From a virus, in the IMG/VR virus record IMGVR_UViG_3300028654_000018, positions 1-64,000 of that record: 64,000 bases of DNA; one strand, 5' to 3'. This document shows, in pieces, positions 1 through 64,000 of this stretch. How positions within the stretch are numbered: the first letter of the stretch is position 1; the number at the start of each line of letters is the position of its first letter. Under the pieces are notes generated by a model. That model saw only the letters and a program-made list of their open reading frames with translations. It was not told where the DNA came from and did not search any database. The position numbers were made by a program, and so were the translations under genes.

Positions 1-152
1 ACAGGAATTTTGGCGGCGTGTTCTTCTAGGCGACCCTTCATGCTTAATTCTTTACGGGCTTCTACTGCTTCACTAGAAAAGTATTCTAGACATGCAGGAA
101 GTTCACTCCAGTCGGCTGTTACTTTATAATACCAATCTTTATCTAGGGACAT
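1..152 (-). CDS. N-terminal part of a UvsY-like protein (runs off the left edge)
   Basis: Reading leftwards from ATG at 152, the frame stays open to the window edge (about 50 residues). The segment YFSSEAVEARKEL aligns with YYSNEYTNAKKDI of the complete protein encoded at 1120-1578, so the two are paralogues. That relative has the helical, charged make-up I associate with UvsY-type recombination mediators of T4-like phages, and uvsX lies nearby. The assignment to UvsY is inference; the paralogy is visible. The start directly abuts the stop of the small gene upstream (TAA-ATG). Confidence 0.55.
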   Translation of the reverse strand, partial: MSLDKDWYYKVTADWSELPACLEYFSSEAVEARKELSMKGRLEEHAAKIP

Positions 153-254
153 TTATTTTCCATATCCTTTAATCTTAGCTATTCTGAATAATATTGCAAT
201 GCCAATAATCAATAATATATTAAGAACGGGATGATTAGCAATAAATTCGAGCAT
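153..254 (-). CDS. 33-aa single-span membrane peptide
   Basis: A 33-residue frame with one hydrophobic segment (about residues 10-24, rich in I, L, A) and a basic C-terminus (RIAKIKGYGK). Its start overlaps the stop of the gene upstream in a TAATG arrangement and its own stop touches the next ATG at 152, so it is translationally coupled on both sides. Function unknown; no homology recognised. Confidence 0.55.
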   Translation of the reverse strand: MLEFIANHPVLNILLIIGIAILFRIAKIKGYGK

Positions 255-412
255 TATTTCTCTCTTTTGAGAAGGAGAAAACTCTTAGATGTTCCAGGTA
301 GAATAGTAATCAATTCCCAACCTTCTTCACCCAATACATTTAATTGCTTCGGCAAGTTAACTAACGGGCCTGCAACTTCTACTACATCATATTCAAATTT
401 TTTCTTACTCAT
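254..412 (-). CDS. DUF4177-like small protein, 52 aa
   Basis: The 52-residue product has the pattern FEYDVVEV...LPKQLNVLGEEGWELITILPG, the beta-helix-beta outline with the GWEL motif typical of DUF4177-type proteins, whose function is unknown. It overlaps the stop of the upstream gene by 8 nt and couples to the next gene by TAATG. Family call rests on the GWEL core only. Confidence 0.65.
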   Translation of the reverse strand: MSKKKFEYDVVEVAGPLVNLPKQLNVLGEEGWELITILPGTSKSFLLLKREK

Positions 413-656
413 CGTACTCCGCCTCTTCTTCTATCTTAGGTTCTGCATGTTCTTCCGTAATTAATCGAATAGCATCATCCAAATCAATGTCCGTGCCAAT
501 AGCATCTTCTAGTTCTTTAATATCCTCGATAAAATCATGATCGAGAAGGACTTCGATCATAGCAGCAGCAACATCTTCACGCTTTTTTTCTGGGATATGT
601 TCTCTTACGGCTTCCCACAAGTCAACCAGCATATTTCCTACGACAGCATTAGTCAT
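405..656 (-). CDS. acidic hypothetical protein, 83 aa
   Basis: Helical protein with a strongly acidic second half (EDIKELEDAIGTDIDLDD... and a C-terminal EEEAEYDE tail). No membrane segment or known motif. It heads the small-gene cluster that leads into the UvsY-like gene at the left edge and lies 18 nt downstream of the AIG2-like gene, probably in the same transcript. Function unknown. Confidence 0.7.
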   Translation of the reverse strand: MTNAVVGNMLVDLWEAVREHIPEKKREDVAAAMIEVLLDHDFIEDIKELEDAIGTDIDLDDAIRLITEEHAEPKIEEEAEYDE

Positions 657-674
657 TCGTTGCTCCTATTGTTA

Positions 675-1127
675 TTAATCCCACCAAATTTTTAAACTCT
701 TTGAAAGCGATCTTACACAAGATACTCTATTCGGATGATCGTTTCGTATGACATCTAATAGAAGCTTCCCGTCATCTTCCATATTAAAAATATATGCGTC
801 TGCGCATTCTATCTTACTTTCACTCGGAATGTCAATTAGATCATCTACATAAAGAGTTATAGTTTGTCTCGTATATAGTCTAGGATGACCTTCGAATTCA
901 TCTAACAATGCTAAAACTTCTGGCGTTACAGAAAAAATCTCACCACCAATAGCATAATTACCATATATCATACCTGGAAACGTACCAAAATCTAATAAAT
1001 CATAATTCTTAGTAGTCTGTGCCTGATATTTATGTTCGGCTAGACCTTGTGCTATAGCGGCATCAATAATTTCTGCTCTTTTCCCAAAAAGAGAGCCGTA
1101 TACAAATATGTTTATGCGATCAGTCAT
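675..1127 (-). CDS. gamma-glutamylcyclotransferase-like (AIG2/GGCT) protein
   Basis: 150 aa. The N-terminus IFVYGSLF is the diagnostic VYGSL substrate loop of the GGCT/AIG2 fold; the region LLDEFEGHPRLYTRQTI matches the (D/E)xxEG...Y.R block. Family members cleave gamma-glutamyl-amines or release 5-oxoproline; related proteins are frequent in T4-like phages with no established role. The start overlaps the stop of the UvsY-like gene by 8 nt, so it is in the recombination operon. Expected catalytic acid is likely the Glu in DEFEG. Confidence 0.8.
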   Translation of the reverse strand: MTDRINIFVYGSLFGKRAEIIDAAIAQGLAEHKYQAQTTKNYDLLDFGTFPGMIYGNYAIGGEIFSVTPEVLALLDEFEGHPRLYTRQTITLYVDDLIDIPSESKIECADAYIFNMEDDGKLLLDVIRNDHPNRVSCVRSLSKSLKIWWD

Positions 1128-1578
1128 AATTTACCACAATATATAAATCATCTTTACGAAGTCTAGAACAAAGATTAACAGAAGCACTTTTTATATGTAG
1201 TCCTTTGAGTATACCCAGATATAAATTTCTAATCAGTGCAAGTTCATTTATTGTTGATTCTAATGATTTTACATTATCGTCTAAATTAATGAGATAATCA
1301 ATATTTGAGTTAGGTATAGTTTCTATGAATTTTTTATATAATGTTCGTCTAAGATTTGACTCCTTAACGTTAAGTATTTTTAAAATAGCATCGAGGTCTT
1401 GTAACTGAGATAAACGATGCTCAAAAATGTGACTTGTACCTAATTTTTCTCTTTCTAGTTTATATAAAGATATTTCGATATCTTTTTTAGCATTTGTATA
1501 TTCATTAGAATAATAAATAATTGCATCGGCAATAGCAGAAGGATTACTTTTTATTTTTTGTGCCCATGAGACTACCAT
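1120..1578 (-). CDS. UvsY-like recombination mediator candidate, 152 aa
   Basis: All-helical protein with EHRLSQLQDLDAILKILNV in the middle and INELALIRNLYLGILKGL near the C-terminus. Its length (152 aa) is close to T4 UvsY (137 aa), and it sits two genes from uvsX. UvsY loads UvsX on gp32-coated single strands. The assignment comes from helical pattern and context and has not been shown by alignment. A second, N-terminally similar copy begins at 152. It overlaps the upstream nuclease gene by 7 nt. Confidence 0.5.
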   Translation of the reverse strand: MVVSWAQKIKSNPSAIADAIIYYSNEYTNAKKDIEISLYKLEREKLGTSHIFEHRLSQLQDLDAILKILNVKESNLRRTLYKKFIETIPNSNIDYLINLDDNVKSLESTINELALIRNLYLGILKGLHIKSASVNLCSRLRKDDLYIVVNYD

Positions 1579-2618
1579 TTGAATTCTTCTGGTATTTCTT
1601 TGGCCACTTCATGCATATAGCCATCAATAATAAAAAATCCAGTATCACACTTATAATGTTTGACCGCAGCATATAATTTAACTGCATTATGCATTTGCAG
1701 TAAAAAATCACGGCCATTTTTATTAAAAATCCAACCGCTTTTAATCTCATATATGCATCTACCACCGAACTCATCACAGATCATATAATCAGGAAAATAA
1801 TTACGAATTTTTTTCTTAATAGGACAAAAATATTTAACAGGATCTGGACGGGTTACATGAATTTTCATCCACTCTAATCCCCATTCTCTACAAACATCAT
1901 CTAAAAATTCTAATTCATATGAACTTTGATAACAAATATTGGTTTCTTTATATGAAAGAAGACCCTTGTATTGTTTTTGTTGTCTTTCATATAATGTGGT
2001 TCCATTAACATCTAAGTCTTCATATAGTGTCTTATGAATTTTTTTACGATGTGCAACTGCTTGTGAGACTATTTCACCATTGTATTCAACGAGAGTTGTT
2101 CGCATCGTATTATTTCTTTTACTTGCTTTATCTTGACGTATTACCATTTTTTCTAGCGGATTAAGACTATTGTAATTTTTATCTCTTTCTTGAACCCATA
2201 ATACTGCATTTTTTAATCCAGTTGCTACATCGATTTCATTGCCTAATTTTACTCGATCTGCAACAACACGTTTAGATACCTCAGGATCTAGCATTTTAGA
2301 TATTTTTAAGCCTACTGCCTCATAATGCGGCAATCCTGTTTCTTCATCTATTTTATTTTGTAAAGCATTACTTCTTTTAACAGCAATATCCTTTGCGTAA
2401 GTATTCCCAGTTTTTGGATTTATTTCTAGTTTCCCGGCACTCATATTTTTTTTAACACTCGCGCATTTATGCACAGTTATACTACAACAAAATTTTTCAT
2501 TATCTTGATAATCAATTCTGCGATATAATGCATTACTTTGACAACCATAATCACAGAGTTTTTTCTCCGTATTATCAAATATCGCAAAATTAGTTTTTGT
2601 TAATGATTTTTTAGTCAT
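1572..2618 (-). CDS. putative mobile endonuclease, Cys-rich N-terminus plus PD-(D/E)XK-like C-terminus
   Basis: 348 aa. The first 55 residues hold five Cys and His residues (CDYGC, CC, HKC) that could form a treble-clef zinc site. Residues about 225-295 read SSYELEFLDDV ... NYFPDYMI ... GRCIYEIKSGW, the Glu / PD / ExK spacing of a PD-(D/E)XK nuclease. The middle contains repeated basic helices, as in DNA-binding modules of phage homing enzymes. It is inserted between uvsX and the UvsY-like gene, a classic site for mobile nucleases in T4-like phages. The nuclease call is inference from motif spacing. Confidence 0.65.
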   Translation of the reverse strand: MTKKSLTKTNFAIFDNTEKKLCDYGCQSNALYRRIDYQDNEKFCCSITVHKCASVKKNMSAGKLEINPKTGNTYAKDIAVKRSNALQNKIDEETGLPHYEAVGLKISKMLDPEVSKRVVADRVKLGNEIDVATGLKNAVLWVQERDKNYNSLNPLEKMVIRQDKASKRNNTMRTTLVEYNGEIVSQAVAHRKKIHKTLYEDLDVNGTTLYERQQKQYKGLLSYKETNICYQSSYELEFLDDVCREWGLEWMKIHVTRPDPVKYFCPIKKKIRNYFPDYMICDEFGGRCIYEIKSGWIFNKNGRDFLLQMHNAVKLYAAVKHYKCDTGFFIIDGYMHEVAKEIPEEFKW

Positions 2619-2624
2619 AGTCTA

Positions 2625-3722
2625 TTATTCATCATCTTCTGGAGCTTCGATTTCTGCTGCGGCAACAGCCTTATTATGCGCTTCTGCATAAGCAGGATAG
2701 TCTCCCATCAACATAACAAACTGGTCATTGGTAATATTTTTTCTAAATTCCAGAAAACTACCAGATTTACCATTATATGAATAACGGTTGCCATCCTTTT
2801 TCAACATGCCTTCATCCAAGAAAAATTCAAAAAGACCAGACTCTGGAACCATCCCAGATTCAAATGGAATTTTGATTTCTACTTTCTTGAATAGTGCTTT
2901 ATGATTGAAGCGTGACTTAAACACAGTACACATAGCTCGTATACCATTAACGTCACTTACCTTTGCGCCACTTTCATCTTCTTTCAACTTACCCTTGCGC
3001 ATAGCAACTACAATACTCGCAGCGAAGATTTGGCCATCGCCTCCGGTTATAATGTCGTCGGGCGAATAGGGGTCCTGTGACACCGATGTATGCTGAGTGC
3101 AGACTAATCCAATATTCCAATCAGCAATTAAATTAACGCACTGTGTAATGAGTGCTTTAATTGCCTTTGCTTTAGTTCCGAAAGTTCCTTTAGATACATT
3201 GCCCGATGCAAACTGTTCCTGTGCAACTGGATCAGAGAGCATTCCTAGAGAGTCGATAACAAAAAGCACACCAGGACGATCACTTTCTGGCACGTCTGTA
3301 TATTGTTCTTTATATCCTTTGACGAACATATCAATGAATTGTGCTGCATCATTGATCATTGCAATATTAACTTTAAGCAATTTATCTTCATCTGTATTAA
3401 CGCCTAGCTTTTTAAGCCAATCTTCATCGATAGCATTTTCTGTATCAACGATGACACACATAATTCCTTGTGCTTGTGCATTCTTAACAAGATTTGCGCT
3501 TGTGATATATGATTTGCCTGAACCACTACGACCAGCTAGAATTGTGACCTTTGACAGTGGTACTCCCTTGAAAAAATCTCCACTGATGAGATAATTCAAT
3601 GCATAATTTCCTGTATCAACCCAAGTTGTCGGATCACGAAATCCGATGCTAATACCATCGATACTTTTGGTAAGTGATTTTCTAAATTTACTTAAATCCA
3701 TAGTCTTTGTGATTTTTGCCAT
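2625..3722 (-). CDS. uvsX: UvsX RecA-like recombinase
   Basis: 365 aa. Walker A GRSGSGKS at residues 64-71, Walker B-type strand GVLFVIDSLG at about 151-160, and the RecA-core segment GLVCTQHTS form the ATPase core of the UvsX/RecA family. UvsX polymerises on single-stranded DNA and catalyses strand exchange for recombination-dependent replication with gp32 and UvsY. The C-terminal tail is acidic (EAPEDDE). It starts 2 nt after the stop of a 58-aa gene, downstream of gene 32, so the single-strand binding protein and recombinase are neighbours. Confidence 0.95.
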   Translation of the reverse strand: MAKITKTMDLSKFRKSLTKSIDGISIGFRDPTTWVDTGNYALNYLISGDFFKGVPLSKVTILAGRSGSGKSYITSANLVKNAQAQGIMCVIVDTENAIDEDWLKKLGVNTDEDKLLKVNIAMINDAAQFIDMFVKGYKEQYTDVPESDRPGVLFVIDSLGMLSDPVAQEQFASGNVSKGTFGTKAKAIKALITQCVNLIADWNIGLVCTQHTSVSQDPYSPDDIITGGDGQIFAASIVVAMRKGKLKEDESGAKVSDVNGIRAMCTVFKSRFNHKALFKKVEIKIPFESGMVPESGLFEFFLDEGMLKKDGNRYSYNGKSGSFLEFRKNITNDQFVMLMGDYPAYAEAHNKAVAAAEIEAPEDDE

Positions 3723-3723
3723 G

Positions 3724-3900
3724 TTACATTGCCTCCCACTCAGTTGTTTTTATTGCTGTATCTTTATTGCTGCTATTAAGACGCGCAATAATTTCAGCAT
3801 CGATTAATAGTTTAGCTTGTTCTAAAGCAACAATATCATTTTTCATAGATGCTGCTTTTTCTATAAAATAAATCATATCTTTTAGTTGATCTTCGGTCAT
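3724..3900 (-). CDS. 58-aa helical hypothetical protein
   Basis: A 58-residue helical protein (MTEDQLKDMIYFIEKAA...) with a preceding GGAGAG ribosome binding site just downstream of the gene 32 hairpin. The stop lies next to the uvsX start, so it is coupled to the recombinase. No recognised family. Confidence 0.7.
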   Translation of the reverse strand: MTEDQLKDMIYFIEKAASMKNDIVALEQAKLLIDAEIIARLNSSNKDTAIKTTEWEAM

Positions 3901-3914
3901 AAATTCTCTCCTAA

Positions 3915-3949
3915 AAGAATTGGTTGGAGTAGTAATGCCTACCCCAACC
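3915..3949 (-). terminator. hairpin with T-run after gene 32
   Basis: Minus-strand RNA forms an 11-bp stem (GGTTGGGGTAG with CTACTCCAACC, loop GCATTA) followed by AATTCTTTT. It lies 16 nt past the gene 32 stop, where it can terminate or stabilise the abundant gene 32 message before uvsX. Confidence 0.7.
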
Positions 3950-3964
3950 GCATCTCATTCAATA

Positions 3965-4975
3965 TTACTTCTTATTGTTCTTGAGTTGTTGCAATAAATC
4001 CTGGACTGATTGCTTTTGTCCACCAGCAGATGTTGTTGCAGTAGCAGTTCTAACTACTGGCTGTGCAACTGGCGTTTCATCAACTTCATCAGATGAATCA
4101 TCGGCTTCTTCGACAACTACTGACTTCTTAGAAACAGTTGTATGTGTTCCAGAACCTGCTGTTGCAGACTTTGCTTCACCATCATTGTCATCTAGACCGT
4201 ATGGTTTATAGAACTTGCCATATTTTTCTGCGTCATATGCTTCACCAGCCATACTATCACAGAACATTTCCATGATAACTGCTTGTGCTTGTTCATCTGG
4301 CTTCTTCGGCAAATAAGTTGACAAATCAGCGAGTGGGAATGCTTCGAGTGCAGCTACTTCGGCATCAGTTAATGACGAAGACTTACGCGACCACTTTGAA
4401 GTCGTATAATCGGCCCACTTACCCTGCGTTGTTTTATTGATATAGAAATCTACGCCATTTACGAAATCTGTTGGCATATCTTCCATTTCTGGATCCATTA
4501 AACCTGCTTGAATCATCTTCATCAACTTTGCATTGACATTGAAGCGACGAATTGGATTTTCCGGAGTTACATCATCTTTCACGCCATTGTTACGAACGAA
4601 ACCATGAAGAATAAATGACTTCTTTTTGTAATAGACCCGAGCAGTATCTTCGTCGGTCTTCCAAAGAGGCTTGATTTCTTCCTGAATTGGACATTTTTCG
4701 CCGTACATTTGCATACATGGCACATTAACGATTGTTTGATTTGTATTCTTACCACGAATTCCAGCGAATGGTAGCTTAATCATTAGCTTTTCTACCCAGA
4801 AGAAACCATCACCTGATTCGGCGCCGTTTGGCAAGAAGCGAATAGTCGAGCTTCCACCGTCTGCTAAATCCCAAAAAGGATAATTGGCGCCGTCTTGTGT
4901 TTTCTTTCCTGAGAATGTGGCCTTCTCTTGTTGTGCATGGATCTTAGCGCGGAGTTCGGATAATTTATTTGACAT
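3965..4975 (-). CDS. 32: gp32 single-stranded DNA-binding protein
   Basis: 336 aa, against about 300 for T4 gp32. The N-terminus is basic and helical; the core contains FWDLADGGSSTIRFLPNG and the short Cys pair in PCMQMYGEKCPI where T4 has its zinc knuckle, although the full Cys/His set of T4 is not evident. Residues about 275-310 are acidic (EEADDSSDEVDE) as in the gp32 tail that recruits other replication proteins, followed by a conserved-looking C-terminal helix SVQDLLQQLKN. The gene has its own promoter-like sequence upstream and a terminator downstream, as in T4. Confidence 0.9.
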   Translation of the reverse strand: MSNKLSELRAKIHAQQEKATFSGKKTQDGANYPFWDLADGGSSTIRFLPNGAESGDGFFWVEKLMIKLPFAGIRGKNTNQTIVNVPCMQMYGEKCPIQEEIKPLWKTDEDTARVYYKKKSFILHGFVRNNGVKDDVTPENPIRRFNVNAKLMKMIQAGLMDPEMEDMPTDFVNGVDFYINKTTQGKWADYTTSKWSRKSSSLTDAEVAALEAFPLADLSTYLPKKPDEQAQAVIMEMFCDSMAGEAYDAEKYGKFYKPYGLDDNDGEAKSATAGSGTHTTVSKKSVVVEEADDSSDEVDETPVAQPVVRTATATTSAGGQKQSVQDLLQQLKNNKK

Positions 4976-5046
4976 GGGTTTTCCCTTTTTCTATTGAGTT
5001 AATTTAAGAATGTTTTATAGAACATACAAACTATAATATTGAGACT

Positions 5047-5073
5047 ATAATACTTCTCAGATAGCATAGTCAA
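5047..5073 (-). promoter_or_regulatory. sigma70-type promoter upstream of gene 32
   Basis: Minus-strand TTGACT (5068-5073), 15-nt spacer and TATTAT (5047-5052) stand about 70 nt before the gene 32 start. A host-type promoter; spacing one or two nt short of ideal. Confidence 0.5.
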
Positions 5074-5125
5074 ATTTATTTAATGCGGATATTTGAATGG
5101 TTATGAAACTATTTTAGGTAAGAAA

Positions 5126-5503
5126 TTATCTTAATAATTCTGCGATTTGCGCGGATAGTTTTTCATCTCTAGGAGCATCTGGTAAATCAGCATCTGTTAA
5201 TGCTCGAATGTTTGTAATAGATACACCTTCATTATTTTTAAAACGATCAATAACATCTTCTGCTGAACCTTTTCCATCGGCATCTATAAGATCGCCACCA
5301 CTAAGATGTAATGCAGCATGATGAGCAATATTTCTATTACATAGAACAATAATATCTCCGCCAAACTTGATTTGCAATGCTCTAGCAAAAATAACGCAAC
5401 CACCGTCAAATGGCCCAATACTATAAGCATCATTCAGCAATTTATAAATTTTATTTGAATTTGGTCCGAGGAAACTTTCATTTAAGAGTTCTGAGATTTT
5501 CAT
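5126..5503 (-). CDS. thiol-peptidase-like protein with MKISELLNE leader
   Basis: 125 aa. After the leader MKISELLNE, the body carries DGGCVIFARAL, then AHHAALHL, then DLIDADGK: a Cys, His, Asp order and spacing that suggests a papain-like fold. The leader recurs on several unrelated proteins in this window and resembles T4 capsid-targeting peptides, which are cut after L/I-x-E. I infer a packaged effector; the enzymatic call is tentative. It is coupled head to tail with the ART-like gene (start at 5503, upstream stop at 5504). Confidence 0.55.
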   Translation of the reverse strand: MKISELLNESFLGPNSNKIYKLLNDAYSIGPFDGGCVIFARALQIKFGGDIIVLCNRNIAHHAALHLSGGDLIDADGKGSAEDVIDRFKNNEGVSITNIRALTDADLPDAPRDEKLSAQIAELLR

Positions 5504-5854
5504 TTAAACATCCTGTAAAACAGAAATATACTGTGTGGGGATAGTTTTATCAGTGATATATTCCCAAGCTGCGTGTGGATGTTGATGTATCCCTGTAAAT
5601 GTGCTAGGCACTATGATTTTTAAAATAGCAAGAAGATCATCTTCAAATTCATCTTCCATCCAGTTCATAATTGCTTCTTCTACATCATCGAGCGTTTTAA
5701 ACAAATATATATTTTCTTTTATCTCTCCCAACTTCGATGATCTTCTACCAATTCCTGGAACAAGACCGTCTCTCAGGATGTAGGGAATATTCTTCTTTGG
5801 AGTTACGTGATAATAAACTTGCTCGTGATTTTCTAGTAGGTCCGAAATCTTCAT
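5504..5854 (-). CDS. ADP-ribosyltransferase-fold protein with MKISDLLEN leader
   Basis: 116 aa. YYHVTPKKNIPYILRDGLVP at residues 14-33 is the H-T...I...GL.P block of KptA/DarT-like ADP-ribosyltransferase folds, and WEYITDKTIPTQYI near the end fits the closing strand that often carries the Glu. T4 packages the ADP-ribosyltransferase Alt in the head behind a short cleaved N-terminal peptide; the leader here looks analogous. Target unknown. Six nt separate it from the 787-aa gene upstream. Confidence 0.6.
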   Translation of the reverse strand: MKISDLLENHEQVYYHVTPKKNIPYILRDGLVPGIGRRSSKLGEIKENIYLFKTLDDVEEAIMNWMEDEFEDDLLAILKIIVPSTFTGIHQHPHAAWEYITDKTIPTQYISVLQDV

Positions 5855-5859
5855 AACAG

Positions 5860-8223
5860 TTATCTCGGCAAGAATTTTCTAGATTTCGTATAAAGTACCG
5901 ATCCACGTGCCAATGATTCTGCAAAATCTTGATAGCTCTCACCCAACTTTTCGCTATAAAATGTCTTGGCAAATACCACGTTTGGTTCCGAAAGATTTAA
6001 TGCTTCTGCGAGTGTGCTTGCGCGTGAAGTATTAAGTTCTTTCATAAAATCTGACAAACCTTCTAAAATACTGTTAAATGAAGTATGTAGTTTTACATTA
6101 GATTCATCTTCAGAGATTGGATACTTCTTTTTAAGACCACGAATCTTTTTGATATCTTCTGAAAGGGTAAGAATTTTGTTAGATGTATCGTCGAATAATG
6201 ACCCACCGGAATTAACATGGTTCGCAATAGCTCTGGCGCACATAAGGCTCTTTGTTTCGATTAGTCTACGTTCTCCATTTAAACTTTCGACATATAATGA
6301 CTTAACATTACGTGAACGTGCGCCATGTCCTTCATCAACTACTTTCTTAGAGTGACGAATGATTACGCGAGCATTTTTTGCCTTCGGATTTACATGATAT
6401 GAAGAGCGCGATGTACCGTATCTTTGATATTTTGCGGCTTCTGTAATTGATTTAGAATCCTGTTCCCATTGAAATGCTTTGCCTAGTAGCATATCTTCAT
6501 TTCCTAGGCGTCTCCATCTAGATATACCCATGCCGCGATTTAAATTTTCTACTTCTATATCGCCGTCTCTTGACCGAATATCTATTTCTTCGCGTGAGTA
6601 TGGATATTCTGCCGGTCTAGTATATTTTTCGGCAAAACGATAGAGCAAATCTTGTTCATCTTCTGGCAATGTACTACCAGGAATTTTTTTAAGTGCAACC
6701 GTATTCTCATCAATGGACTCCGCATAATCACCAGATGTAACACGATCAGAAATATCTCCACATGCAACCCACAATAGACGAACTTTATTCATATTTTCAT
6801 CTAGTAGTTCTACCGCATCCCAAGCGCCGTATTCTTTTAATTCCTGTGCAATTGTTTCAGGATTTAATTTTGATATCTGCTCATTAATATATGGCTTTTT
6901 AAGAAGAGCAGCAATCTCATCGTAACAATCACCTGCATGATGTACACTTTCGGCATCACTAAGTCTAATTTGCATTTCGATGCGTCCCGAACTTGTCGAA
7001 AACCATTTTAAATCATTTTCTGGCTTACCTTTGAACGGAACTACATCTTCTTTCAAATCATCTTCTACTTTTTTGTTACGACGAGTTTTCTTTTTCATTA
7101 ATTTACTGTCTTCTTCGGGTTCATGTGACTTATATGGACGTTCCCATTGTAGTTTGTAATTGATACTTCCTGGATTTTCAGTAGCAGAAACATTTGCTAA
7201 AGTTTTTGGTTTAACTTTGTGTGACGGAAATGGAACAACATCTTCCATAACAGTTTCATATTGTGATACATAATGATCGAAGATTTCATCAGATGCATTC
7301 TCTAATTGTGCTAGTTCATGATCCATCATTGTTGCATCATCGCCTTGAAGAAATACATTTTTTCCAGTATGTTTATTTTGAAGAACAATACCAAATCTAA
7401 CGTTGGCTGCAACATAATTTTCTGTTTCTCTGATTGTATTTTTGTACCAAGGTTGTGTAACTACGGGATCGTGCCCTTCTGATTTATCGCTGGCATCTTC
7501 GACCATATCATTAATCCAACCGTAATCTTTATTAAATGTATCTCGATTAACAAGGGCTACATTCGGATGAGCATGTTTAAAATGTTCTGCTGATTTTTTA
7601 TCAGAGAATTTTTTGACTAGTTCGCCAGTTTCTGGATTGACTGCGAATAAAGCCGAGTCAAACATAGGACTTTCATTTACGTCAGTTCCCTGTGCTAATT
7701 CTATAGAATGAATTTTTGAATATGGATATTTTTTAATCACTCTCTTTCTTGCGCCCGCTTCAGAATCAGCATCGATTAAGCGACTTGTTTGTTTTGCATC
7801 GGGTCTGTGACCGCCGCTAATCCAAACTATGTATTTGTTTTTATAGCTTTCATTCATAGAGCTAATTTCCATCTCTTGTTTAGCTTTAGGAAGATATGCT
7901 AGGTCTTTTGGCTCGATATTTTTGCCGAATTCACGAATAGTTACTGTGCTACCATATGAAATAGTGATACTTTTGATAGTTTTGAGAAGTTTTTCTAGCT
8001 TATCGTCGATCCCTTCAGACTTATAGACTACGACTTGTGAATATTCATTGGATTCATTTTCCGGCAATCTAAGCATAACGGAATCTTGTGATGCTTTGTC
8101 TTTAGCATAGATATAAGCAGCCAATTCAGGATTAGCGATAGGACCGTTACCATCTTCGGTATAGAGTTCGATCAAATAACCGAATCCTTTTAATGAATTA
8201 AAGAGTTCTGTGCCGAGTTTCAT
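5860..8223 (-). CDS. large putative virion-internal protein, 787 aa
   Basis: Begins MKLGTELFNS, a degenerate version of the leader seen on its neighbours. The chain is a string of short charged modules: IVWISGGHRPDAKQTSRLI (about 130-150), two copies of a DVVPF motif (about 345 and 395, the second EDVVPFKGK), a basic stretch KKKTRRNKK, and possible L/I-x-E-A cleavage sites (SITEAAKY, TLAEALN). It lies directly downstream of the terminase and upstream of two leader-bearing genes. I do not recognise the family; packaged or scaffold-like role is inference. Confidence 0.6.
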   Translation of the reverse strand: MKLGTELFNSLKGFGYLIELYTEDGNGPIANPELAAYIYAKDKASQDSVMLRLPENESNEYSQVVVYKSEGIDDKLEKLLKTIKSITISYGSTVTIREFGKNIEPKDLAYLPKAKQEMEISSMNESYKNKYIVWISGGHRPDAKQTSRLIDADSEAGARKRVIKKYPYSKIHSIELAQGTDVNESPMFDSALFAVNPETGELVKKFSDKKSAEHFKHAHPNVALVNRDTFNKDYGWINDMVEDASDKSEGHDPVVTQPWYKNTIRETENYVAANVRFGIVLQNKHTGKNVFLQGDDATMMDHELAQLENASDEIFDHYVSQYETVMEDVVPFPSHKVKPKTLANVSATENPGSINYKLQWERPYKSHEPEEDSKLMKKKTRRNKKVEDDLKEDVVPFKGKPENDLKWFSTSSGRIEMQIRLSDAESVHHAGDCYDEIAALLKKPYINEQISKLNPETIAQELKEYGAWDAVELLDENMNKVRLLWVACGDISDRVTSGDYAESIDENTVALKKIPGSTLPEDEQDLLYRFAEKYTRPAEYPYSREEIDIRSRDGDIEVENLNRGMGISRWRRLGNEDMLLGKAFQWEQDSKSITEAAKYQRYGTSRSSYHVNPKAKNARVIIRHSKKVVDEGHGARSRNVKSLYVESLNGERRLIETKSLMCARAIANHVNSGGSLFDDTSNKILTLSEDIKKIRGLKKKYPISEDESNVKLHTSFNSILEGLSDFMKELNTSRASTLAEALNLSEPNVVFAKTFYSEKLGESYQDFAESLARGSVLYTKSRKFLPR

Positions 8224-8261
8224 TAGATAATCCTATTAAGCATTGTGTTATATTCTATTTA

Positions 8262-9848
8262 TTAAGATATGAAAATCATAGGCATTGGGGGTTCATCATC
8301 ATCCTCATCCAGTGTTTCTCTGAGAACATCCGGGTCAAATCCGCCCCACTCCTTGCAAATTTCAGCAATTCGTAGTGCTATGATAGTCGCCATAACCAAG
8401 TCATCTTTAACGCCAGGTTTACCGGCGAATCCGACGCCGGACGCGACGAAATTTTTAAGCTGATATATCAAACCCGGCGAGTTAATAAGCATTCTATCGG
8501 TATCGATAAATGTTTTCATCTTTAAACATGCCGTGACTTTATTTCGATTGGTTGTATTAAGTCCTCTACGGAACTTTTTGATATGACCCATGCGAATTGG
8601 CTCATTTATGAGAGTTCCGGGGAAATATTCTTCGCCAATTTCTAAAATGAGCGATATAATAGCTTCTCCCACGCCGTTATTTTCAAACGACCAAAAAATA
8701 TTCGGCTCAACATCCGAATCGTCGGTTCTACTAACATTAGACATTTTTTGTCTGATGAACTTTAAGATATTTTGTAAAGTGCGAATCTGTTCTCTCGGCG
8801 GAGAATTATTAGACATATACTCGCCCACCTGAATCATTGACGGCATCTCAAATATTTGTATAGTAGAAAAATCTTTGCCAGAACCAGAAGATGGATCCAA
8901 AGAAACGATATATGTTTTAGCGGGATCAATGTCTTTATAAAAACGAACAGTTCCTAATGTGAATACTGGCTGTGCGGATTTGAGGCGATTGAGAGCATAC
9001 GGACTTATTAAAGAATCTTCGAGACCGATGAATTCGCAGCAGTGTTCGCGTAGGAATTTTTCTTCTCCAAGTTTTGCTCGCTCTGCTGCTGCCCATTCTT
9101 CGTCACGATCTGGATGATCGGACCATATTGCTTTGAATGCTTTATAACCATTGCTGCCAATTTCTCGTTCATTTCCATTCGCATCGATTGTGTCTATTGC
9201 TCCTAGCCATATCTGTGCAAATATATCAGTATCAACATTTGGCGTTGATGATATAATAGCTTTACCACCAGTTGATAATACTGGTTGAATAGAAGTATAA
9301 AATGCTTCTGCCATAGTTTCTCTAACAAATGCGGCTTCATCCCAATATAATAATGATATAGAGAGACCACGACCAGCATCAGGGGTAGTTGCTCTACAAA
9401 CAATTCGGGAGCCATTAGAAAAAACAATGGAAGTTTTGTTAAATTCGGTAGCGGAATCTCGAATAGTGTCCGGCAATTCCTGATATGAGTATCTAATACG
9501 ATCCATAATTTCTATAGCTTGCTTTAATTTATTTGCAACTATCAAAATTGTCTTGTCGCTATGAAATGTAGCAAACCATAAAATGTACGCCGCAACAGTC
9601 TGAGTTTTTCCGGCTTGACGCCCAAGTAGTAGCGCGTTATCTTTAAATGTTTGAATATTATTTACCATAGTTCGCTGATAATCATAAAGAATAAATGGAA
9701 CTGATCCCTTAATGGGATGCTGTACTTTAACAAAGTTCTCAATAAAGAAGATTGGATCCGTGGCGCATTTCGCCAATTCGGTTATCTCTTTTTTGGAGTA
9801 TTTTGTTTTAGTACCAGGACGTTTAAAGGGAACGTATGTATCAGACAT
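8262..9848 (-). CDS. 17: large terminase subunit gp17
   Basis: 528 aa from ATG at 9848, which has a GAGGAAA ribosome binding site; a GTG/TTG extension upstream is less likely. The N-terminal ATPase has the deviant Walker A GRQAGKT (about 76-82), Walker B LLYWDEAAF and coupling motif STPN; the C-terminal RNase H-fold nuclease has SLDPSSGSGKD, an acidic pair near FENNGVG and the closing DDLVMA. It powers DNA translocation into the prohead and cuts the concatemer. Usual T4-like length is about 600. A homing endonuclease gene ends 2 nt upstream. Confidence 0.96.
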   Translation of the reverse strand: MSDTYVPFKRPGTKTKYSKKEITELAKCATDPIFFIENFVKVQHPIKGSVPFILYDYQRTMVNNIQTFKDNALLLGRQAGKTQTVAAYILWFATFHSDKTILIVANKLKQAIEIMDRIRYSYQELPDTIRDSATEFNKTSIVFSNGSRIVCRATTPDAGRGLSISLLYWDEAAFVRETMAEAFYTSIQPVLSTGGKAIISSTPNVDTDIFAQIWLGAIDTIDANGNEREIGSNGYKAFKAIWSDHPDRDEEWAAAERAKLGEEKFLREHCCEFIGLEDSLISPYALNRLKSAQPVFTLGTVRFYKDIDPAKTYIVSLDPSSGSGKDFSTIQIFEMPSMIQVGEYMSNNSPPREQIRTLQNILKFIRQKMSNVSRTDDSDVEPNIFWSFENNGVGEAIISLILEIGEEYFPGTLINEPIRMGHIKKFRRGLNTTNRNKVTACLKMKTFIDTDRMLINSPGLIYQLKNFVASGVGFAGKPGVKDDLVMATIIALRIAEICKEWGGFDPDVLRETLDEDDDEPPMPMIFIS

Positions 9849-9850
9849 TT

Positions 9851-10879
9851 TTATTTTCCTCTTAAAAAATCTATACATGTGTTTATAGTTTTTTCTCTAG
9901 ATTTACAAAAATCATTTTCCCAAACTATGAGAACTCGATGTCCAACATTTTCCAATGCTTCTATTCGTTGTCTGTCTTCTTCCCATATTTCAGCAACAGA
10001 GATCGATGATTTGTTGTTAGTTACACGATCACTAGCAGAATATTTTTTTGGATTTCCATGCCAATAATCTCCGAAAAATTCGATGACTGCCTTATTATCG
10101 GCATAGTAACAATCTACCCAGATTTTTTTATTAATCGTTTGGATGCCTTCTTCATTAGTACCATATAATAAATCTAAGGATGTCTGTAATTTTAATTCCT
10201 CAAAAAGCTCTTGCGAAATTTTTGAATATCCCGCTTTCATTCCACTAGCCGATAAAGATTTTTTCCATTTATCTTGTCGTTTTTGCCATCTTTTTGTTCC
10301 CTCTTCTATTCCATGCTTTTCAATACATTTTTCTAAAGAAAATGTTGCTTGCCTATCATGCAATGCAATAGCTGCCCCTTCTTCAGTATATCCTCTACTC
10401 GTAAAATATTCAATGCTCGTTGATCGACCATTATTATCTAATGCAGCAACTGCTATTTTTTGTATATCTTCGATTTTTTTATCTTTTTCATCTTCACTTA
10501 ACTTGGCATATTTTACAAAATTTCTGCTAAATGGCGATAATTTGCCACCATGACCAATGGCCGGGTTTTTATCTCCCTTGAGAACATCGCACAGGCGTTG
10601 ACATTTTCCGGTTCTCATACTATTCTTCACTAAAAACTCGTTGATTGTATTGTATCCATGATTTTGCGCATGTGCGAGTGTTATTTCGCCAACTTTTCGT
10701 TTACATTCGGGGCACACTACATAATCATATCCTTCTAGTTTATCGGCATATTTCTGTTCTATTTCTAGAATGCCTTGTTTATACCAATACTCATCGCCGC
10801 ATTCATTAGAGCAGTATTTTTGCCTACCAGAACGATATACTTCCCCACAATTCTTACAATTTTTCTCTATATATGTCAT
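9851..10879 (-). CDS. Vsr-like (EDxHD-type) homing endonuclease
   Basis: 342 aa from ATG at 10879. N-terminal zinc ribbon CKNCGEVYRSGRQKYCSNEC and a second CPEC precede a helical linker; the C-terminal domain has WVDCYY...KAVIEFFGDYWHGNP and then EDRQRIEALENVGHRVLIVWE, the very-short-patch-repair fold used by the I-Bth0305I family of phage homing enzymes. Its stop lies 2 nt before the terminase start. No intron is apparent in the terminase, so it is probably free-standing. Upstream GTG at 10906 is an alternative start. Confidence 0.85.
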   Translation of the reverse strand: MTYIEKNCKNCGEVYRSGRQKYCSNECGDEYWYKQGILEIEQKYADKLEGYDYVVCPECKRKVGEITLAHAQNHGYNTINEFLVKNSMRTGKCQRLCDVLKGDKNPAIGHGGKLSPFSRNFVKYAKLSEDEKDKKIEDIQKIAVAALDNNGRSTSIEYFTSRGYTEEGAAIALHDRQATFSLEKCIEKHGIEEGTKRWQKRQDKWKKSLSASGMKAGYSKISQELFEELKLQTSLDLLYGTNEEGIQTINKKIWVDCYYADNKAVIEFFGDYWHGNPKKYSASDRVTNNKSSISVAEIWEEDRQRIEALENVGHRVLIVWENDFCKSREKTINTCIDFLRGK

Positions 10880-10988
10880 ACTTGTATTTATCTCGCAAAT
10901 TCTCACTATAACTATTTCAACTGCTTGAAACCGTTAATCTATTTTTCGTAATAATATGTTTAAATACTAACAGTCAATGGAGTTTACG

Positions 10989-11462
10989 ATGAAGTTATCA
11001 GAATTATTCAATGAGGGTGAAGTTATACCGTTTAAAGGTAAAGATAAACCTAAGTCATTGAATTGGTCAGATGAGTTTAAAAAACATCTCAATTCAAAAC
11101 AAAATATGCCGCCGCCAGATCCGCATAGTGTTGCTCTAGGCTCATTAACTGGTATGGCTTTTGCTGACACCAACAACGACGGTATGGGAGACATTAATTG
11201 GGATGAAGTTCTGAAAGATGACCCCGATTGCAAGCCAAACTCACCCACGAGAATGTCACAAGATGAAATAGACGATCTTATGTATGACTATAGAAATTTG
11301 AGTGTAGGCAGTCAACTTTTGTATAATAATAGACTAGCACAGATTATTAAGACACCCGACGCAGATCGTTATGTCATTAAATTTGACGATACTGGCGAAA
11401 AGAAAATAATAGGTCGTAAAGACGGAAATATTAAACTAATTCCAGAAGATCATCTTAACTAA
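10989..11462 (+). CDS. leader-bearing protein MKLSELFNEG..., 157 aa
   Basis: Plus-strand gene. ATG at 10989 is preceded by GGAG with 7-nt spacing and opens the protein with MKLSELFNEGEVIPFKGK; an ATG four codons upstream is disfavoured. The leader matches those at 5503, 5854 and 49221, and EVIPFKGKDKP repeats the DVVPFKGK motif of the 787-aa protein. The remainder is acidic with DTNNDGMGDINWD, a sequence like a calcium-binding loop. It overlaps the convergent gene by 8 nt. Function unknown; packaged protein is the working guess. Confidence 0.7.
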   Translation: MKLSELFNEGEVIPFKGKDKPKSLNWSDEFKKHLNSKQNMPPPDPHSVALGSLTGMAFADTNNDGMGDINWDEVLKDDPDCKPNSPTRMSQDEIDDLMYDYRNLSVGSQLLYNNRLAQIIKTPDADRYVIKFDDTGEKKIIGRKDGNIKLIPEDHLN

Positions 11463-11700
11463 AATTTCCGCCGTCTGTTGCTTCTTGACTCAAATCTTTC
11501 AGTTCTAACAATAAAGTTTTCAAAAGATTTTTCAATTCTGTTTGATCGTCGATTTTTGATGACACCGATGCCATAAGGTTATGTATATCGTGAACCGTAG
11601 CATTCAATTCCTCGATAGTAAATCTTACGTCTTTCGAATTGTTGGTCTGAGCAAGGCGATGCTTGTCTAAAAACAAACTTAAATTTGGATAGTCTAACAT
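11455..11700 (-). CDS. hypothetical helical protein, 81 aa
   Basis: Heptad-like helices (IEELNATVHDIHNLMASVSSKI, ELKNLLKTLLLELKDL) suggest a coiled coil. It converges on the plus-strand gene ending at 11462. No recognised family. Confidence 0.65.
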   Translation of the reverse strand: MLDYPNLSLFLDKHRLAQTNNSKDVRFTIEELNATVHDIHNLMASVSSKIDDQTELKNLLKTLLLELKDLSQEATDGGNFS

Positions 11701-11709
11701 AATATCTCC

Positions 11710-11871
11710 TTAAAATAATTTACATGCAAAATATATCATGACCAATAATATAAGTGTTACTAATGGCCAGTTGGGTCGATCTTGTTCACGTGAATCGAGT
11801 GTTGTAACCGTACTTATAACAAAAAATATCCAACATAAAACTAAAAGAACAGCTTTAACATATTCAATCAC
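11710..11871 (-). CDS. 53-aa two-span membrane protein (GTG start)
   Basis: Two hydrophobic segments (AVLLVLCWIFFVISTV and LVTLILLVMIYFACKLF) flank a charged loop. The GTG start overlaps the TGA of the gene upstream (GTGA), the best evidence for this start; no in-frame ATG precedes the first membrane span. Confidence 0.55.
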   Translation of the reverse strand: MIEYVKAVLLVLCWIFFVISTVTTLDSREQDRPNWPLVTLILLVMIYFACKLF

Positions 11872-11996
11872 TTTAATCCCAATACAATAGCTACAATCAT
11901 CAAAATAATTCCGATGCATACAATAACTATGCCGAAGAGTCTAGCTCCCCAACCGATATCATATTTGTCATAACCTTCTGGATCAAATAGATACAT
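11868..11996 (-). CDS. 42-aa membrane peptide
   Basis: Begins MYLFDPEGYDKYDIGWGARL and ends in one hydrophobic span (GIVIVCIGIILMIVAIVLG). Starts immediately after the TraB-like gene stop (TAA then ATG) and couples by GTGA to the next gene. A cluster of tiny membrane proteins of unknown role. Confidence 0.6.
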   Translation of the reverse strand: MYLFDPEGYDKYDIGWGARLFGIVIVCIGIILMIVAIVLGLK

Positions 11997-12761
11997 TTAA
12001 AAAGCCCCGAAACTATCTTCATCTACAATATGCCAATTACTATTATGACTTTTTAGCAAGTAATAAAAATTTGGAAAATGTGCCGCACCATAATTGATAT
12101 AAATCTTGTCGGCATGACTATTAACAATTGCATCATATAGAACTTTATTGCGATTTACAAGAATTACTTGATCTGCCGGAGAATATGAATCGGTTAGTTC
12201 AGCAAACTCGACTTTAAGATGCCCTACTCTTGCTGCGACACGCGACAATGGAACGCCAATAGCAGCATACAGCCTATGATGCTTTTTAATGTTATTAATA
12301 AGATTTGTTAACTCTTCTTTAGACATCGGAGTTTGTTTTTTAACGACTATACCATGTGTTGCATACTGTGCTAAAATCCAATCGACATCAACATCTGCAT
12401 CTGCGCTGTTTGGAATAGATCGAACGAATGAAAAATATTGATTGCTCGACTGACTTGTTAATCCGAGCATGTAACTTGAAATATCGTATGACGGAATGTC
12501 CGCTTCATTATGTGAATTGTCTACTTTACCTGCTCTAATACCCTCGTACAAAAAAGTATATCCATTATCAGCATATGATTTAGCATCGGTTTCGACACTT
12601 TTGTAAAAATCTGGACGTGCTATATGAATCATAGACTGAAAAACGATTGTATGCTCTCCATCCGAAAGAGTATATTTTGTCATAGGTAATGGCATGAACA
12701 AAGCATAAAAAAATGTTACGATAAATGCCGCTGCGATTGATTCTCTAATTAATTTTCCCAC
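11997..12761 (-). CDS. TraB/PrgY-like membrane-anchored protein
   Basis: 254 aa, GTG start with GAGGA ribosome binding site. One N-terminal membrane segment (IAAAFIVTFFYALFMPL) is followed by MIHIARPDFYKSVETDAK, then YTFLYEGIR and, near the end, INYGAAHFPNFYYLLK. The H-x-...-FY, LxEG and GxxH blocks are those of the TraB/PrgY/Tiki group, which has a metalloprotease-like fold and in Gram-positives degrades or sequesters peptide pheromones. A phage copy could act on periplasmic or membrane peptides. Moderately sure of the family; substrate unknown. Confidence 0.65.
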   Translation of the reverse strand: MGKLIRESIAAAFIVTFFYALFMPLPMTKYTLSDGEHTIVFQSMIHIARPDFYKSVETDAKSYADNGYTFLYEGIRAGKVDNSHNEADIPSYDISSYMLGLTSQSSNQYFSFVRSIPNSADADVDVDWILAQYATHGIVVKKQTPMSKEELTNLINNIKKHHRLYAAIGVPLSRVAARVGHLKVEFAELTDSYSPADQVILVNRNKVLYDAIVNSHADKIYINYGAAHFPNFYYLLKSHNSNWHIVDEDSFGAF

Positions 12762-12763
12762 GG

Positions 12764-13249
12764 TTAATCCTCTTTATGTTCTGTTAAAATTTCTTCTGAT
12801 GCTTTACGCTTGATTAATTGATTTAAAGAAACATTTGCGGAAAATTTATCTAAGAATGGTCCTTGGCATTGTTCATCGAGCGTTGAAACTTTTGGCGATA
12901 AACCCACTCTGTACGCGCCATTATAATGAATGACCCAAAATCCGGCGGCGAATACAACTTTAGATCCTTCTTTAGAAGAATATGTTGGATATGGATTTTC
13001 TGATATATCAAATTGGGTATCATGCTTGACGGGATAGTTGAAAAGCTTATTCGAGCCTTCTTCTTTTTCGATGACTTTTTCGGTTAAGTTTTCTGCGAAT
13101 TCAGTTGCAATTTCTTGTAGACTTTCATATGTTCGATCTGATTTGTGACTCGAAATAAATGAGTTGTCTCGTTTCCAGACTAAGGCAACATGATGACCTA
13201 ATTGAGATGTAAGAAGATATGTATTATTTGTGAGTTTTTTAGAGATCAT
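12764..13249 (-). CDS. hypothetical protein, 161 aa
   Basis: Soluble beta-rich pattern (NNTYLLTSQLGHHVALVWK, KVVFAAGFWVIHYNGAYRVG). No motif recognised. Two nt from the TraB-like gene, so co-expressed with it. A promoter-like TTGACT/TACTAT pair lies just upstream. Confidence 0.65.
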   Translation of the reverse strand: MISKKLTNNTYLLTSQLGHHVALVWKRDNSFISSHKSDRTYESLQEIATEFAENLTEKVIEKEEGSNKLFNYPVKHDTQFDISENPYPTYSSKEGSKVVFAAGFWVIHYNGAYRVGLSPKVSTLDEQCQGPFLDKFSANVSLNQLIKRKASEEILTEHKED

Positions 13250-13255
13250 CTAATG

Positions 13256-13285
13256 ATAGTAGCAATTTATTCTACTAGAAGTCAA
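13256..13285 (-). promoter_or_regulatory. candidate sigma70-type promoter
   Basis: TTGACT (13280-13285) and TACTAT (13256-13261) with an 18-nt spacer precede the gene starting at 13249. The -10 box is only 6 nt from the start codon, so the message would be nearly leaderless. Confidence 0.35.
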
Positions 13286-13287
13286 TT

Positions 13288-13319
13288 TAAAAAACTGTAG
13301 CCGCACTGAGGCGGCCACA
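13288..13319 (-). terminator. Rho-independent terminator
   Basis: On the minus strand CTGTGGCCGC and GCGGCTACAG pair around CTCAGT and are followed by TTTTTT. It ends the transcript carrying the 27-aa membrane peptide gene and isolates it from the TraB-like operon. Confidence 0.85.
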
Positions 13320-13347
13320 GTTATTACTGTATTACTTTATACTTGAA

Positions 13348-13431
13348 TTACATAACTCCGAGTTTCTTCAATACGACGATCCCTAGCAATACTCCGCCAA
13401 CGATCAAAAGAAGTGTTCCGATGGTACCCAT
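13348..13431 (-). CDS. 27-aa single-span membrane peptide
   Basis: MGTIGTLLLIVGGVLLGIVVLKKLGVM: one membrane helix with a basic end. A strong ribosome binding site (AAGGAGA, 6 nt before ATG), a T4-like late promoter box at 13499 and the terminator at 13288 make a complete small transcription unit. The 230 nt between it and 13661 show no further gene. Holin-like or membrane-modulating roles are possible but unproven. Confidence 0.7.
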   Translation of the reverse strand: MGTIGTLLLIVGGVLLGIVVLKKLGVM

Positions 13432-13498
13432 TATAATCTCCTTTAAAGTTAAGAGAGTGTCTATAACAACTTTACGGTCATCACTCACTCTCATATAA

Positions 13499-13506
13499 TA
13501 TTTATA
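13499..13506 (-). promoter_or_regulatory. T4-like late promoter box
   Basis: TATAAATA on the minus strand, identical to the T4 late -10 element, 68 nt upstream of the 27-aa membrane peptide. An 8-mer in AT-rich DNA can occur by chance, but the position is right. Confidence 0.45.
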
Positions 13507-13661
13507 TGAAATCGTAGTCTATAGCAATAAGAAAATGGAGTATGTCATTGTTTTATATACACTTTTTTATCGCAGCGCAATATATTTCTTAATATTCTTT
13601 TGATCTATAATGGTTTGTAAATATTGCATTGCAACTATACTGCGGAACTATTTGAGGTATA

Positions 13662-14636
13662 TTAGTCTGGAAGTATTCGTTTTGACAAAATATCTACGAT
13701 CTCTTTTGAATTTTCTGCCAAGGAATTTAGCTCATATTTTCCACATAGCTTGAGCAAACTGAAACCAATATTTTTCACGCTCTTATTTTCTTGATATACC
13801 GATAGAACAGTTTGCTCCATATATTCGCGTATAACTTGTGGCTGTGCCGTAAGATCAATAAGCGTTTTATTATGTTCAAAACGATCTTTCACTTGAATTT
13901 CCTGCTGATTATGATCGGTCCATCTGCTCATGAAAAAATTATTCCACGCATATCCTTTTTTATCTCTGTCTTGATATGCTTCTAAAATTTTTGTCTCACG
14001 AACTCCTGGAAATGCCGAAAATACATTGTCCGACGTGTCTCCGCGAATTATTTTTTTAAACAAAGAATATTCTGGATTGACCACCAACGGTTGCTTTGTC
14101 TTCTTATTGATAACAGGTTTTCCTTTTTCATCTGTAACATCAGATAAAGTATATGTACGCTTATTGACGCCATCATATATCGTAACATTTGCCGCTAGTA
14201 ATTGATGAAAATCTGTATCACCAGAAACTAGCACGTGATTATCATCTGGATGTAATGAAATCCAAGCTTGTACTAAATCATCTGCTTCTAATTCGGGATG
14301 ATGTAAAACTGTTGCGTTCGTTTTATCTTTTATGAATACCATGAAATCACTGAATGCTGAAAAGAAAAGTGTTTCTTCTTCGCGTTGTGATTCTGTTAAC
14401 TTTGCCCTAGCATCAACACGATTACGTTTATAATTTTCGTCGAATGCTTTTCGCCATGAATGACCATCTTGACAAAAAACTATGTGATCTGCGTTGTATT
14501 TTTTGGCAGCAGATTTAATCGAATTAAAAATAATGTGCAGGGACATGCCAAGTTTTGACCATGTGTCTGCGCCGGTAATATAACGTGCGCGATAGAATAA
14601 ATTACTTGCGTCTATGATGAGGAAGGTTTTTGACAT
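13662..14636 (-). CDS. rnh: T4 RNase H-type 5'-3' exonuclease
   Basis: 324 aa from ATG at 14636 (T4 RNase H is 305 aa). LIIDASNLFYRAR opens the FEN/PIN-like nuclease; HIVFCQDG, HPELEADDLVQAW, VLVSGDTDFHQLL and RGDTSDNVFSAFPGV supply the successive acidic metal ligands. In T4 it removes RNA primers and adjacent DNA from Okazaki fragments together with gp32. A TATAAT box lies just upstream of the start. Confidence 0.9.
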   Translation of the reverse strand: MSKTFLIIDASNLFYRARYITGADTWSKLGMSLHIIFNSIKSAAKKYNADHIVFCQDGHSWRKAFDENYKRNRVDARAKLTESQREEETLFFSAFSDFMVFIKDKTNATVLHHPELEADDLVQAWISLHPDDNHVLVSGDTDFHQLLAANVTIYDGVNKRTYTLSDVTDEKGKPVINKKTKQPLVVNPEYSLFKKIIRGDTSDNVFSAFPGVRETKILEAYQDRDKKGYAWNNFFMSRWTDHNQQEIQVKDRFEHNKTLIDLTAQPQVIREYMEQTVLSVYQENKSVKNIGFSLLKLCGKYELNSLAENSKEIVDILSKRILPD

Positions 14637-14674
14637 GTGTTCATTATAGACGCTAGTAATGATATATACAAGTT

Positions 14675-15697
14675 TTATTCCCAACCTTCTGGTGGTTCAC
14701 AGAACTTAATCTTCGATGCAGGAAATGGATTAGGTTCTGTCTTTTCAATTTTTTTCTTGTCGAATACAATACCTAATTTTTCCAAATTGCGACGACAATC
14801 ATAAAAGATAACAAAACTTTTAATAATCTCACCTATTTCGAATGTTTTCTCAAAGCCAGAAGCAGCTAGTGTAGTTTTATCTCCGAAGCCAGTCCCTAAT
14901 GGCGAATCAGATGCTTTTGCAAACGTAGCTTCTCCTGTAATATGATTACATGGTATACTCGAAGAAGCGTATGATATATTCGTTAAACTGCCTGTCCCAC
15001 CAGTTACCCAAGTATTGGTTATAGCATTCCCGTCCGGACCAATGCTTAATGAATCGCTTCCGAAACCATTATTACCTATATTGCCACCACCAGTTACGGT
15101 CGAACATCCACCAATGCCAGTTCCATATACAATATACGGATCATAATATGGTCGTGATTTATAGTAAGGTTCGATCCATACAATTTTTTGTGCCGGATAA
15201 TAAGGATAGTATGGCACTGGATATTTGTTAGAATCCTGTTTTTCTTTTAGTTTTTCAACTGCTTCTTTAAGTTCTTCAATCTCTGATTCCTTTTCATCTA
15301 CTTTTTCAGCGATCACTATGCAACCGATCACTCCAAGATTATTTGTATTGTTCGTATCTAAAGTTTCGGAATATGAATTCTTTACTTCAGAAAATTTAAA
15401 TTTAGCTGCGGCTTTTTCTGATACTATCCATCCAGGAACTGTGATAAAAGATTTCTTTTCTACCAAAAAGCCGATTGAATTTTCAGATGCCGGCAATCCA
15501 TCGATTACAGAAATTCCATCTACACTTATGATAGCGTAAACAGATACATTATTATCGTTTTTTATTTTGATTGAATATTCGGAACCGGATCGTCCTTCGA
15601 TATAGATACGTTTATTATGATTGTGCTGTGTGATAGGACGATTATTAACAAGTATTTCTAGAGATATATTTTTAGATAGATTGATAGTGTTGGTCAT
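14675..15697 (-). CDS. putative structural or surface protein, 340 aa
   Basis: ATG at 15697. The N-terminal half has the order YSIKIKNDNNVSVYAIISVDG, VIDGLPAS, GFLV, VPGWIVSEKAAAKFKFSEV and SYSE, a beta-domain pattern I have seen in many bacterial proteins of unknown function. A coiled coil (EKESEIEELKEAVEKLKEK) follows, then a Tyr/Pro-rich and Gly-rich segment. A T4-like late promoter box lies upstream at 15828, consistent with late expression of a virion or surface protein. Function not established. Confidence 0.6.
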   Translation of the reverse strand: MTNTINLSKNISLEILVNNRPITQHNHNKRIYIEGRSGSEYSIKIKNDNNVSVYAIISVDGISVIDGLPASENSIGFLVEKKSFITVPGWIVSEKAAAKFKFSEVKNSYSETLDTNNTNNLGVIGCIVIAEKVDEKESEIEELKEAVEKLKEKQDSNKYPVPYYPYYPAQKIVWIEPYYKSRPYYDPYIVYGTGIGGCSTVTGGGNIGNNGFGSDSLSIGPDGNAITNTWVTGGTGSLTNISYASSSIPCNHITGEATFAKASDSPLGTGFGDKTTLAASGFEKTFEIGEIIKSFVIFYDCRRNLEKLGIVFDKKKIEKTEPNPFPASKIKFCEPPEGWE

Positions 15698-15740
15698 TTT
15701 AGTCTCTTTCTGCCGACTCACAGTCGGACTTTTAAGTTAA

Positions 15741-15765
15741 GTGAATGGAGCTTGGCGCTCCACTC
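15741..15765 (-). other. 5'-leader hairpin
   Basis: GTGGAGC and GCTCCAT pair around GCCAA on the minus strand, between the late promoter box and the 340-aa gene. No T-run follows, so an RNA-stabilising or translational role is more likely than termination. Confidence 0.4.
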
Positions 15766-15827
15766 GAAGACCTCTCAGTTTGAGCAATTATCGCAACGAT
15801 ACTATGCTTGACAGGTTCTATTACTTT

Positions 15828-15835
15828 TATTTATA
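15828..15835 (-). promoter_or_regulatory. T4-like late promoter box
   Basis: TATAAATA on the minus strand, about 130 nt before the start of the 340-aa putative structural gene and just beyond the GroES gene. Confidence 0.45.
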
Positions 15836-15873
15836 CTATCGCACGTAAAACAATTCAAATTAATATGAGGTCA

Positions 15874-16167
15874 TTATCCAATCACACCAAAAACATCACG
15901 TTCTTTAACAACTCCGTACTTTTTATTGTTAATCGTAACTTCTTGCAGTGCTGACTTAGGAAATAGAATTACGCTTCCGACAGTTACAGTCATAGGAATA
16001 AGAATTCCTTCTTCTGTTCTGGCTCCTGTGCCAACCGCAAGAACTTTTGCTTCTACTTCGGTCTTGTTTCTTTCCATGAGAACGATTCCTGATGCGGTAG
16101 TTGTTTCACTGTTATCTACCTCCACTAAAATACGATCTCCGATTGGGCTTAAATTTACTGGCAACAT
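15874..16167 (-). CDS. groES: GroES co-chaperonin
   Basis: 97 aa, the exact size of bacterial GroES. GDRILVEV, the mobile-loop region SETTTASGIVLMERNKTE, VLAVGTG and VGSVILFPK match Cpn10. T4 uses the unrelated-in-sequence gp31 to replace host GroES when GroEL folds the major capsid protein; a true GroES in the phage would do the same. No GroEL is in the window. The upstream triplicated membrane-protein gene stops 2 nt before the start. Confidence 0.92.
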   Translation of the reverse strand: MLPVNLSPIGDRILVEVDNSETTTASGIVLMERNKTEVEAKVLAVGTGARTEEGILIPMTVTVGSVILFPKSALQEVTINNKKYGVVKERDVFGVIG

Positions 16168-16168
16168 A

Positions 16169-16435
16169 TTATCCTCCTATTTTTAATTTTTCTATTTGTA
16201 GTATGCACTTATCTATTTTTATTGCTTTAATCCAATTTAATCCATATTTAAATCTATACGTTGTAATGTATGATGCAATAAATGACATCGGTCCTCCGAT
16301 AGACATCAACAAACTAAAAAGTAATTCATCCTTAACAGAAGACACACAATGATACTTTGTTATGAAATATGTAGCTATTCCAGCAAAAGAAAGATATGAA
16401 CACATTAGCCAAAATATAATGAATAGAATTGTCAT
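16169..16435 (-). CDS. small membrane protein, tandem copy 1
   Basis: 88 aa, two membrane spans (MTILFIIFWLMCSYLSFAG and LLMSIGGPMSFIASYITTY) and an amphipathic basic tail. Copy 1 and copy 2 are nearly identical over the body but diverge in the last 14 residues (IDKCILQIEKLKIGG against IARARMQIKKCKFDE). Unknown function. Confidence 0.8.
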   Translation of the reverse strand: MTILFIIFWLMCSYLSFAGIATYFITKYHCVSSVKDELLFSLLMSIGGPMSFIASYITTYRFKYGLNWIKAIKIDKCILQIEKLKIGG

Positions 16436-16777
16436 GATCTACTCATCAAATTTGCATTTTTTTATTTGCATTCTTGCTCTTGCTATTTTTATTGCTTTAA
16501 TCCAATTTAATCCATATTTAAATCTATACGTTGTAATGTATGATGCAATAAATGACATCGGTCCTCCGATAGACATCAACAAACTAAAAAGTAATTCATC
16601 CTTAACAGAAGACACGCAATGATACTTTGTTATGAAATATGTAACTATTCCAGCAAAAGAAAGATATGAACACATTAGCCAAAATATAATGAATAGAATT
16701 GTCATGATCTACTCATCAAATTTGCATTTTTTTATTTGCATTCTTGCTCTTGCTATTTTTATTGCTTTAATCCAATT
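16212..16777. repeat. 270-bp tandem direct repeat
   Basis: The DNA from about 16212 recurs with a 270-bp period, with only two base differences visible in the shared gene body (for example gacacacaatg against gacacgcaatg). A third, partial copy of about 70 bp (gatctactcatcaaatttgc...) starts near 16706. The repeat carries one complete membrane-protein gene per unit. Confidence 0.85.
16439..16705 (-). CDS. small membrane protein, tandem copy 2
   Basis: 88 aa, body differing from copy 1 by a single residue (A21 to V). Its C-terminus is identical to that of copy 3. The pattern suggests a recent duplication of one unit with a crossover near the 3' end. Same reading direction, 3-nt spacers. Confidence 0.8.
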   Translation of the reverse strand: MTILFIIFWLMCSYLSFAGIVTYFITKYHCVSSVKDELLFSLLMSIGGPMSFIASYITTYRFKYGLNWIKAIKIARARMQIKKCKFDE

Positions 16778-16972
16778 AAAACCATGCTTAAATCTATTGA
16801 AAAAGAAAAATGCAATAATAACAGACAAAGGTCCACCAATAGATATTAAACATAAAACAAAAATATCACAAGCATCAGATAAAAGTTCTGGACAGTCTGT
16901 TAATGTATCTGTAATCACGGCAGAAGCAGTCAAATAAAAACAAATAGCATAAATGATCAGCATTGTTATCAT
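16709..16972 (-). CDS. small membrane protein, tandem copy 3 (diverged)
   Basis: 87 aa. The N-terminal half differs strongly from copies 1 and 2, SIGGP and the C-terminal KAIKIARARMQIKKCKF are kept. It is therefore the older member. Its start overlaps the dNMP kinase stop (ATGA). Confidence 0.8.
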   Translation of the reverse strand: MITMLIIYAICFYLTASAVITDTLTDCPELLSDACDIFVLCLISIGGPLSVIIAFFFFNRFKHGFNWIKAIKIARARMQIKKCKFDE

Positions 16973-17598
16973 AGAATTAATTCATTAACTTTCTTTCGCA
17001 AATCATCAATTGAACCGTCATTCTCAATAGTATAATCTAACTCGCTAGACACCCAAGACCATTCACTTGCATGAACTTCTGGATGTAACTCAGTCATGCG
17101 TTCTGGCGTATTTCTTGCTATCTCAAACCATTCTGGATTCGGTCCGCGCTTAATTCTAATAATTTTTCCACCTATACTACGCACAAGATTAATTTCATTC
17201 TTAAAACGCGCATCAGTAATCACATAACTAGAAGTCAAATCACTTTCGATCTTCTTCATCGCACTTAAAACCCAGATATCTGTATGAAAGTGATCGCGCA
17301 TTACTTCTGTGCCCATTAACTGCAGAATTAATCTAGGAGTTACTGATCTTCCTGCAATAAGAGGCAAGTCGCCAATTCTGTTCTGCCATGTAGTATCTAC
17401 TGCTTCTCTGAATTCTCTTGATTCAACTGTATCGCCTTCTAATAAATGTCTGGGCCATGAAAATATAGCCGCGACGGCATCTTTTAATGCTCCTGCAAAT
17501 GCTACTGACTTATATTCTTTATCTTGAACTAGAACGTTTGCCGCAGTAGACTTTCCTGCCGAGATTAATCCTACGAAACCTATTACTTGACGTGTCAT
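16969..17598 (-). CDS. 1: deoxynucleoside monophosphate kinase (T4 gene 1 type)
   Basis: 209 aa. P-loop GLISAGKSTAAN at residues 9-20, and an internal DAR motif (VITDARFKNEI) with HPEVHASEW near the end match the phage dNMP kinase family (T4 gp1, 241 aa). It converts dNMPs to dNDPs to feed phage replication. First gene upstream of the triplicated membrane proteins. Confidence 0.85.
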   Translation of the reverse strand: MTRQVIGFVGLISAGKSTAANVLVQDKEYKSVAFAGALKDAVAAIFSWPRHLLEGDTVESREFREAVDTTWQNRIGDLPLIAGRSVTPRLILQLMGTEVMRDHFHTDIWVLSAMKKIESDLTSSYVITDARFKNEINLVRSIGGKIIRIKRGPNPEWFEIARNTPERMTELHPEVHASEWSWVSSELDYTIENDGSIDDLRKKVNELIL

Positions 17599-17619
17599 TT
17601 TATTCCTTTATATTATTAA

Positions 17620-18132
17620 TTACATCAATTCCACTTTGCCATCTTCCGATTTAACTTTTCTTGCACTCTTATGCTTAAATTCTTCAATTTCATTTGGAAA
17701 TACTGCGCCATTTTCTCTTGCAACGTTAGCACATACTTCATCAAACCACAAATTAACAACTCGTTCTTGTGTTTCTGCTATATAGCCAGATTCTACCAAC
17801 TGTTTAACAAATACTTCATTCCAATCAAGCTCAAAATACCCATCCGATGGCTTTTCTGGATTCATATGAACTTTAACAACTGTGATATATGGCTCACTAT
17901 TAAATGTTGCTTTCTTCTTTTCATATTCCGATTCAGTGACGCGATTAAACTTTTTATCAATTTCTAGATGCGCCAAATTTTTACCATTTTCGTCATTGAC
18001 TCCGCTAAAGTCGATATCGACAAGCGCACGTTCTAAGTTTTCGCCGTAGAAAGTTCTCTTGGCTTTAAAACGAGCTTTATCCTTGCCCGTCAACATCCAA
18101 TTTTTTGGGTTCATGATAGATTCTTTAAACAT
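17620..18132 (-). CDS. hypothetical protein, 170 aa
   Basis: Basic N-terminus (NPKNWMLTGKDKARFKAKRTF), mixed alpha/beta body and a charged C-terminus. No motif recognised. It overlaps the upstream gene by 8 nt. Confidence 0.7.
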   Translation of the reverse strand: MFKESIMNPKNWMLTGKDKARFKAKRTFYGENLERALVDIDFSGVNDENGKNLAHLEIDKKFNRVTESEYEKKKATFNSEPYITVVKVHMNPEKPSDGYFELDWNEVFVKQLVESGYIAETQERVVNLWFDEVCANVARENGAVFPNEIEEFKHKSARKVKSEDGKVELM

Positions 18133-18565
18133 AACCTAACTCCTTTGCTCTTTCTAAGACATAAATCGGAGACAATAATGAAACAATTCCGTTTATGTTA
18201 TTTTTTAAAATCACACTATTCACATTTTCAATACAGAACACACCATTTGATGTGAGTGTAAATTTTTTTCCTTGTTCGAGACTATTATACAAGTTCATGA
18301 ATGAAAAAACAAATTCTTCTTCTGAAAAAAACCTTAGTCTTGTGTTGCTTCTGTAAGTTTCTGATCTTTTTGGTTCTAACTCTATGATAAATGTAGATTC
18401 TATTAATTGTGCTTCAACCATATCGTAATTAATTGGATAGTTGACAACATAAGAATTACCAACAACAGAAGGAGAAATCCCAGAACTTGAAGTATTGGTA
18501 ATCGCCGGACCCGCTTGCACACCCTGTTGCATTGCCGCATCAGCATTTATTTTTGATGTTGGCAT
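18125..18565 (-). CDS. hypothetical protein, 146 aa
   Basis: Low-complexity Ser/Thr/Ala-rich first 40 residues followed by a beta-rich domain (FIIELEPKRSETYRSNTRLRF). Joined to its upstream neighbour by a shared base in TAATG. Unknown function. Confidence 0.65.
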   Translation of the reverse strand: MPTSKINADAAMQQGVQAGPAITNTSSSGISPSVVGNSYVVNYPINYDMVEAQLIESTFIIELEPKRSETYRSNTRLRFFSEEEFVFSFMNLYNSLEQGKKFTLTSNGVFCIENVNSVILKNNINGIVSLLSPIYVLERAKELGYV

Positions 18566-18873
18566 TATTCCACTACTTCTTCAATTTCGGGATCAGGCAA
18601 ATGTAATCTTCCACATTCTTGATAAAAATCCCATAATTCTTTGCTAATTTTCGTTGCTCTATCATATAAATCTTTATTGTGATACACCGACGGATGCTCA
18701 AGTATATTACGTTCAATATTATCGTGCGCTAAAAATGCACTATGAAGAATTTCGTGAAAAGAAAATGAACCTGGTCCAATATCAATATCTTCACGGTCAA
18801 ACTCTTTTGCGTCATCTGCCCATTCTTTAATACGGTCAATGCGCAGTTGCTCATTTTCATCAATGTCAGACAT
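18565..18873 (-). CDS. acidic helical protein, 102 aa
   Basis: Contains FHEILHSAFLAHDNIERNILEHPSV. The HEILH string resembles a zinc-protease HExxH but the surrounding pattern (helix with repeating A/L and no third ligand) does not convince. Preceded by an AGGAGATATC ribosome binding site. Confidence 0.7.
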   Translation of the reverse strand: MSDIDENEQLRIDRIKEWADDAKEFDREDIDIGPGSFSFHEILHSAFLAHDNIERNILEHPSVYHNKDLYDRATKISKELWDFYQECGRLHLPDPEIEEVVE

Positions 18874-18926
18874 GATATCTCCTATTTCTTTGTGATATTA
18901 ACACAAATTATCGATAAAAACAAAAA

Positions 18927-19433
18927 TTAAATCTTCTTACTCTTGAAAAAGTCAGATCCGTTGAATAGGATGATTTCTTCGTCATATTTTTCTTCGGCAT
19001 CATTCCAATGATTTACGCTGATCGTAGCGCAATTTTCCGGATCAGTTATACCAAAACCTAGATATTCTATAATGCCATAACAGTCAAATAGCGCATCTTG
19101 ATATGTTTTATATGTCTGTTGACTATGAATATCGATTAATTTACCTGAATCTGTAAAAACTTCTAATGCATAATACCATTTATCCTCTTCTGGATCCTGA
19201 TATGCCGACATAGAGCAATTATAATCCGTGACGAGAATATAATTATCTTCGGTTATAACAATTTCACCAGAATTATCCAGAACATCATCGTTTATTTCAG
19301 AATCAATTTCCGATGCGGTCAACAAAATCTCGGTCATTTTATCCGAAGTTTTCTTTACCTTTTTAACACTAGATTTGATTTTCTTTTTTTGATTACCCTT
19401 AGTTTTCGTCGTTGTTTTCTTTTTAATAGCCAT
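18927..19433 (-). CDS. hypothetical protein with Lys-rich N-terminus, 168 aa
   Basis: Residues 1-30 are almost all Lys and Thr, a nucleic-acid-binding type tail; the rest is an acidic beta-rich domain (ILVTDYNCSMSAYQDPEEDKWY). One nt separates it from the glycosyltransferase gene. Function unknown. Confidence 0.7.
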   Translation of the reverse strand: MAIKKKTTTKTKGNQKKKIKSSVKKVKKTSDKMTEILLTASEIDSEINDDVLDNSGEIVITEDNYILVTDYNCSMSAYQDPEEDKWYYALEVFTDSGKLIDIHSQQTYKTYQDALFDCYGIIEYLGFGITDPENCATISVNHWNDAEEKYDEEIILFNGSDFFKSKKI

Positions 19434-19434
19434 G

Positions 19435-20370
19435 TTAAATCCTTTCGGGGTAATCTTTGGGTAACGTATAAATTTTCATACCATAATCATTAATGCCGTC
19501 GGGAATAATGACTCCTGGCTTTCTTTTTAATTTAGTATCTTTAAATGGAAGATAATTTACGTGATGATGCTCTCTGCCATATTTCCAAACTAATTCAGTA
19601 TATTTCGGATAGACTTCAGCCAGCATTCTACTTTTTGGCGCAGTTCCCTCATTAGAATAAAACTCAGCACTATTCCCACCGCCGATTGTTTGCGTTCGCA
19701 TTTTGTCTTGGAGAAATGCATTAAACTGTACTGTACAAAAGCCCTCGGTAAGTATATCAAGACTTAAAATAGTATCTTCATTATAACGACCACGCCAACG
19801 AAATGGACGACCATCGCGCCACTTGGCATCATTTCTGATAAGATTACACGAATAAATGCGAGTATTCATAACGTATGGCGGCATTGCTGCATTCTGTGAT
19901 GCGAATCCACGATAATTTGGTCCAGCCATCATTACATTTTCATATCGATCACAAAAATCTTCCATTGCACGAAAACCCGTGGAATCTCCCAGTTTTACTT
20001 TAAGATTATTATTCAATCGAAGAAAATTACTAATGTTGTCATCGGCAACCCAATGCCAGTCAAATCCATTTTTAATTGAATGATCCCATATAAAATTACG
20101 TGCGGGACCAGGACCAGTTGATTTTGTTAGACCCAAATTATCGCATAATTCATAGGTAGATTTGTACGTTTCATCCAGCACCAGCAATGAAGCGTACCTT
20201 TTTGCGCCAGTTTCAATCTCGTGCTGTTTTAACGCACTATCATACGTGTCATACTCTTGGTCTTCGATAACAAGAAAATGCGGCATCCTCATAAAAGTAA
20301 GTGCTTTACTTGTCAAACGGGTATCTGCTCTCCCCTTAGTAGGGATATAAAACGGGTATTTATTTTCCAT
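19435..20370 (-). CDS. TET-associated glycosyltransferase-like protein
   Basis: 311 aa. PFYIPTKGRADTRLTSKALTFM at the N-terminus, FLVIEDQEYDTY, GPGPARNFIWDHS, and the DxD-like WHWVADDNISNF match the GT-A-fold family linked to TET/JBP and other base-modifying enzymes in phages. Members glycosylate hydroxymethylated bases in DNA. I see no hydroxymethylase or TET protein in this window, so the acceptor is open; it may be elsewhere in the genome. Confidence 0.75.
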   Translation of the reverse strand: MENKYPFYIPTKGRADTRLTSKALTFMRMPHFLVIEDQEYDTYDSALKQHEIETGAKRYASLLVLDETYKSTYELCDNLGLTKSTGPGPARNFIWDHSIKNGFDWHWVADDNISNFLRLNNNLKVKLGDSTGFRAMEDFCDRYENVMMAGPNYRGFASQNAAMPPYVMNTRIYSCNLIRNDAKWRDGRPFRWRGRYNEDTILSLDILTEGFCTVQFNAFLQDKMRTQTIGGGNSAEFYSNEGTAPKSRMLAEVYPKYTELVWKYGREHHHVNYLPFKDTKLKRKPGVIIPDGINDYGMKIYTLPKDYPERI

Positions 20371-20389
20371 CTGATTCCTCGTCGAGAAT

Positions 20390-20692
20390 TTATTCTAAAT
20401 TTTCGTTCTTAATATCTTCGGACACAGTTTCCGAATCATAAATGAATAAGTCACTCAGTTTATTTTTTTCACGTTCTGGGAACCAGACAGACTTGGTCTT
20501 ATTCGTATACGTTTGATTAATCAGTTTAAAAAATTCTTTCATGCCAGCTTCGTCTTCAAACGATACAATGACTTGATGATATGCTTCGTTGCATGGCTGA
20601 TTGAATTCCGGCATTCCTCGCCATTCTTCGTCAACGTCTCCAGAATAGTCAAAATCAAAAATGTCAGGCAATCTACTTTTCTTTTTGCTCAT
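20390..20692 (-). CDS. conserved phage protein with KTKSVWFP motif, 100 aa
   Basis: ATG at 20692 has AGGA at proper spacing. The segment EEWRGMPEFNQPC...IVSFEDEAGMKEFFKLINQ...KTKSVWFPERE is a small domain I recall appended to phage and plasmid DNA-modification and ParB-like proteins. Function unknown. It lies between the glycosyltransferase gene and a bidirectional terminator. Confidence 0.7.
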   Translation of the reverse strand: MSKKKSRLPDIFDFDYSGDVDEEWRGMPEFNQPCNEAYHQVIVSFEDEAGMKEFFKLINQTYTNKTKSVWFPEREKNKLSDLFIYDSETVSEDIKNENLE

Positions 20693-20776
20693 GTTCATGT
20701 CCTATTAACTATGTTTACTGTAATCAGTATACTGCGTCAGATGATAAAAAGCAAAAATTATTTTGTGGAAGAAAAG

Positions 20777-20808
20777 AAAAAGAGAGGACGCTTATGTCCT
20801 CTCTTTTT
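20777..20808. terminator. bidirectional Rho-independent terminator
   Basis: AAAAAGAGAGGAC, loop GCTTAT, GTCCTCTCTTTTT: a 13-bp stem with A and T tracts on both sides. It ends the transcript of the 109-aa gene to its right. Confidence 0.9.
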
Positions 20809-20827
20809 AATCAGTTATACTTCGATC

Positions 20828-21157
20828 TTATACGTTAGTCTTCTGCGTCTGTGTATTCTTGACATCAACGAGAACCAGAGCGGAACCGATGCCAACTGCA
20901 TTTGCAGCAGCTACAACACTATTGAGCCATGCTTCTGCATCTGCCATCGAACCAAGCTTTGTCCTGAACAATGTCTTGCTCGAACGACCTTCGATGAGCG
21001 TCAACGACTGAAACAATGGGCTTGTCTTCAACGTTTCAAGTTCTGCAACTCGCTTCTTCGACAAATAAACTTGGGCTTCTGCACCACCACGCTTACGAAG
21101 TTCTACACTAGCATGAACTCCACGCGAAATCTTCCTATGAACATATCTCTCCGACAT
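20828..21157 (-). CDS. basic hypothetical protein, 109 aa
   Basis: Single-gene unit: promoter at 21216-21243, strong AGGAG ribosome binding site, terminator at 20777. Basic N-terminus (SERYVHRKISRGVHASVELRK) and a helical Ala-rich C-terminus. The higher GC and isolated strong expression signals suggest an abundant product, perhaps nucleic-acid binding. No family recognised. Confidence 0.75.
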   Translation of the reverse strand: MSERYVHRKISRGVHASVELRKRGGAEAQVYLSKKRVAELETLKTSPLFQSLTLIEGRSSKTLFRTKLGSMADAEAWLNSVVAAANAVGIGSALVLVDVKNTQTQKTNV

Positions 21158-21215
21158 AACTTTTTCTCCTGTTTAATTATTAAGTAACAGCATTGTGCTA
21201 TTACCATCTACAATT

Positions 21216-21243
21216 AATATATCAGGTAATTATATAATGTCAA
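21216..21243 (-). promoter_or_regulatory. sigma70-type promoter
   Basis: TTGACA (21238-21243), 16-nt spacer, TATATT (21216-21221), about 60 nt upstream of the 109-aa gene. Confidence 0.6.
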
Positions 21244-21286
21244 GGACTATTTTGAGGTTATTTGAATAATAAAAATTAACTATTTG

Positions 21287-21721
21287 TTAACTAGATTTAT
21301 CTAATTCTTTAATCAAATCAGCAACATCAAAGAATACGCCCGAGGCGAACTGGTACATAACATCCCAACGATCTGGCATAGTTCCATTTGTGTCGAACAA
21401 AATATATCCGGGCTTGCCAGTGCCAATGCAATAACCCAATTCTAAATGTCCGGATTTACCTGCTGGCAATAACAATACCGCCATTTCATTTCTATCAAGA
21501 TGACTTTTATCAAATGAGTAAACATTCTTAGCCGCATAACCTGCAAGAGCTTCTTTATAATTATGTCCCTTATTAAGTTCATATTTTTGCCAATAATCAT
21601 CTGCTTCTGGACCCGCAGCAAACCAATCGTCGAACACTTCATGTCCTGCATCTCTTAATTTTGCTGCTACTTCTGGGATCGACGGATTTCTTAGAGAACC
21701 AATTAGATATATTTTTGACAT
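21287..21721 (-). CDS. nucleoside 2-deoxyribosyltransferase-like protein
   Basis: 144 aa. IYLIGSLRNPSI at the start and GKSGHLELGYCIGTGKPGYIL in the second half are the N-terminal loop and the conserved GHxELGYxxGxxKP block of the nucleoside 2-deoxyribosyltransferase fold, with Glu as nucleophile. Members exchange or release bases from deoxynucleosides or nucleotides. Likely role: nucleotide salvage or hydrolysis during host DNA breakdown. Confidence 0.8.
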   Translation of the reverse strand: MSKIYLIGSLRNPSIPEVAAKLRDAGHEVFDDWFAAGPEADDYWQKYELNKGHNYKEALAGYAAKNVYSFDKSHLDRNEMAVLLLPAGKSGHLELGYCIGTGKPGYILFDTNGTMPDRWDVMYQFASGVFFDVADLIKELDKSS

Positions 21722-21767
21722 TATTATTTCCTAGTAAGCGTTAAAAGATAAAAATAATATTACTACG

Positions 21768-21980
21768 TTAGAAGAATGAATGCAAGAAATTCTTCAGCGG
21801 ATCAAGATTATTATGAACATAGAAATAATAAATCACATACAACCAGCCAAATATATAATGCAATATTGCCCATAGTACAGAATGATTTGCACTCCACGAT
21901 AATATGATAGCAAATAATCCACCGATAAATCTAATTATACTGTATATGATGCTTGCTGTTGATTTTTCTTCTTCTTCCAT
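21768..21980 (-). CDS. 70-aa membrane protein
   Basis: Acidic start (MEEEEKS) then two membrane spans (IIRFIGGLFAIILSW and AILHYIFGWLYVIYYFY). AGGAG-type site upstream. Function unknown. Confidence 0.65.
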   Translation of the reverse strand: MEEEEKSTASIIYSIIRFIGGLFAIILSWSANHSVLWAILHYIFGWLYVIYYFYVHNNLDPLKNFLHSFF

Positions 21981-21989
21981 TTGTTTCTC

Positions 21990-22481
21990 CTATACTTTAA
22001 TAATTTCGTCAAAGCCTTCTGATAAATCGGGCGCGACATAAAAGCCTATCATCTCATCTACTATATTCTGCGGAATATGTTTGCCCGTCTCTTGTTCACG
22101 CTTCAATAAGCGTCGATTGAGTTCTTCTCGGGAAATATCAAATACAATAGCCGTCTTTTTATATGTTTTAGGCAATCGCGCTAGAACCTTGCGTCTTGCT
22201 TTGAGCGTTTGATTTGTTCTATCGACGATGATGTTTAACTTTTTGTTAATAGATTCTCCGACTTGCTGCTTATACTCTGCTTCGGCCGCATCACGAAACA
22301 TATTAAATGCATCATCATTATAAATCATTCCGGCTTCTTTTGCTAAACGTTCGATGATGTTGTCGGATGATAGAACAACGTAATCGGGATTAGATGTTAA
22401 GAAAGTGTTAACATACGTGGTTTTACCACTGCCGGGCAAACCGATCAGTAAAATAGCATGATTTGCATGTGTCTGTGTCAT
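21990..22481 (-). CDS. P-loop polynucleotide-kinase-like enzyme
   Basis: 163 aa. GLPGSGKTTYV (14-24), SSDN after strand 2, VDRTNQTLKARRKVL and RLLKREQ as lid make an AAA_33/zeta-like kinase similar to the N-terminal kinase of T4 Pnk; there is no HAD-type phosphatase domain. With the RNA ligase at 34321 it could form a tRNA repair pair. A kinase for small molecules or an RNA 5' kinase cannot be told apart from sequence alone. Confidence 0.75.
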   Translation of the reverse strand: MTQTHANHAILLIGLPGSGKTTYVNTFLTSNPDYVVLSSDNIIERLAKEAGMIYNDDAFNMFRDAAEAEYKQQVGESINKKLNIIVDRTNQTLKARRKVLARLPKTYKKTAIVFDISREELNRRLLKREQETGKHIPQNIVDEMIGFYVAPDLSEGFDEIIKV

Positions 22482-22513
22482 TTTGAATTTATAGCACGAA
22501 AATGTTAAATTGT

Positions 22514-22774
22514 CTACTGATTTTTCAAAGAGCTAATCAGCATAATAAAAGCTGCTTCATCGGCGGCAGTTTTTAAGATTAATGATGAATATACTAATGA
22601 TCCGGGAAGATTTCTATATACATCACATTCGATACCAGCAGAATTTAAGTAATTAGTAATAGCATCAAAAGTTTCGTCAGGTAGCCAGTATGCACATTCC
22701 CATGTTTGATTGTATACTTTTCTAAAACTTAACGTATTCGAAAGCATATATTCACAGTCGGCGCTATTCATCAT
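22514..22774 (-). CDS. DxAxF-tail family protein, 86 aa
   Basis: Starts at tandem ATGs (22774/22771). C-terminus SLILKTAADEAAFIMLISSL: strand, turn with acidic residues, then helix starting A-x-F. The same tail closes at least 17 other small proteins in the window. Upstream of the tail is a helix (FDAITNYLNSAGI) and a strand. Overlaps its upstream neighbour by 11 nt. Function unknown. Confidence 0.7.
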   Translation of the reverse strand: MMNSADCEYMLSNTLSFRKVYNQTWECAYWLPDETFDAITNYLNSAGIECDVYRNLPGSLVYSSLILKTAADEAAFIMLISSLKNQ

Positions 22775-23159
22775 ATGGTGGTCTTCCAACTATCATAATT
22801 GCCTGTGCCTCATCGCCATCTGTTTCGAAGCAAATAAAAATATCATCGTCTTTTCTTATCCACGTGAATTTTATATCTCGCTCTTGCAATTCGATCAATT
22901 CATCAAATGTTAAATGTATGACTTTCCATTTTTTATCTTCGATTTTTTCTAAAGAATGTGCGCCGGAAGGACGCGATTTTATTAATGTAACTAACGGAGA
23001 TGTACTAGGATATGCTATCCATGATGCGCTGCCATTAGCAGTTACTGTTAATACACTACCAGACATGGCAGAATTGGATACTGTTAATACGCTACCAGGC
23101 ATGACAGAATTTGGTAGTGTAAATGTACTCGATACTGGTGGGAGAATATTAACTGTCAT
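22764..23159 (-). CDS. hypothetical protein with duplicated N-terminal motif, 131 aa
   Basis: The first 45 residues repeat a short unit (NSVMPGSVLTVSNSAMSGSVLTV). The C-terminal FICFETDGDEAQAIMIVG resembles the DxAxF tail in weakened form. Ends with a TAG stop, one of few in the window. Unknown function. Confidence 0.6.
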   Translation of the reverse strand: MTVNILPPVSSTFTLPNSVMPGSVLTVSNSAMSGSVLTVTANGSASWIAYPSTSPLVTLIKSRPSGAHSLEKIEDKKWKVIHLTFDELIELQERDIKFTWIRKDDDIFICFETDGDEAQAIMIVGRPPYDE

Positions 23160-23740
23160 TTATCCTCGTACCATATTCCGCGTGAGCGAAATAGAAATTC
23201 TTGCCACTGTTCTATATTTCCATTTTCGTTTAGAAAACCCCAATCTTGTTCTTTTTCTCCCATGAAAAAGAGTGTCCATACATCGCCAACAGACGGGTCT
23301 ATTTCTAAACGATGCAATGATGATGCCGAGTTAGTTCTAAAAGAACCAGGACCCCACCACTTTCTTCCGTCTGGAGTATTTTCCCAATATCCACCAGCAA
23401 GTATTAAACTGGCATACGGCCACGGATGATTATGTACGGGACCTTCATCTGATAGTAATGCATTGTGGAGAGTAACACGCAATTTTGGACGTTCATTGAT
23501 TAGATAATATCTAATTAAATAATCTTCTTTACCGTCGCGTGTTTTGATGACTTTCTTTTCTAGACTTCCTGATTTTGCAGAACCAATCAAATCTTCGACT
23601 ATACGATTCCACTTTTCATTATTTTCTACATTAAGTTGATATGCATCTTTATTATAGAAGTCATCGACTAAAGACCAGACAAAATCCATTGTTTCTGTTT
23701 GTAATACAGTTGATGCGGATTCTGTGATATTTTGAGACAT
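23156..23740 (-). CDS. cupin-fold protein
   Basis: 194 aa. LRVTLHNALLSDEGPVHNHPWPYASLILAGGYWEN... supplies the HxH and Glu-like first cupin motif, and SSLHRLEI...VWTLFFMG the second. Such phage cupins resemble cysteine-dioxygenase-like metal proteins; substrate unknown. It shares a 4-nt overlap with the gene downstream. Confidence 0.75.
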   Translation of the reverse strand: MSQNITESASTVLQTETMDFVWSLVDDFYNKDAYQLNVENNEKWNRIVEDLIGSAKSGSLEKKVIKTRDGKEDYLIRYYLINERPKLRVTLHNALLSDEGPVHNHPWPYASLILAGGYWENTPDGRKWWGPGSFRTNSASSLHRLEIDPSVGDVWTLFFMGEKEQDWGFLNENGNIEQWQEFLFRSRGIWYEDK

Positions 23741-23765
23741 CTATCCTCCAAATATAGCGCAGGTT

Positions 23766-24533
23766 TTATGCTCTTGCGCCGGGCAACTTAAAGTCATATG
23801 TAATAACGCCAGTATCTACTACAATTTGAATAACGCCGAGATTTGAAAATCTAACGGTGGTATTCGCATTAGCAGCTAGATTCATGATCGTTAAGAAATC
23901 AGAGCAGCGCCAGTGCAACTGCGGATCAACTTTAGATTTAACGCCATCAGAAAATACAAAATTTACCTTCGATGTAGAACCAGACTCATCACCGATATAA
24001 AACTTCAGCAATGATCCGACGGTCTTAATAGAAAAATTCTTTTCTCCGACTTCTGATAAAATAGAAGCAAATGAACTAAATTCATTGATCTTGCTTCGTG
24101 CCGGTTGAATAACTTCTGCATCCCAAATCGGCTCATTCTTCATAGAAACTTGATTTGGGGCTTCACGCTGCAAACGATATACCGCAGTCGATGTTGGCAC
24201 GCCAAACTGAATGTCTGTTGGGACAAGTGGATCAGCTTTAAAATTATTTTGAACTGCGATCTTTAAATTGGAACCAGTCTTTTCATCAATCTGCTCAAGA
24301 CTAGAAAATACATCCACATATCCCTTTAGTACCTTTAAATTTGGCATACCGAATCTACCTTTAAATTCTGGGATAGCTCCTGCCGAAACAGTGGCCTTCA
24401 TAATAACGCGACGTTCTTCATCGATTGCTTCGAATAATGTTGCTTCGTCCGTTCCAGTAACACGAACAATGTTAAAACTTAATGGAACTGAATATGAAAC
24501 CAAATCCTTTAGGATATCTTTAATCTGCGTCAT
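23766..24533 (-). CDS. 45: sliding clamp (T4 gp45 type)
   Basis: 255 aa (T4 gp45 is 228). Repeating beta-alpha-beta outline: IMKATVSAGAIPEFKG, the connector helix NLKVLKGYVDVFSSL, a second subdomain with FASILSEVG and a closing strand pair FSNLGVIQIVVDTGVITYDFKL. This agrees with T4-type processivity clamps that hold gp43 on DNA and activate late transcription. The call is by architecture and by the neighbouring replication genes, not by motif. Confidence 0.7.
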   Translation of the reverse strand: MTQIKDILKDLVSYSVPLSFNIVRVTGTDEATLFEAIDEERRVIMKATVSAGAIPEFKGRFGMPNLKVLKGYVDVFSSLEQIDEKTGSNLKIAVQNNFKADPLVPTDIQFGVPTSTAVYRLQREAPNQVSMKNEPIWDAEVIQPARSKINEFSSFASILSEVGEKNFSIKTVGSLLKFYIGDESGSTSKVNFVFSDGVKSKVDPQLHWRCSDFLTIMNLAANANTTVRFSNLGVIQIVVDTGVITYDFKLPGARA

Positions 24534-24603
24534 GGTTATTCTCCTATGTTATTATGTTTTGAGTATATGTTATTGCGACGACTTAAATCAAATTATTATC
24601 TGG

Positions 24604-25515
24604 TTAATCTAGCAAAAGCTTTTTCTTAACCTCTGTCCACTCACGCTTACTTAGGTCAAAGAAATTCATGACTGCATCTTCCGAACCATGATTTTTAATC
24701 ATATGCGCCATTTTATCTTTTGCTGTCATATCAGAACTCAATAATTCCAATACAAGAGATTTTTCCATGCGGGATAGATGCATTCCGTTACGAGAATAAT
24801 CTTCGAATGCTTCTACCGCAATTGGTACTATGGGTTTAATTAAATCATAGATAGCCTGAGCATATTGCTGTATCTCCCATTGGGCGTGGGAGTCTATGCG
24901 TAAATTAATAAAATGTAATAGATTCTTTAAATCCATCTTCCATACTAATTTTGAATATAGATTTGCCGGTAAAACAATTCTCGATAATTCTCTCGATACT
25001 CCTTGTCGATCTTCTACAGATCCCGTATAATAAACATCAGAAGTAGTTTTTGATACGCTATATTCATTGAGCAATAATTTATAGCTATCGAGTGCTTCTG
25101 CTGAAATATCACGCATAATAGATTGCGCAAATTCTGCTTCTGCTTCTGACAATACTCCTTCAGAACCTTGATTATTTGATTTTGACTGTGGTTGTAGTCT
25201 ATCTAAGTCCGGAATATAAAATTCATCGGTTGCTTCAGAATATCGTAAACTAGCCTGATTAATACTGGCAGTCCGATGGCGAAGTTGCTGCTGAATAATA
25301 AAAAGCGGCATCTTCAATTCAAAAATAAATTCTACCATCTCGATTGGACTAGTATGTTGATTCCTAATCAAATATCTAATTAATGCACGATCATCAGAAA
25401 CTTTTGTAGTTCCTTTATCGTATGATACTCTGGCGGCATTTGCAATAGATGCATCATTGCCCATCGAATCTATTAGGCGAACATATCCGTGATCCAAAAC
25501 TTTAATCTCGTTCAT
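24604..25515 (-). CDS. thyX: flavin-dependent thymidylate synthase ThyX
   Basis: 303 aa from ATG at 25515 (AAGGA site). RHRTASINQASLRYSE is the ThyX motif RHRxxSxNxxSxRYS, with the serine thought to activate dUMP. NLLHFINLRIDSHAQWEIQQYA matches the second conserved block. It makes dTMP from dUMP using FAD and methylene-tetrahydrofolate. It supplies thymidylate to the adjacent replication operon. Longer frames from GTG/TTG upstream overlap the previous gene and are unlikely. Confidence 0.95.
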   Translation of the reverse strand: MNEIKVLDHGYVRLIDSMGNDASIANAARVSYDKGTTKVSDDRALIRYLIRNQHTSPIEMVEFIFELKMPLFIIQQQLRHRTASINQASLRYSEATDEFYIPDLDRLQPQSKSNNQGSEGVLSEAEAEFAQSIMRDISAEALDSYKLLLNEYSVSKTTSDVYYTGSVEDRQGVSRELSRIVLPANLYSKLVWKMDLKNLLHFINLRIDSHAQWEIQQYAQAIYDLIKPIVPIAVEAFEDYSRNGMHLSRMEKSLVLELLSSDMTAKDKMAHMIKNHGSEDAVMNFFDLSKREWTEVKKKLLLD

Positions 25516-26020
25516 TATTTTTCCTTTTCTTAGTTGGTAATCCATGTAATTTAGCAAATCCCACCGGCACATTTTTTGTTATATCATCATAAAAATATAA
25601 TGAGAAAAATGCATAATCAGCGGGGCATTTTGGGTATATTCTAAATGTGATTCTATTATAAAGACGACTACGATTTTTGATCTTTCTTATCTTTCTTATA
25701 TTAACTTCTATGCCAATTTCTTTCAATAATATTTTGAGGCCACAAATAGAAACATCGTGGTGGCCTGGCGCAGCGATAAAGCCATAATCGGCATACATAT
25801 CAATCATCTTAAATGGTTCTTGCGCAACACCTAAAGCAGACTTTGAATATAAAATAGGATATTTTGCCACGGCATAATCATCGCCACCATTTAATTTAAA
25901 TCGAAGAGTGAGATTCACCGTATATTTTTCTCTATCATAGAAAATGTCACGTGCTGTACTACACCAATTATCTCTAATCCATTTATCTGCTCGTTTGCTT
26001 TTTATCTTCACCAAATTCAT
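25502..26020 (-). CDS. DxAxF-tail family protein, 172 aa
   Basis: Tail RITFRIYPKCPADYAFFSLYFYDD followed by a basic extension (PTKKRKNNERD). Preceded by a helix and strands (LKILLKEIGIEVNIRKI). Largest of a three-gene run of this family between DNA polymerase and thyX. ATGA overlap upstream. Confidence 0.65.
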   Translation of the reverse strand: MNLVKIKSKRADKWIRDNWCSTARDIFYDREKYTVNLTLRFKLNGGDDYAVAKYPILYSKSALGVAQEPFKMIDMYADYGFIAAPGHHDVSICGLKILLKEIGIEVNIRKIRKIKNRSRLYNRITFRIYPKCPADYAFFSLYFYDDITKNVPVGFAKLHGLPTKKRKNNERD

Positions 26021-26397
26021 ATAATAAACTCGCTAAAATAAACCTGAAACATTGCTAATTCATCGACTGATGTAAACTCAATATAAAATCGTGATATATT
26101 GATTTTGTTTGGATCTTCATGCAAAATATAATCTTTGAATCCATATAATTCCATTTTCTTTTTTAACACTGCAATATCAAAATCATTATGCTGCGTGATG
26201 TGAACAGTTCCTTGATCATCAATTGTCATTTCCAGTGGAATACCGCCTCGACCAAATTCGCCCAATGGTATAAGATTTCTTATTTTAGCATCTATCTCAC
26301 GATATAAAATATAGTCAGATTTTTGATGCCAAAATACTTCTATATGTTCCCATGGACCTTCTAATTTGATTTTATTTTTTGTCGTGATTTTCTTCAT
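26017..26397 (-). CDS. DxAxF-tail family protein, 126 aa
   Basis: Tail SRFYIEFTSVDELAMFQVYFSEFI. The helix before it (AVLKKKMELYGFKDYIL) has the same L-x-x-x-G turn as other members. Coupled by ATGA overlaps to both neighbours. Confidence 0.65.
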   Translation of the reverse strand: MKKITTKNKIKLEGPWEHIEVFWHQKSDYILYREIDAKIRNLIPLGEFGRGGIPLEMTIDDQGTVHITQHNDFDIAVLKKKMELYGFKDYILHEDPNKINISRFYIEFTSVDELAMFQVYFSEFII

Positions 26398-26723
26398 TTA
26401 TATCCAGAAATCATTTCATTAAAGTATAGTTTAAAGACTGCGGCTTCTCCAGAATCTTCTATTGTATAAAGATACGTGCCCATCGATCTGCTTTTTTTAA
26501 TAGATACTAAGCCAAGTTCTTTTATTTTGCTTTCGACCATCATACAAAATGATTCTCCGCGGCAAGTAAAAGAATTATCGGTATAACTGGCAAGAGGTAA
26601 AGAATTTGATAGATATGTATTGACCCAATTTCCCGCTAGATAAACAAAAATTTGTCCAGTATTAGAATCGATATAATACTCTCCGTTTTTTGGATTTGGG
26701 GATTTTGAATAAATGCTCAACAT
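26394..26723 (-). CDS. DxAxF-tail family protein, 109 aa
   Basis: Start ATG at 26723 overlaps the DNA polymerase stop as TAATG. N-terminus NPKNGEYYIDSNTGQIFVYLAGNW looks like a separate small beta motif; tail TYLYTIEDSGEAAVFKLYFNEMI. Family member of unknown function. Confidence 0.7.
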   Translation of the reverse strand: MLSIYSKSPNPKNGEYYIDSNTGQIFVYLAGNWVNTYLSNSLPLASYTDNSFTCRGESFCMMVESKIKELGLVSIKKSRSMGTYLYTIEDSGEAAVFKLYFNEMISGYK

Positions 26724-29443
26724 TAACCCCACTCGAACAGATTTTCTAAAACTGCGCCTTCTTTAGAACGTGACAAATCCCAATTTAAAACTCCGATAAT
26801 ATTTTCAACTTTTTGATCAATGATTCCTTCTACCATAAGTTCTGTATCAAATGGAAGTGATGTAAACCATTCGGGCAAATTCATTTGATCGATTGGATAT
26901 GCGATTGAAGTCATTCCAAATGGATTATTTTTAAGCTTGCAAACAATTATCTTGGAACCATCTATGATTCGGATAGAATTAACATCCGTGTTCACTTCGC
27001 GCAACTTGTTCCAATTAAGTGATGCTCTAACATGCCCAGGAACAGTAATTGTCTTTCCATTTTCATCTTTGCCATTTTTAAATACGACAACATCATGATA
27101 GTGCTTTAAATTATTAACTCGCTTTGGCGAACCTTGCTCCCATGCTTTTAATTCTGCAAATTCTTTACGCATTTCTTTGATAAAGTCAACAGTTGCATCT
27201 TCATTGTATTTGTCAAGCACCATAATTAACATTTCTTCGAGTTTAGATTGCACCCATTCTGGCGTATCTGATCGCTCAGTTTCCATTCCCATGATCTTAA
27301 TTTCGCCTGGGCTTCCATTCGTATCTTTACGTTTACCTTCTTTATCATATACTAATGCCGCATAACGTTTTTTCTTAACGAACATTGCTCTCGTAGCGCA
27401 AATTTCTCTGCCGCATTTAATAACTTCGCCGTTTTCTAATGGAACATTATAATTTTTATGTAAAAAATCCGCAAATGTTGTGTTAACTTCATCTGTAACA
27501 GAGTCCGCCAATTCCACAAAAGATTCTTTAGTAATTTCAAATCCATTTTGCTTCAACACATCAATAACGGGTTTTAATGTAATGAAGGCTGAGTCTGTGT
27601 CACCATATGCTATGACATTTCCAAATTCATAATTTCCTGTTAGAATTTCATTTAGTTTGGACATCATGTGCCGTGTAATGCAACGTCCAGTTAAAGTGCA
27701 AGATTGACCCATGCGCTGATCAAAAAATCTTGATCCAGCATTCGTGACTGCGCCATATAATGAATTTAGCATGATCTTAACCACATATTGTCGCTTATCC
27801 CAATAATCTATTTCTTGTTTAACTTTGACAAGATCATGCGTCGTTGTCAATGATTCCTGTAGCTCTTTCTTCTTTGCTTGATACTCCTTACGTTCCGCAT
27901 ACCATCTCGCTAGAAGTCCTGGAATAATACCATCTATATCTGTTCTAAAAATAGTACCGTTAGCACTTATAAGCCAATTATTAGCTTTTATCTTCGACCA
28001 TATCTGTGCCGCAGTTAAATTTTGTTTTGTTCCATCATCTAAATCCAACGTTAATTCTACGGAAGACTGTTTTTGTATCTCTACTATCTCTGCTACTTGA
28101 AATACTCCGGCCCACTTATCTGTATTAGTTAAACCTTTGTTTCCTTTACTCTTTTTATGCGAAGTTTGACTTTCTGTTAAATCTTGACGAACTTGTCCAA
28201 TGATAGTTTCGGGACTCATATTCAATGCACGAAAAGTAGAAGGATATAGACTGTTAATATCTACCGATGCAACCCAGTCGTACATCCCAGGAACTGGAGT
28301 TAAAACAAACGCGCCGGCAATTTGTGTATCTTTGGCTTCTTCTTCATTATCAAATGATCTAATTCTACTTGGTACTACCATATTACGATTGTGCGCCTCA
28401 AGAATAATAGCATTGTCGGATAATGCTACTGCTCCCATCACAATAGGAAGTGGTACTAAATTTTCATGCGCGATAAAGTTTACCAAGTCGATGAACTTAT
28501 TTTTTTCATCAATCTTACGTAAAAGCTCAACGTCCTGACGAGAATATTCTATAAACTTTTCAAAATCATCATTATATAGTTGATCTAATGTACCCGAGTA
28601 TTGTGTTTTTGTTTCACCTACTTCAATTTGCCCGACATAATCTAAACGATAGCTCGGCAATTCATGATACGTATATTTTCGGTATAGTTCGAGATAATCT
28701 AGATGCAAACGTCCAGAAAATTCATATGAGTGAACAATTTCACCATACTTTTCGAATTCTTTTTGTCGTGGATATTGTTTCCATAATGACATACGTGCGG
28801 TATCTGCTTTGCCGCGAACTTTTTGAATACGATGCACAGTATATGGAACGTCGAATGCCGTTGAATTCCAGCCAGAAAATACATCGGCATCTTCTATGAG
28901 ATTTAAAAATATGTCTAGAAGTTGTGATTCAGACTCACACAGAATAGTATTTTCAAATTTGTTTGCGATTTGTCTAGCGTCGATTTCTTTCATTAACTTT
29001 GGTTTTAAAACAACTGTGTGTAACTGTTTAGTCCAAGATTGATAAACTGAAATTGCAGTAATCGGCATAAATGCTTCATCAGTAGATGAATATCCACGCA
29101 ATGGATCAAAATCTACTTCGATATCCCAGAGAGCTACATTAAGTGTGGGTTCTGCCGTACCTTTATAAAATTGTTCTAGGGATTTCATAATAGGCTTAAC
29201 ATCTGCTTCGAATGTTTTTCTTCCGGTACTTTGTATCGACGCAACTTCTTGCTTATATGCGGAGAAATTCCCCGTCTCATATTTTGAACATTTTATGCCA
29301 GATGTAGATTTATAAACGCCCGCTGGATCCTCAAAATAAAAGAAAAAATCCGGTTGGTGGCGCTTAATAACACGCTGGCCATTAACTCGTTCTGAAACAA
29401 GCATAACATTATTCTTTGAATCGTGATAGATATCTACGAACAC
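26723..29443 (-). CDS. 43: family B DNA polymerase gp43
   Basis: 906 aa (T4 gp43 is 898). Exonuclease motifs: LWDIEVDFD (Exo I), FSGWNSTAFDVPY (Exo II), YSRQDVELL (Exo III). Polymerase motifs: SVDINSLYPSTF (A), KIMLNSLYGA (B), YGDTDS (C). C-terminal NLFEWG is a likely clamp-binding peptide. All key acidic residues are present, so it should be a proofreading replicase. Followed on the same message by DxAxF-tail genes and thyX. Confidence 0.97.
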   Translation of the reverse strand: MFVDIYHDSKNNVMLVSERVNGQRVIKRHQPDFFFYFEDPAGVYKSTSGIKCSKYETGNFSAYKQEVASIQSTGRKTFEADVKPIMKSLEQFYKGTAEPTLNVALWDIEVDFDPLRGYSSTDEAFMPITAISVYQSWTKQLHTVVLKPKLMKEIDARQIANKFENTILCESESQLLDIFLNLIEDADVFSGWNSTAFDVPYTVHRIQKVRGKADTARMSLWKQYPRQKEFEKYGEIVHSYEFSGRLHLDYLELYRKYTYHELPSYRLDYVGQIEVGETKTQYSGTLDQLYNDDFEKFIEYSRQDVELLRKIDEKNKFIDLVNFIAHENLVPLPIVMGAVALSDNAIILEAHNRNMVVPSRIRSFDNEEEAKDTQIAGAFVLTPVPGMYDWVASVDINSLYPSTFRALNMSPETIIGQVRQDLTESQTSHKKSKGNKGLTNTDKWAGVFQVAEIVEIQKQSSVELTLDLDDGTKQNLTAAQIWSKIKANNWLISANGTIFRTDIDGIIPGLLARWYAERKEYQAKKKELQESLTTTHDLVKVKQEIDYWDKRQYVVKIMLNSLYGAVTNAGSRFFDQRMGQSCTLTGRCITRHMMSKLNEILTGNYEFGNVIAYGDTDSAFITLKPVIDVLKQNGFEITKESFVELADSVTDEVNTTFADFLHKNYNVPLENGEVIKCGREICATRAMFVKKKRYAALVYDKEGKRKDTNGSPGEIKIMGMETERSDTPEWVQSKLEEMLIMVLDKYNEDATVDFIKEMRKEFAELKAWEQGSPKRVNNLKHYHDVVVFKNGKDENGKTITVPGHVRASLNWNKLREVNTDVNSIRIIDGSKIIVCKLKNNPFGMTSIAYPIDQMNLPEWFTSLPFDTELMVEGIIDQKVENIIGVLNWDLSRSKEGAVLENLFEWG

Positions 29444-29505
29444 CGTGAATCCTTTTTGAAATTTATATATTATTATAGCAAAGAGATACTAAGAAGAGCA
29501 AATTT

Positions 29506-29637
29506 TTAATTGAAAATTAACTGTGGTATGTGAGAAATACCTACGGCAACAAATACGAAGAAACCGATGATAGTAACAATTATTGCTGCTCCTACTATAG
29601 TTGCTTCTGTATCTGATATTTCTTTAAAATTTTTCAT
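29506..29637 (-). CDS. 43-aa membrane peptide
   Basis: MKNFKEISDTEATIVG then one long membrane helix (AAIIVTIIGFFVFVAVGI). Its ATG overlaps the serC stop (ATGA). No function suggested. Confidence 0.6.
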   Translation of the reverse strand: MKNFKEISDTEATIVGAAIIVTIIGFFVFVAVGISHIPQLIFN

Positions 29638-30815
29638 AGCAATTCATAGTCGTGTAGTTTGATAACTTCTTTCATTGCCCAATCAAGCCATGTAGTCAAT
29701 ATAGCAATATCGTTACTTTCGACTGTTGGCCCGCACCAAATGCGAAATCCTGGTGGAGAACGCGCATAAGCATTGACATCAAAACCTACGCCTTCAATTT
29801 CTAATACCAATGATACCTTTTTACAAAATTCATGCTGCTCATCTACTGTTAACTTCTGCGTTAGCGGTCCTATCAATTTTAAACACACCGAAGTTGGCGA
29901 TCTAATACTTTTATCTTGGCAAAGAAAATCTAACCATGTAGAACTTTCTACCCACGCACTCAATATATTAAAATTTGACATGGTTCTATCATGAAGACCG
30001 CCAACACCACCAATACTTCTTGCCCACTCCATTGCATAAAGAACGTCTTCGACGCATAGCATAGACGGAGTATTAAGTGTTATACCGTCGAATATACCGA
30101 AATTAACAACACAGTTATCAGCTAAACGAAACACTTTTGGTATCGGCCACGTGGGTTTATGTGTTTCTAAGCGTTCGATTGCCCTCGGAGATAAAACTAA
30201 AATTCCATGCGCTGCTTCGCCTCCTAAAACTTTCTGCCAACTAAATGTAGTTGCATCTAGTTTGTTCCATGGCATTTTTATTGCGCCTGCTGATGATACA
30301 GCATCACATATGACTAATCCTGTGCGATCATCAGAAATCCAGTCGGCATTCGGTACCATAACACCGGATGATGTTCCATTCCATGTAAACACAATGTCGT
30401 TATTTGGATTTGCTTTAGACAAATCTGATATTTTACCGCGATTTTCTAATTCTAATTCATAACTGTTAACTTTTAGTGATGATAATTGATTAACACAATC
30501 TTGCCTCCAAATATGACCGAAAGCTTCCCATGCAAACACATCAACTTCTCTAGGGCCAAGCAATGACCAAAGAGCAGCTTCTACCGTTCCTGTATCTGAT
30601 CCAGGTATAATTCCGATATGATAGTTGCTCGGAATATCTAGCAATTCACGTGTCTCATCGATAACTTGTTTTAATTTATCTCTACCTAATTTTGAACGAT
30701 GCGAGCGTCCGAGTGCAGCCGTCTTTAAAATTTCATCTGAAAATCCAGGATGTTTGTTACACGGCCCACAAGAAAAATTCGGAGATGATGGTTTAATAGT
30801 TGGTTTAGTTGTCAT
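29634..30815 (-). CDS. serC: phosphoserine aminotransferase SerC, alphaproteobacterial type
   Basis: 393 aa. NFSCGPCNKHPGF, ALGRSHRSKLGR, GSDTGTVEAALWSLLG, TWNGTSSGVMVPNADWI and the PLP-lysine loop FSWQKVLGGEAAHGILVLSP follow the roughly 390-residue SerC of Rhizobiales and relatives almost block for block. It makes 3-phosphoserine from 3-phosphohydroxypyruvate and glutamate, feeding serine, glycine and one-carbon pools, and can serve pyridoxal phosphate synthesis. Catalytic lysine is intact. Rare in phages; probably acquired from a host. Confidence 0.93.
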   Translation of the reverse strand: MTTKPTIKPSSPNFSCGPCNKHPGFSDEILKTAALGRSHRSKLGRDKLKQVIDETRELLDIPSNYHIGIIPGSDTGTVEAALWSLLGPREVDVFAWEAFGHIWRQDCVNQLSSLKVNSYELELENRGKISDLSKANPNNDIVFTWNGTSSGVMVPNADWISDDRTGLVICDAVSSAGAIKMPWNKLDATTFSWQKVLGGEAAHGILVLSPRAIERLETHKPTWPIPKVFRLADNCVVNFGIFDGITLNTPSMLCVEDVLYAMEWARSIGGVGGLHDRTMSNFNILSAWVESSTWLDFLCQDKSIRSPTSVCLKLIGPLTQKLTVDEQHEFCKKVSLVLEIEGVGFDVNAYARSPPGFRIWCGPTVESNDIAILTTWLDWAMKEVIKLHDYELL

Positions 30816-31317
30816 TTTTCAAACTCTCCCAATAAAATTGAAATGTTGCTTTATCTTCTACGCTGTCAAAAATTAGTTTCACCTCATCAGAATCAATATT
30901 TGGGATTACACGGCGCTTTGATGGGAATATGTGCCACTTAACTGTTGGCTGTGCATCAACTGATATATTATGTTCCGTCAATATACTATAGATTAGTAAT
31001 CCTTCATTAAAAGATACAGATTTTATTATCATTTCATTGTCCGTACAAATGAGATGATTTTTATTTTCAATCTCATAGAATGGTATATCTTCTCTTATTC
31101 CATCTAAAATATCTACTATAATAGTATAGAACATAGTCAAGATAGAAATGCCAATTCCCAAAACTGTAATAGGGAAAAAAACTATCAATGCTACGCCATT
31201 CAATATTCCCCGATCCGTAACAGCAGTAAAAAGATACGCCATAATAAGAATAATTACGGCAGATGCGGCGGCACCATAATAAAACATCGCGGGAATATTG
31301 CTAAAAAATTCAAACAT
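30805..31317 (-). CDS. membrane-anchored DxAxF-tail protein, 170 aa
   Basis: Two N-terminal membrane spans (AAASAVIILIMAYLFTAV and GVALIVFFPITVLGIGISILTMFY) lead to a cytoplasmic domain ending SDEVKLIFDSVEDKATFQFYWESL. It is the only clear membrane-tethered member of the family. It overlaps serC by 11 nt and mazG by 8 nt. Confidence 0.7.
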   Translation of the reverse strand: MFEFFSNIPAMFYYGAAASAVIILIMAYLFTAVTDRGILNGVALIVFFPITVLGIGISILTMFYTIIVDILDGIREDIPFYEIENKNHLICTDNEMIIKSVSFNEGLLIYSILTEHNISVDAQPTVKWHIFPSKRRVIPNIDSDEVKLIFDSVEDKATFQFYWESLKNDN

Positions 31318-31651
31318 CGTCGGATTTCCTCACTTCACTATTTTGAACAGTGAAACCAGTCGGATATCTTGCAGTAAGCTTATCTATATTACACTGAATA
31401 ACTTCTTCGAGTGTAACATCAAGAGCAATAGCTGCCACTGCCGCATAGAATAAAACATCGCCTAATTCTTTTTTAAGATGTTCTTTGTCTAGTGTCTTGC
31501 CCTGATACAAAACTTTTTTATTATGTTCTGAGAATTCTGCGGCTTCACCATTGAGACCATAGCAGGCAGTTCCCAGCGGATCTTTTATTGATGCTGGAGA
31601 TAAACGTGATCTTACAAATTCGACGTAATCTACTAGAAAATTATCAGTCAC
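31310..31651 (-). CDS. MazG-like nucleotide pyrophosphohydrolase
   Basis: 113 aa. YGLNGEAAEFSEHNKK and LKKELGDVLFYAAVAAIALDVTLEEVIQCNIDKL give the ExxE...ExxD metal-binding helices of the all-alpha NTP pyrophosphatase fold. Phage MazG proteins hydrolyse dNTPs or modulate alarmone levels. Coupled to its neighbours. Confidence 0.85.
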   Translation of the reverse strand: MTDNFLVDYVEFVRSRLSPASIKDPLGTACYGLNGEAAEFSEHNKKVLYQGKTLDKEHLKKELGDVLFYAAVAAIALDVTLEEVIQCNIDKLTARYPTGFTVQNSEVRKSDDV

Positions 31652-31661
31652 GATTATCCTT

Positions 31662-32030
31662 CTATTTTTGTGTTTTCAAAAAAGCAATAATATCTGCACG
31701 TTTTTGTGCATCACTAATACTAAAGTTCATTCTTTGTCCTGGTATAAAACTAGCAGGACTTGTCAACCACTTATCTAAATTTTCTTCGGTCCAAATAACA
31801 GTAGAATTTTTCAAAGCATTAGAATAGGTAAATCCTTGCGCTGATCCTACTTTACGTCCATACACTCCGGCTAAATTCGGCCCAACTCTATTTGACGTTA
31901 GTGAATGACATGCCGTACAATGATGCTCAAATAGCGACTCACCATTACTCGCATCTCCGACCAAATTATCCGCAAATGCTGCATTGCTAAAAAGAAAAAG
32001 ACATGCAGTTGCAAAGATAATTTTTTTCAT
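31662..32030 (-). CDS. exported class I cytochrome c
   Basis: 122 aa. Signal peptide MKKIIFATACLFLFSNAAFA, then CTACH haem-binding site, VGPNLAGVYGRKVG, and the likely axial Met in IPGQRMNF; the order and spacing match alphaproteobacterial and mitochondrial cytochrome c. After export it would need the host Ccm system for haem attachment. The predicted role is electron transfer in the periplasm, to keep respiration going in infection or to reroute it. A complete, apparently functional cytochrome c in a phage is unusual. Confidence 0.92.
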   Translation of the reverse strand: MKKIIFATACLFLFSNAAFADNLVGDASNGESLFEHHCTACHSLTSNRVGPNLAGVYGRKVGSAQGFTYSNALKNSTVIWTEENLDKWLTSPASFIPGQRMNFSISDAQKRADIIAFLKTQK

Positions 32031-32305
32031 ATCGTCCCACGTGTTGGCTGATCCGAATAATTAGCAATGAAATCTTTTAGAATTTCAACGATAAATGCGT
32101 TTAATGTTATATCGCGTTTATGAGCTTCTAATGCCAGAAACAAAATTTCGTCAGTTGATAGATCGAGTTCTATTGTTGACATAGTTTCTGTTTCATGAAG
32201 CATAGATTTCGGAGATTCAGGACGTTCTGTAATTTGCGACTCATGCGGATTTTGTCCACCCTTATTGACATAGCCGCCTAGTTGATCATTAGTTGATATA
32301 GTCAT
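32027..32305 (-). CDS. ribbon-helix-helix-like protein, 92 aa
   Basis: ATG at 32305. After an unstructured N-terminus, STIELDLSTDEILFLALEAHKRDITLNAFIVEIL gives strand-helix-turn-helix of the Arc/CopG type. Likely a DNA-binding dimer. Overlaps the cytochrome gene by 4 nt; could regulate it or the operon. Confidence 0.65.
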   Translation of the reverse strand: MTISTNDQLGGYVNKGGQNPHESQITERPESPKSMLHETETMSTIELDLSTDEILFLALEAHKRDITLNAFIVEILKDFIANYSDQPTRGTI

Positions 32306-32315
32306 ATTTTCTCTC

Positions 32316-32459
32316 TTAGATTTTTTTATTAATAACAAAAAGACTTATGGTAATAACACCAATACTGCCAAGAATTCCAGCGGCATCGTGTGCATAAACA
32401 CTTAGTACTCCGGCAACTATGCCCAAAACTAAAGCCAAATTTAAGATTTTATTTTTCAT
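32316..32459 (-). CDS. 47-aa two-span membrane peptide
   Basis: Two hydrophobic segments (ILNLALVLGIVAGVLSV and GILGSIGVITISLFVI). AGGAGAG ribosome binding site precedes ATG at 32459. Unknown. Confidence 0.6.
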   Translation of the reverse strand: MKNKILNLALVLGIVAGVLSVYAHDAAGILGSIGVITISLFVINKKI

Positions 32460-32479
32460 GTTTTCTCTCCTGTTGATTA

Positions 32480-32734
32480 TTACGATTTCTTCCCACCTGC
32501 AACCAAAACTTCTTCAACTTCGGTCATGCTGTTCTGCATTTCTGGCAAATTTCTCTTATGTGCTACTTTGATAGCGCGATTGATGACAGAAGGCTTGACT
32601 TCAATCTGTTCTGAAAGTGCCTTCACATCTTCCTTTAGACTTTCCTTAAGTTCTTGAATTTGTTGAAGAACATTGACGCCCTCTTCGAGAACATGTTTGA
32701 TCATTGCCTTTTCTTCTGCTGATAAATTACGCAT
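32480..32734 (-). CDS. dsbA: DsbA-like double-strand DNA-binding transcription factor
   Basis: 84 aa (T4 DsbA is 89). Helical, with VINRAIKVAHKRN...TEVEEVL aligning to the FNRLLALYHKDN...TEEVVEL region of T4 DsbA. That protein binds near late promoters. The candidate late boxes in this window fit its presence. Confidence 0.7.
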   Translation of the reverse strand: MRNLSAEEKAMIKHVLEEGVNVLQQIQELKESLKEDVKALSEQIEVKPSVINRAIKVAHKRNLPEMQNSMTEVEEVLVAGGKKS

Positions 32735-32805
32735 AGATTATACCTCAGTTAAGTTTATGAAATGTTAATAATTTTATTATAGACGGATGAATTTAAAAAC
32801 TCAAA

Positions 32806-32922
32806 TTATTTTTCTTGGCGGGCGTCAAATACTTCATATGCCAAATATAAAATAATGCCAATTGCCGCAACAAATATAGTGCAAATACCGACATCTTTTA
32901 AAAAATCATAGATTACTTGCAT
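32806..32922 (-). CDS. 38-aa membrane peptide
   Basis: The third codon ATG at 32922 sits 7 nt after GAGGAG and is the likely start. One membrane span (GICTIFVAAIGIILYLAY). Overlaps the 58-aa gene upstream. Confidence 0.55.
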   Translation of the reverse strand: MQVIYDFLKDVGICTIFVAAIGIILYLAYEVFDARQEK

Positions 32923-33082
32923 TGTCATCTCCTCTGGTAACAAAAACAAATGTTATAATAGCTAAAATCATTACATCAACAGAAAGAAGTGGATATTTTG
33001 CGATCATATCAAAATAAATCCAAGCCCATAATGATGCTGCTACCATCAATACGATAAATGTTTTTCTGGTAAAATTGAACAT
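32906..33082 (-). CDS. 58-aa two-span membrane protein
   Basis: Two hydrophobic stretches (FIVLMVAASLWAWIYF and VDVMILAIITFVFVT). Starts directly after the TAA of the 141-aa gene. Unknown role. Confidence 0.6.
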   Translation of the reverse strand: MFNFTRKTFIVLMVAASLWAWIYFDMIAKYPLLSVDVMILAIITFVFVTRGDDNASNL

Positions 33083-33508
33083 TTACAACCACAAATTACG
33101 ATAGTGTTTTATGAAAGAATCCATGCCCTCTTCGATCATACGTTCTGCTCTGTGACTTCTATTATCTAATTTATAATATTTTTCATCATCTGCGATTAGT
33201 TCAAACGCCGCTATCATTTTGGCGACTTCTCTTTCCCATTGCTTTGCTGTAAGCTGCGATGGATGACTATTCATCTTAGTTTTAAAATATTTTAGACGGG
33301 GAAGCATATATTTTGCGAAACTTTGGTCTAAAGCCCACGTATCAGACGGATTAAATCCTAGACGCGCACGATGCACAGTACAATTCATGCATGAACGATA
33401 GAACATTCGCACATTACTGCGATAATATCTTACATCCCAACAAAATTCTTCCCATCTATACAAGAGATATTCGAGTACAATTTTCTTTTTTTCTGAGAAA
33501 TTAATCAT
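33083..33508 (-). CDS. conserved phage hypothetical, 141 aa
   Basis: Helical protein with DTWALDQSFAKYMLPRLKYFK and EWEREVAKMIAAFEL-like pattern (here QWEREVAKMIAAFELI), which I recognise as common in large phages without known function. Own promoter at 33515-33543. Confidence 0.75.
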   Translation of the reverse strand: MINFSEKKKIVLEYLLYRWEEFCWDVRYYRSNVRMFYRSCMNCTVHRARLGFNPSDTWALDQSFAKYMLPRLKYFKTKMNSHPSQLTAKQWEREVAKMIAAFELIADDEKYYKLDNRSHRAERMIEEGMDSFIKHYRNLWL

Positions 33509-33514
33509 AGTAAT

Positions 33515-33543
33515 ACTATAATCCTAAATGATTTGGAAGTCAA
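33515..33543 (-). promoter_or_regulatory. sigma70-type promoter
   Basis: TTGACT (33538-33543), 17-nt spacer, TATAGT (33515-33520). The -10 box ends 6 nt before the ATG at 33508, so the transcript would be nearly leaderless unless initiation is shifted. Confidence 0.5.
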
Positions 33544-33564
33544 TAATTAGTACGAAGTCGATAT

Positions 33565-33921
33565 TTAAATGAACTTGGTCAGAAGTGTAATGAACGTCAA
33601 AAGTTGAATCACCATAATAATGACCGGCATTATTGGGAACAATCTAAAAACGATATAAAAATCTGTCCAGGAACAGACTTGAAAAAAGTTAATCAATGCC
33701 TCGATTTGTTCAGGTTTAATATCATAGCTGTTATTAGAGATACCGGCAAACTTCATCCCCGATAATATAATGCGTATAAATTCTTTATCATATTTGGCAT
33801 TATTCGGATTACAAAAAGAAGCAATAGGAACTGTCTTTTTACGTGTTGATGCATCTCTACCAAAAACGGTATTAATTTTATGCTTCAATAAACGAATATG
33901 TTGCTGACGTGTGAAGATCAT
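33565..33921 (-). CDS. hypothetical protein with C-terminal membrane span, 118 aa
   Basis: Basic soluble N-terminus and a C-terminal hydrophobic anchor (FPIMPVIIMVIQLLTFITLL), a tail-anchored layout. Unknown function. Confidence 0.65.
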   Translation of the reverse strand: MIFTRQQHIRLLKHKINTVFGRDASTRKKTVPIASFCNPNNAKYDKEFIRIILSGMKFAGISNNSYDIKPEQIEALINFFQVCSWTDFYIVFRLFPIMPVIIMVIQLLTFITLLTKFI

Positions 33922-33925
33922 ATTA

Positions 33926-34321
33926 TTATTTTACACAATGCTGTGAATAATGTAAAATAAAAAATGCATAATCTGCATCAGAATTAAATGTAATTTTATA
34001 TGCTCGTTTGGTCTCAATATGTACGGCATCGGTTATTTTATTATACTCGATTTTTTTAGCCTTCACTTTCATACCGAGAACATTAAATCTACGACGAAGA
34101 CACCGCATAAAAGAATATGAATCTATCATAGCTAATTCATCGTTCGTTGATGCAAAAATTAATGTATTTTCTTCTTTTGTAAAATGAAAGCACTTATCAT
34201 CTTCTAATACCAACGTTCCATCATGACGAAATATTCCGTTGGTAACTTCATATAGAATATCATTATTGGGATCGTATTGCCAATTGACTCCACTTTTAGC
34301 CGTAAAAAGAATATGTTCCAT
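33926..34321 (-). CDS. DxAxF-tail family protein, 131 aa
   Basis: ATG at 34321 overlaps the RNA ligase stop by one base. The tail AYKITFNSDADYAFFILHYS is nearly the same as the one at 55238 (FTDDADYSFFKLRF). The N-terminal half is a beta-rich domain. Confidence 0.7.
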   Translation of the reverse strand: MEHILFTAKSGVNWQYDPNNDILYEVTNGIFRHDGTLVLEDDKCFHFTKEENTLIFASTNDELAMIDSYSFMRCLRRRFNVLGMKVKAKKIEYNKITDAVHIETKRAYKITFNSDADYAFFILHYSQHCVK

Positions 34322-35496
34322 CAATTAAACTCCGTTGCTTCGCCTTTTCTGAGCAAATATGCCGGAGAAACGAACTTTAGCTGTACACGACCAATCCATT
34401 TATTTTCGCGTTCTACCGCAGTTCTAATTACAATACCCTCACGAATTTGCTTTACGTCATTGATCATTGTATTGCCATCACGAAGTTCAATCATTTTTTC
34501 CATAGAGAATGGCCCATGATAAAGAACAGGAACACGTTTTAATCCAACCGCAGTGATAGCTGTTTCTAATTCAGCATCATTTAAGTAACGTCCAGTAGAC
34601 GGAGTGCCAATGAATATATCGAATACTCTGAATTCGGTTCCTTTGACGCCATACTTCAAATCTTGAACATCTCCAAAAATTTCGCCAAGAACATAAACAG
34701 ATTCTCCGCTATGCATTTTGCTAATCTCTTTCAATGCCGCCGTCATTGTAAACGTATCATTAAGTTTTGCGAGAAGCTGTTTGTGATATAGATTATTAGC
34801 ATTAGCATCATTATTTTTGAAAAATCTTCCAGCACCAGACATTCCCTTTGACGTGGCAAAAAATTCTCCATCTAAGATTTCAGAATTGTTAAGTCCAGGA
34901 ACATATGCCATACATGCCCATGTTCCGTGAAGTTTTTCTGTGACAACTACTTCTTCGCCTTCTTCAAGAACTTTGTCATACTTTTGAATATTTTGAATAT
35001 CATAATTTAATGTGATCGCAGGAGCAGAAGCTACCTCGCCTGCCATGTGAACTGGTACTGGCGGATCATATTTTGTGATGCCTAAAAAACCCGCAACATC
35101 GATCCCTTCATCAATGATAAGACGCTGACCAATAAATTCAGCAACAGTGAGGCAAGGGGCACCTGTTTCTGGATGTGTTTCTACTGGATACAAAACCCCT
35201 TGTGAAAAAATCCCGCGCAACCGAATGGCCTTAACACGATCACCTTTGCTACCAGCAAGAGTGCCTTTATTTTCTGCATCTTTCCAAAATCCCATTTTCT
35301 TCAACATCCATTCCGACAGTACTGCGGCTTCTGGAATATAGACGACCAAATCTCCGGCAGCATAACGATGTGAACCATCTTCTAACTTTGCAGAAATACA
35401 GTTATATCCACCAATTTTGATAATAGAAAGTCTATCGGCATCAGGATGATGCTCGACCGAGTCGATTTTAACAACTTGAACAGAAAAAGTACTCAT
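34321..35496 (-). CDS. RNA ligase, DRB0094/Rnl5-like
   Basis: 391 aa. An N-terminal OB-like domain (VEHHPDADRLSIIKIGGYNC) precedes the ligase core: nucleotidyl-lysine motif VVVTEKLHGTWA, LGEIFGDVQDLKYG, EGIVIRT (motif IV) and QLKFVSPAYLL (motif V). This domain order is that of the Deinococcus DRB0094 group, which seals 3'-OH/5'-phosphate nicks in RNA. With the Pnk-like kinase it could rejoin tRNAs cut by host anticodon nucleases. Confidence 0.88.
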   Translation of the reverse strand: MSTFSVQVVKIDSVEHHPDADRLSIIKIGGYNCISAKLEDGSHRYAAGDLVVYIPEAAVLSEWMLKKMGFWKDAENKGTLAGSKGDRVKAIRLRGIFSQGVLYPVETHPETGAPCLTVAEFIGQRLIIDEGIDVAGFLGITKYDPPVPVHMAGEVASAPAITLNYDIQNIQKYDKVLEEGEEVVVTEKLHGTWACMAYVPGLNNSEILDGEFFATSKGMSGAGRFFKNNDANANNLYHKQLLAKLNDTFTMTAALKEISKMHSGESVYVLGEIFGDVQDLKYGVKGTEFRVFDIFIGTPSTGRYLNDAELETAITAVGLKRVPVLYHGPFSMEKMIELRDGNTMINDVKQIREGIVIRTAVERENKWIGRVQLKFVSPAYLLRKGEATEFN

Positions 35497-35505
35497 TATT
35501 TTCTC

Positions 35506-35850
35506 CTACAAGTCCAATGCTAGTTCAGCGCAATACAACGCAAATTTATGCGTGTAGTCAGAATGACCCATAGCATTAACTTCAACTTTGCGAACATCAA
35601 GAAGCGTGACTGCTTCTTTATTTTTTGCAGCACGAACTGAATTAATCAAGTCGGTCATAAAATTTAGTTCGTGAAGATTCCATTCGAGGATAGTTACGAT
35701 TTGCTTAGGACGATATACATGCGGCACTTCAACCGTTCCTAGACGCTGTCCGCGTTCTTTTTGCACAGTTATGAGTTTACTTTCGAAATCTTTGATTGTA
35801 TTGATGAAAGTGAACCCAGAATACACGTCTGTAGAATTTTTAGTAAGCAT
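35506..35850 (-). CDS. hypothetical protein, 114 aa
   Basis: ATG at 35850 with AGAGGAT site. Helical (KDFESKLITVQKERGQRLGTVEVP). A promoter sits just upstream at 35885-35912 and a terminator beyond that. No family recognised. Confidence 0.65.
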   Translation of the reverse strand: MLTKNSTDVYSGFTFINTIKDFESKLITVQKERGQRLGTVEVPHVYRPKQIVTILEWNLHELNFMTDLINSVRAAKNKEAVTLLDVRKVEVNAMGHSDYTHKFALYCAELALDL

Positions 35851-35884
35851 TGTATATCCTCTATATAAATTAAACAATATACAT

Positions 35885-35912
35885 AGCATAACACAGAATA
35901 GCATCCGGTCAA
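35885..35912 (-). promoter_or_regulatory. sigma70-type promoter
   Basis: TTGACC (35907-35912), 16-nt spacer, TATGCT (35885-35890), 35 nt upstream of the 114-aa gene. Confidence 0.5.
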
Positions 35913-35913
35913 G

Positions 35914-35945
35914 AAAAAAATAGCACGATTTCTCGTGCTATTTTA
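35914..35945. terminator. bidirectional Rho-independent terminator
   Basis: AAAATAGCACGA, loop TTTC, TCGTGCTATTTT. Ends the operon to its right, immediately before the promoter for the RNA-ligase group. Confidence 0.88.
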
Positions 35946-35960
35946 ACTAATTATTAATTA

Positions 35961-36287
35961 TTACTGAACTATACGCCAATTACCGAAAACATCAAGACAT
36001 TCAACATGATATTCATTAACGATAACTTCTTGACCATATTGATCGTAGCCTAAAATACGGGCAACGTTAAAATCTCTGCAGTATGGTTCGCCAATAATCC
36101 AAGCTGGTGGTGGGAATGCAAAAATCCATGCATGATATTCGCGTCCTTCATGCCTATCTCCGTAGTGACGATCACCATCGTGTCTATCATGTCCGTAATC
36201 ATGTCCTCGTCCGCGATCACCGTCAGCAAGAACAGGAGTTGCGATCAAAGCTAGTGCTGCTACGATAATTAAAAGCATCTTTTTCAT
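35961..36287 (-). CDS. exported His/Asp/Gly-rich protein, 108 aa
   Basis: Signal peptide MKKMLLIIVAALALIATPVLA; then a low-complexity HDYGHDRHDGDRHYGDRHEG stretch suited to metal binding; then a compact domain with two Cys (EPYCRDF, HVECLD). Periplasmic location likely. Unknown function. Confidence 0.7.
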   Translation of the reverse strand: MKKMLLIIVAALALIATPVLADGDRGRGHDYGHDRHDGDRHYGDRHEGREYHAWIFAFPPPAWIIGEPYCRDFNVARILGYDQYGQEVIVNEYHVECLDVFGNWRIVQ

Positions 36288-36592
36288 TTTGGCCTACCTT
36301 TCAATATTTTTTTGAATGTACTCATACTACAATAATCTACTTGCTTTGTCAATTCTATCAAACTATGATGCAACCTTTTGGCCTGGCTTCCTTGACCATT
36401 TCGCATAAGATCACGCTCTAAATCCATATTACGCTCTAATACGAATTCAACTTCGCCACATACTGTTTCGTGACCTTTTTGATATGTTGTTAACAAAAAT
36501 GATCCTAGAAACATCATCATCAAAGATAGGAATAATAGTTTGGCTGATCCTGAACCTAAAAAATCATGTGTGCGTTCTAAAAAAGTTTTCAT
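36284..36592 (-). CDS. membrane protein with coiled tail, 102 aa
   Basis: One membrane span (LLFLSLMMMFLGSFLLTTY) and a charged helical remainder with two Cys. ATGA-type overlap with the secreted protein downstream. Small spanin-like layout is conceivable but no lipobox partner is evident. Confidence 0.6.
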   Translation of the reverse strand: MKTFLERTHDFLGSGSAKLLFLSLMMMFLGSFLLTTYQKGHETVCGEVEFVLERNMDLERDLMRNGQGSQAKRLHHSLIELTKQVDYCSMSTFKKILKGRPK

Positions 36593-36593
36593 A

Positions 36594-36827
36594 TCACGTG
36601 CAATCAGATTGATCCCAAAAATCTTTCAAGTGTTTAGCAACATTATGACGAAGATACGATAACAAATCCATATCTCCATTTAACATATCTTTTGCGCCTG
36701 CTGCTCCGTCAATAGTATAATCAATTGCTGCTTCTGTTAAATCACATTTCTTATCCAATGGTAAAGCACCAATATATATTATGCACATAGCAAAAATAAT
36801 AATCGTGGCTTCTTTTATCGGACTCAT
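36594..36827 (-). CDS. 77-aa protein with N-terminal membrane span
   Basis: Hydrophobic segment ATIIIFAMCIIYIGALPL may be an anchor or signal; the rest is soluble with two Cys (KKCDL, SDCT). Unknown. Confidence 0.6.
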   Translation of the reverse strand: MSPIKEATIIIFAMCIIYIGALPLDKKCDLTEAAIDYTIDGAAGAKDMLNGDMDLLSYLRHNVAKHLKDFWDQSDCT

Positions 36828-37051
36828 TTTTTGTTGTTGATCCCAAAAATAACACGGTCAACAAAGAAAAATACACATCCACCGCAAATATTTGAAAATA
36901 GCAAAGCCGCAAAAAATGGAAAATTTAAAACATGCAGCGCAAATTGCATCGCAGGATAATAAACTATAATGCCAGATTGCCAACGAATATGATATACGAA
37001 AAACTGTTTCAAAACCGATTTTGTAAAAAAGCCCGTGAATGGATTAATCAT
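36824..37051 (-). CDS. 75-aa membrane protein
   Basis: ATG at 37051 selected because it overlaps the upstream stop by 8 nt. Two hydrophobic segments. Unknown. Confidence 0.55.
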   Translation of the reverse strand: MINPFTGFFTKSVLKQFFVYHIRWQSGIIVYYPAMQFALHVLNFPFFAALLFSNICGGCVFFFVDRVIFGINNKK

Positions 37052-37307
37052 ATCTGATATCTTCTCCTGATTCGTACCAACGATCCTCATCATAGTTCCA
37101 ATGTCTGTGATCATATATCATAACATTAAGCCAAAATAACTTCAATAGAGATAATCTAAACAAAGGGCCGGCGTGATCTTGTTTTCTAGTCCAGCTTAAT
37201 TTAAATTCAAAAAAATCTTCTGATAGACCGCTACTATTGCCAAGTTCTAATTGTATCTCGAAGCTTTTATGTTTTGAAAGCTGCACAGTTTTACAAAAAG
37301 ATGTCAT
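37044..37307 (-). CDS. hypothetical protein, 87 aa
   Basis: Mixed beta/helix, aromatic-rich C-terminus (WNYDEDRWYESGEDIRYD). Overlaps both neighbours. Unknown. Confidence 0.55.
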   Translation of the reverse strand: MTSFCKTVQLSKHKSFEIQLELGNSSGLSEDFFEFKLSWTRKQDHAGPLFRLSLLKLFWLNVMIYDHRHWNYDEDRWYESGEDIRYD

Positions 37308-37522
37308 TTCTTTTTCTTTCTTTTAACTTTTTTATTTTTCATCTTATAATTAAGAAATTTAAATAAATTTACCAAACTCAATATAAATGATGAAAAAATT
37401 ACAAATTCACAAATTGGTCGAAGTGCTTCATAATGATTTCCGATATAACAACTACCGAGTAGTAATATAATTGTCAAATAGTTAATACCGTAGGTATGTT
37501 TTATAAAAAAATCTTTTTTCAT
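37304..37522 (-). CDS. 72-aa membrane protein with poly-Lys tail
   Basis: Two spans and a C-terminal KMKNKKVKRKKKK, so the C-terminus is cytoplasmic by the positive-inside rule. Unknown. Confidence 0.55.
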   Translation of the reverse strand: MKKDFFIKHTYGINYLTIILLLGSCYIGNHYEALRPICEFVIFSSFILSLVNLFKFLNYKMKNKKVKRKKKK

Positions 37523-37528
37523 TTGTTC

Positions 37529-38101
37529 CTAATCCGGAATTACTTCGCCACTAAACACGACATTATTGCCGTTGACTTCTTTAGTGCAACCCATGAGCTT
37601 CAAATCAGGAAACATCTTATGATGAATTGAACGAGTTGACAACGCGAGTTGCAAATCATCAGGATCATAAAAGCCAACATCATGATAGACTTCGATTGTC
37701 AATGGAACATCGCCAGGACTACCAATTGTAGCGAGAGCATGATCAAGAATATCTTGTTTTTGAACATTAGAAAGTTTTAGATCGACATTTTTTACATGGC
37801 GTGTTCCATCAACAACCGTGTCAACTTTTTCTTTCTTTTTACCGACAACTTTTTTCTTTGGCTTGGCGAAAGGAACCCAACTTTTCTTTTCGATGACATC
37901 ATCAACTTCTTCTTCTTTTTGAAAATGAACTTTTACTGAACGTTCGCCTTCATATTTGTCCCAGTCAACATCCACGTTATCGATTAACAATCCGATATCA
38001 ACGGTTTCGATCTGTTCTTTTTCATCGTCTGGATTTTTCGCAGGAAGTTCGCGTGATACGCAAATATAAGTCTTGCCGACAAGTTTATTTTCTTCTGACA
38101 T
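37529..38101 (-). CDS. hypothetical protein with YDPDD domain, 190 aa
   Basis: Lys-rich centre (FAKPKKKVVGKKKEKVD). The C-terminal 70 residues, with VYHDVGFYDPDDLQLALSTRSIHHKMFPDLK, align with the C-terminal part of the gene at 38182, so the two share a domain. Promoter at 38139-38166. Confidence 0.7.
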   Translation of the reverse strand: MSEENKLVGKTYICVSRELPAKNPDDEKEQIETVDIGLLIDNVDVDWDKYEGERSVKVHFQKEEEVDDVIEKKSWVPFAKPKKKVVGKKKEKVDTVVDGTRHVKNVDLKLSNVQKQDILDHALATIGSPGDVPLTIEVYHDVGFYDPDDLQLALSTRSIHHKMFPDLKLMGCTKEVNGNNVVFSGEVIPD

Positions 38102-38138
38102 TTGTATCTCCGTTTAAGCAGTTAATAAATTACACTTA

Positions 38139-38166
38139 ATACTAACATATTGGCACTACAAGTCAA
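38139..38166 (-). promoter_or_regulatory. sigma70-type promoter
   Basis: TTGACT (38161-38166), 16-nt spacer, TAGTAT (38139-38144), 38 nt before the 190-aa gene. Confidence 0.55.
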
Positions 38167-38181
38167 CTCTTTAATTATTAA

Positions 38182-38622
38182 CTAAAATTTAACGATAAAC
38201 TGGTATATTAGGTCAGATTTATCATAAACACAGTTATATTGTGTTTCGAACGAAATTTTACTCATCACACAATGATCGTTCGCAAAGTCTGGATACGGAC
38301 TTTTGTGAACTGCGCGAACATTTAACGCCATTTCGAAGTCGTCGGGATCGAAGGAGTCTATATCCAAATATACTCGTATCTTAAATCTAGACATAGCCAA
38401 TGATTCTGTAAAAAGAGTTATTATATCTGGATTCATTACACAATTTATTTTAATTTCGCCGCGTATTCGAGACGGCGGTAAGGAGATCGGATAATTCCCA
38501 TAACCAAATACTATATTTGGTTCAGCCATTTCTTCTATAGACAACATGCTACTAGGAATAGCAAACAGTTCGACTTGTTCGGTATCTGTGTGAATGATCT
38601 TTATTAGTGTGCGATTCGCCAC
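38182..38622 (-). CDS. hypothetical protein with FDPDD domain, 146 aa
   Basis: VYLDIDSFDPDDFEMALNVRAVHKSPYPDF mirrors the motif of the 190-aa protein downstream. Likely beta-rich. One nt from the 63-aa gene upstream. Confidence 0.7.
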   Translation of the reverse strand: MANRTLIKIIHTDTEQVELFAIPSSMLSIEEMAEPNIVFGYGNYPISLPPSRIRGEIKINCVMNPDIITLFTESLAMSRFKIRVYLDIDSFDPDDFEMALNVRAVHKSPYPDFANDHCVMSKISFETQYNCVYDKSDLIYQFIVKF

Positions 38623-38623
38623 G

Positions 38624-38815
38624 TTATTTCGGAGTTTTAATTGCTTGAATGACTTCTACGAGAACCCAGCGTGCTGGAGTATAGTCGATGCGCTTGCAAA
38701 CTTCTAGTTCTTCTGCAGTGAGAGTAGGATCAGCCATAAATTGATATACGTTTGTGTTACCGTCTGCACGAACTACATGTTCTCTTTTGCCTAGCTTACT
38801 TTGATGATTTGCCAT
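38624..38815 (-). CDS. hypothetical protein, 63 aa
   Basis: Soluble, with ELEVCKRIDYTPARWVLVEVIQAI at its C-terminus. Its GGAG ribosome binding site lies inside a 14-bp perfect palindrome (38819-38832) that could mask it. Confidence 0.65.
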   Translation of the reverse strand: MANHQSKLGKREHVVRADGNTNVYQFMADPTLTAEELEVCKRIDYTPARWVLVEVIQAIKTPK

Positions 38816-38818
38816 TTT

Positions 38819-38832
38819 ATACTCCGGAGTAT
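38819..38832. promoter_or_regulatory. 14-bp palindrome ATACTCCGGAGTAT
   Basis: Perfect inverted repeat that contains the Shine-Dalgarno of the 63-aa gene, in the divergent region before the ClpP-like gene. Could be an operator or a translation switch. Confidence 0.35.
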
Positions 38833-38935
38833 TGTTTCAGGGACTTGACAACATTCACTATAGTTGTTTCTGTGTGCCAATACAAATTTATTTTTGACCT
38901 AGAATATTTGCCCAGATATTATTAAATAGATTATG

Positions 38936-39598
38936 ATGAAATTTTTCAAAGCTCTTTTGGTCTGTTTAATAGTAACCTCGTTCATATCAGTTCCGAATCC
39001 TGTCGCGGCAGAAACTATATATCAACCAGAACATGTAGCAAAATTTAGAATAGAAAAAAATGAAGGCATCATCAATATTCAAGGTACAATCGACGAAGAT
39101 TCCGCGACACAAACAGACAACGCATTTATATTTTTTAAACTTCATAATATACACAATGTAATCATTCATTTGCATAGTTTGGGCGGTTCTGTAAAAGCCG
39201 GCATAAAAATTATCGATGATATGAATGCCGCAAAAGATTTAAAAGTTGACGTTATCACAATGGTAGATCACAAAGAATATTGCGCCAGTATGTGTACCGC
39301 CATTTTTGCAGCAGGATCAAGTAGAATTGCCGCAGCAGACACAATTTGGATGTTTCATTCACCCTTTGTAAAATTAACAGACGAAGAAAAAAATGATCCG
39401 ATGATTGTTTTGGCTGCTAAGTTACAAACAGCAACAGCTAGAAGAATAATGCTAGCCGTCTATCGTTCTGCTGATCCCATGTTTACTGATACTGTTTTAG
39501 TTAAATATGTGAATGATGATACCGGCAAACAACTTATTTTATACGGTAGCGATCTTATTAAACATACCAACTTTATTACATTCGGAATCATTAACTAA
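38936..39598 (+). CDS. exported ClpP/SppA-fold serine protease
   Basis: About 220 aa on the plus strand, against its surroundings. Signal peptide KFFKALLVCLIVTSFISVPNPVAA, then VIIHLHSLGGSVKAGIKIIDDM (oxyanion glycine loop), EYCASMCTAIFAAGSSRIA with the nucleophile Ser, and WMFHSP with the catalytic His, as in Clp/crotonase-fold peptidases. The export signal separates it from cytosolic prohead proteases. A periplasmic role (envelope remodelling, exclusion) is inferred. Tandem ATGs at 38933/38936. Confidence 0.78.
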   Translation: MKFFKALLVCLIVTSFISVPNPVAAETIYQPEHVAKFRIEKNEGIINIQGTIDEDSATQTDNAFIFFKLHNIHNVIIHLHSLGGSVKAGIKIIDDMNAAKDLKVDVITMVDHKEYCASMCTAIFAAGSSRIAAADTIWMFHSPFVKLTDEEKNDPMIVLAAKLQTATARRIMLAVYRSADPMFTDTVLVKYVNDDTGKQLILYGSDLIKHTNFITFGIIN

Positions 39599-40056
39599 AT
39601 CTTTTTAAGAGTAATGCCAGCTTCTTTTAACTTTATTTCACCAATAATAATACTCTTGCGCCATTTTTCTTTTAAATGAACATAAGAATCAACATCATCA
39701 TATGGGATATTGACCGTTTTGATCTCGGCGTAAATTAAGTCGTCAGCACAAGTAGTGCAAGGCGCTAAAGTAGAATAAACATGACATCCTTTTAGAGACT
39801 CTAAATCATGATCTTTTAAATTCTTTCTTGCTTCGGCAATAGCGCGTTTTTCCGCACACATTAGCCATAGTGATTTTTCTCCGGCTTTTAATCTCTTCGG
39901 TTTGTTCTTTACGCCGTCTGCAAAGTTATTATTTGCTTTTGCTATAACTGTTTTACCATCGGGCGCGACGATTACTGCGCCAACTTTAACTGTTGGATGT
40001 GGGCTTCCTTTGGCTTCTTCAAAAGCTAACTCTATGAAATCTTTTTTCTTTGTCAT
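39595..40056 (-). CDS. dCMP/cytidine deaminase-like enzyme
   Basis: 153 aa. LWLMCAEKRAIAEA supplies Cys-Ala-Glu (first zinc ligand and proton shuttle) and TLAPCTTCADDLI the PCxxC ligands. The Cys instead of His in the first motif is the cytidine-deaminase form, whereas T4 dCMP deaminase has HAE; substrate therefore uncertain. Makes dUMP for ThyX if it acts on dCMP. Ends in TAG, overlapping the convergent protease gene by 4 nt. Confidence 0.78.
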   Translation of the reverse strand: MTKKKDFIELAFEEAKGSPHPTVKVGAVIVAPDGKTVIAKANNNFADGVKNKPKRLKAGEKSLWLMCAEKRAIAEARKNLKDHDLESLKGCHVYSTLAPCTTCADDLIYAEIKTVNIPYDDVDSYVHLKEKWRKSIIIGEIKLKEAGITLKKI

Positions 40057-40328
40057 TGTGACATTCTCATCATGAATTCCGCTTCATCTTCTTCATTGTT
40101 AAAAGCTATTGATACTCTTGCAAAAGTTATGAGTGGCGTTTCTGCTATTTCATATGCCATGTTATAATTGTTGGGATATATCAATTTTAGATTATTATAG
40201 ACTTCAGAAATATTAGGAATATCAGTATCATACTCAGTCGCCCAGATAAACTCCATCTTGCCTCCACCTGCTGCAAGTGCGCCATCAGATATTCTTTTAA
40301 AAATTACATGTCTTCCATCTATAATCAT
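40053..40328 (-). CDS. DxAxF-tail family protein, 91 aa
   Basis: Tail ARVSIAFNNEEDEAEFMMRMSQ. Start at 40328 overlaps the upstream stop (ATGA). Head of the cytidine deaminase end of a seven-gene run of small proteins. Confidence 0.7.
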   Translation of the reverse strand: MIIDGRHVIFKRISDGALAAGGGKMEFIWATEYDTDIPNISEVYNNLKLIYPNNYNMAYEIAETPLITFARVSIAFNNEEDEAEFMMRMSQ

Positions 40329-40579
40329 ATTTCTATTCCGCCCGATGCCCAAAGCATAAATGCTGCCTCATCTGAATCATTTTTAAATTCTACGATCATC
40401 TGATATGCCGTAGGAAAAATTATTGCTTCTTTTAATACTCTACATTTCGGATTATGCGTGAAAAGTGTTGTTTCTAAAGCATCGCACGATTCTTTGCTAA
40501 ACCACGATAAACTAGACAGAGCATGAATACCACGCCAGCGACGTTTTTTCTTTGATGTTTGTTCGAATGTTATTTTCAT
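40325..40579 (-). CDS. DxAxF-tail family protein, 84 aa
   Basis: N-terminus MKITFEQTSKKKRRW, helix SKESCDALETTLF, tail QMIVEFKNDSDEAAFMLWAS. The N-terminal M-x-(V/I)-T/R-F/I strand recurs in the genes at 41612 and 41370. Confidence 0.7.
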   Translation of the reverse strand: MKITFEQTSKKKRRWRGIHALSSLSWFSKESCDALETTLFTHNPKCRVLKEAIIFPTAYQMIVEFKNDSDEAAFMLWASGGIEI

Positions 40580-40882
40580 TTACCACCAATCGAACCAGTC
40601 ATCATCGACATCGATTTGAACGCCATCTGCACCATTTGATGTTAGTAATATAAATGCTGCCTCATCTGCTTCGTTACTGAAAGAAACAGATATTTGATTA
40701 CATGATCTATATTTTATTTTGATGTACTGAATATTCAAAAGAATTGGTATTTTTTTAAATTCTGCGAGAATTTTTTTAAAATTTTGCTTATCGAACTGTC
40801 TATGCGTCTGCCACGTGGATATATACCCTTTGAATGGTATATCACGCTTACGAAATGTAATATATGCTTTAGTAACTGCCAT
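40580..40882 (-). CDS. DxAxF-tail family protein, 100 aa
   Basis: ATG at 40882 preceded by GAGGT. Tail QISVSFSNEADEAAFILLTS, followed by an acidic aromatic extension (VDDDWFDWW). Confidence 0.7.
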   Translation of the reverse strand: MAVTKAYITFRKRDIPFKGYISTWQTHRQFDKQNFKKILAEFKKIPILLNIQYIKIKYRSCNQISVSFSNEADEAAFILLTSNGADGVQIDVDDDWFDWW

Positions 40883-40932
40883 TTTTACCTCGAATTGCAT
40901 TAAGATAGTTTAACACAATGTCTAATGAATAA

Positions 40933-41373
40933 TCAATATTCTATAAATTTGATGTCTCTTCCAGTAAAATATAACTTAAACAATGCCGATACAGTCTCGG
41001 CTTCTTCTCCTGGCAAATGTATCAGACCATAATATACATAATACTCATTTACAAAATCCGCAGTGCAAAATGAGTGCGGCGACGCATAATTGCGATTAGA
41101 TCGATCAAGATCATCTACTGTGAGATTTGATATTGCTTCATTAACCATATTTGCAACATATTTGTTAAGATCGAGTGTAGCCACATCTTGTTTTGTTTCT
41201 GCATCATAACAATCATAGTTGAATTGTTCACATAAAAAATTATGAACTTCTTTCATTAATTTTTTGTCAGAATCCTGTGTTATACGTGTAGATGATGTAC
41301 CACTAGTAACAATGGTAATAGGACATACGTCATTTAGCCGTTGTTGTGAAAATAATGTCACGGTAATGGTCAT
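40933..41373 (-). CDS. DxAxF-tail-related protein, 146 aa
   Basis: Divergent tail LPGEEAETVSALFKLYFTG. The N-terminus MTITVTLFSQQ is a strand as in its neighbours. ATGA overlap with the gene upstream. Confidence 0.6.
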   Translation of the reverse strand: MTITVTLFSQQRLNDVCPITIVTSGTSSTRITQDSDKKLMKEVHNFLCEQFNYDCYDAETKQDVATLDLNKYVANMVNEAISNLTVDDLDRSNRNYASPHSFCTADFVNEYYVYYGLIHLPGEEAETVSALFKLYFTGRDIKFIEY

Positions 41374-41615
41374 ATTTCTATCCTTTTTTCATTTGATAAC
41401 CACCAAAACATGAACACTGCTGCTTCTTCATCTGTAGTAAGCTTTATTAGCATTTGATGTTGATTTTCTCCGTAAGATCCACTATCTATACAAGTTTCTA
41501 TATCTGAAAATCGTTCTTTTAAAAAACTCGAAATTTGTTCGCATGTTTCTCGGGGACAAAAAGTAAGAGTAAACCAAGTACGAATATTTGTATGTTTATT
41601 AATTCTTACGATCAT
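41370..41615 (-). CDS. DxAxF-tail family protein, 81 aa
   Basis: Helix RETCEQISSFLKERF parallels SKESCDALETTLF of the 40325 gene; tail QMLIKLTTDEEAAVFMFWWLS. Overlaps on both sides (4 nt). Confidence 0.7.
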   Translation of the reverse strand: MIVRINKHTNIRTWFTLTFCPRETCEQISSFLKERFSDIETCIDSGSYGENQHQMLIKLTTDEEAAVFMFWWLSNEKRIEI

Positions 41616-41845
41616 AGATCAAATGCTCCAGCACTCGCAAGCATTACGAATTCTGCATCATCTTCTTCTGTTGATAATATCACTGCAACAGTATCGTTAT
41701 ATTCTCCTACATATGCATTAGGTAATTTTTCTTGAATTTTAAGTCGTACTGCTGCTCTATCAATCCAACTATCAAAATCGCAACTTTTCCAAACAAAAGT
41801 ATCGGTAGTAGTTTCTGATCTATCTCTTTTAAATGTTACTTTCAT
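41612..41845 (-). CDS. DxAxF-tail family protein, 77 aa
   Basis: Shortest member: MKVTFKRDRSETTTDTF, one helix, tail TVAVILSTEEDDAEFVMLAS. It defines the minimal unit: strand, helix, strand pair, tail helix. Confidence 0.7.
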   Translation of the reverse strand: MKVTFKRDRSETTTDTFVWKSCDFDSWIDRAAVRLKIQEKLPNAYVGEYNDTVAVILSTEEDDAEFVMLASAGAFDL

Positions 41846-42663
41846 AGTTTGAAAAACTCTAATTTACCATGAAATTCTTCGATACAATTCAGCAACAGTT
41901 CTTTGATAGCTTTTTCATCCGGACGATCTTGTAGTGTAGAGTTTTCATATGCTGTTAGCATTACTTTATCTAACCGATTGAATTCTATCTCTAATTCTGA
42001 TAATGAATATTTTCCTTGTCTAACTTCTAACAAATAATCTCCGTCGCGCTTAATGTTAAAATCACCGGTATTTAAAATTTGTTCAGCTTCAAGCATAAGT
42101 CGCAACATATGTCCGGCATATTTTGTATCATATCCAAATGTTGCTATAGATGCAGCACGGCTTTGATTTAAATGTCCATTTTTATTTTTAATTTTGTGGA
42201 ATTGGCTATGTGCAAATCCCGTATATTTGTAATATGCTCCTCTATGGATAAATATCTTACGATTGTCGCGTACCATCTTAGAAATTTTCGTTTGTGTAAT
42301 TACATCTACATCACATGTAAAGATACTATCGAGCATATTGGGGTTGTTACCCATCATCAATTGAAAATATTTTACAATTGAATAAATTGAAATATCATAT
42401 TCGGCTGTATTATCTACAAGATGATGCTCTTGATATTGCTCAAAGCGTTGCTGTTGCGTTCCAAAACCGTCAATTTCTCCTCGCAAATGTGGGAAGATCA
42501 TATCGAGCGGCGGGATACAAAAACCATAAACATCTTTATCAGAACTATCTTGTGAACAACCATATGCCTGAGAACCCATCACAGTTTCATACACAGTATT
42601 TGTAATCACAAAATCTGGCGGATGTGCTAAACCTTTAGCTGTGAGTTCTGAAATAAGTGTCAC
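41842..42663 (-). CDS. RlaP-type nucleotidyltransferase
   Basis: 273 aa, GTG start overlapping the upstream TGA. TVMGSQAYGCSQDSSDKDVYGFCIPP is the GS...D-x-D active site of the predicted nucleotidyltransferases often linked to RNA ligases and polynucleotide kinases in phages and bacteria. Helical remainder. Substrate unknown; a role in RNA end repair fits the ligase and kinase in this window. Confidence 0.8.
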   Translation of the reverse strand: MTLISELTAKGLAHPPDFVITNTVYETVMGSQAYGCSQDSSDKDVYGFCIPPLDMIFPHLRGEIDGFGTQQQRFEQYQEHHLVDNTAEYDISIYSIVKYFQLMMGNNPNMLDSIFTCDVDVITQTKISKMVRDNRKIFIHRGAYYKYTGFAHSQFHKIKNKNGHLNQSRAASIATFGYDTKYAGHMLRLMLEAEQILNTGDFNIKRDGDYLLEVRQGKYSLSELEIEFNRLDKVMLTAYENSTLQDRPDEKAIKELLLNCIEEFHGKLEFFKL

Positions 42664-42776
42664 AAATTTCCTTCATGCAAAATTCTTATTGAAGTAATAA
42701 TATTGTCTTCGATATCCACTGGACCCTCAACGTAAATGTATTTGTCATCAGTCGGAATTATCTTTTCCATTTTCAT
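42660..42776 (-). CDS. 38-aa hypothetical peptide
   Basis: MKMEKIIPTDDKYIYVEGPVDIEDN...; acidic, soluble. Its TGA overlaps the GTG of the nucleotidyltransferase, which it may couple in translation. Confidence 0.5.
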   Translation of the reverse strand: MKMEKIIPTDDKYIYVEGPVDIEDNIITSIRILHEGNL

Positions 42777-42788
42777 TTTTTGATCCCC

Positions 42789-43040
42789 CTATTCCTCGCT
42801 AAACAATTTTATGTTTACGAAATAACATTCTTCACAGTATGGACCAGCATCATTTATATCATACATACTGTCTTCTGCTTTGCCTGCCCTTCCTGTCTCA
42901 CATTCACACATAAAACAGTGTTCTCGTGTTAAACCCGGATATTTGGCATTAATTCTAGTATGAGCGTCTTGAGTCAATGCGCCGGATATTCCCATCTGTT
43001 TACGAATTTCTTTGTTTCGTTGGTCAATTTTACTAGTCAT
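42789..43040 (-). CDS. zinc-finger-like protein, 83 aa
   Basis: CFMCECETG and GPYCEECY form a CxxC...CxxC pair spaced by about 25 residues, a treble-clef or zinc-ribbon layout. Overlaps the gene upstream by 8 nt. Could bind nucleic acid. Confidence 0.65.
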   Translation of the reverse strand: MTSKIDQRNKEIRKQMGISGALTQDAHTRINAKYPGLTREHCFMCECETGRAGKAEDSMYDINDAGPYCEECYFVNIKLFSEE

Positions 43041-43641
43041 CGCTAAACAATCCTTCTTGTTTAAAGAAATTCCACAAATCGCACTTATTCTTAATTGTAT
43101 TTTTCTGAATCATTTCATAATATGATCTATTCTTAATAGCCATCGGAATTTCTTTATTCATTGCCTTTCCAATTTTATCAAGCATAGTGAAAATCTGCTT
43201 CTGTGTTTTATTCTCTGGCGTCCAAGCTCCCCATGAATAACTATCCCATTTTGTTTTTTCTGGTCCCTTGGTTTTATATGCACGAATGTTGCTAAAACCC
43301 CTTGATTCCATACGATATGCTAGACGCTTTTCGATTGCGGAGACATCTTTTAATTCTAGCCGACGTTTCATTCTACGTTCTTGCCAATCATCAAGATTAG
43401 ATGCCTCGAACGCCCAAAGCAACCCGGCGTCAAAGTTGTGAAGTACGCTTGGCGATTGTGACAGAGGAACAGTACCCGCGTGAATTTCTGCGGCGCGTTT
43501 CTTTGTCCATTTATAATTTCCTTTTGGTCGTATAAGACCTTTTGATTTAGCATCAAAATTATTGAAAGTCACAAAGAATTGATTTGTGATTTTATTAAAA
43601 ATTACCGTAGCAATTTGTGGTTTATCGCTATTTCTTATCAT
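43033..43641 (-). CDS. hypothetical protein, 202 aa
   Basis: Basic, helical, with KWTKKRAAEIHAGTVPLSQ and WDSYSWGAWTPENKTQKQI. No family recognised. A clear promoter lies at 43674-43701. Confidence 0.7.
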   Translation of the reverse strand: MIRNSDKPQIATVIFNKITNQFFVTFNNFDAKSKGLIRPKGNYKWTKKRAAEIHAGTVPLSQSPSVLHNFDAGLLWAFEASNLDDWQERRMKRRLELKDVSAIEKRLAYRMESRGFSNIRAYKTKGPEKTKWDSYSWGAWTPENKTQKQIFTMLDKIGKAMNKEIPMAIKNRSYYEMIQKNTIKNKCDLWNFFKQEGLFSDD

Positions 43642-43673
43642 GTGTATCTCCGCTAGATATTACTCATGATGTC

Positions 43674-43701
43674 AGTATAGCATACTGCGGCACAAAGTCA
43701 A
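43674..43701 (-). promoter_or_regulatory. sigma70-type promoter
   Basis: TTGACT (43696-43701), 16-nt spacer containing CCGCAGTATGC, TATACT (43674-43679). Confidence 0.65.
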
Positions 43702-43739
43702 CTAAATGAGGTCAGAGATAGTTAAAATTTTATCTATTA

Positions 43740-44300
43740 TTAGGTATCGAGTTCTTCTCGATATCCCCATTGCCCATGCAAATAATGCAATGGTTTTGGC
43801 TTCTTAGGAATCATACTCCAAAACAGTTTTGTCAATGGAAGCGAGGCAGCATTACAACCACTCTTAGTCATAGCATCCATAATATCTTCATCGCTATAAT
43901 TCATATCTAACATTTTTTGTGGGATTACCGTACACATTTTAGTATATGGTTTTAATTCTATATTTGTCGAATCCGCGATATTTTTTTGATTGTATGAGAT
44001 GTTTCCGAATAGTGCTAACGCAAATAATATGATAAGCGTTGATTTATTCTTACGAAAAATATCAGAAGTTTTAACAGATACTTTTTTGTTTATGTTAGAA
44101 ACTGTTCGCACTAACAAATATGGTAGTCCAAATGAAAACAGTAGCATAATAATAATTGCGGTTGGAGAGAAAACAATCGAAAGAGTCATCAACATCATAA
44201 TCTTTGCTATTACAAAGTCTGAAACGGCCGGAGCCCACATATCTGGATTGACCGTAATGTGCGTGACTGGGACTACAGCGGATGCGAGAATACTAAGCAT
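43740..44300 (-). CDS. polytopic membrane protein, 186 aa
   Basis: Three or four hydrophobic segments in the first 115 residues (for example FVIAKIMMLMTLSIVF, AIIIMLLFSFGLPYLLV) and a soluble C-terminal domain with paired Cys. Unknown function. Confidence 0.65.
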   Translation of the reverse strand: MLSILASAVVPVTHITVNPDMWAPAVSDFVIAKIMMLMTLSIVFSPTAIIIMLLFSFGLPYLLVRTVSNINKKVSVKTSDIFRKNKSTLIILFALALFGNISYNQKNIADSTNIELKPYTKMCTVIPQKMLDMNYSDEDIMDAMTKSGCNAASLPLTKLFWSMIPKKPKPLHYLHGQWGYREELDT

Positions 44301-44347
44301 GAATTTCCTTTTAAATGGTTAATATAGCATTGTACTATATAACCGCT

Positions 44348-44728
44348 TTAAAAGTCAAAATTTATATAGTTTGGGTCGATTTCTGTTCGGGATACAAGCG
44401 TCAGATTGGCTTTAGGTCTATCGGATTCTATTGGAGCGTCATTTACTGAGGCTAATCTAGGTTTTGGTCTAGCCGGTACAAATTTAGGAAACAATTCATT
44501 GAACAATGCACTACATAGCATATCAAATTCTTTTTTCTTCGTTTCTGGATCGACCATTTGTTCATAAGAATATGTGACGTTATTTTCGTATGGATCCTGT
44601 TTAAACGGAACTACTGGATCAGAGAAGCCATTATTGAGCGCATTTTGCGTCATGGCTTCGAGAATTTGTTCTACCTGCTGTGTTGATCGACGCTTCATAA
44701 ACGAGTAATCAATGTTATCTTCCGACAT
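44348..44728 (-). CDS. hypothetical protein with VVPFKQD motif, 126 aa
   Basis: Contains DPVVPFKQDPYENN, reminiscent of the DVVPFKGK motif in the 787-aa protein, otherwise unlike it. Proline-rich middle. Unknown. Confidence 0.6.
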   Translation of the reverse strand: MSEDNIDYSFMKRRSTQQVEQILEAMTQNALNNGFSDPVVPFKQDPYENNVTYSYEQMVDPETKKKEFDMLCSALFNELFPKFVPARPKPRLASVNDAPIESDRPKANLTLVSRTEIDPNYINFDF

Positions 44729-44770
44729 CTTTCATGCTCCGATAAGTTGTTTAAGCACAATTAATATTTC

Positions 44771-44953
44771 CTATACAACGACCAATTTAACTATCTTCCA
44801 AATTTTTTCATCACAGTCGAACGTTATAATTTGCTCTTTTTGCAGCAAAATATACATCTCACAAATGGATGTAAAATTATCACCCCATGTTGCTAGATTT
44901 CCGTGTTCTTTAATGTGCTTTATAGCATCAAATTTTAGTTCGTCATTTGTCAT
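44771..44953 (-). CDS. hypothetical protein, 60 aa (probably leaderless)
   Basis: ATG at 44953 opens MTNDELKFDAIKHIKEHGN; the promoter -10 box ends 7 nt upstream, so the message would start at or near the start codon. Small soluble protein of unknown function. Confidence 0.6.
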   Translation of the reverse strand: MTNDELKFDAIKHIKEHGNLATWGDNFTSICEMYILLQKEQIITFDCDEKIWKIVKLVVV

Positions 44954-44959
44954 ACTTTT

Positions 44960-44987
44960 ATAATAGCACACTGCGGTCAAGTGTCAA
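44960..44987 (-). promoter_or_regulatory. sigma70-type promoter
   Basis: TTGACA (44982-44987), 16-nt spacer containing CCGCAGTGTGC, TATTAT (44960-44965). Confidence 0.65.
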
Positions 44988-45028
44988 CTAAAAAGTGACC
45001 TAAAAAATATGATTAACTTTTAGTTAAT

Positions 45029-45931
45029 TTACATCCACTTCATTAAGAAAAAGTTCATATCATCTTCGCTTTCAAAGACCCAGACTTCATTATACATGCC
45101 CATTAGAAGAAATCTTTTTTCTAATGTTGTTCTACACCAGGCACAGACTTCTTTTAATTTTTCAAGATATGCTAAATCATATTTTGACATATTTACAGTA
45201 GAAGTAGAAAAAATATTAAGAGTTCCCCACGCAGATTTATTTACCGCATCCGCAATACCAGTGCATAGTTCTCCGGGCAATGTATACACATTATCCCATT
45301 CGCGTGTAATATGTTTTAAATTTTTGCCATATAATATATATCGAACTGCATTTTTAAGTTCGACTACATTAGTGGTTTCACTAAATTCAAATGCATCTTC
45401 CGGCGATACTTTATCGATGATATGTTCTTTAAAAAATGCATCAAAAGCAGCTAGTGATCTAAAATATAAATCATACATATTTGTTTCATATGATATTTCG
45501 CATAATTTTATCGAAGAATATTCATTCGATGATAAATTATTAAGAGCTTTTTTCGACTTTGCGTACTGTTCCATGGACATTTGTAGTGTTAGTCTAAAAG
45601 GAAACTCAGTTAATAATTTTTCTCGTTTATTTTGAATGGTTATAATCGACAATGCTTTTTTCTCATTATATGGTTTAGTAAGATAGAGTAATGAAGATGA
45701 TCGATTTTTATGATATTTTATAAATGCTCTTTTTCTAGTAAAAAGCATATTAATAAATGGATCATAATCATCATTTTCTTTATCTACAAGATGCTCTATT
45801 ACTTTATTGAATTCTTTTTCACCCTTAGACAAATTAGCATGACTAAGCGGCGTAATATTACCATATCCGCGTAGCATTGCAATCAGACAATTGCTATAAC
45901 TAGAATTTTGAGATGGCTCGAATGTTATCAT
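45029..45931 (-). CDS. large DxAxF-tail-related protein, 300 aa
   Basis: Ends NEVWVFESEDDMNFFLMKWM, the family tail with Met/Asn replacing Ala. The N-terminal 220 residues are helical and unlike other members; SLAAFDAFFKEHI may be an internal, degenerate copy. Overlaps the ABC transporter gene by 4 nt. Confidence 0.6.
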   Translation of the reverse strand: MITFEPSQNSSYSNCLIAMLRGYGNITPLSHANLSKGEKEFNKVIEHLVDKENDDYDPFINMLFTRKRAFIKYHKNRSSSLLYLTKPYNEKKALSIITIQNKREKLLTEFPFRLTLQMSMEQYAKSKKALNNLSSNEYSSIKLCEISYETNMYDLYFRSLAAFDAFFKEHIIDKVSPEDAFEFSETTNVVELKNAVRYILYGKNLKHITREWDNVYTLPGELCTGIADAVNKSAWGTLNIFSTSTVNMSKYDLAYLEKLKEVCAWCRTTLEKRFLLMGMYNEVWVFESEDDMNFFLMKWM

Positions 45932-47646
45932 TTTTCTTTTAACTTTTTATTCTTCAATATTAATTTATGTGTGTGAAATTTATCTATAGTCTTTCTATGA
46001 CCAACACTTATTATAGTAGTCTTAGGTAGTTTTGCCAAAAGTAATTTATAACTAACTTGCTCACTTTCTTCGTCCATCGAACTAGTGGATTCATCGAGAA
46101 ATAGAAAGTCGGGCTTCTGTAATATAGCGCGAATGAATGCAATTTTTTGTTTTTGGCCGCCCGATAATATTTTGTTCCAGTCAGCTTCCTTAAGAATATC
46201 ATCTCGGAGATCATGTAAACCAATTTCATACATCAACTGTTGTATTTCTGCCCGATCAAAAAGTATTTGCAAAACTGTTTTTCCTTTAGTATCTGGAGAA
46301 TTTCCCGGATAACATATAACATCCAGTAATGTTCCCAATGGCATATAGGAATTCTGACTAATGAACATTTGCGTCTTATTTGTTGGCATATTGATTGTTC
46401 CCAACGCATATGGCCAAATATTCGCAATACATCTTAATAGTGTACTTTTGCCTGTGCCATTTGCGCCAGAGATAACATATCTTCCTGTAGTTTTGAAGTT
46501 AAACGTAGCATTATCAAGTAATACGCCATTGTTAGGCAATGAAATTGTGAAGTTCTTGATACCAAATATTTTTTTATTAATGAATTTCACTTTTTTATTA
46601 TGATCTAATTCTTGCCAATCATTGACTGCCGTTTCAAAACCATTTAAACGATTTATCACGGCGCGATAATTTGCTAAATTTGTAAAGCTATCGACAAACC
46701 ATGCCAAAGAACTTTGAACACTGTCGAATGCACTTGCTGTTTGCATTAATCCACCAAGTTTAATAGCTCCAGAGAAAAACCTCGGCGCACTTACGAGATA
46801 GGGAAATATCACGGCTATTTGTGAAAAATAACTCGACCACCAATTCAAATGCTTTTGTTTTGTATTAATTTTGTTGAAGTTATCGAAGACAAAAGAAAAT
46901 CGTTTCATAAATCCTTTCTTCTCAAATTTTTCTCCCTTATACAGAACAATGCTTTCACTATTCTCTCTTGTTCGCATCAAACTATAACGAAAGTTGGCTT
47001 CGAATTGCTCTTGAATGAAACTAAGACCAGGAAGTTTTTTACCGATCTTTCTCGTTACGAACGTTCCAAATACTGAATAAACTAATACTCCCCACACAAG
47101 ATAATGTCCGATGAATATTTCATGCCCCATCAAAGTGAAAGTTATGCTGTCACTTAATCCCCACAATATAAAAATGAAGCTAAAGAACGTTACAACAGAA
47201 CTTAATAGTCCGAGACTTAACGACAAGCTTAAAACAACGAATGAGTTGATATCTTCACTTATACGTTGGTCTACGTTATCGGCACTTGATGAAAGAAATT
47301 GGGAACCGTAAAATGTTTTTGTTTTAAGCCACGTTTCTAGATTTTTCTCTGTGAGCCAATTTCTCCACGTAATCTGTAATTTTTGAAAAAAGTAAGATTT
47401 ATACCCGTATATACCAACAAATATTAATGCTAGTATCATAAATTTCTTAATATAGTACAAGAAAGCTGGTTGGTCTAAATTTTGTAAACTATCATAAAAG
47501 CCATTGCGCCAGCTATTAAACTGCACATTTAAATATACGAGTGTCATTTCCATTGCAATGATCGAAACTAATAAAAATATAGGTTTCCATCTATTTGGAT
47601 TCGTAACAAAAAAAGCTTTCCAGTATTTTACGATTGATTTAAACAT
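45928..47646 (-). CDS. SbmA/BacA-YddA family ABC transporter, full length
   Basis: 572 aa half-transporter with fused ATPase. N-terminal membrane domain with about six spans and the family signature NVQFNSWRNGFYDSLQNLD...FYYIKKF-like and ITWRNWLTEKNLETWL; C-terminal ATPase with GANGTGKSTLL (Walker A), LSGGQKQKIAF (signature), PDFLFLDESTSSMDEE (Walker B) and SVGH (H-loop). Members in bacteria handle peptides, cobalamin or fatty acids; rhizobial BacA takes up host peptides. All catalytic motifs are intact. A complete ABC transporter in a phage is exceptional. Confidence 0.93.
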   Translation of the reverse strand: MFKSIVKYWKAFFVTNPNRWKPIFLLVSIIAMEMTLVYLNVQFNSWRNGFYDSLQNLDQPAFLYYIKKFMILALIFVGIYGYKSYFFQKLQITWRNWLTEKNLETWLKTKTFYGSQFLSSSADNVDQRISEDINSFVVLSLSLSLGLLSSVVTFFSFIFILWGLSDSITFTLMGHEIFIGHYLVWGVLVYSVFGTFVTRKIGKKLPGLSFIQEQFEANFRYSLMRTRENSESIVLYKGEKFEKKGFMKRFSFVFDNFNKINTKQKHLNWWSSYFSQIAVIFPYLVSAPRFFSGAIKLGGLMQTASAFDSVQSSLAWFVDSFTNLANYRAVINRLNGFETAVNDWQELDHNKKVKFINKKIFGIKNFTISLPNNGVLLDNATFNFKTTGRYVISGANGTGKSTLLRCIANIWPYALGTINMPTNKTQMFISQNSYMPLGTLLDVICYPGNSPDTKGKTVLQILFDRAEIQQLMYEIGLHDLRDDILKEADWNKILSGGQKQKIAFIRAILQKPDFLFLDESTSSMDEESEQVSYKLLLAKLPKTTIISVGHRKTIDKFHTHKLILKNKKLKEK

Positions 47647-47651
47647 AATTT

Positions 47652-48092
47652 TTATTTTTCATCTGAGGGGGAATATGACTGTGTATATGATATATTATTT
47701 TTAATCTCAGAAGCAAGAGATATTTTTTCTATAAGTTTCTTAAAACACTTCTTTCTATTGATTTGCCAGTTCTTACTATTTCTTGGCATATCTAAATGCC
47801 ACATATATTCAATCTTCGCTGATATCACTGCACTATCAGTCTCATTATCATTCGTAAAAATCATATCAATTGCATTGATTGCCTTTATAAAGTCCACAGT
47901 GACTGTATCGAAATTATTTTCTAACAAAATTCTTAGTATTTTTTTACCTTCATCATTGTGGCGTTTTATTTTGGAAAAATAATCTTTTAACGCATCGTAC
48001 AGCAACTTAATTAAAAACCCAGATAAGAGCGTTATCGTGTGTGCCGTGGGCTTATGATTTTCTAAAATATCAGAAATAAAATCTATATTCAT
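47652..48092 (-). CDS. hypothetical protein with N-terminal membrane segment, 146 aa
   Basis: Hydrophobic segment TITLLSGFLIKLLYDAL followed by KIKRHNDEGKKILRILLEN and EYMWHLDMPRN...WQINRKKCFKKLIEKI. Resembles bacterial DUF6680-type proteins (helix, AWxxYxxHL-like, C-terminal helix), of unknown role. 4-nt overlap with the agmatinase gene. Confidence 0.55.
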   Translation of the reverse strand: MNIDFISDILENHKPTAHTITLLSGFLIKLLYDALKDYFSKIKRHNDEGKKILRILLENNFDTVTVDFIKAINAIDMIFTNDNETDSAVISAKIEYMWHLDMPRNSKNWQINRKKCFKKLIEKISLASEIKNNISYTQSYSPSDEK

Positions 48093-48982
48093 TTAACATC
48101 CATCAGTGAGATCATATTCCACATTATAGTAGCGCCAGCCAATGCAGTAATCTGCGATACATCGTATGCCGGACATACTTCGACAAGATCAGCGCCGATC
48201 AATTTCTTATTTTTAGAATGAAGTTGTTTCATAATTTCCATAATCTGCCATGTGAACAAACCGCCGACTTCTGGCGTTCCTGTTCCTGGCGCTTGTGATG
48301 CATCGAGACAGTCAATATCAAATGTCATATACGTTGGCAAACCATCCGTAGATTGAATAATATCGTCGGCCAGATCATCCAAATTCATTTTATGAACCGT
48401 TGATGCGTTATATTGAATGATTCCTCTATCTATTAGCCAGTCATTGTTGCTTTTTGGAGAAGATGAACGAATTCCAATTTGAACTATGCGTTCTGGATCT
48501 ACTAATCCATCTTCAATTGCCAATCTTAAAAAATTTCCGTGATTGGGCGTTTTACCTTCGTCCCAAGCATCAATGTGCGCATCGAAATGAACGAGCGACA
48601 TTTTCCCATATTTTTTATAATGCGCTTTAAGAATCGGATAGGTAATTGTGTGGTCGCCACCCATAGAAATAAGTTTTGTTTTATCGACTAGCTTTGTAAA
48701 ATCTGATTCCAGCATTGCTATTGGTACTACTCGGTCGATTTCAACGTCTCCGATGTCTCCTACATTTTTTAAAATGTCGTCATATGACATATCTGTATAT
48801 GGATTGCGGCCGTCGCATAGCATTGCGCTTGCATCACGAATAGCAGTTGGTCCCAATCTCGCGCCGGGTCTATTTGACGTTCCGAGATCATAACAAACTC
48901 CGACGGTTGATATAGGTTTATGACCGACAGGACCTACTGAAGTTTTCATAAAAGAACGTATGCCAGTGTAAGTATTCGTCAT
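48089..48982 (-). CDS. agmatinase/arginase-family ureohydrolase
   Basis: 297 aa. GGDHTIT, HFDAHIDAWDE and TFDIDCLDASQAPGTGTPE supply the His and Asp ligands for two Mn ions; RPGARLGPTAIR matches the family start. The PGTGTPE form is usual in agmatinases, which release urea from agmatine to give putrescine. Putrescine could neutralise packaged DNA or feed base modification. Guanidino substrate not certain. Confidence 0.9.
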   Translation of the reverse strand: MTNTYTGIRSFMKTSVGPVGHKPISTVGVCYDLGTSNRPGARLGPTAIRDASAMLCDGRNPYTDMSYDDILKNVGDIGDVEIDRVVPIAMLESDFTKLVDKTKLISMGGDHTITYPILKAHYKKYGKMSLVHFDAHIDAWDEGKTPNHGNFLRLAIEDGLVDPERIVQIGIRSSSPKSNNDWLIDRGIIQYNASTVHKMNLDDLADDIIQSTDGLPTYMTFDIDCLDASQAPGTGTPEVGGLFTWQIMEIMKQLHSKNKKLIGADLVEVCPAYDVSQITALAGATIMWNMISLMDVK

Positions 48983-49170
48983 TATGCGTCCTTTAGACGT
49001 ATTAACACATGCTCTGCGATAAGCCCTTGATCTGATTGATCTAATTTTTGATATTTCTTCGAATATTCGTCGTGTCTCTCTTTAAAAATCTTTGCATCGA
49101 AGCCTTCTTTAGCTTCGCAATAAGCTAAAAGATCAAAATATAGGGCAATAAGCTCCATCGGATCTATCAT
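48982..49170 (-). CDS. hypothetical protein, 62 aa
   Basis: Helical acidic protein (MELIALYFDLLAYCEAKEGFD). Stop overlaps the agmatinase start by one base. Unknown. Confidence 0.6.
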   Translation of the reverse strand: MIDPMELIALYFDLLAYCEAKEGFDAKIFKERHDEYSKKYQKLDQSDQGLIAEHVLIRLKDA

Positions 49171-49220
49171 CCGTCTAGAATACTATGAAATGCTTGATAT
49201 GTCAAAGATTAAATAATATC

Positions 49221-49556
49221 ATGAAGTTAAAAGAACTCCTTAATGAAGCGATGTCTAAAGATCAAGCCGTGGCTACTTTTGCTCGATTTGGCGTGCGCGA
49301 TGCCCTGAAATATGCCGCGCCACAATTGAAAACGTTATATCTTGCATTAGCAAAGAAAAACCATCCTGATGCGGGTGGGTCGGTAGAGCGCATGACTGAA
49401 ATCAATGCCGCATACGATGTTTTGAAGAAAGTTAAAGCTGGCTTGGAAGCGTTTGGGTTTAATCGTGACGATTTTCCGTATACAGGAACTAAGCATACAG
49501 ACGCCCTAAATCAGTTTTGGGCGGCTGCTGAACGCGCACGAAACAATAAGAAATAA
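49221..49556 (+). CDS. J-domain protein with MKLKELLNEA leader
   Basis: 111 aa from ATG at 49221. Leader MKLKELLNEAMSKD, then a J-domain: LKTLYLALAKKNHPDAGGS with the HPD that stimulates Hsp70, and MTEINAAYDVLKK. There is no zinc or substrate domain. The leader matches the other putative packaged proteins, so this may be an injected co-chaperone that redirects host DnaK. Confidence 0.8.
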   Translation: MKLKELLNEAMSKDQAVATFARFGVRDALKYAAPQLKTLYLALAKKNHPDAGGSVERMTEINAAYDVLKKVKAGLEAFGFNRDDFPYTGTKHTDALNQFWAAAERARNNKK

Positions 49557-49602
49557 TTTGACATAAATAACTATGAACTGTTAAAGTTCTATTTTAGAGA
49601 AT

Positions 49603-49677
49603 GTTCCTGTAGCTTAACGGTTAAAGCAGTAATCTCTAAAATTATCAATGTCGATTCGATTTCGACCAGGAACACCA
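49603..49677 (+). tRNA. amber-suppressor-type tRNA, anticodon CTA
   Basis: Acceptor GTTCCTG/CAGGAAC with A73 and encoded CCA; D-arm GCTT-AACGGTTA-AAGC; anticodon arm GTAAT-CTCTAAA-ATTAT; T-arm GTCGA-TTCGATT-TCGAC. Anticodon at 49636-49638 is CTA, reading UAG. Canonical G18G19 and TTC. Only plus-strand tRNA in the window. Identity of the charged amino acid unknown. Confidence 0.88.
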
Positions 49678-49700
49678 ACAACTAACAAAAAGGATATACT

Positions 49701-49790
49701 ATGACTATGTAGGTTTATAATTCTCGCGCTTCTCCTTGTAAGGTAATTAAACGATTAATTACACATCTTACAATCTCAAAGGAGAACAAC
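49701..49790 (+). promoter_or_regulatory. leader with in-frame UAG and hairpin before the 130-aa gene
   Basis: AAAGGA precedes ATG-ACT-ATG-TAG at 49701; the frame then stays open for 26 codons into the ATG at 49791. A hairpin (GTAATTAA, ACGA, TTAATTAC, flanked by GTAAG/CTTAC; 49737-49772) stands before the second AAAGGAGA site. Reading-through of the UAG by the adjacent tRNA would make an N-terminally extended protein. Confidence 0.5.
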
Positions 49791-50183
49791 ATGACTAACA
49801 CGACACATACACCAAAAACTAATTTTTTCAATACCAAAGAAGACTATATTAAATTTATTACTCACTGGAAAGCTTTAGCTAACAGCAAAAAAGCTACGTG
49901 CGAAGAACATATACTTTACACAATTCTAAAAGGTAATGATTTTAATAAAGCATTTACTCCCGTTACAAATAAAACTAAAATAATACATAATTTAAGCGGA
50001 AATAAATATGGTAACATTGCTACTGCATATCATAGAGTTAGCTATGCACTTACAACTATCCAAGGACCGCTGCATCTAATTATTAAGTCAAGTTGGTATA
50101 CGACACTAAATGATGATACTAAGGAAAAATTAAAATTTTTCTTCACTAATACAACATTTAAGAAAATAATCGGAGAAGAATAA
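49791..50183 (+). CDS. hypothetical protein, 130 aa
   Basis: Strong AAAGGAG site 6 nt before ATG. Lys/Thr-rich soluble protein with no recognised motif. An in-frame upstream extension blocked by one UAG is possible (see leader). Shares one base with the Pth2-like gene (TAATG). Confidence 0.75.
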   Translation: MTNTTHTPKTNFFNTKEDYIKFITHWKALANSKKATCEEHILYTILKGNDFNKAFTPVTNKTKIIHNLSGNKYGNIATAYHRVSYALTTIQGPLHLIIKSSWYTTLNDDTKEKLKFFFTNTTFKKIIGEE

Positions 50184-50515
50184 TGAAAACAGAAACACAA
50201 TATATCTATGTCTTTGTTCGCAAAGATATGCTTGTTGAGTTTCAGATTGTTCAAGCTTGTCACGCATCGTGCGTGGCAGGCGAACAGTTTGGTGGTAGTA
50301 ATTCACATATGGTATTGCTAGGACTCTCTGGGCCAGATGAACTTGAATCTCTTACAGCATGGTTACAAGTTTATAAAATTCCATTTGTTACATTTTTTGA
50401 ATCAGATGATAATATGGGTAATTCTGCCGTAGCTACTTCTCCTATATCTGGAGAATCACGTAAAAATATTAAAAAAATAATCGATGATATGAAACTCGTT
50501 CTATGGAAATTATAA
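50183..50515 (+). CDS. peptidyl-tRNA hydrolase 2-like protein
   Basis: 110 aa. YIYVFVRKDMLVEFQIVQACHAS, HMVLLGL...DELESLTAWLQVYKIPFVTFFE and NSAVATSPIS follow the Pth2 order (RxDL, Q...AHA, ELxxL, GIP, TAxAxxP). Pth2 frees tRNA from peptidyl-tRNA. Next to a suppressor-type tRNA and the tRNA clusters it may recycle phage tRNAs. Related small phage proteins are often annotated simply as conserved. Confidence 0.72.
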   Translation: MKTETQYIYVFVRKDMLVEFQIVQACHASCVAGEQFGGSNSHMVLLGLSGPDELESLTAWLQVYKIPFVTFFESDDNMGNSAVATSPISGESRKNIKKIIDDMKLVLWKL

Positions 50516-50947
50516 CATCTTTATCATGTGAATCGCCGGAGATTTGTCATGATAGTAAGACGGCAACTCTCCGGTTTTTGTAAATCCTAATTTTTGATAT
50601 AATCCGATAGCAGTAGTATTATCCGGGCGAACTTCTAACGTCAACGCAATTTTTCCTTTGCTCTTTGCAATAGATTCAACATGTGTAATTAGCTGTTGTG
50701 CTAATCCTCTACCACGAAATTCTTGAGATACGGTCAAAGAATATACTCTATCATTTTTACATTTTATTCTATGTAAAACAATTATAGATGCCGCAAGTTT
50801 ATTATTTTCTTCATAGACAAAAATATCAGTCGTATTACTAGATAATAATCTAGCGAGTTGCGATTTTTTAAAGGCATCAGCACCAAATGCGCTTTGTTCT
50901 AGCGTCAAGAGTTCTGAAATATCATTTATTGTTGCTTGGCGAATCAT
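50510..50947 (-). CDS. GNAT acetyltransferase (RimI-like)
   Basis: 145 aa. IRQATINDISELLTLEQSAF, YSLTVSQEFRGRGLAQQLI (acetyl-CoA loop Q/RxxGxG/A) and TLEVRPDNTTAIGLYQKLGF match RimI-type N-terminal acetyltransferases. Target unknown. Converges with the Pth2-like gene (6-nt overlap). Confidence 0.88.
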   Translation of the reverse strand: MIRQATINDISELLTLEQSAFGADAFKKSQLARLLSSNTTDIFVYEENNKLAASIIVLHRIKCKNDRVYSLTVSQEFRGRGLAQQLITHVESIAKSKGKIALTLEVRPDNTTAIGLYQKLGFTKTGELPSYYHDKSPAIHMIKML

Positions 50948-51637
50948 TTAAATGTCCATATCGATATCATCTAGTTCTGCTATTGTTACTAGATCGCTGT
51001 CACGCTCACATAACTTGATATATTTTTCTTTATCGGTTGACCATTCACTGCCTGTCCACCATTCAAATCCAGGAATCGATGCTTTATATATGCAACCACG
51101 TTCGCTTCCTTCGCCAATATATAAATGCGTTAAGCCAAGCGATTTGGCATACTCAACTTCTTTATCTTGAATTATTTTACCGATTGATAATTTTGGATTG
51201 TGATAATTCCAACAAAACATATAACTTTCTAACGTGCCATTAAATTTAGAAAATTTAGTAAATGCTACAGGAATAGAATTTTCAAATACAACACCATAAA
51301 CAGGGGGATATAACAAATCATTAGTAATGGGATTGTAGCAGTCAGAAAAATTTTTATATGCGATGTAATCTTTATATATTTGCGTCAAACTGTCTTTGTC
51401 AAAATCATCCAACGTGCCTATTTTAAACTCTAACTTTTTCGGCCATTTGTTCTTTACGACATGTTTCGCCAGATCAATTCTTACCGTTCGTGCTTGATAC
51501 CATCCACCATCAAGATAAATCCAACCATTTTCCATAGCATGTTTTTCTTCATCTGGCGCTACTTCAGCACGAACTAAGTTATATGTTATTTTTTCTTTTG
51601 ATTGTTTGCTGAAAACTGTTGTAAACGTTATCTTCAT
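50948..51637 (-). CDS. ATE/GNAT-fold acyltransferase-like protein
   Basis: 229 aa. IPVAFTKFSKFNGTLESYMFCWNYH...KIIQDKEVEYAKSLGLTHLYIGEGSERGCIYKASIPGFEWW matches the outline of the arginyl-tRNA-protein transferase C-terminal domain (strand, helix, LGLxYLYLGY-like, Y-K). Such enzymes transfer amino acids from aminoacyl-tRNA to proteins. Beside a RimI-like enzyme and tRNA genes. Family call is moderate. Confidence 0.55.
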   Translation of the reverse strand: MKITFTTVFSKQSKEKITYNLVRAEVAPDEEKHAMENGWIYLDGGWYQARTVRIDLAKHVVKNKWPKKLEFKIGTLDDFDKDSLTQIYKDYIAYKNFSDCYNPITNDLLYPPVYGVVFENSIPVAFTKFSKFNGTLESYMFCWNYHNPKLSIGKIIQDKEVEYAKSLGLTHLYIGEGSERGCIYKASIPGFEWWTGSEWSTDKEKYIKLCERDSDLVTIAELDDIDMDI

Positions 51638-51742
51638 ATGTGTGCCAGAGCTACACTTCCTGTATTGTTAGTCTATACTGTATTTATTGTACTGACCCTG
51701 TTCGTAGATTTACTATTGTATAACAATGCATTAAATATTGAT

Positions 51743-52387
51743 ATGAAGATTATAGGAACATACAAAGATTTTAAAGTGAGAGAAGTAGACGGTAAAGCTG
51801 TCCGCGATGAACTTGCTACGGAATTTAGCGAATGGGGTTCACATCTTACATATAAGTTTATCCCTAAAAATGAACTGTGGATCGAAAAGCAAGATCATTT
51901 CGAGGCAGATGACAGAAAGCCACTTATAGCAGCGGCATATACCGAACATAATGCATTAAAACATGGCAAATCTAAAAACGAAGCTTATGATGATGCTTTG
52001 AATGCCGAAGAACAAATCAGAAAAAGACAAAAGCACTTAGAATTTCCGATCAAAGTAAAAAAATTAACGACAATAGGAAATTTAAACTTGTGGTTAGTAA
52101 ACGGCGAGTTAGTACGCGATAATCTTGATGCTGACTTTGCCGAAGGCGGACATGGCATGGTATATCCCTATATTCCAAAAAATGAAATATGGTTAGATGA
52201 TGCAGTAATGAATGATTTAGAAAATATATTTGTGCATGAAGTTACCGAGTATAATTTGATGTCTGACGGAATGAAATATGAAGACGCACATAATATCGCC
52301 AACAAAACAGAACATGATGCTCGAAAAAGTGCCGCGAATAAACAAAAAATTCTTAAAGAACAAATTGCAAAATTATTGAAAATCTAA
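51743..52387 (+). CDS. duplicated metallopeptidase-like protein, 214 aa
   Basis: Two tandem copies of one domain of about 90 residues. Copy 1: IPKNELWIEK...AAAYTEHNALKHGKSKNEAYDDALNAEE. Copy 2: IPKNEIWLDD...IFVHEVTEYNLMSDGMKYEDAHNIANKTE. Copy 2 has HEVTE...H/E with metal-binding spacing; copy 1 has lost the His (YTEHN). Looks like one active and one degenerate metallopeptidase unit. Start chosen at the ATG in the intergenic region; the longer frame runs into the divergent gene. Confidence 0.65.
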   Translation: MKIIGTYKDFKVREVDGKAVRDELATEFSEWGSHLTYKFIPKNELWIEKQDHFEADDRKPLIAAAYTEHNALKHGKSKNEAYDDALNAEEQIRKRQKHLEFPIKVKKLTTIGNLNLWLVNGELVRDNLDADFAEGGHGMVYPYIPKNEIWLDDAVMNDLENIFVHEVTEYNLMSDGMKYEDAHNIANKTEHDARKSAANKQKILKEQIAKLLKI

Positions 52388-52389
52388 AA

Positions 52390-52474
52390 TGGTGCCCCGT
52401 GAGAGATTTGAACTCTCATCCTTTCGGACCAGATCCTAAGTCTGGCGCGTATATCCAGTTCCGCCAACGGGGCA
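52390..52474 (-). tRNA. tRNA-Leu (anticodon TAG)
   Basis: Class II tRNA with acceptor GCCCCGT/ACGGGGC, CCAGA-CTTAGGA-TCTGG anticodon arm, long variable arm and TTCAAAT T-loop. D-loop has GG: canonical elbow. CCA encoded. Confidence 0.95.
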
Positions 52475-52520
52475 TATACTTATATATTAACTCTATGCAT
52501 AATCTTTTACAATATTAAAA

Positions 52521-52595
52521 TGGCACCGCCGCTCTGGTTCTGCCCCGAGGATTTCAGTTTTGGAGACTGATATGATACTATTTCATCACAGCGAT
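52521..52595 (-). tRNA. tRNA-Trp (CCA), non-canonical elbow
   Basis: Acceptor ATCGCTG/CGGCGGT, G73, CCA; D-arm ATGA-AATAGTA-TCAT (A18, G19); anticodon arm TCAGT-CTCCAAA-ACTGA; T-loop GGCAGAA (G54, G55, C56, G58) on a bulged stem. Lacks the TTC and GG hallmarks. Confidence 0.8.
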
Positions 52596-52600
52596 ATAAA

Positions 52601-52675
52601 TGGTCTAACGTTCGGAATTTGCATCCGATTCTCCGGCTTCACGGGCCAGGGGTTTACTTCATAACCTAACGTCAG
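52601..52675 (-). tRNA. tRNA-His (GTG), non-canonical elbow, C33, A73
   Basis: Acceptor CTGACGT/ACGTTAG with A73 and CCA; D-loop ATGAAGTA (A18, G19); anticodon loop CCGTGAA (C33); T-arm TCGGA-TGCAAAT-TCCGA (G55, C56). A73 is characteristic of alphaproteobacterial tRNA-His. Confidence 0.82.
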
Positions 52676-52708
52676 CATAATAGTGAACTTTCGTTCACGT
52701 TCTAAAAA

Positions 52709-52784
52709 TGGTGGGTAGTCTCCGAATCGAACGGAGTTTTTTGGTTCTTCAAACCAACGCTATTACCAAATCAGCTAACTGCCC
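52709..52784 (-). tRNA. tRNA-Phe (GAA)
   Basis: GGGCAGT/ACTACCC (one C-A mismatch), D-loop with GG, TTGGT-TTGAAGA-ACCAA, T-arm CTCCG-TTCGATT-CGGAG, CCA encoded. Canonical elbow. Its 5' end nearly touches the tRNA-Pro 3' end. Confidence 0.92.
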
Positions 52785-52785
52785 G

Positions 52786-52857
52786 TCGCCCATGCAGGCG
52801 TCGCACCTGCCGCTGCATGATTCCAAATCATACCGATCACTCCGATCTTTATGGGCG
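52786..52857 (-). tRNA. tRNA-Pro (TGG), non-canonical elbow, CCA not encoded
   Basis: CGCCCAT/ATGGGCG, A73 then CGG, so CCA must be added. Anticodon arm TATGA-TTTGGAA-TCATG. D-loop CGGAGTG (A18, G19), T-arm GCAGG-TGCGACG-CCTGC (G55, C56). One nt from tRNA-Phe. Confidence 0.8.
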
Positions 52858-52897
52858 TAACTCTTTTATACTCCTTTCAAAAGTATATTTTAAACTT

Positions 52898-52974
52898 TGG
52901 TGAATCTGGTGAGATTTTAACTCACGATATCTCGATTAAGAGTCGAGTGCTTTAAACGACTAAGCTACAGATTC
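52898..52974 (-). tRNA. tRNA-Lys (CTT) with U19-A56 elbow
   Basis: GAATCTG/CAGATTC, CTCGA-CTCTTAA-TCGAG, T-arm GTGAG-TTAAAAT-CTCAC, D-loop AGTCGTTTA. With G18 and U19 in the D-loop, U55 and A56 in the T-loop still pair. Confidence 0.9.
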
Positions 52975-52985
52975 ATGCACTAACT

Positions 52986-53062
52986 TGGTAGGAGTAGAGG
53001 GATTTGAACCCATCCTAATCCGGTTTAAAAGACCGGCCCACAAACCACTATGACATACTCCC
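52986..53062 (-). tRNA. tRNA-Lys (TTT)
   Basis: GGGAGTA/TACTCCT, CCGGT-CTTTTAA-ACCGG, T-loop TTCAAAT on a weak stem, GG in D-loop, CCA. Canonical elbow. Confidence 0.9.
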
Positions 53063-53067
53063 GTAAT

Positions 53068-53145
53068 TGGCGCGTCTGGCGGGATTTGAACTCGCACTAT
53101 GTTGGGTTCGAAGCCCAATGCCCTATCCAGTTGGGCGACAGACGC
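53068..53145 (-). tRNA. tRNA-Arg (TCG)
   Basis: GCGTCTG/CAGACGC, D-arm GCCC-AACTGGATA-GGGC, TTGGG-CTTCGAA-CCCAA, T-loop TTCAAAT, G73, CCA. Canonical. Confidence 0.95.
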
Positions 53146-53153
53146 ATAAAAAA

Positions 53154-53241
53154 TGGCTCGCTAGGTTCGACTCGAACGAACAGTGCCTATTAAGGACGGA
53201 AGATTAACAGTCTTCTGGGGTTACCATTTTCCTACTAGCAA
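53154..53241 (-). tRNA. tRNA-Asn (GTT) with enlarged variable arm
   Basis: TTGCTAG/CTAGCGA, G73 and CCA as in bacterial tRNA-Asn; GAAGA-CTGTTAA-TCTTC; T-arm GTTCG-TTCGAGT-CGAAC. The variable region is about 17 nt (contains CCT-TAAT-AGG) instead of 5, and the D-stem is weak. A class II shape on an Asn tRNA is unusual. Confidence 0.85.
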
Positions 53242-53248
53242 ATAAACT

Positions 53249-53335
53249 TGGTCCGTAGTGTGGGATGTGCGCCCACTCACTCCTGCGAGAACTGGGTTAC
53301 AGCCGGTTGCAACTCTCTCACTTTGCCGCCTACGG
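53249..53335 (-). tRNA. tRNA-Tyr (GTA), non-canonical elbow
   Basis: Class II. CCGTAGG/ACTACGG with one mismatch, A73, CCA; D-arm GCAA-AGTGAGAGAG-TTGC; anticodon loop CTGTAAC; T-arm GTGGG-CGCACAT-CCCAC (C54, G55, C56, C58). Confidence 0.82.
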
Positions 53336-53374
53336 ATAATAAATTCTTTTTCTCCTTCTCAAAAATTTACATAA

Positions 53375-53407
53375 CAAAAAAGCCCGAAACTTTCGTTTTC
53401 GAGCTTG
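53375..53407 (-). terminator. Rho-independent terminator
   Basis: AAGCTCGAAAAC, GAAA tetraloop, GTTTCGGGCTT, then TTTT on the minus strand. Ends the unit starting at the promoter at 53582. Confidence 0.85.
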
Positions 53408-53433
53408 GTATTCTGAAAAATGTTTTCTAAGTT

Positions 53434-53575
53434 TTACATTTTTTGCACGCAGAATAGCAAGCCCGATTGTGGATAATTGGGTTTATGAAACGGACGGAAG
53501 AGTTGCCAGTTCAAGTTGCTATATGTTTGCTGCGTAATCATAATATTATTTATCTTTCATATGTAATAAGTCATT
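53434..53575 (-). ncRNA. candidate structured RNA (or 35-aa ORF)
   Basis: Lies between a sigma70 promoter (53582-53610) and a terminator (53375-53407). Nested complementary segments: CTGCGT/ACGCAG outside, TTGCTAT/ATAGCAA inside (about 53452-53535), and a 7-bp hairpin CCCAATT/GATCGGG-type within. A 35-codon frame (53434-53541) spans the same region with a weak ribosome binding site, so a small protein is the alternative. Confidence 0.5.
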
Positions 53576-53581
53576 TAAACG

Positions 53582-53610
53582 ACTATATCGTATAATCTTC
53601 TATCTGTCAA
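53582..53610 (-). promoter_or_regulatory. sigma70-type promoter of the structured-RNA unit
   Basis: TTGACA (53605-53610), 17-nt spacer, TATAGT (53582-53587). One of the best matches to consensus in the window. Confidence 0.7.
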
Positions 53611-53623
53611 GCAAATAGTGTAA

Positions 53624-53699
53624 TGGTGGACCTGGCCAGGATTGAACTGGCGACCTCAGAATTGCAAATCCTGCGCTCTCCCAACTGAGCTACAGGCCC
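53624..53699 (-). tRNA. tRNA-Ala (TGC)
   Basis: GGGCCTG/CAGGTCC, CAGGA-TTTGCAA-TTCTG, D-arm GCTC-AGTTGGGA-GAGC, T-loop TTCAATC. Very close to bacterial tRNA-Ala; canonical. A TATAAATA box lies 8 nt upstream. Confidence 0.96.
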
Positions 53700-53706
53700 A
53701 TGTAAT

Positions 53707-53714
53707 TATTTATA
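53707..53714 (-). promoter_or_regulatory. T4-like late promoter box before tRNA-Ala
   Basis: TATAAATA on the minus strand, 8 nt from the tRNA 5' end, so transcription would begin at the mature end. Confidence 0.35.
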
Positions 53715-53740
53715 CACTCTATCAGACACATGCTTAACTG

Positions 53741-54094
53741 TCAATTATAATTATGAAAATAGCAATAGCCAGCAAGTCGAACTGTATCAGCGCCAACATC
53801 CATAATAAACGATGAATTATCTAGGTCATTTGTAAATGTTATCTGGATGAAATAATATTTTATCGGAATATATGTTCCTAAATTTCCTATACCAGTTTGA
53901 AATGCTTGTTCTATCGCGTTCTTCATATTATTAATCGGTTCTTCTATCTGAACATCTTCTAAAATTTGAATTATCGCATCAGGATACATGCACTTGACAC
54001 AGCAACGTAAGCTATGTAATGCTGGAAATTGTTGAGTAACATGTGTGATCCATGTTCTCTCGCCAGTTCTGAAAAAATATTTCTGTTCTGTCAT
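53741..54094 (-). CDS. DxAxF-tail-related protein, 117 aa
   Basis: YFIQITFTNDLDNSSFIMDVGAD is the family motif with Asn-Ser-Ser for the usual E/A-A; a 15-residue extension follows. ATGA overlap with the phosphoesterase gene. Confidence 0.65.
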   Translation of the reverse strand: MTEQKYFFRTGERTWITHVTQQFPALHSLRCCVKCMYPDAIIQILEDVQIEEPINNMKNAIEQAFQTGIGNLGTYIPIKYYFIQITFTNDLDNSSFIMDVGADTVRLAGYCYFHNYN

Positions 54095-54597
54095 TTTTGC
54101 ATCTCCGCAATTTTTTCTCTAAGTTGTTCTAAAGAAATCGGCGTATAATTAATCTGTTCTACAGAAACATTATAATATTTCGGATCGTTCATTGAACCGC
54201 CGTGTAAATGTCCGTGAACATTAACGCCGAATCTATCTAAACATTCTTTAGCAATAGGAACGTGACTAAGAATCATATCTTTAAAATTGTGTGTCCCGTA
54301 AATTTCTTCGAAGTATTGCATCAATTCTGTTGTCGGCGCCGTATCATGATTTCCGCGAATGAGAATTTTCTTTCCCTTTAATCTATATACGATGGGCAAG
54401 CATCTACGGTTCATTACAACATCGCCCATATGATATACTGTATCTTCATCTCGTACTACGCTATTCCATCGTTCTACGAGATGTTCATCATGTTCTTCAA
54501 TTGATGGGAAATTTCTTAGCGGAGTTCCGTCTTCACGCAAAAACGTCAGGATGTTACGGTGGCCAAAATGTGTATCCCCAATGAAAAATATTGTCAT
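54091..54597 (-). CDS. calcineurin-like metallophosphoesterase
   Basis: 168 aa. FIGDTHFGH, YHMGDVV, IRGNHD, LSHVP and VHGHLHG are the five metal-binding blocks of the metallophosphoesterase fold; the size suits a small phosphodiesterase or protein phosphatase as in phage lambda. Substrate unknown. Confidence 0.93.
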   Translation of the reverse strand: MTIFFIGDTHFGHRNILTFLREDGTPLRNFPSIEEHDEHLVERWNSVVRDEDTVYHMGDVVMNRRCLPIVYRLKGKKILIRGNHDTAPTTELMQYFEEIYGTHNFKDMILSHVPIAKECLDRFGVNVHGHLHGGSMNDPKYYNVSVEQINYTPISLEQLREKIAEMQK

Positions 54598-55079
54598 TTC
54601 AGCATACCATTCTTTTTGAGTAATTCAATTTCTTCTTTTGTAAGATCATGATTAAACAACGTTTGAAAATAAAATTCAAACATTGCTACATCCGAAACAT
54701 CTTCAAAAATTATTTCGTGATACTGCCATTCTTCTAAATCTTTTACAGGCGGTAATTTATTTATTTTATAATTTGTTATGCCACGCTGTTCAAGTATATG
54801 ACGCAATATAATAAATTCATCTTCTGTCCAGTCATCACACAATAATCTATTTTCTGTTTGTGTTTTCAAAATTTTTGAAGCATGTTCAAAAAATCTATAT
54901 CTATGAATTGAAATATTATCATATTTAAATGACACTTCGGCCACTTCATCTGTCAATGAATTTAGGAAAAGATATTCGGAATCTACTCCGTCAAAACGAA
55001 CACACGAATCAAGATTATGAATCTTGTATAGAATTCGTTGTTCTATATTTTTTGTAAGAAGTTCGGTATTTGTGGTCAT
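54594..55079 (-). CDS. DxAxF-tail family protein, 161 aa
   Basis: ATG at 55079; earlier in-frame starts run through the tRNA-Gly gene. LRHILEQRGITNYKI helix and YHEIIFEDVSDVAMFEFYF tail, with a short extension. Co-operonic with the phosphoesterase. Confidence 0.7.
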   Translation of the reverse strand: MTTNTELLTKNIEQRILYKIHNLDSCVRFDGVDSEYLFLNSLTDEVAEVSFKYDNISIHRYRFFEHASKILKTQTENRLLCDDWTEDEFIILRHILEQRGITNYKINKLPPVKDLEEWQYHEIIFEDVSDVAMFEFYFQTLFNHDLTKEEIELLKKNGMLK

Positions 55080-55127
55080 TGTGTTATAGTAACATATGAA
55101 GTGAGATAATAAAAGATTTATTGAGGT

Positions 55128-55201
55128 TGGAACGAGTGACCAGAATCGAACTGGCGTGGTCAGATTGGAAATCTGAGGTTCTACCACTGAACTACACTCG
55201 C
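55128..55201 (-). tRNA. tRNA-Gly (TCC)
   Basis: GCGAGTG/CACTCGT, TCAGA-TTTCCAA-TCTGA, D-loop AGTGGTA, T-loop TTCGATT, T73, CCA. Canonical elbow. TATAAATA box immediately upstream. Confidence 0.95.
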
Positions 55202-55209
55202 ACTATAAC

Positions 55210-55217
55210 TATTTATA
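55210..55217 (-). promoter_or_regulatory. T4-like late promoter box before tRNA-Gly
   Basis: TATAAATA, 9 nt from the tRNA 5' end, the same arrangement as at tRNA-Ala. Confidence 0.35.
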
Positions 55218-55237
55218 TTAGTACAATATTTGATTGT

Positions 55238-55609
55238 TCACAAGTTATTTTTTATCTGATTATAAAATCTAAGTTTGAAAAAAGAATAATCCGCATCGTC
55301 CGTAAAAGTTAACGTAATTCGATCAGGTCGTAATGGATGATATCCATATCTCAACCAGGTATAATTCTCGATTCCCATATGTTTAAGAATATGATGCAAG
55401 ACTTCTATATTAGGAACAAATGATATTTCGAATATCATATCATGTTCTTCGAGAAATGCGACACTTCCAATCGAGAAATAAGACGTAGACGTTACCGTAG
55501 ATCCGTCATAATCAGATGCATACACGTCAACAATAGTCGCAAATCTATTCTCATCATCGATATAGATTTTTCTTTCTGGCGTGTCGAGAATTAACTGATT
55601 ATCTGACAT
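55238..55609 (-). CDS. DxAxF-tail family protein, 123 aa
   Basis: LHHILKHMGIENYTW helix, RITLTFTDDADYSFFKLRFYNQ tail. The helix and tail match those of the 54594 gene (LRHILEQRGITNY), so these are close paralogues split by a tRNA gene. Confidence 0.72.
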   Translation of the reverse strand: MSDNQLILDTPERKIYIDDENRFATIVDVYASDYDGSTVTSTSYFSIGSVAFLEEHDMIFEISFVPNIEVLHHILKHMGIENYTWLRYGYHPLRPDRITLTFTDDADYSFFKLRFYNQIKNNL

Positions 55610-55616
55610 AAATTTA

Positions 55617-55928
55617 TCAACAAGTTTGAGTTAGTGTTATTTGATCGCTCAAAGCGCGTATAATAAATTCTGCTTCATCAATATCTGACTTAAAACGCAC
55701 AGATATATTATAGTATTGTTCTCCAATCTCTTCGGATTTTATTTCGGCGTTTAATTTGAATCTAGATAGTCTTCGAATGGCTCTGTCGGATGACTTTTTG
55801 GTGTAGAACTTCCATCTATACTGCTGGCAATCGTCAGCAAAAGATTCATAGCCGGTCAAAACTTGATGAACGTACCATTTTCTCTTGTGTGTTTTTGATC
55901 GAGTAAATCGTGTTATATATTGCGGCAT
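55617..55928 (-). CDS. DxAxF-tail family protein, 103 aa
   Basis: Basic N-terminus (RFTRSKTHKRKWYVHQV) and tail NISVRFKSDIDEAEFIIRALS. The N-terminus suggests nucleic-acid contact. Confidence 0.7.
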   Translation of the reverse strand: MPQYITRFTRSKTHKRKWYVHQVLTGYESFADDCQQYRWKFYTKKSSDRAIRRLSRFKLNAEIKSEEIGEQYYNISVRFKSDIDEAEFIIRALSDQITLTQTC

Positions 55929-55932
55929 GAGA

Positions 55933-56112
55933 TTAGAGAAGTGAACGAAAAATATATGTCAATAAAACTACGATGTCAACTGTTGCAACCACAATAGATG
56001 CGTATGCCGCACGTAGTCTAACATTTACTAAATCTGGATTCTTTGCTACTTTATAACACATCAACAGTGATGCGAAGAAAAGTAAAGTTAGCAATGAAAT
56101 AGTAAGCCACAT
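55933..56112 (-). CDS. 59-aa two-span membrane protein
   Basis: MWLTISLLTLLFFASLLMCYKV and ASIVVATVDIVVLLTYIF are hydrophobic. Probably in one transcript with the next small gene. Unknown. Confidence 0.6.
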   Translation of the reverse strand: MWLTISLLTLLFFASLLMCYKVAKNPDLVNVRLRAAYASIVVATVDIVVLLTYIFRSLL

Positions 56113-56121
56113 GTTTATTCC

Positions 56122-56262
56122 TTAAAGGATAAAATATCCGACATACATTAAACTTACTCCCACGATAAAGCACAGTAATTCAATCTTGTGCTGCTCATTT
56201 TCAGAATGAACACCAAGAATGCAAGCAATTATAATCAAAAATATCGCAGAAAATAAAATCAT
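56122..56262 (-). CDS. 46-aa two-span membrane peptide
   Basis: ILFSAIFLIIIACILGV and LLCFIVGVSLMYVGYFIL flank a polar loop. Its AAGGA-rich downstream spacer serves the next gene. Unknown. Confidence 0.6.
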   Translation of the reverse strand: MILFSAIFLIIIACILGVHSENEQHKIELLCFIVGVSLMYVGYFIL

Positions 56263-56299
56263 AGTTTGATTATACACTAGATTGAAGATAAGTCAAGTA

Positions 56300-64000: not shown

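What the first reader, a model, noticed from the sequence alone, without database searches (positions are those of the whole stretch)
31662..32030. Phage-encoded periplasmic cytochrome c
Signal peptide, CTACH and a candidate axial Met make a complete class I cytochrome c of the alphaproteobacterial type. As an auxiliary metabolic gene it would maintain or divert respiratory electron flow. It sits with serC, mazG and DsbA-like genes, so it is part of the phage's main operon and not a stray insertion.
Basis: partly seen in the sequence, partly recalled or inferred. Interest (0 to 1): 0.72.

Follow-up and report, generated by a model that had tools for sequence, protein, structure and literature searches.

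The report
Respiratory cytochrome c in a phage
A T4-like bacterial virus carries its own complete gene for a small haem protein that bacteria use to carry electrons in respiration, and a search of virus databases shows that other T4-like phages probably captured such a gene separately, so boosting or steering host respiration may be a recurrent phage strategy.

Summary
ORF 31662-32030(-) encodes a 122-residue class I cytochrome c: Sec-type signal peptide, CTACH, and an axial Met101 that aligns with the invariant Met of its relatives. Pfam PF00034 matches above its cut-off, and the AlphaFold model matches bacterial cytochrome c2/cH structures at TM 0.92-0.94. It is phage DNA: the flanking gene order is kept in two related phage contigs, which carry a different gene at this exact site, and codon use is that of the phage. 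Its nearest relatives are alphaproteobacterial c550 (CycA)-like cytochromes, 57% identical at best. It is not CycA itself.

New here: 26 IMG/VR contigs of other phages, T4-like where checked, carry a second cytochrome c family, probably captured separately and under purifying selection, often beside DUF1127 and DoxX genes. I found neither family in INPHARED, PHROGs or BFVD, and no paper describing one.

Most likely function: a periplasmic electron shuttle that keeps bc1-to-oxidase flow and ATP supply going during infection, a respiratory counterpart of cyanophage plastocyanin. Function, export, haem attachment and host are inferred, not shown.

The parts
31662..32030 (-). Class I cytochrome c, 122 aa (the finding)
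   Evidence: PF00034 6e-10; PDB 5e-24; AlphaFold pLDDT 89 and Foldseek matches
31971..32030 (-). Sec-type signal peptide, residues 1-20, predicted cleavage A-F-A|D
   Evidence: Sequence and hydropathy; no dedicated signal-peptide predictor was available
31905..31919 (-). CTACH haem c attachment motif, residues 38-42 (His42 the proximal ligand)
   Evidence: Invariant in alignments A1 and A2
31728..31730 (-). Codon of Met101, distal haem ligand
   Evidence: Invariant column in alignments A1 and A2
32027..32305 (-). 92-aa ORF just upstream, possible ribbon-helix-helix/HicB-like protein; overlaps the cytochrome start by 4 bases
   Evidence: Weak HicB match, E 0.02, below cut-off; sequence
32316..32459 (-). 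Small 47-aa membrane-like ORF; a similar ORF follows dsbA in L083
   Evidence: Read from sequence
32480..32734 (-). T4 DsbA-type transcription regulator, first gene of the block
   Evidence: phrog_12534 1e-18, phrog_639 2e-7
32776..32804 (-). Sigma-70-like promoter ahead of dsbA (TTGAGT-17-TATAAT), kept in L082 and partly in L083
   Evidence: Scan and alignment; such sites are no more frequent than chance in the region, conservation is the argument
31310..31651 (-). MazG-like nucleotide pyrophosphohydrolase, directly downstream
   Evidence: PF03819 9e-10; phrog_229 2e-32
30805..31317 (-). 170-aa membrane-like protein conserved in L082
   Evidence: 48% identical to L082 ORF
29634..30815 (-). 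Phosphoserine aminotransferase SerC_2, inserted in this phage only
   Evidence: NF002841 and TIGR01365 above cut-off; absent from L082 and L083 at this place
26723..29443 (-). T4-type DNA polymerase, anchor for the phage's kinship
   Evidence: phrog_262 2e-198; 39-40% to jumbo myoviruses; 81% and 75% to L082 and L083

Best explanation
A T4-like phage, probably of an alphaproteobacterium, has captured a host periplasmic monohaem cytochrome c of the c550/CycA-like type and carries it in its dsbA-mazG gene block. The product is exported by Sec, receives haem c at CTACH from the host's Ccm system, and shuttles electrons in the periplasm from the bc1 complex to a terminal oxidase or reductase. During infection it keeps the pool of mobile carriers, and so proton-motive force and ATP supply, from becoming limiting. 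Shown: the gene, the predicted fold, the ligands, the phage context and the ancestry. Inferred: export, haem attachment, expression, redox partners and benefit.
For: All haem-binding and ligand residues intact; predicted cytochrome c2-like fold; phage synteny on both sides; codon use of the phage; translational overlap with the upstream ORF and a conserved promoter-like site ahead of the block; ancestry in alphaproteobacterial c550-like proteins, whose studied member CycA carries electrons from bc1 to NirK, NosZ and the aa3 oxidase (PMC6710368). A second phage family of class I cytochromes c under purifying selection in other T4-like phages shows that such genes are kept by phages.
Against: No expression, haem or activity data. 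Close orthologues of this very gene are unknown, so selection on it cannot be measured. Related phages L082 and L083 do without it. The subfamily is not CycA by NCBIfam's cut-off (76 against 240 bits), so partners may differ. The host is not identified.
Confidence: 0.6

Rival explanations
1. The protein diverts electrons instead of sustaining the normal route: it feeds one particular acceptor (nitrite or nitrous oxide reductase, or a low-oxygen oxidase), so that infected cells keep respiring when oxygen is scarce.
For: CycA-type c550 serves NirK and NosZ as well as aa3 (PMC6710368). Several lysines that ring the haem edge in mitochondrial cytochrome c are replaced, so partner choice may differ.
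Against: Its mature pI (8.7) lies within the range of close cellular relatives; nothing in the sequence points to one acceptor.
Confidence: 0.2
2. The protein is a decoy or redox buffer: it competes with the host cytochrome to slow respiration, or scavenges peroxide with host peroxidases during lysis.
For: Not excluded; phages often carry inhibitors of host functions, and cytochromes c are donors to peroxidases (general knowledge). The nearest PDB sequence match is the Leishmania cytochrome c that pairs with a peroxidase, but this is fold kinship only.
Against: All ligand residues and the general surface of a working carrier are kept; no residue change suggests a dead decoy.
Confidence: 0.1
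3. It is a recent passenger without selected function, picked up from a host and not yet lost.
For: Absent from the two nearest relatives; no close orthologue, so no selection test.
Against: Codon use is fully that of the phage and the best cellular match found is 57% identical, so it is not recent; the ORF and all ligands are intact; other phages keep such genes under purifying selection.
Confidence: 0.08
4. Host DNA wrongly joined to a phage contig.
For: The gene family is cellular in origin.
Against: Phage genes in syntenic order on both sides, a precise gene exchange between dsbA and mazG, phage composition, and no near-identical cellular copy found.
Confidence: 0.02

Closest known systems
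Cytochrome c550 (CycA) of Bradyrhizobium (NCBIfam NF043008)
   Same: Same class, size, signal peptide, CxxCH and Met loop without the one-residue insertion of mitochondrial c; about 50% identical; same clade in the trees
   Different: 76 bits against an equivalog cut-off of 240; encoded by a phage; acidic pI 5.6 in the Bradyrhizobium proteins against 8.7 here
Cytochrome c2 / cH (1hro, 1qn2)
   Same: Predicted fold superposes at TM 0.92-0.94, rmsd 0.8-1.0
   Different: Cellular proteins of photosynthetic or methylotrophic electron chains; 42-47% identical
Cyanophage plastocyanin PetE (an electron-carrier AMG)
   Same: A small soluble exported electron carrier taken from the host into T4-like phages, thought to pass electrons to cytochrome oxidase (PMC10452541)
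   Different: Copper protein of photosynthetic chains in cyanobacteria; here a haem c protein of respiratory type
Phage-encoded SoxD
   Same: Phage gene with cytochrome c motifs (PMC8190135)
   Different: SoxD partners the enzyme SoxC; in two phage contigs its cytochrome motifs are partly or wholly missing; not a mobile carrier
Second phage cytochrome c family found here (L138-L159, L176-L193)
   Same: Class I cytochrome c with signal peptide in T4-like phages, near DNA polymerase in some
   Different: Separate clade (100/99) with another nearest cellular group; 31-40% identical; often beside DUF1127 and DoxX genes

Membership tests
Class I cytochrome c (PF00034) | Profile match above the curated cut-off | tested here: met
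   40.7 bits against 21.3
Class I cytochrome c (PF00034) | N-terminal CxxCH with proximal His | tested here: met
   CTACH, residues 38-42
Class I cytochrome c (PF00034) | Distal Met ligand in the C-terminal loop | tested here: met
   Met101, invariant in 15 and 14 sequences
Class I cytochrome c (PF00034) | Cytochrome c fold | tested here: met
   By prediction:
Class I cytochrome c (PF00034) | Covalent haem and redox activity | not testable with these tools
   Needs expression with the Ccm system
Cytochrome c550 CycA equivalog (NF043008) | Score above the equivalog cut-off | tested here: not met
   76.3 against 240 bits; a relative, not a CycA
Phage auxiliary metabolic gene | Lies in a genuine phage genome, not host flank | tested here: met
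   Synteny and codon use
Phage auxiliary metabolic gene | Derived from a host metabolic gene | tested here: met
   Nested among alphaproteobacterial proteins
Phage auxiliary metabolic gene | Expressed and beneficial during infection | not testable with these tools
   Needs transcripts and a deletion mutant
Second phage cytochrome c family (this work) | Common origin with that clade | tested here: inconclusive
   Two origins in 200 of 200 bootstrap trees; one clade costs 38.5 log-likelihood units, AU p 0.068

The most novel reading that the evidence does not exclude
T4-like phages of aerobic heterotrophs have repeatedly acquired soluble cytochrome c, sometimes in a cassette with DUF1127 and DoxX genes, as a general way to control periplasmic respiratory electron flow in infected cells: the non-photosynthetic counterpart of cyanophage photosynthesis genes.
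Probability: 0.4. Interest if true: 0.75.

Novelty: new variant of a known kind. Interest (0 to 1): 0.58.

Why it matters
Electron-transport genes in phages are well known in cyanophages, but I found no described phage-encoded mobile respiratory cytochrome c. If it works, phages of aerobic heterotrophs manage the host's respiratory chain directly, through a carrier simple enough to test with one purified protein. Repeated capture in T4-like phages would make this a general energy strategy and not a curiosity.

Tried and rejected
The search for this cytochrome in IMG/VR with P0001 alone and with a broad alignment found nothing; only the CycA-like alignment A2 found the other phage family. These negative scans are therefore weak evidence of absence. 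A query from a small alphaproteobacterial genome (L134, taxonomy not checked) found nothing. The neighbouring serC gave no viral relative and only one weak INPHARED match. L148 and L151 (GC 0.61-0.62, ankyrin-cytochrome fusions) were set aside as possible prophage or host flanks and not counted. One origin for all phage cytochromes was tested: log-likelihood 38.5 lower, AU p 0.068, so disfavoured but not formally rejected at 0.05. T4 late-promoter motifs TATAAATA are rarer than chance in the window, so no late-promoter argument could be made. Host contamination was rejected by synteny and codon use. 'DsbA as redox partner' was rejected by the family match.

Full report
Observation. The ORF at 31662-32030 (minus strand, 122 aa, ATG) is as described. 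It has a Sec-like signal peptide ending A-F-A|D, a CTACH motif and a candidate axial methionine in PGQRMNF. Pfam PF00034 matches above its cut-off. PDB sequence search gives mitochondrial and bacterial cytochromes c down to 5e-24. In an alignment with 14 cellular proteins C38, C41, H42, G50, P51, W80, P92, M101 and R111 are invariant. The AlphaFold model (15-sequence alignment) has mean pLDDT 89, above 90 in the mature domain. Its matches include Rhodopila globiformis cytochrome c2 (1hro) and Methylobacterium cytochrome cH (1qn2) at TM 0.92-0.94 by target length. No viral protein in BFVD has this fold.

It belongs to a phage. The record is a 68.5-kb virus contig with T4-type DNA polymerase, terminase, UvsX, SSB, RNA ligase, ThyX and many tRNAs. 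The polymerase is nearest to jumbo myoviruses of Agrobacterium, Vibrio and Sinorhizobium (39-40%). Two contigs, both from one sample, have polymerases 81% and 75% identical. L082 keeps the order RNA ligase - 118-aa gene - 141-aa gene - dsbA - X - mazG - 170-aa gene - polymerase - thyX; L083 keeps the part from the 141-aa gene on. At X both have one 139-140-aa ORF; the window has instead a 92-aa ORF plus the cytochrome. SerC, between the 170-aa gene and the polymerase, is a second insertion special to this phage. So the cytochrome is accessory cargo exchanged at a precise site inside a conserved gene block. A sigma-70-like promoter ahead of dsbA is kept in L082 and partly in L083. The upstream ORF overlaps the cytochrome start by four bases (ATGA). 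GC3 (0.23) and codon use match the phage genes, whereas two cellular homologues checked have 62-66% GC.

Origin. Among 385 alphaproteobacterial genomes the best match is 57% identical. In trees, P0001 falls with alphaproteobacterial c550/CycA-like proteins including Bradyrhizobium (93/93; 93/91). NCBIfam's best match is CycA c550, far below the equivalog cut-off. Bradyrhizobium CycA donates electrons from bc1 to NirK, is needed for full NosZ activity and feeds the aa3 oxidase (PMC6710368). The host is probably an alphaproteobacterium (cytochrome and SerC type, polymerase kin), but this is inference.

Other phages. P0001 has no relative in INPHARED by tblastn and none in PHROGs. A scan of IMG/VR with a CycA-like alignment found 22 contigs with class I cytochrome c, 20 of them of one AT-rich phage family; a second scan gave 26 contigs of that family, partly the same ones. 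Representatives carry T4-type DNA polymerase, primase, gp32, helicase loader, PhoH and baseplate genes; the smaller contigs were not checked one by one. The polymerase of one is 57% identical to phage C48C1 (Kyanoviridae) and 48-49% to marine viruses and cyanophages. The cytochromes form a clade of their own (100/99) with a different nearest cellular group, so at least two captures are likely. The tree needs two origins in all 200 bootstrap trees, but the AU test is borderline (p 0.068). Within this family dN/dS is 0.04-0.17 where dS could be estimated, so the proteins are constrained; many pairs were saturated at synonymous sites. Their neighbours recur: DUF1127, a 61-65-aa ORF and, in several contigs, DoxX. 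The same set occurs in a 300-kb contig followed by SufE and serine hydroxymethyltransferase. Two representatives are absent from INPHARED (tblastn of one) and from PHROGs (three tested).

Mechanism. The best-supported reading is a periplasmic electron shuttle: export by Sec, haem attachment by host Ccm, reduction by bc1, oxidation by a terminal oxidase or copper reductase. A phage that stops host gene expression may find the small mobile carrier limiting, so extra copies would sustain proton-motive force and ATP for replication. Shown here are anatomy, ancestry and context. Export, haem, expression, partners and benefit are inferred. The main rival, diversion to one particular acceptor, cannot be separated from this by sequence. 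Mature pI (8.7) is within the range of close cellular relatives, while several lysines of the mitochondrial haem-edge ring are replaced (their role is general knowledge).

Literature. Only open-access papers were searched and supplementary AMG tables could not be read, so an unremarked mention is possible.

Verdict. The kind (phage electron-carrier AMG) is known; this variant (mobile respiratory cytochrome c, probably captured more than once by T4-like phages) appears undescribed in what I could search.

Noticed in passing
window 49603-49677 (+): ARAGORN finds a tRNA with CTA anticodon and encoded CCA, a possible amber suppressor, on the strand opposite to the other 15 tRNAs. TAG ends 7 of 64 genes checked, the cytochrome among them; read-through would add only about six residues to it.
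   Followed up: partly
L182 5270-8282, L154 7480-8324, L190 5008-6306: Recurrent phage cassette DUF1127 - 61-65-aa ORF - cytochrome c with DoxX before or after it; in a 300-kb contig followed by SufE and serine hydroxymethyltransferase.
   Followed up: partly
window 48089-48982 (-); L082 3538-4920: Arginase/agmatinase-family enzyme in the window (2.5e-76) and a saccharopine-dehydrogenase-like, perhaps homospermidine synthase, gene in the relative L082: possible polyamine metabolism.
   Followed up: partly
window 45928-47646 (-): 572-aa protein with an SbmA/BacA-like ABC membrane domain joined to an ATPase domain, a possible peptide transporter in a phage.
   Followed up: no
window 38933-39598 (+): ClpP-like protein (PF00574) with what looks like a signal peptide, on the strand opposite to its neighbours.
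   Followed up: no
window 19435-20370 (-): Beta-glucosyl-HMC-alpha-glucosyltransferase-like gene (phrog_842, 3e-42), together with dCMP deaminase: possible glucosylated modified DNA.
   Followed up: no
L148 7455-8327; L151 7434-8327: Ankyrin-repeat proteins fused to a class I cytochrome c in GC-rich IMG/VR contigs; may be host or prophage flank.
   Followed up: no

What the first reader, a model, noticed from the sequence alone, without database searches (positions are those of the whole stretch)
49603..49793. Amber-reading tRNA beside a gene with a single in-frame UAG leader
The plus-strand tRNA has anticodon CTA. Eight codons' distance downstream of its 3' end, an ATG with an AAAGGA site opens a frame ATG-ACT-ATG-TAG that continues without another stop for 26 codons into the ATG of the 130-aa gene. 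Suppression would give an extended isoform; without it a tripeptide is made. TAG is used as a stop elsewhere (genes at 22764 and 39595), so this is not wholesale recoding.
Basis: partly seen in the sequence, partly recalled or inferred. Interest (0 to 1): 0.85.

Follow-up and report, generated by a model that had tools for sequence, protein, structure and literature searches.

The report
Amber-gated gene switch in phages
A large phage carries a transfer RNA that reads a stop signal, placed directly before an operon whose leader contains exactly that stop; distantly related phages keep the same arrangement, so the stop looks like a gate that opens only when the phage's own tRNA is active.

Summary
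In detail: tRNA-CUA (49603-49677), then a Shine-Dalgarno site and AUG-ACU-AUG-UAG, then 26 open codons into the AUG of a 130-aa gene. It is not chance (P about 0.0002 in shuffles) and it has relatives. Homologues of the 130-aa gene (phrog_22448) in Mimasvirus, Eneladusvirus and a 177-kb phage also have an AUG-(1-2 codons)-UAG mini-ORF upstream. In those folded, a hairpin then hides the gene's Shine-Dalgarno site, with covariation in ten leaders; the window has such a hairpin too. In Eneladusvirus and the 177-kb phage the read-through frame ends at the gene's start instead of entering it. So an "extended isoform" is not what is conserved; a UAG-gated translational switch is.

The window's next gene (overlapping start, UAAUG) is PTH2-like. 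Its homologues in about 30 phages of some 14 lineages carry UAG at codon 3, 4 or 6 and must be read through; all but one of those genomes have a tRNA-CUA, and three without the in-frame UAG have none detected. A partner HD-motif gene gained UAGs at several sites. A 2018 study of one such phage (XacN1) sought targets and found none.

Comparative support is strong; charging, expression and purpose are untested.

The parts
49603..49677 (+). tRNA with anticodon CUA (amber-reading); ARAGORN's 'Pyl' label rests on the anticodon only
   Evidence: cloverleaf partly recovered by folding; CCA encoded, G1-C72, A73 (sequence)
49690..49694 (+). Shine-Dalgarno site AAGGA of the mini-ORF
   Evidence: sequence; mostly unpaired in the predicted leader fold
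49701..49712 (+). mini-ORF AUG-ACU-AUG-UAG (gate codon UAG at 49710-49712)
   Evidence: counterparts upstream of homologous genes in other phages
49713..49790 (+). 26-codon open read-through stretch, in frame with the 130-aa gene
   Evidence: same TAG-to-ATG length in GAP32, CBB, Kaldavass and XbC2
49730..49786 (+). RNA hairpin pairing UUCUCCUU with AAGGAGAA, hiding the SD of the 130-aa gene
   Evidence: (z -5.1); analogous hairpin with covariation in ten relatives
49778..49784 (+). Shine-Dalgarno site AAAGGAG of the 130-aa gene, predicted paired
   Evidence: unpaired probability 0.00-0.02 for GGAG
49791..50183 (+). 130-aa gene, phrog_22448 family, function unknown
   Evidence: E 1e-6; relatives in Mimasvirus and 47% identity over about 55 aa in G014
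50181..50185 (+). UAAUG overlap of the 130-aa stop and the PTH2-like start (translational coupling inferred)
   Evidence: same overlap and gene order in the L106 phage
50183..50515 (+). 110-aa PTH2-like protein gene; no UAG of its own
   Evidence: homologues match Pfam PTH2

Best explanation
The leader is an amber-gated translational switch. Ribosomes load at the SD before 49701, make Met-Thr-Met and stop at UAG, short of the hairpin at 49730; the hairpin keeps the SD of the 130-aa gene closed, so that gene and the PTH2-like gene coupled to it by UAAUG stay off. Once the phage's own tRNA-CUA is transcribed and charged, it reads the UAG; ribosomes run on, unwind the hairpin and either continue in frame into the 130-aa protein or free its SD for new starts, and the PTH2-like gene follows. 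The phage's suppressor tRNA thus acts as a trans-acting regulator of a small set of its own genes. In related phages the same PTH2-like gene carries UAG at codon 3, 4 or 6, its HD-motif partner often carries another, and the phrog_22448 gene has the same kind of leader plus hairpin. Purpose (inferred only): either a timing lock or a homeostat in which suppressor activity induces a tRNA-directed PTH2/HD pair that limits it, as RF2 frameshifting does for release factor. Shown: anatomy, conservation, coding signature across UAG, covariation, co-occurrence with tRNA-CUA. Inferred: charging, read-through, hairpin opening, coupling, purpose.
For: (1) UAG mini-ORF upstream of the homologous gene in GAP32, CBB, Kaldavass, XbC2, Eneladusvirus and five IMG/VR genomes, UAG invariant in 10 of 10, and twice in tandem in the 177-kb phage. 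The stop is always UAG, although UAG is only 3-4% of stops in GAP32, SNU19 and XbC2. (2) SD-hiding hairpin after the UAG: window z -5.1; ten leaders, 6 pairs changed on both sides, 87.6% of cells paired, 0 of 500 shuffles, slid controls 31-41%. (3) PTH2-like gene with UAG at codon 3, 4 or 6 in about 30 phages, with a strong coding signature right after it (substitutions at codon positions 9/1/63 in SNU19) and, in Mimasvirus and Eneladusvirus, no other start for 20 or more codons. (4) HD-motif gene with UAGs at three different sites in different lineages. (5) tRNA-CUA found in all UAG+ genomes examined but one, and in none of RaK2, Hallingskeid and the L093 contig, which lack the in-frame UAG. 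(6) Same order 130-aa/UAAUG/PTH2-like in the L106 phage. (7) Window leader: shuffle P 0.0002.
Against: No expression, charging or peptide data. The window has no close relative in the collections searched, so its own leader rests on one sequence. Its read-through peptide is not recognisably like the others, and TAG-anchored nucleotide identity to GAP32 is modest (38/84, P about 0.009). The window's PTH2-like gene has no UAG. One UAG+ genome (L089/G002) shows no tRNA-CUA. Some tRNA-CUA phages (e.g. PhT2) gave no PTH2-like hit, so suppressors have other uses. UAG is a common stop in the window's genome, so suppression would cost it something. The mini-ORF SD in the 177-kb phage is weak.
Confidence: 0.7

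Rival explanations
1. One reading: the UAG is suppressed to give an N-terminally extended isoform of the 130-aa protein beside the short form; the extension itself matters.
For: In the window and in GAP32, CBB, Kaldavass and XbC2 the frame is open and in phase; a short STGPP stretch is shared in Mimasvirus and Eneladusvirus.
Against: In SNU19, G005 and the 177-kb phage the read-through frame is out of phase and ends at the gene start; substitutions in the extension fit the hairpin (covariation); the window's extension does not resemble the others.
Confidence: 0.12
2. Plain SD-hiding hairpin for early/late timing, as described for T4 lysozyme gene e, with a late promoter inside; the UAG mini-ORF is incidental.
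For: A hairpin covering the SD is present and conserved; T4-type phages use such hairpins (own knowledge).
Against: Does not explain the invariant UAG mini-ORF, the UAGs in the PTH2-like and HD genes, or the link to tRNA-CUA. No late-promoter-like motif was obvious by eye in the Mimasvirus leaders; this was not tested formally.
Confidence: 0.1
3. General recoding (code 15): TAG is a sense codon throughout these phages and these genes are simply examples.
For: Phages with code 15 and tRNA-CUA exist (PMC9523058, PMC13037316); LR756501 has a further in-frame TAG and may be such a case.
Against: TAG ends 14 of 90 window ORFs and 15 of 427 GAP32 ORFs; the genome-wide scan of GAP32, XbC2 and SNU19 found robust coding across TAG only in the PTH2-like, HD and phrog_22448 loci plus one doubtful C-terminal case.
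Confidence: 0.05
4. Neutral dependence: once a suppressor exists, UAGs drift into tolerant genes and then lock the tRNA in place.
For: Explains co-occurrence without a purpose; UAG sites in the HD gene differ between lineages.
Against: The same two or three genes out of several hundred are hit in some 14 lineages, nearly always within the first codons, with an added SD hairpin in one case.
Confidence: 0.1

Closest known systems
Engineered suppressor-tRNA feed-forward 'leak dampener' in E. coli (PMC7969014)
   Same: Uses a suppressor tRNA in a coherent feed-forward loop so that a gene is expressed only when the tRNA is made too.
   Different: Built by engineers; no natural UAG leader with SD hairpin, no phage module. 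Known here from the abstract only.
Stop-codon recoding in phages (code 15; PMC9523058, PMC13037316)
   Same: Phage-encoded tRNA-CUA reads UAG in phage genes.
   Different: There UAG is sense in many genes; here it remains a stop and is read in only two or three genes, mostly at the 5' end or in a leader.
XacN1 jumbo phage suppressor tRNAs (PMC5852040)
   Same: Two tRNA-CUA genes in a jumbo phage; the authors looked for read-through targets.
   Different: They found no target; here the annotated HD-PTH2 gene of XacN1 is seen to be preceded in frame by AUG-AAA-UAG.
Leader-ORF attenuators with SD-hiding hairpins (erm-type) and T4 gene e hairpin (own knowledge)
   Same: A short leader ORF and/or a hairpin that hides the SD of the next gene.
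   Different: The signal is reading of a stop codon by a phage tRNA, not drug-stalled ribosomes or a late promoter.
RF2 (prfB) programmed frameshift autoregulation (own knowledge)
   Same: An early in-frame stop codon senses the balance of termination and read-through and controls its own gene.
   Different: Sensor is a suppressor tRNA, not a release factor; the controlled protein is PTH2-like.

Membership tests
Amber suppressor tRNA | tRNA gene with CUA anticodon and cloverleaf | tested here: met
Amber suppressor tRNA | Aminoacylated and decodes UAG in vivo | not testable with these tools
   Isotype left open: best pool match Arg tRNAs, weak
Pyrrolysine system | PylS synthetase and pyrrolysine-type tRNA | not tested
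   ARAGORN label follows the anticodon only; no PylS search was run on the window
Phage genetic code 15 | TAG no longer used as a stop, many in-frame TAGs | tested here: not met
   14 of 90 window ORFs end in TAG; coding density 0.909 (code 11) against 0.927 (TAG=Q) does not decide
phrog_22448 family (130-aa gene) | Profile match | tested here: met
   E 1e-6 over residues 15-88
PTH2 peptidyl-tRNA hydrolase | Pfam PF01981 match | tested here: inconclusive
   Relatives match (LR756511 3.1e-6, RaK2 5e-6, XacN1 1.8e-5); window protein itself gives no Pfam hit but aligns to them
PTH2 peptidyl-tRNA hydrolase | Lysine before the xxQxxHA motif, as in solved PTH2 enzymes | tested here: not met
   Family has EQIVVQ or EFQIVQ instead; hydrolase activity doubtful; CBB and RaK2 papers name a PTH2 under other gene numbers (PMC5259590, PMC3622015)
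SD-hiding leader hairpin | Stable, conserved hairpin covering the SD of the next gene | tested here: met

The most novel reading that the evidence does not exclude
Phage suppressor tRNAs are dedicated trans-acting gene regulators: across the T4 superfamily and other large phages a standard-code genome keeps UAG gates in one small tRNA-related regulon (PTH2-like, HD-motif, phrog_22448), forming a feedback circuit in which suppressor activity controls proteins that in turn act on tRNA.
Probability: 0.5. Interest if true: 0.93.

Novelty: new variant of a known kind. Interest (0 to 1): 0.86.

Why it matters
Many large phages carry CUA tRNAs although they use the standard code, and their targets have been an open question (PMC5852040 tried and found none). 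This names targets, explains why the genes are mis-annotated in public records, and gives sequences on which natural tRNA-gated expression can be tested directly.

Tried and rejected
Close relatives of the window's 130-aa and PTH2-like proteins in viral contigs: none; DNA pattern for the tRNA: none; DNA similarity to phages near the site: little beyond a tRNA in PhT2. First genome-wide scans for coding across TAG were swamped by antisense shadow frames and replaced by a filtered version. Extra relatives of the 130-aa gene by profile and pattern: only the same 177-kb phage. Ribosome bypassing of the T4 gene 60 type: considered; matching take-off and landing codons occur in the window (AUG) but not in relatives with CUA before UAG. 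An ochre counterpart in LR745208 (UUA tRNA beside a PTH2-like gene): rejected, a GTG start follows the in-frame stop and no start precedes it closely in frame (read by hand). Mycobacteriophage IkeLoa AUG-UAG-GUG: left out as ambiguous (GUG start with good SD). Amino-acid identity of the tRNAs: nearest isotypes differ between phages, unresolved. MAFFT did not align the window leader on its UAG, so no structure alignment with the window was claimed. Structure prediction of the 130-aa protein was not attempted (too few sequences).

Full report
What is there. The window is part of a 68.5-kb IMG/VR virus record of a T4-type myovirus: terminase nearest to Agrobacterium phage Atu_ph07 and other jumbo phages, T4-like DNA polymerase and RNA ligase. 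The tRNA-CUA, its 24-nt spacing to the AUG, the SD, AUG-ACU-AUG-UAG and the 26 open codons to AUG 49791 are as described. TAG is a normal stop here. In shuffles of the spacer such a leader arises with frequency 0.0002, and only this one of 173 ORFs in the window has it.

After the UAG a hairpin (49730-49786) pairs UUCUCCUU with AAGGAGAA, the SD of the 130-aa gene (-16.1 kcal/mol, z -5.1); the core of that SD is predicted almost fully paired. The 130-aa stop overlaps the next start (UAAUG, 50181-50185), and the next gene is PTH2-like.

The leader has relatives. The 130-aa protein belongs to phrog_22448. Its homologues lie downstream of a tRNA in Mimasvirus and Eneladusvirus, and between tRNA and gene each has AUG-CUA-UAG or AUG-AUG-CUA-UAG with an SD. 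In GAP32, CBB, Kaldavass and XbC2 the UAG lies at exactly the same distance from the gene's AUG as in the window (26 codons between them), in frame and open. Five further genomes give ten leaders in all with UAG invariant. RNAalifold and pair counting support a hairpin covering the gene's SD: 6 pairs changed on both sides, 87.6% of cells paired, no shuffle of 500 as high, slid controls 31-41%. In SNU19 and G005 the read-through frame is out of phase and ends on the start codon (AUGUUAA). A 177-kb phage (L106/L140/G014) whose homologue is 47% identical to the window's over about 55 residues has two tandem AUG-UUG-UAG, a read-through frame (with a third UAG) that ends one base before the AUG, a hairpin over the SD, and the same gene order with UAAUG into a PTH2-like gene. 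What is conserved is UAG plus hidden SD, not the fusion.

The PTH2-like gene. In Mimasvirus and Eneladusvirus it begins AUG-(GCU/GCA/ACG)-(CAC/CAA)-UAG and only then continues as the homologue of the window's 110-aa protein. After the UAG, substitutions fall at third positions (SNU19: 9/1/63), and in these phages no other start lies within the next 19 codons. A profile scan of viral contigs gave 23 loci; 22 have UAG at codon 3, 4 or 6 (one after a GUG start, L096), and one (L093) has the UAG in another frame. Named phages add LR756511, ME3 (also in the scan as L105), Arash, XacN1, RAS14, LR756500 and LR756501. Deposited annotations start late or break these genes. The family matches Pfam PTH2 in several members but lacks the motif lysine seen in solved PTH2 enzymes; the CBB and RaK2 papers describe a PTH2 under other gene numbers (PMC5259590, PMC3622015), so this one is probably a second, specialised PTH2-fold protein (inference).

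The partner gene. A gene with an HD-motif (HDCGKP and variants) follows in most, or is fused in XacN1 and RAS14. It has its own UAG at LDTG-X-GDP (Mimasvirus, Eneladusvirus), after DLPP (L095, L096, L100-L102) or at codon 4 (L094), and none in Arash, ME3 and others. Different sites in different lineages point to repeated gain of the stop itself.

Link to the tRNA. All five Mimasvirus/Eneladusvirus genomes examined have tRNA-CUA, as do ME3 and Arash, the contigs except L089 and L093 (L092), XacN1, LR756511, LR756500 and LR756501 and RAS14. RaK2, Hallingskeid and the L093 contig, without in-frame UAG, have none among the tRNAs ARAGORN could type; a few weak Rfam hits in RaK2 and Hallingskeid stayed untyped. 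L089 is the one UAG+ genome with no CUA tRNA found. The contig scan used UAG+ sequences as query, so the proportion of UAG+ genes is biased, but the tRNA was not part of the search. Conversely PhT2 has a tRNA-CUA and no PTH2-like hit, so suppressors also occur without this module.

Scope. A scan of GAP32, XbC2 and SNU19 found robust coding on both sides of a shared TAG, or right after an early one, only at the PTH2-like, HD and phrog_22448 loci, plus a doubtful C-terminal case (the remaining rows there are weak, small or antisense by my reading). TAG ends 3-4% of ORFs there, so this is not code 15.

How it most likely works. Without charged tRNA-CUA, ribosomes stop at UAG before reaching the hairpin and the operon stays closed. 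With it they pass, unwind the hairpin and turn on the 130-aa gene and, by coupling, the PTH2-like gene. In the window the PTH2-like gene has no UAG of its own; gating through the operon leader would replace it (inference). Purpose is open: timing, or feedback on suppressor level by tRNA-acting proteins.

Known work. The XacN1 authors read through 18 ambers and found no targets (PMC5852040). Papers on other jumbo phages list suppressor tRNAs without targets or describe recoding. An engineered suppressor-tRNA feed-forward loop uses the same logic (PMC7969014, abstract). I found no report of these UAGs in the library held; subscription journals are mostly missing from it.

Noticed in passing
L093:5963-6060: In the one contig without tRNA-CUA, the PTH2-like frame follows AUG...CAG-UAG with a +1 offset, as if UAG triggered frameshifting (RF2-like) instead of suppression; could also be a sequence error.
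   Followed up: partly
XbC2 (OP292654.1) 106792: A UAG near a gene's 3' end followed by YSYYCRKSKATLC, strongly conserved in GAP32 and SNU19; C-terminal read-through, or a promoter or other DNA signal.
   Followed up: no
window 35506-35904 and 34321-35496 (-): A TAG-terminated 132-aa ORF lies three codons before the RNA ligase start, apparently in the same frame (from coordinates); read-through would fuse them. Chance in one of three.
   Followed up: no
OQ632216.1 (Arash) 49176-49247: Deposited as tRNA-Phe, but ARAGORN reads anticodon CTA.
   Followed up: yes
L114:8202-8622 (XacN1): ARAGORN reports a permuted tmRNA (tag ANANTFDYALAA) among the phage tRNAs.
   Followed up: no
L130:17429-17503 (RAS14), L103:11135, L107:7047, L126:5399: tRNAs with anticodon UUA (ochre-reading) in some of these phages.
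   Followed up: no
L129 (mycobacteriophage IkeLoa) 1460-1475: AUG-UAG-GUG directly at the start of a PTH2 gene with a tRNA-CUA 250 nt downstream; a GUG start is equally likely.
   Followed up: partly
window 45928-47646 and 48089-48982: SbmA/BacA-type ABC transporter and arginase-family genes in the phage contig.
   Followed up: no

What the first reader, a model, noticed from the sequence alone, without database searches (positions are those of the whole stretch)
53375..53610. Stand-alone transcription unit for a structured RNA or micropeptide
Near-consensus promoter (53582-53610) and a strong terminator (53375-53407) bracket about 170 nt with nested helices (ACGCAG/CTGCGT, ATAGCAA/TTGCTAT, and a 7-bp inner hairpin). 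A 35-codon frame coincides with it but has a weak start. The unit is inserted within the tRNA cluster. It does not look like a tRNA.
Basis: partly seen in the sequence, partly recalled or inferred. Interest (0 to 1): 0.75.

Follow-up and report, generated by a model that had tools for sequence, protein, structure and literature searches.

The report
Attenuator switch controlling phage tRNA genes
This stretch looks like an RNA switch at the head of a block of transfer-RNA genes in a giant phage: a short test peptide appears to sense whether the matching transfer RNAs are running low and, if so, lets the block be transcribed, and other phages carry the same arrangement with test peptides spelled to match their own transfer-RNA genes.

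Summary
The promoter, terminator, nested helices and 35-codon frame are all present. The interpretation changes: this is not a stand-alone unit but the leader of a ten-gene tRNA operon (Tyr-Asn-Arg-Lys-Lys-Pro-Phe-His-Trp-Leu) that has no evident promoter of its own. In a folding model a ribosome stalled at codons 1-15 releases the terminator; no ribosome, or one further on, lets it form (0/500 shuffles do this).

The decisive evidence is comparative. The same layout precedes tRNA arrays in Salicola phage SCTP-2, in 634-642-kb phages and in 43 of 80 IMG/VR loci fetched by DNA pattern alone (0 of 80 bacterial/archaeal genome loci). Leader peptides spell the amino acids of the tRNAs that follow: MTTSFQQQQQQQINRTD before four tRNA-Gln; ILSLCLSLSLSL before Leu-Leu-Ser-Cys-Ser (permutation 0/100,000). 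I found no published description. The window's leader matches its operon best of 53 leaders, but it lacks a sequence homologue, a Shine-Dalgarno and typical codon usage, so its translation is inferred.

The parts
53582..53610 (-). sigma-70-type promoter TTGACA-17-TATAGT; predicted transcription start near 53575
   Evidence: 11 of 12 matches; one of 11 such sites in the window, both strands
53434..53541 (-). 35-codon leader ORF MITQQTYSNLNWQLFRPFHKPNYPQSGLLFCVQKM*, stop included
   Evidence: frame read directly; contains Tyr, Asn, Arg, Lys, Pro, Phe, His, Trp and Leu, the nine amino acids of the downstream tRNAs; best match to this operon among 53 phage leaders. No Shine-Dalgarno; codon usage unlike phage genes
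   Evidence: not significant by itself (p 0.16)
53446..53466 (-). segment 2: UCGGGCUUGCUAUUCUGCGUG; pairs with segment 1 or with segment 3
   Evidence: 0/3000 shuffles match the 2:3 duplex
53399..53415 (-). segment 3: CAGAAUACCAAGCUCGA; pairs with segment 2 (antiterminator) or its 3' half with segment 4 (terminator)
53397..53466 (-). antiterminator 2:3 hairpin as a whole: 9 + 7 + 8 bp, -23.8 kcal/mol
   Evidence: z -5.8, 0 of 1000 shuffles
53375..53406 (-). intrinsic terminator (3:4 hairpin) and U-tract
53249..53335 (-). tRNA-Tyr (GTA), first gene of the controlled operon
   Evidence: ARAGORN at relaxed threshold
53154..53241 (-). tRNA-Asn (GTT)
53068..53145 (-). tRNA-Arg (TCG)
52986..53062 (-). 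tRNA-Lys (TTT)
52898..52974 (-). tRNA-Lys (CTT)
52785..52857 (-). tRNA-Pro (TGG)
52709..52784 (-). tRNA-Phe (GAA)
52601..52675 (-). tRNA-His (GTG)
   Evidence: ARAGORN at relaxed threshold
52524..52595 (-). tRNA-Trp (anticodon CCA read by eye)
   Evidence: Rfam tRNA match, 32.3 bits; sequence
52390..52473 (-). tRNA-Leu (TAG), last gene of the run

Best explanation
The region is a ribosome-mediated transcription attenuator that controls a phage tRNA operon. RNA polymerase starts near 53575 and makes a leader with a 35-codon ORF. If the leader peptide is translated without delay, the ribosome covers segment 2, segment 3 pairs with segment 4, and transcription ends at 53375. If nobody translates, 1:2 forms and the terminator again forms. 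If the ribosome waits for a scarce aminoacyl-tRNA within about the first 15 codons (ITQQTYSNLNWQLF), it covers segment 1, segment 2 pairs with segment 3, the terminator cannot form, and the Tyr-Asn-Arg-Lys-Lys-Pro-Phe-His-Trp-Leu genes are transcribed. The phage would thus make these tRNAs on demand. Shown by computation: the sequence elements, the mutually exclusive helices, the placement, and cognate leaders in other phages. Inferred: transcription, translation of this leader, and the response to tRNA shortage.
For: Alternative hairpin z -5.8, 0/1000 shuffles; 2:3 duplex 0/3000. The two states are nearly isoenergetic, -34.1 and -32.8 kcal/mol. Stall model: P(terminator) 0.98 without ribosome, at most 0.15 for codons 1-15, at least 0.94 from codon 16, stable over three of four footprints, 0/500 shuffles. 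No promoter-like site between terminator and tRNA-Tyr. Same layout in front of tRNA arrays: SCTP-2 x4, LR756502.1 x2, LR745206.1 x2, LR756504.1, and 43 of 80 IMG/VR loci. The bare DNA pattern has a tRNA within 600 nt downstream on the same strand in 50/80 viral loci (1 upstream, 0 opposite strand) but in 0/79 genome loci, P 2e-20. Leader peptides match their own operons: 24 non-redundant leaders, 0/100,000 permutations, including two leaders found after the rule was stated: poly-Gln before four tRNA-Gln, and a His/Lys/Phe/Ser/Trp-rich leader before His-Phe-His-Phe-Trp-Lys-Lys-Lys-Lys-Arg-Ser. In a homologous group of 21 sequences both 2:3 and 3:4 show double compensatory changes; 24 leader ORFs keep their peptide through in-frame indels, pN/pS 0.54.
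Against: No sequence homologue of this particular leader was found, so covariation and codon selection are shown only in other phages. Its codon usage is worse than 99% of real gene fragments and there is no Shine-Dalgarno, though many genes of this phage lack one too. Its match to the operon is broad (nine amino acids) and on its own only suggestive (P 0.05 to 0.007, computed with a nearly identical amino-acid set). The 1:2 helix is not significant alone. The equilibrium model gives no switch for several other leaders, e.g. two of the four in SCTP-2. No expression data.
Confidence: 0.86

Rival explanations
1. A conditional terminator with the same two alternative structures, but sensed by something other than a translating ribosome, such as a phage antitermination protein or another ligand. 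The ORF would be incidental.
For: Mutually exclusive 2:3 and 3:4 are strong while the ORF has poor codon usage and no Shine-Dalgarno.
Against: In the other phages with the same layout the leader peptides are composed of the cognate amino acids and are conserved as peptides. The window's ORF overlaps segments 1 and 2 and ends in the loop of 2:3, where the attenuation model needs it.
Confidence: 0.08
2. A stand-alone stable small RNA in a tRNA cluster, comparable to the stable RNAs of unknown function in the phage T4 tRNA cluster.
For: Own promoter and terminator; GC of the core is 45% against 36% for the window.
Against: Fold of the described structure is near chance; no relatives as an RNA; the operon below the terminator has no other evident promoter; the recurrent context is always upstream of tRNAs on the same strand. 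A terminated leader would, however, look like a small RNA on a blot.
Confidence: 0.04
3. An ordinary inter-tRNA spacer with a terminator for the tRNA-Ala transcript and a chance promoter and ORF.
For: tRNA-Ala has its own promoter-like site at 53744-53716 and could end at 53375.
Against: 2:3 helix 0/1000 and 0/3000 shuffles; strongest and only clearly significant competitor near a tRNA gene among terminators of this window; same layout repeated in other phages.
Confidence: 0.02

Closest known systems
Ribosome-mediated attenuators of amino-acid biosynthetic operons (trp, his, phe, thr, ilv of enterobacteria; mechanism summarised in PMC1183508)
   Same: Promoter, short leader ORF with regulatory codons, mutually exclusive 1:2, 2:3 and 3:4 helices, intrinsic terminator, controlled operon downstream.
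   Different: Controls tRNA genes instead of enzymes and is carried by phages. The leader often samples several or many amino acids, matching a multi-tRNA operon. Not a sequence member of the Rfam leader families (best sub-threshold hits Phe_leader E 2, Trp_leader E 1.1).
T-box riboswitches
   Same: Sense the charging state of tRNA and switch a terminator.
   Different: Here there is no T-box or specifier structure (no Rfam hit) and sensing would go through a translating ribosome.
Leader-peptide attenuators of antibiotic-resistance genes (for example bmrCD, mef/mel, PMC4191407 and PMC4335068)
   Same: Ribosome position on a short ORF decides between terminator and antiterminator.
   Different: There drug-stalled ribosomes are the signal; here cognate codons point to aminoacyl-tRNA supply.
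Stable RNAs of the phage T4 tRNA cluster (from memory)
   Same: Non-tRNA RNA inside a phage tRNA cluster.
   Different: Those are processed stable RNAs without the attenuator layout, as far as I know; no sequence relation was tested.

Membership tests
ribosome-mediated transcription attenuator | promoter followed within about 200 nt by an intrinsic terminator ahead of the controlled genes | tested here: met
   promoter 53610-53582, terminator 53406-53375, tRNA-Tyr at 53335
ribosome-mediated transcription attenuator | antiterminator (2:3) that excludes the terminator (3:4) | tested here: met
   0/1000 and 0/3000 shuffles; covariation of both helices in another phage group
ribosome-mediated transcription attenuator | 1:2 helix that excludes 2:3 | tested here: inconclusive
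   predicted with P 0.94 but not beyond chance by itself (p 0.16)
ribosome-mediated transcription attenuator | leader ORF spanning segments 1 and 2, with stop placed so that a finishing ribosome covers 2 | tested here: met
   ORF 53541-53434; stall model
ribosome-mediated transcription attenuator | control codons cognate to the product of the operon | tested here: met
   family level: 0/100,000 permutations over 24 leaders. Window alone: best of 53 leaders but modest P
ribosome-mediated transcription attenuator | leader is translated; expression rises when the cognate aminoacyl-tRNA is scarce | not testable with these tools
   peptide conservation in a related group is indirect support
Rfam Trp_leader, Phe_leader, Thr_leader | score above the curated cut-off | tested here: not met
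   13 to 17 bits against cut-offs of 41 to 55
T-box riboswitch | match to the T-box family model | tested here: not met
   no hit in the window or in ten related loci
tRNA | tRNA covariance-model or ARAGORN match | tested here: not met
   no RF00005 hit at E up to 10; ARAGORN finds nothing at thresholds of 80% or above
stand-alone small RNA | transcript independent of the neighbouring genes | tested here: inconclusive
   no other promoter for the downstream tRNAs; no expression data

The most novel reading that the evidence does not exclude
Phages widely use leader-peptide attenuators as on-demand sensors of tRNA supply: the block of tRNA genes is switched on only when the matching host tRNAs are depleted or cleaved, so the arrays act as an induced repair kit, possibly against tRNA-cutting host defences, rather than as a constitutive codon-usage supplement.
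Probability: 0.35. Interest if true: 0.95.

Novelty: new variant of a known kind. Interest (0 to 1): 0.87.

Why it matters
Why and when phages express their tRNA genes is a long-standing question, usually answered with codon usage. A leader peptide that spells the tRNAs to follow gives a direct, testable answer: the phage measures the supply of each aminoacyl-tRNA and switches on the matching genes. It extends ribosome-mediated attenuation from amino-acid biosynthesis to tRNA genes and to viruses. It also offers a simple rule for reading which tRNAs a phage expects to lose. Many short 'hypothetical proteins' in front of phage tRNA arrays (e.g. SCTP-2 genes 335, 351, 364) would be leader peptides.

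Tried and rejected
Direct homologues of the unit: blastn against phages and plasmids, tblastn of the 35-aa frame, neighbouring genes as anchors and two helix patterns in viral contigs gave nothing real. The first helix pattern excluded the window's own spacing by mistake and was repeated; all three helix-pattern hits are chance matches inside coding repeats or genes. The idea that the fold itself is special was rejected: whole-unit z is -1.3. The idea that the frame is an ordinary small gene was rejected on codon usage. A first reading of one tRNA as Cys was corrected to His. The 1:2 index used was wrong and was recomputed, which then timed out before its shuffle control; the control is. Attenuators were not detected in front of the tRNA arrays sampled from RaK2, Munch, 121Q or Vibrio phage 2.275.O; weaker candidates in Atu_ph07, Phosso, CBB and XbC2 were not followed. 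The same scan of the rest of this record (to base 68507) found no second one. The idea that the KHLP-group leaders match their arrays one to one was not tested, because those arrays encode nearly all amino acids.

Full report
WHAT WAS CHECKED. The finding lies on the minus strand of a 68.5-kb virus record whose DNA polymerase is about 40% identical to those of jumbo phages such as Atu_ph07, Phosso, CBB and RaK2. The promoter (53610-53582, 11/12) and terminator (53406-53375) are as stated. Nothing in Rfam matches. The 35-codon frame has codon usage unlike the phage's genes.

The terminator 3'-arm sequence TCGGGCTT occurs a second time upstream (9/3000 shuffles). Folding without the last arm reveals a 24-bp hairpin, 53466-53399, with an extra inner helix 53443-53416, -23.8 kcal/mol, z -5.8, 0/1000 shuffles. 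So three structures compete: 1:2, 2:3 and 3:4. The states 1:2 + 3:4 and 2:3 differ by only 1.3 kcal/mol. Among ten terminator-like hairpins of the window tested, only this one and the one at 3949-3922 (p 0.01) have a significant upstream competitor.

OPERON CONTEXT. Below the terminator, tRNA-Tyr begins about 45 nt away. Nine more tRNA genes follow on the same strand; Tyr and His were found only at a relaxed ARAGORN threshold, and Trp as an Rfam hit whose anticodon was read by eye. No promoter-like site lies between the terminator and Tyr.

RIBOSOME MODEL. With a ribosome footprint placed on each codon in turn, the equilibrium probability of the terminator is 0.98 with no ribosome, at most 0.15 when codons 1-15 are in the A site, and at least 0.94 from codon 16 to the stop. 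The boundary moves by one or two codons with footprints of 24 to 32 nt; a 20-nt footprint gives two exceptions, one inside the early block and one just before the stop. None of 500 shuffled leaders shows this pattern. This is the logic of classical attenuation as set out in PMC1183508. It is a thermodynamic model; co-transcriptional kinetics were not modelled.

RELATED LOCI, FIRST ROUND. I scanned the tRNA regions of ten related or tRNA-rich phages for terminators whose 5' arm has a significant upstream competitor. Salicola phage SCTP-2 gave three, each 25-35 nt in front of a tRNA operon, two of them with a promoter 175-187 nt upstream; the window has 175. The ORFs in them are: MNSNTMNNNVNTSINEMNISVDHNIAMHNDHINNDIDMSWRVLI before Asp-His-Met; MINASTTNIAKSMIGKAAKVSFKGGFVWAFSFKKASGQRGFLE before Lys-Phe-Trp; MNALTRTFTLTITTRSSERTSEVRSTERETVGERKGV before Ser-Glu-Thr. 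These three ORFs are annotated as hypothetical genes 335, 351 and 364. A fourth precedes tRNA-Leu. The 642-kb phage LR756502.1 has MKTMNLNMNLNTLTVVNNTLCIRPCEGFDLFNDL before Asn-Asn-Leu-Val-Ile-Thr-Val-Thr-Leu.

RELATED LOCI, SECOND ROUND. A DNA pattern for the 2-3-4 layout only (GGGTTTT, AAAACCC, GGGTTTTTT with gaps; no tRNA asked for) was run on IMG/VR and, as a control, on bacterial and archaeal genomes. tRNAs lie within 600 nt downstream on the same strand in 50 of 80 viral loci (1 upstream, 0 on the other strand) and in 0 of 79 genome loci, P 2e-20. In 43 of the 80 viral loci the full conditional terminator stands in front of the array, against 0 of 80 genome loci. No Rfam family other than tRNAs was found in ten of these loci.

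LEADERS MATCH THEIR OPERONS. For 22 non-redundant leaders the own-operon match exceeded permuted pairings in 20,000 of 20,000 permutations. I then fetched further regions of the huge phages and ran the same finder. It gave two new cases: MTTSFQQQQQQQINRTD before tRNA-Gln x4 in LR756502.1, and MTTNSTHKNFSKSHKWFSNQSFGTESVLSLN before His-Phe-His-Phe-Trp-Lys-Lys-Lys-Lys-Arg-Ser in LR745206.1. With these the set is 24, 0/100,000 permutations reach the observed match, and the result stands without the window. LR756504.1 has MKAMILSLCLSLSLSLQKLGVVGVCKVIS before Leu-Leu-Ser-Cys-Ser. The window's leader scores 0.62 on its own operon, more than any of 52 others (best 0.55, mean 0.46). Because this operon covers nine amino acids, that alone would be weak (which used Cys in place of His).

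SELECTION. A homologous group of 24 leaders (for example MKSLNISRQLNKHLPLLSGWTCTRPEINVSYAFDRGGFGK) stands mostly before arrays that begin Gln-Lys-His-Phe-Ile. The peptide aligns through in-frame insertions and deletions, pN/pS 0.54 in close pairs (only 15 close pairs). In the DNA alignment of 21 members, 2:3 pairs in 93% of cells with double changes at four pairs, and 3:4 pairs in 97% with a double change in nine sequences; sliding the partners by 1-3 columns destroys both.

LIMITS. The window's own leader has no relatives in the collections I could search. Its translation, the transcript and the response to tRNA shortage are inferred. The equilibrium model shows no switch for some related leaders, such as two of the four in SCTP-2, perhaps because 2:3 forms first during transcription. 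The leader for each locus was chosen by rule (longest ATG frame ending 15-45 nt before the terminator), and the last eight residues were left out of the match score because they overlap segment 2.

LITERATURE. Ten full-text searches of an open-access library and two papers read for the point gave no description of attenuators in front of phage tRNA genes. Subscription papers and preprints were not covered, so novelty is stated with that reserve.

VERDICT. Observation confirmed; interpretation changed from stand-alone RNA to attenuator leader of a tRNA operon. It works like the classical ribosome-mediated attenuators and meets their sequence-level criteria, except that 1:2 is inconclusive here; what is controlled, and the phage context, appear new.

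Noticed in passing
61039-61391 (-): Full-length bacterial type A RNase P RNA, 276.7 bits, in a phage; absent from 16 related or comparison records. A phage-encoded RNase P RNA next to tRNA arrays could serve tRNA maturation.
   Followed up: partly
49603-49677 (+): tRNA with anticodon CTA (named Pyl by ARAGORN), possibly an amber suppressor, on the strand opposite to the other tRNAs.
   Followed up: no
L110, L073, L138, L142 and other loci of the KHLP group: The predicted -10 box ends only 6-7 nt before the leader ATG in many members, so the leader peptide would be translated from a leaderless mRNA.
   Followed up: no
20777-21243 (-): Strong promoter (21243-21216) and a strong terminator (20808-20777) about 430 nt apart, with a stable fold at 20879-20950; perhaps another unannotated transcript.
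   Followed up: no
3949-3922 (-): A second terminator with a significant upstream competitor helix (p 0.01), between two genes.
   Followed up: no
50221-50322 (+): Most stable 72-nt fold of the window, -33 kcal/mol.
   Followed up: no
45928-47646 (-), 48089-48982 (-): SbmA/BacA-like ABC transporter and an arginase-family gene in a phage.
   Followed up: no
59105-59578 (+), 61829-62440 (-): Shikimate-kinase-like protein and a bacterial sugar transferase in the tRNA region.
   Followed up: no
L067:3426-3508 (-): tRNA-Sec model match just above cut-off in an IMG/VR phage contig with a tRNA attenuator.
   Followed up: no
L306:5722-6670 (record bases about 65721-66669, outside the window): More tRNAs (Ser, Cys, Gln, Asn) beyond the window's end; the scan found no attenuator in front of them.
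   Followed up: partly
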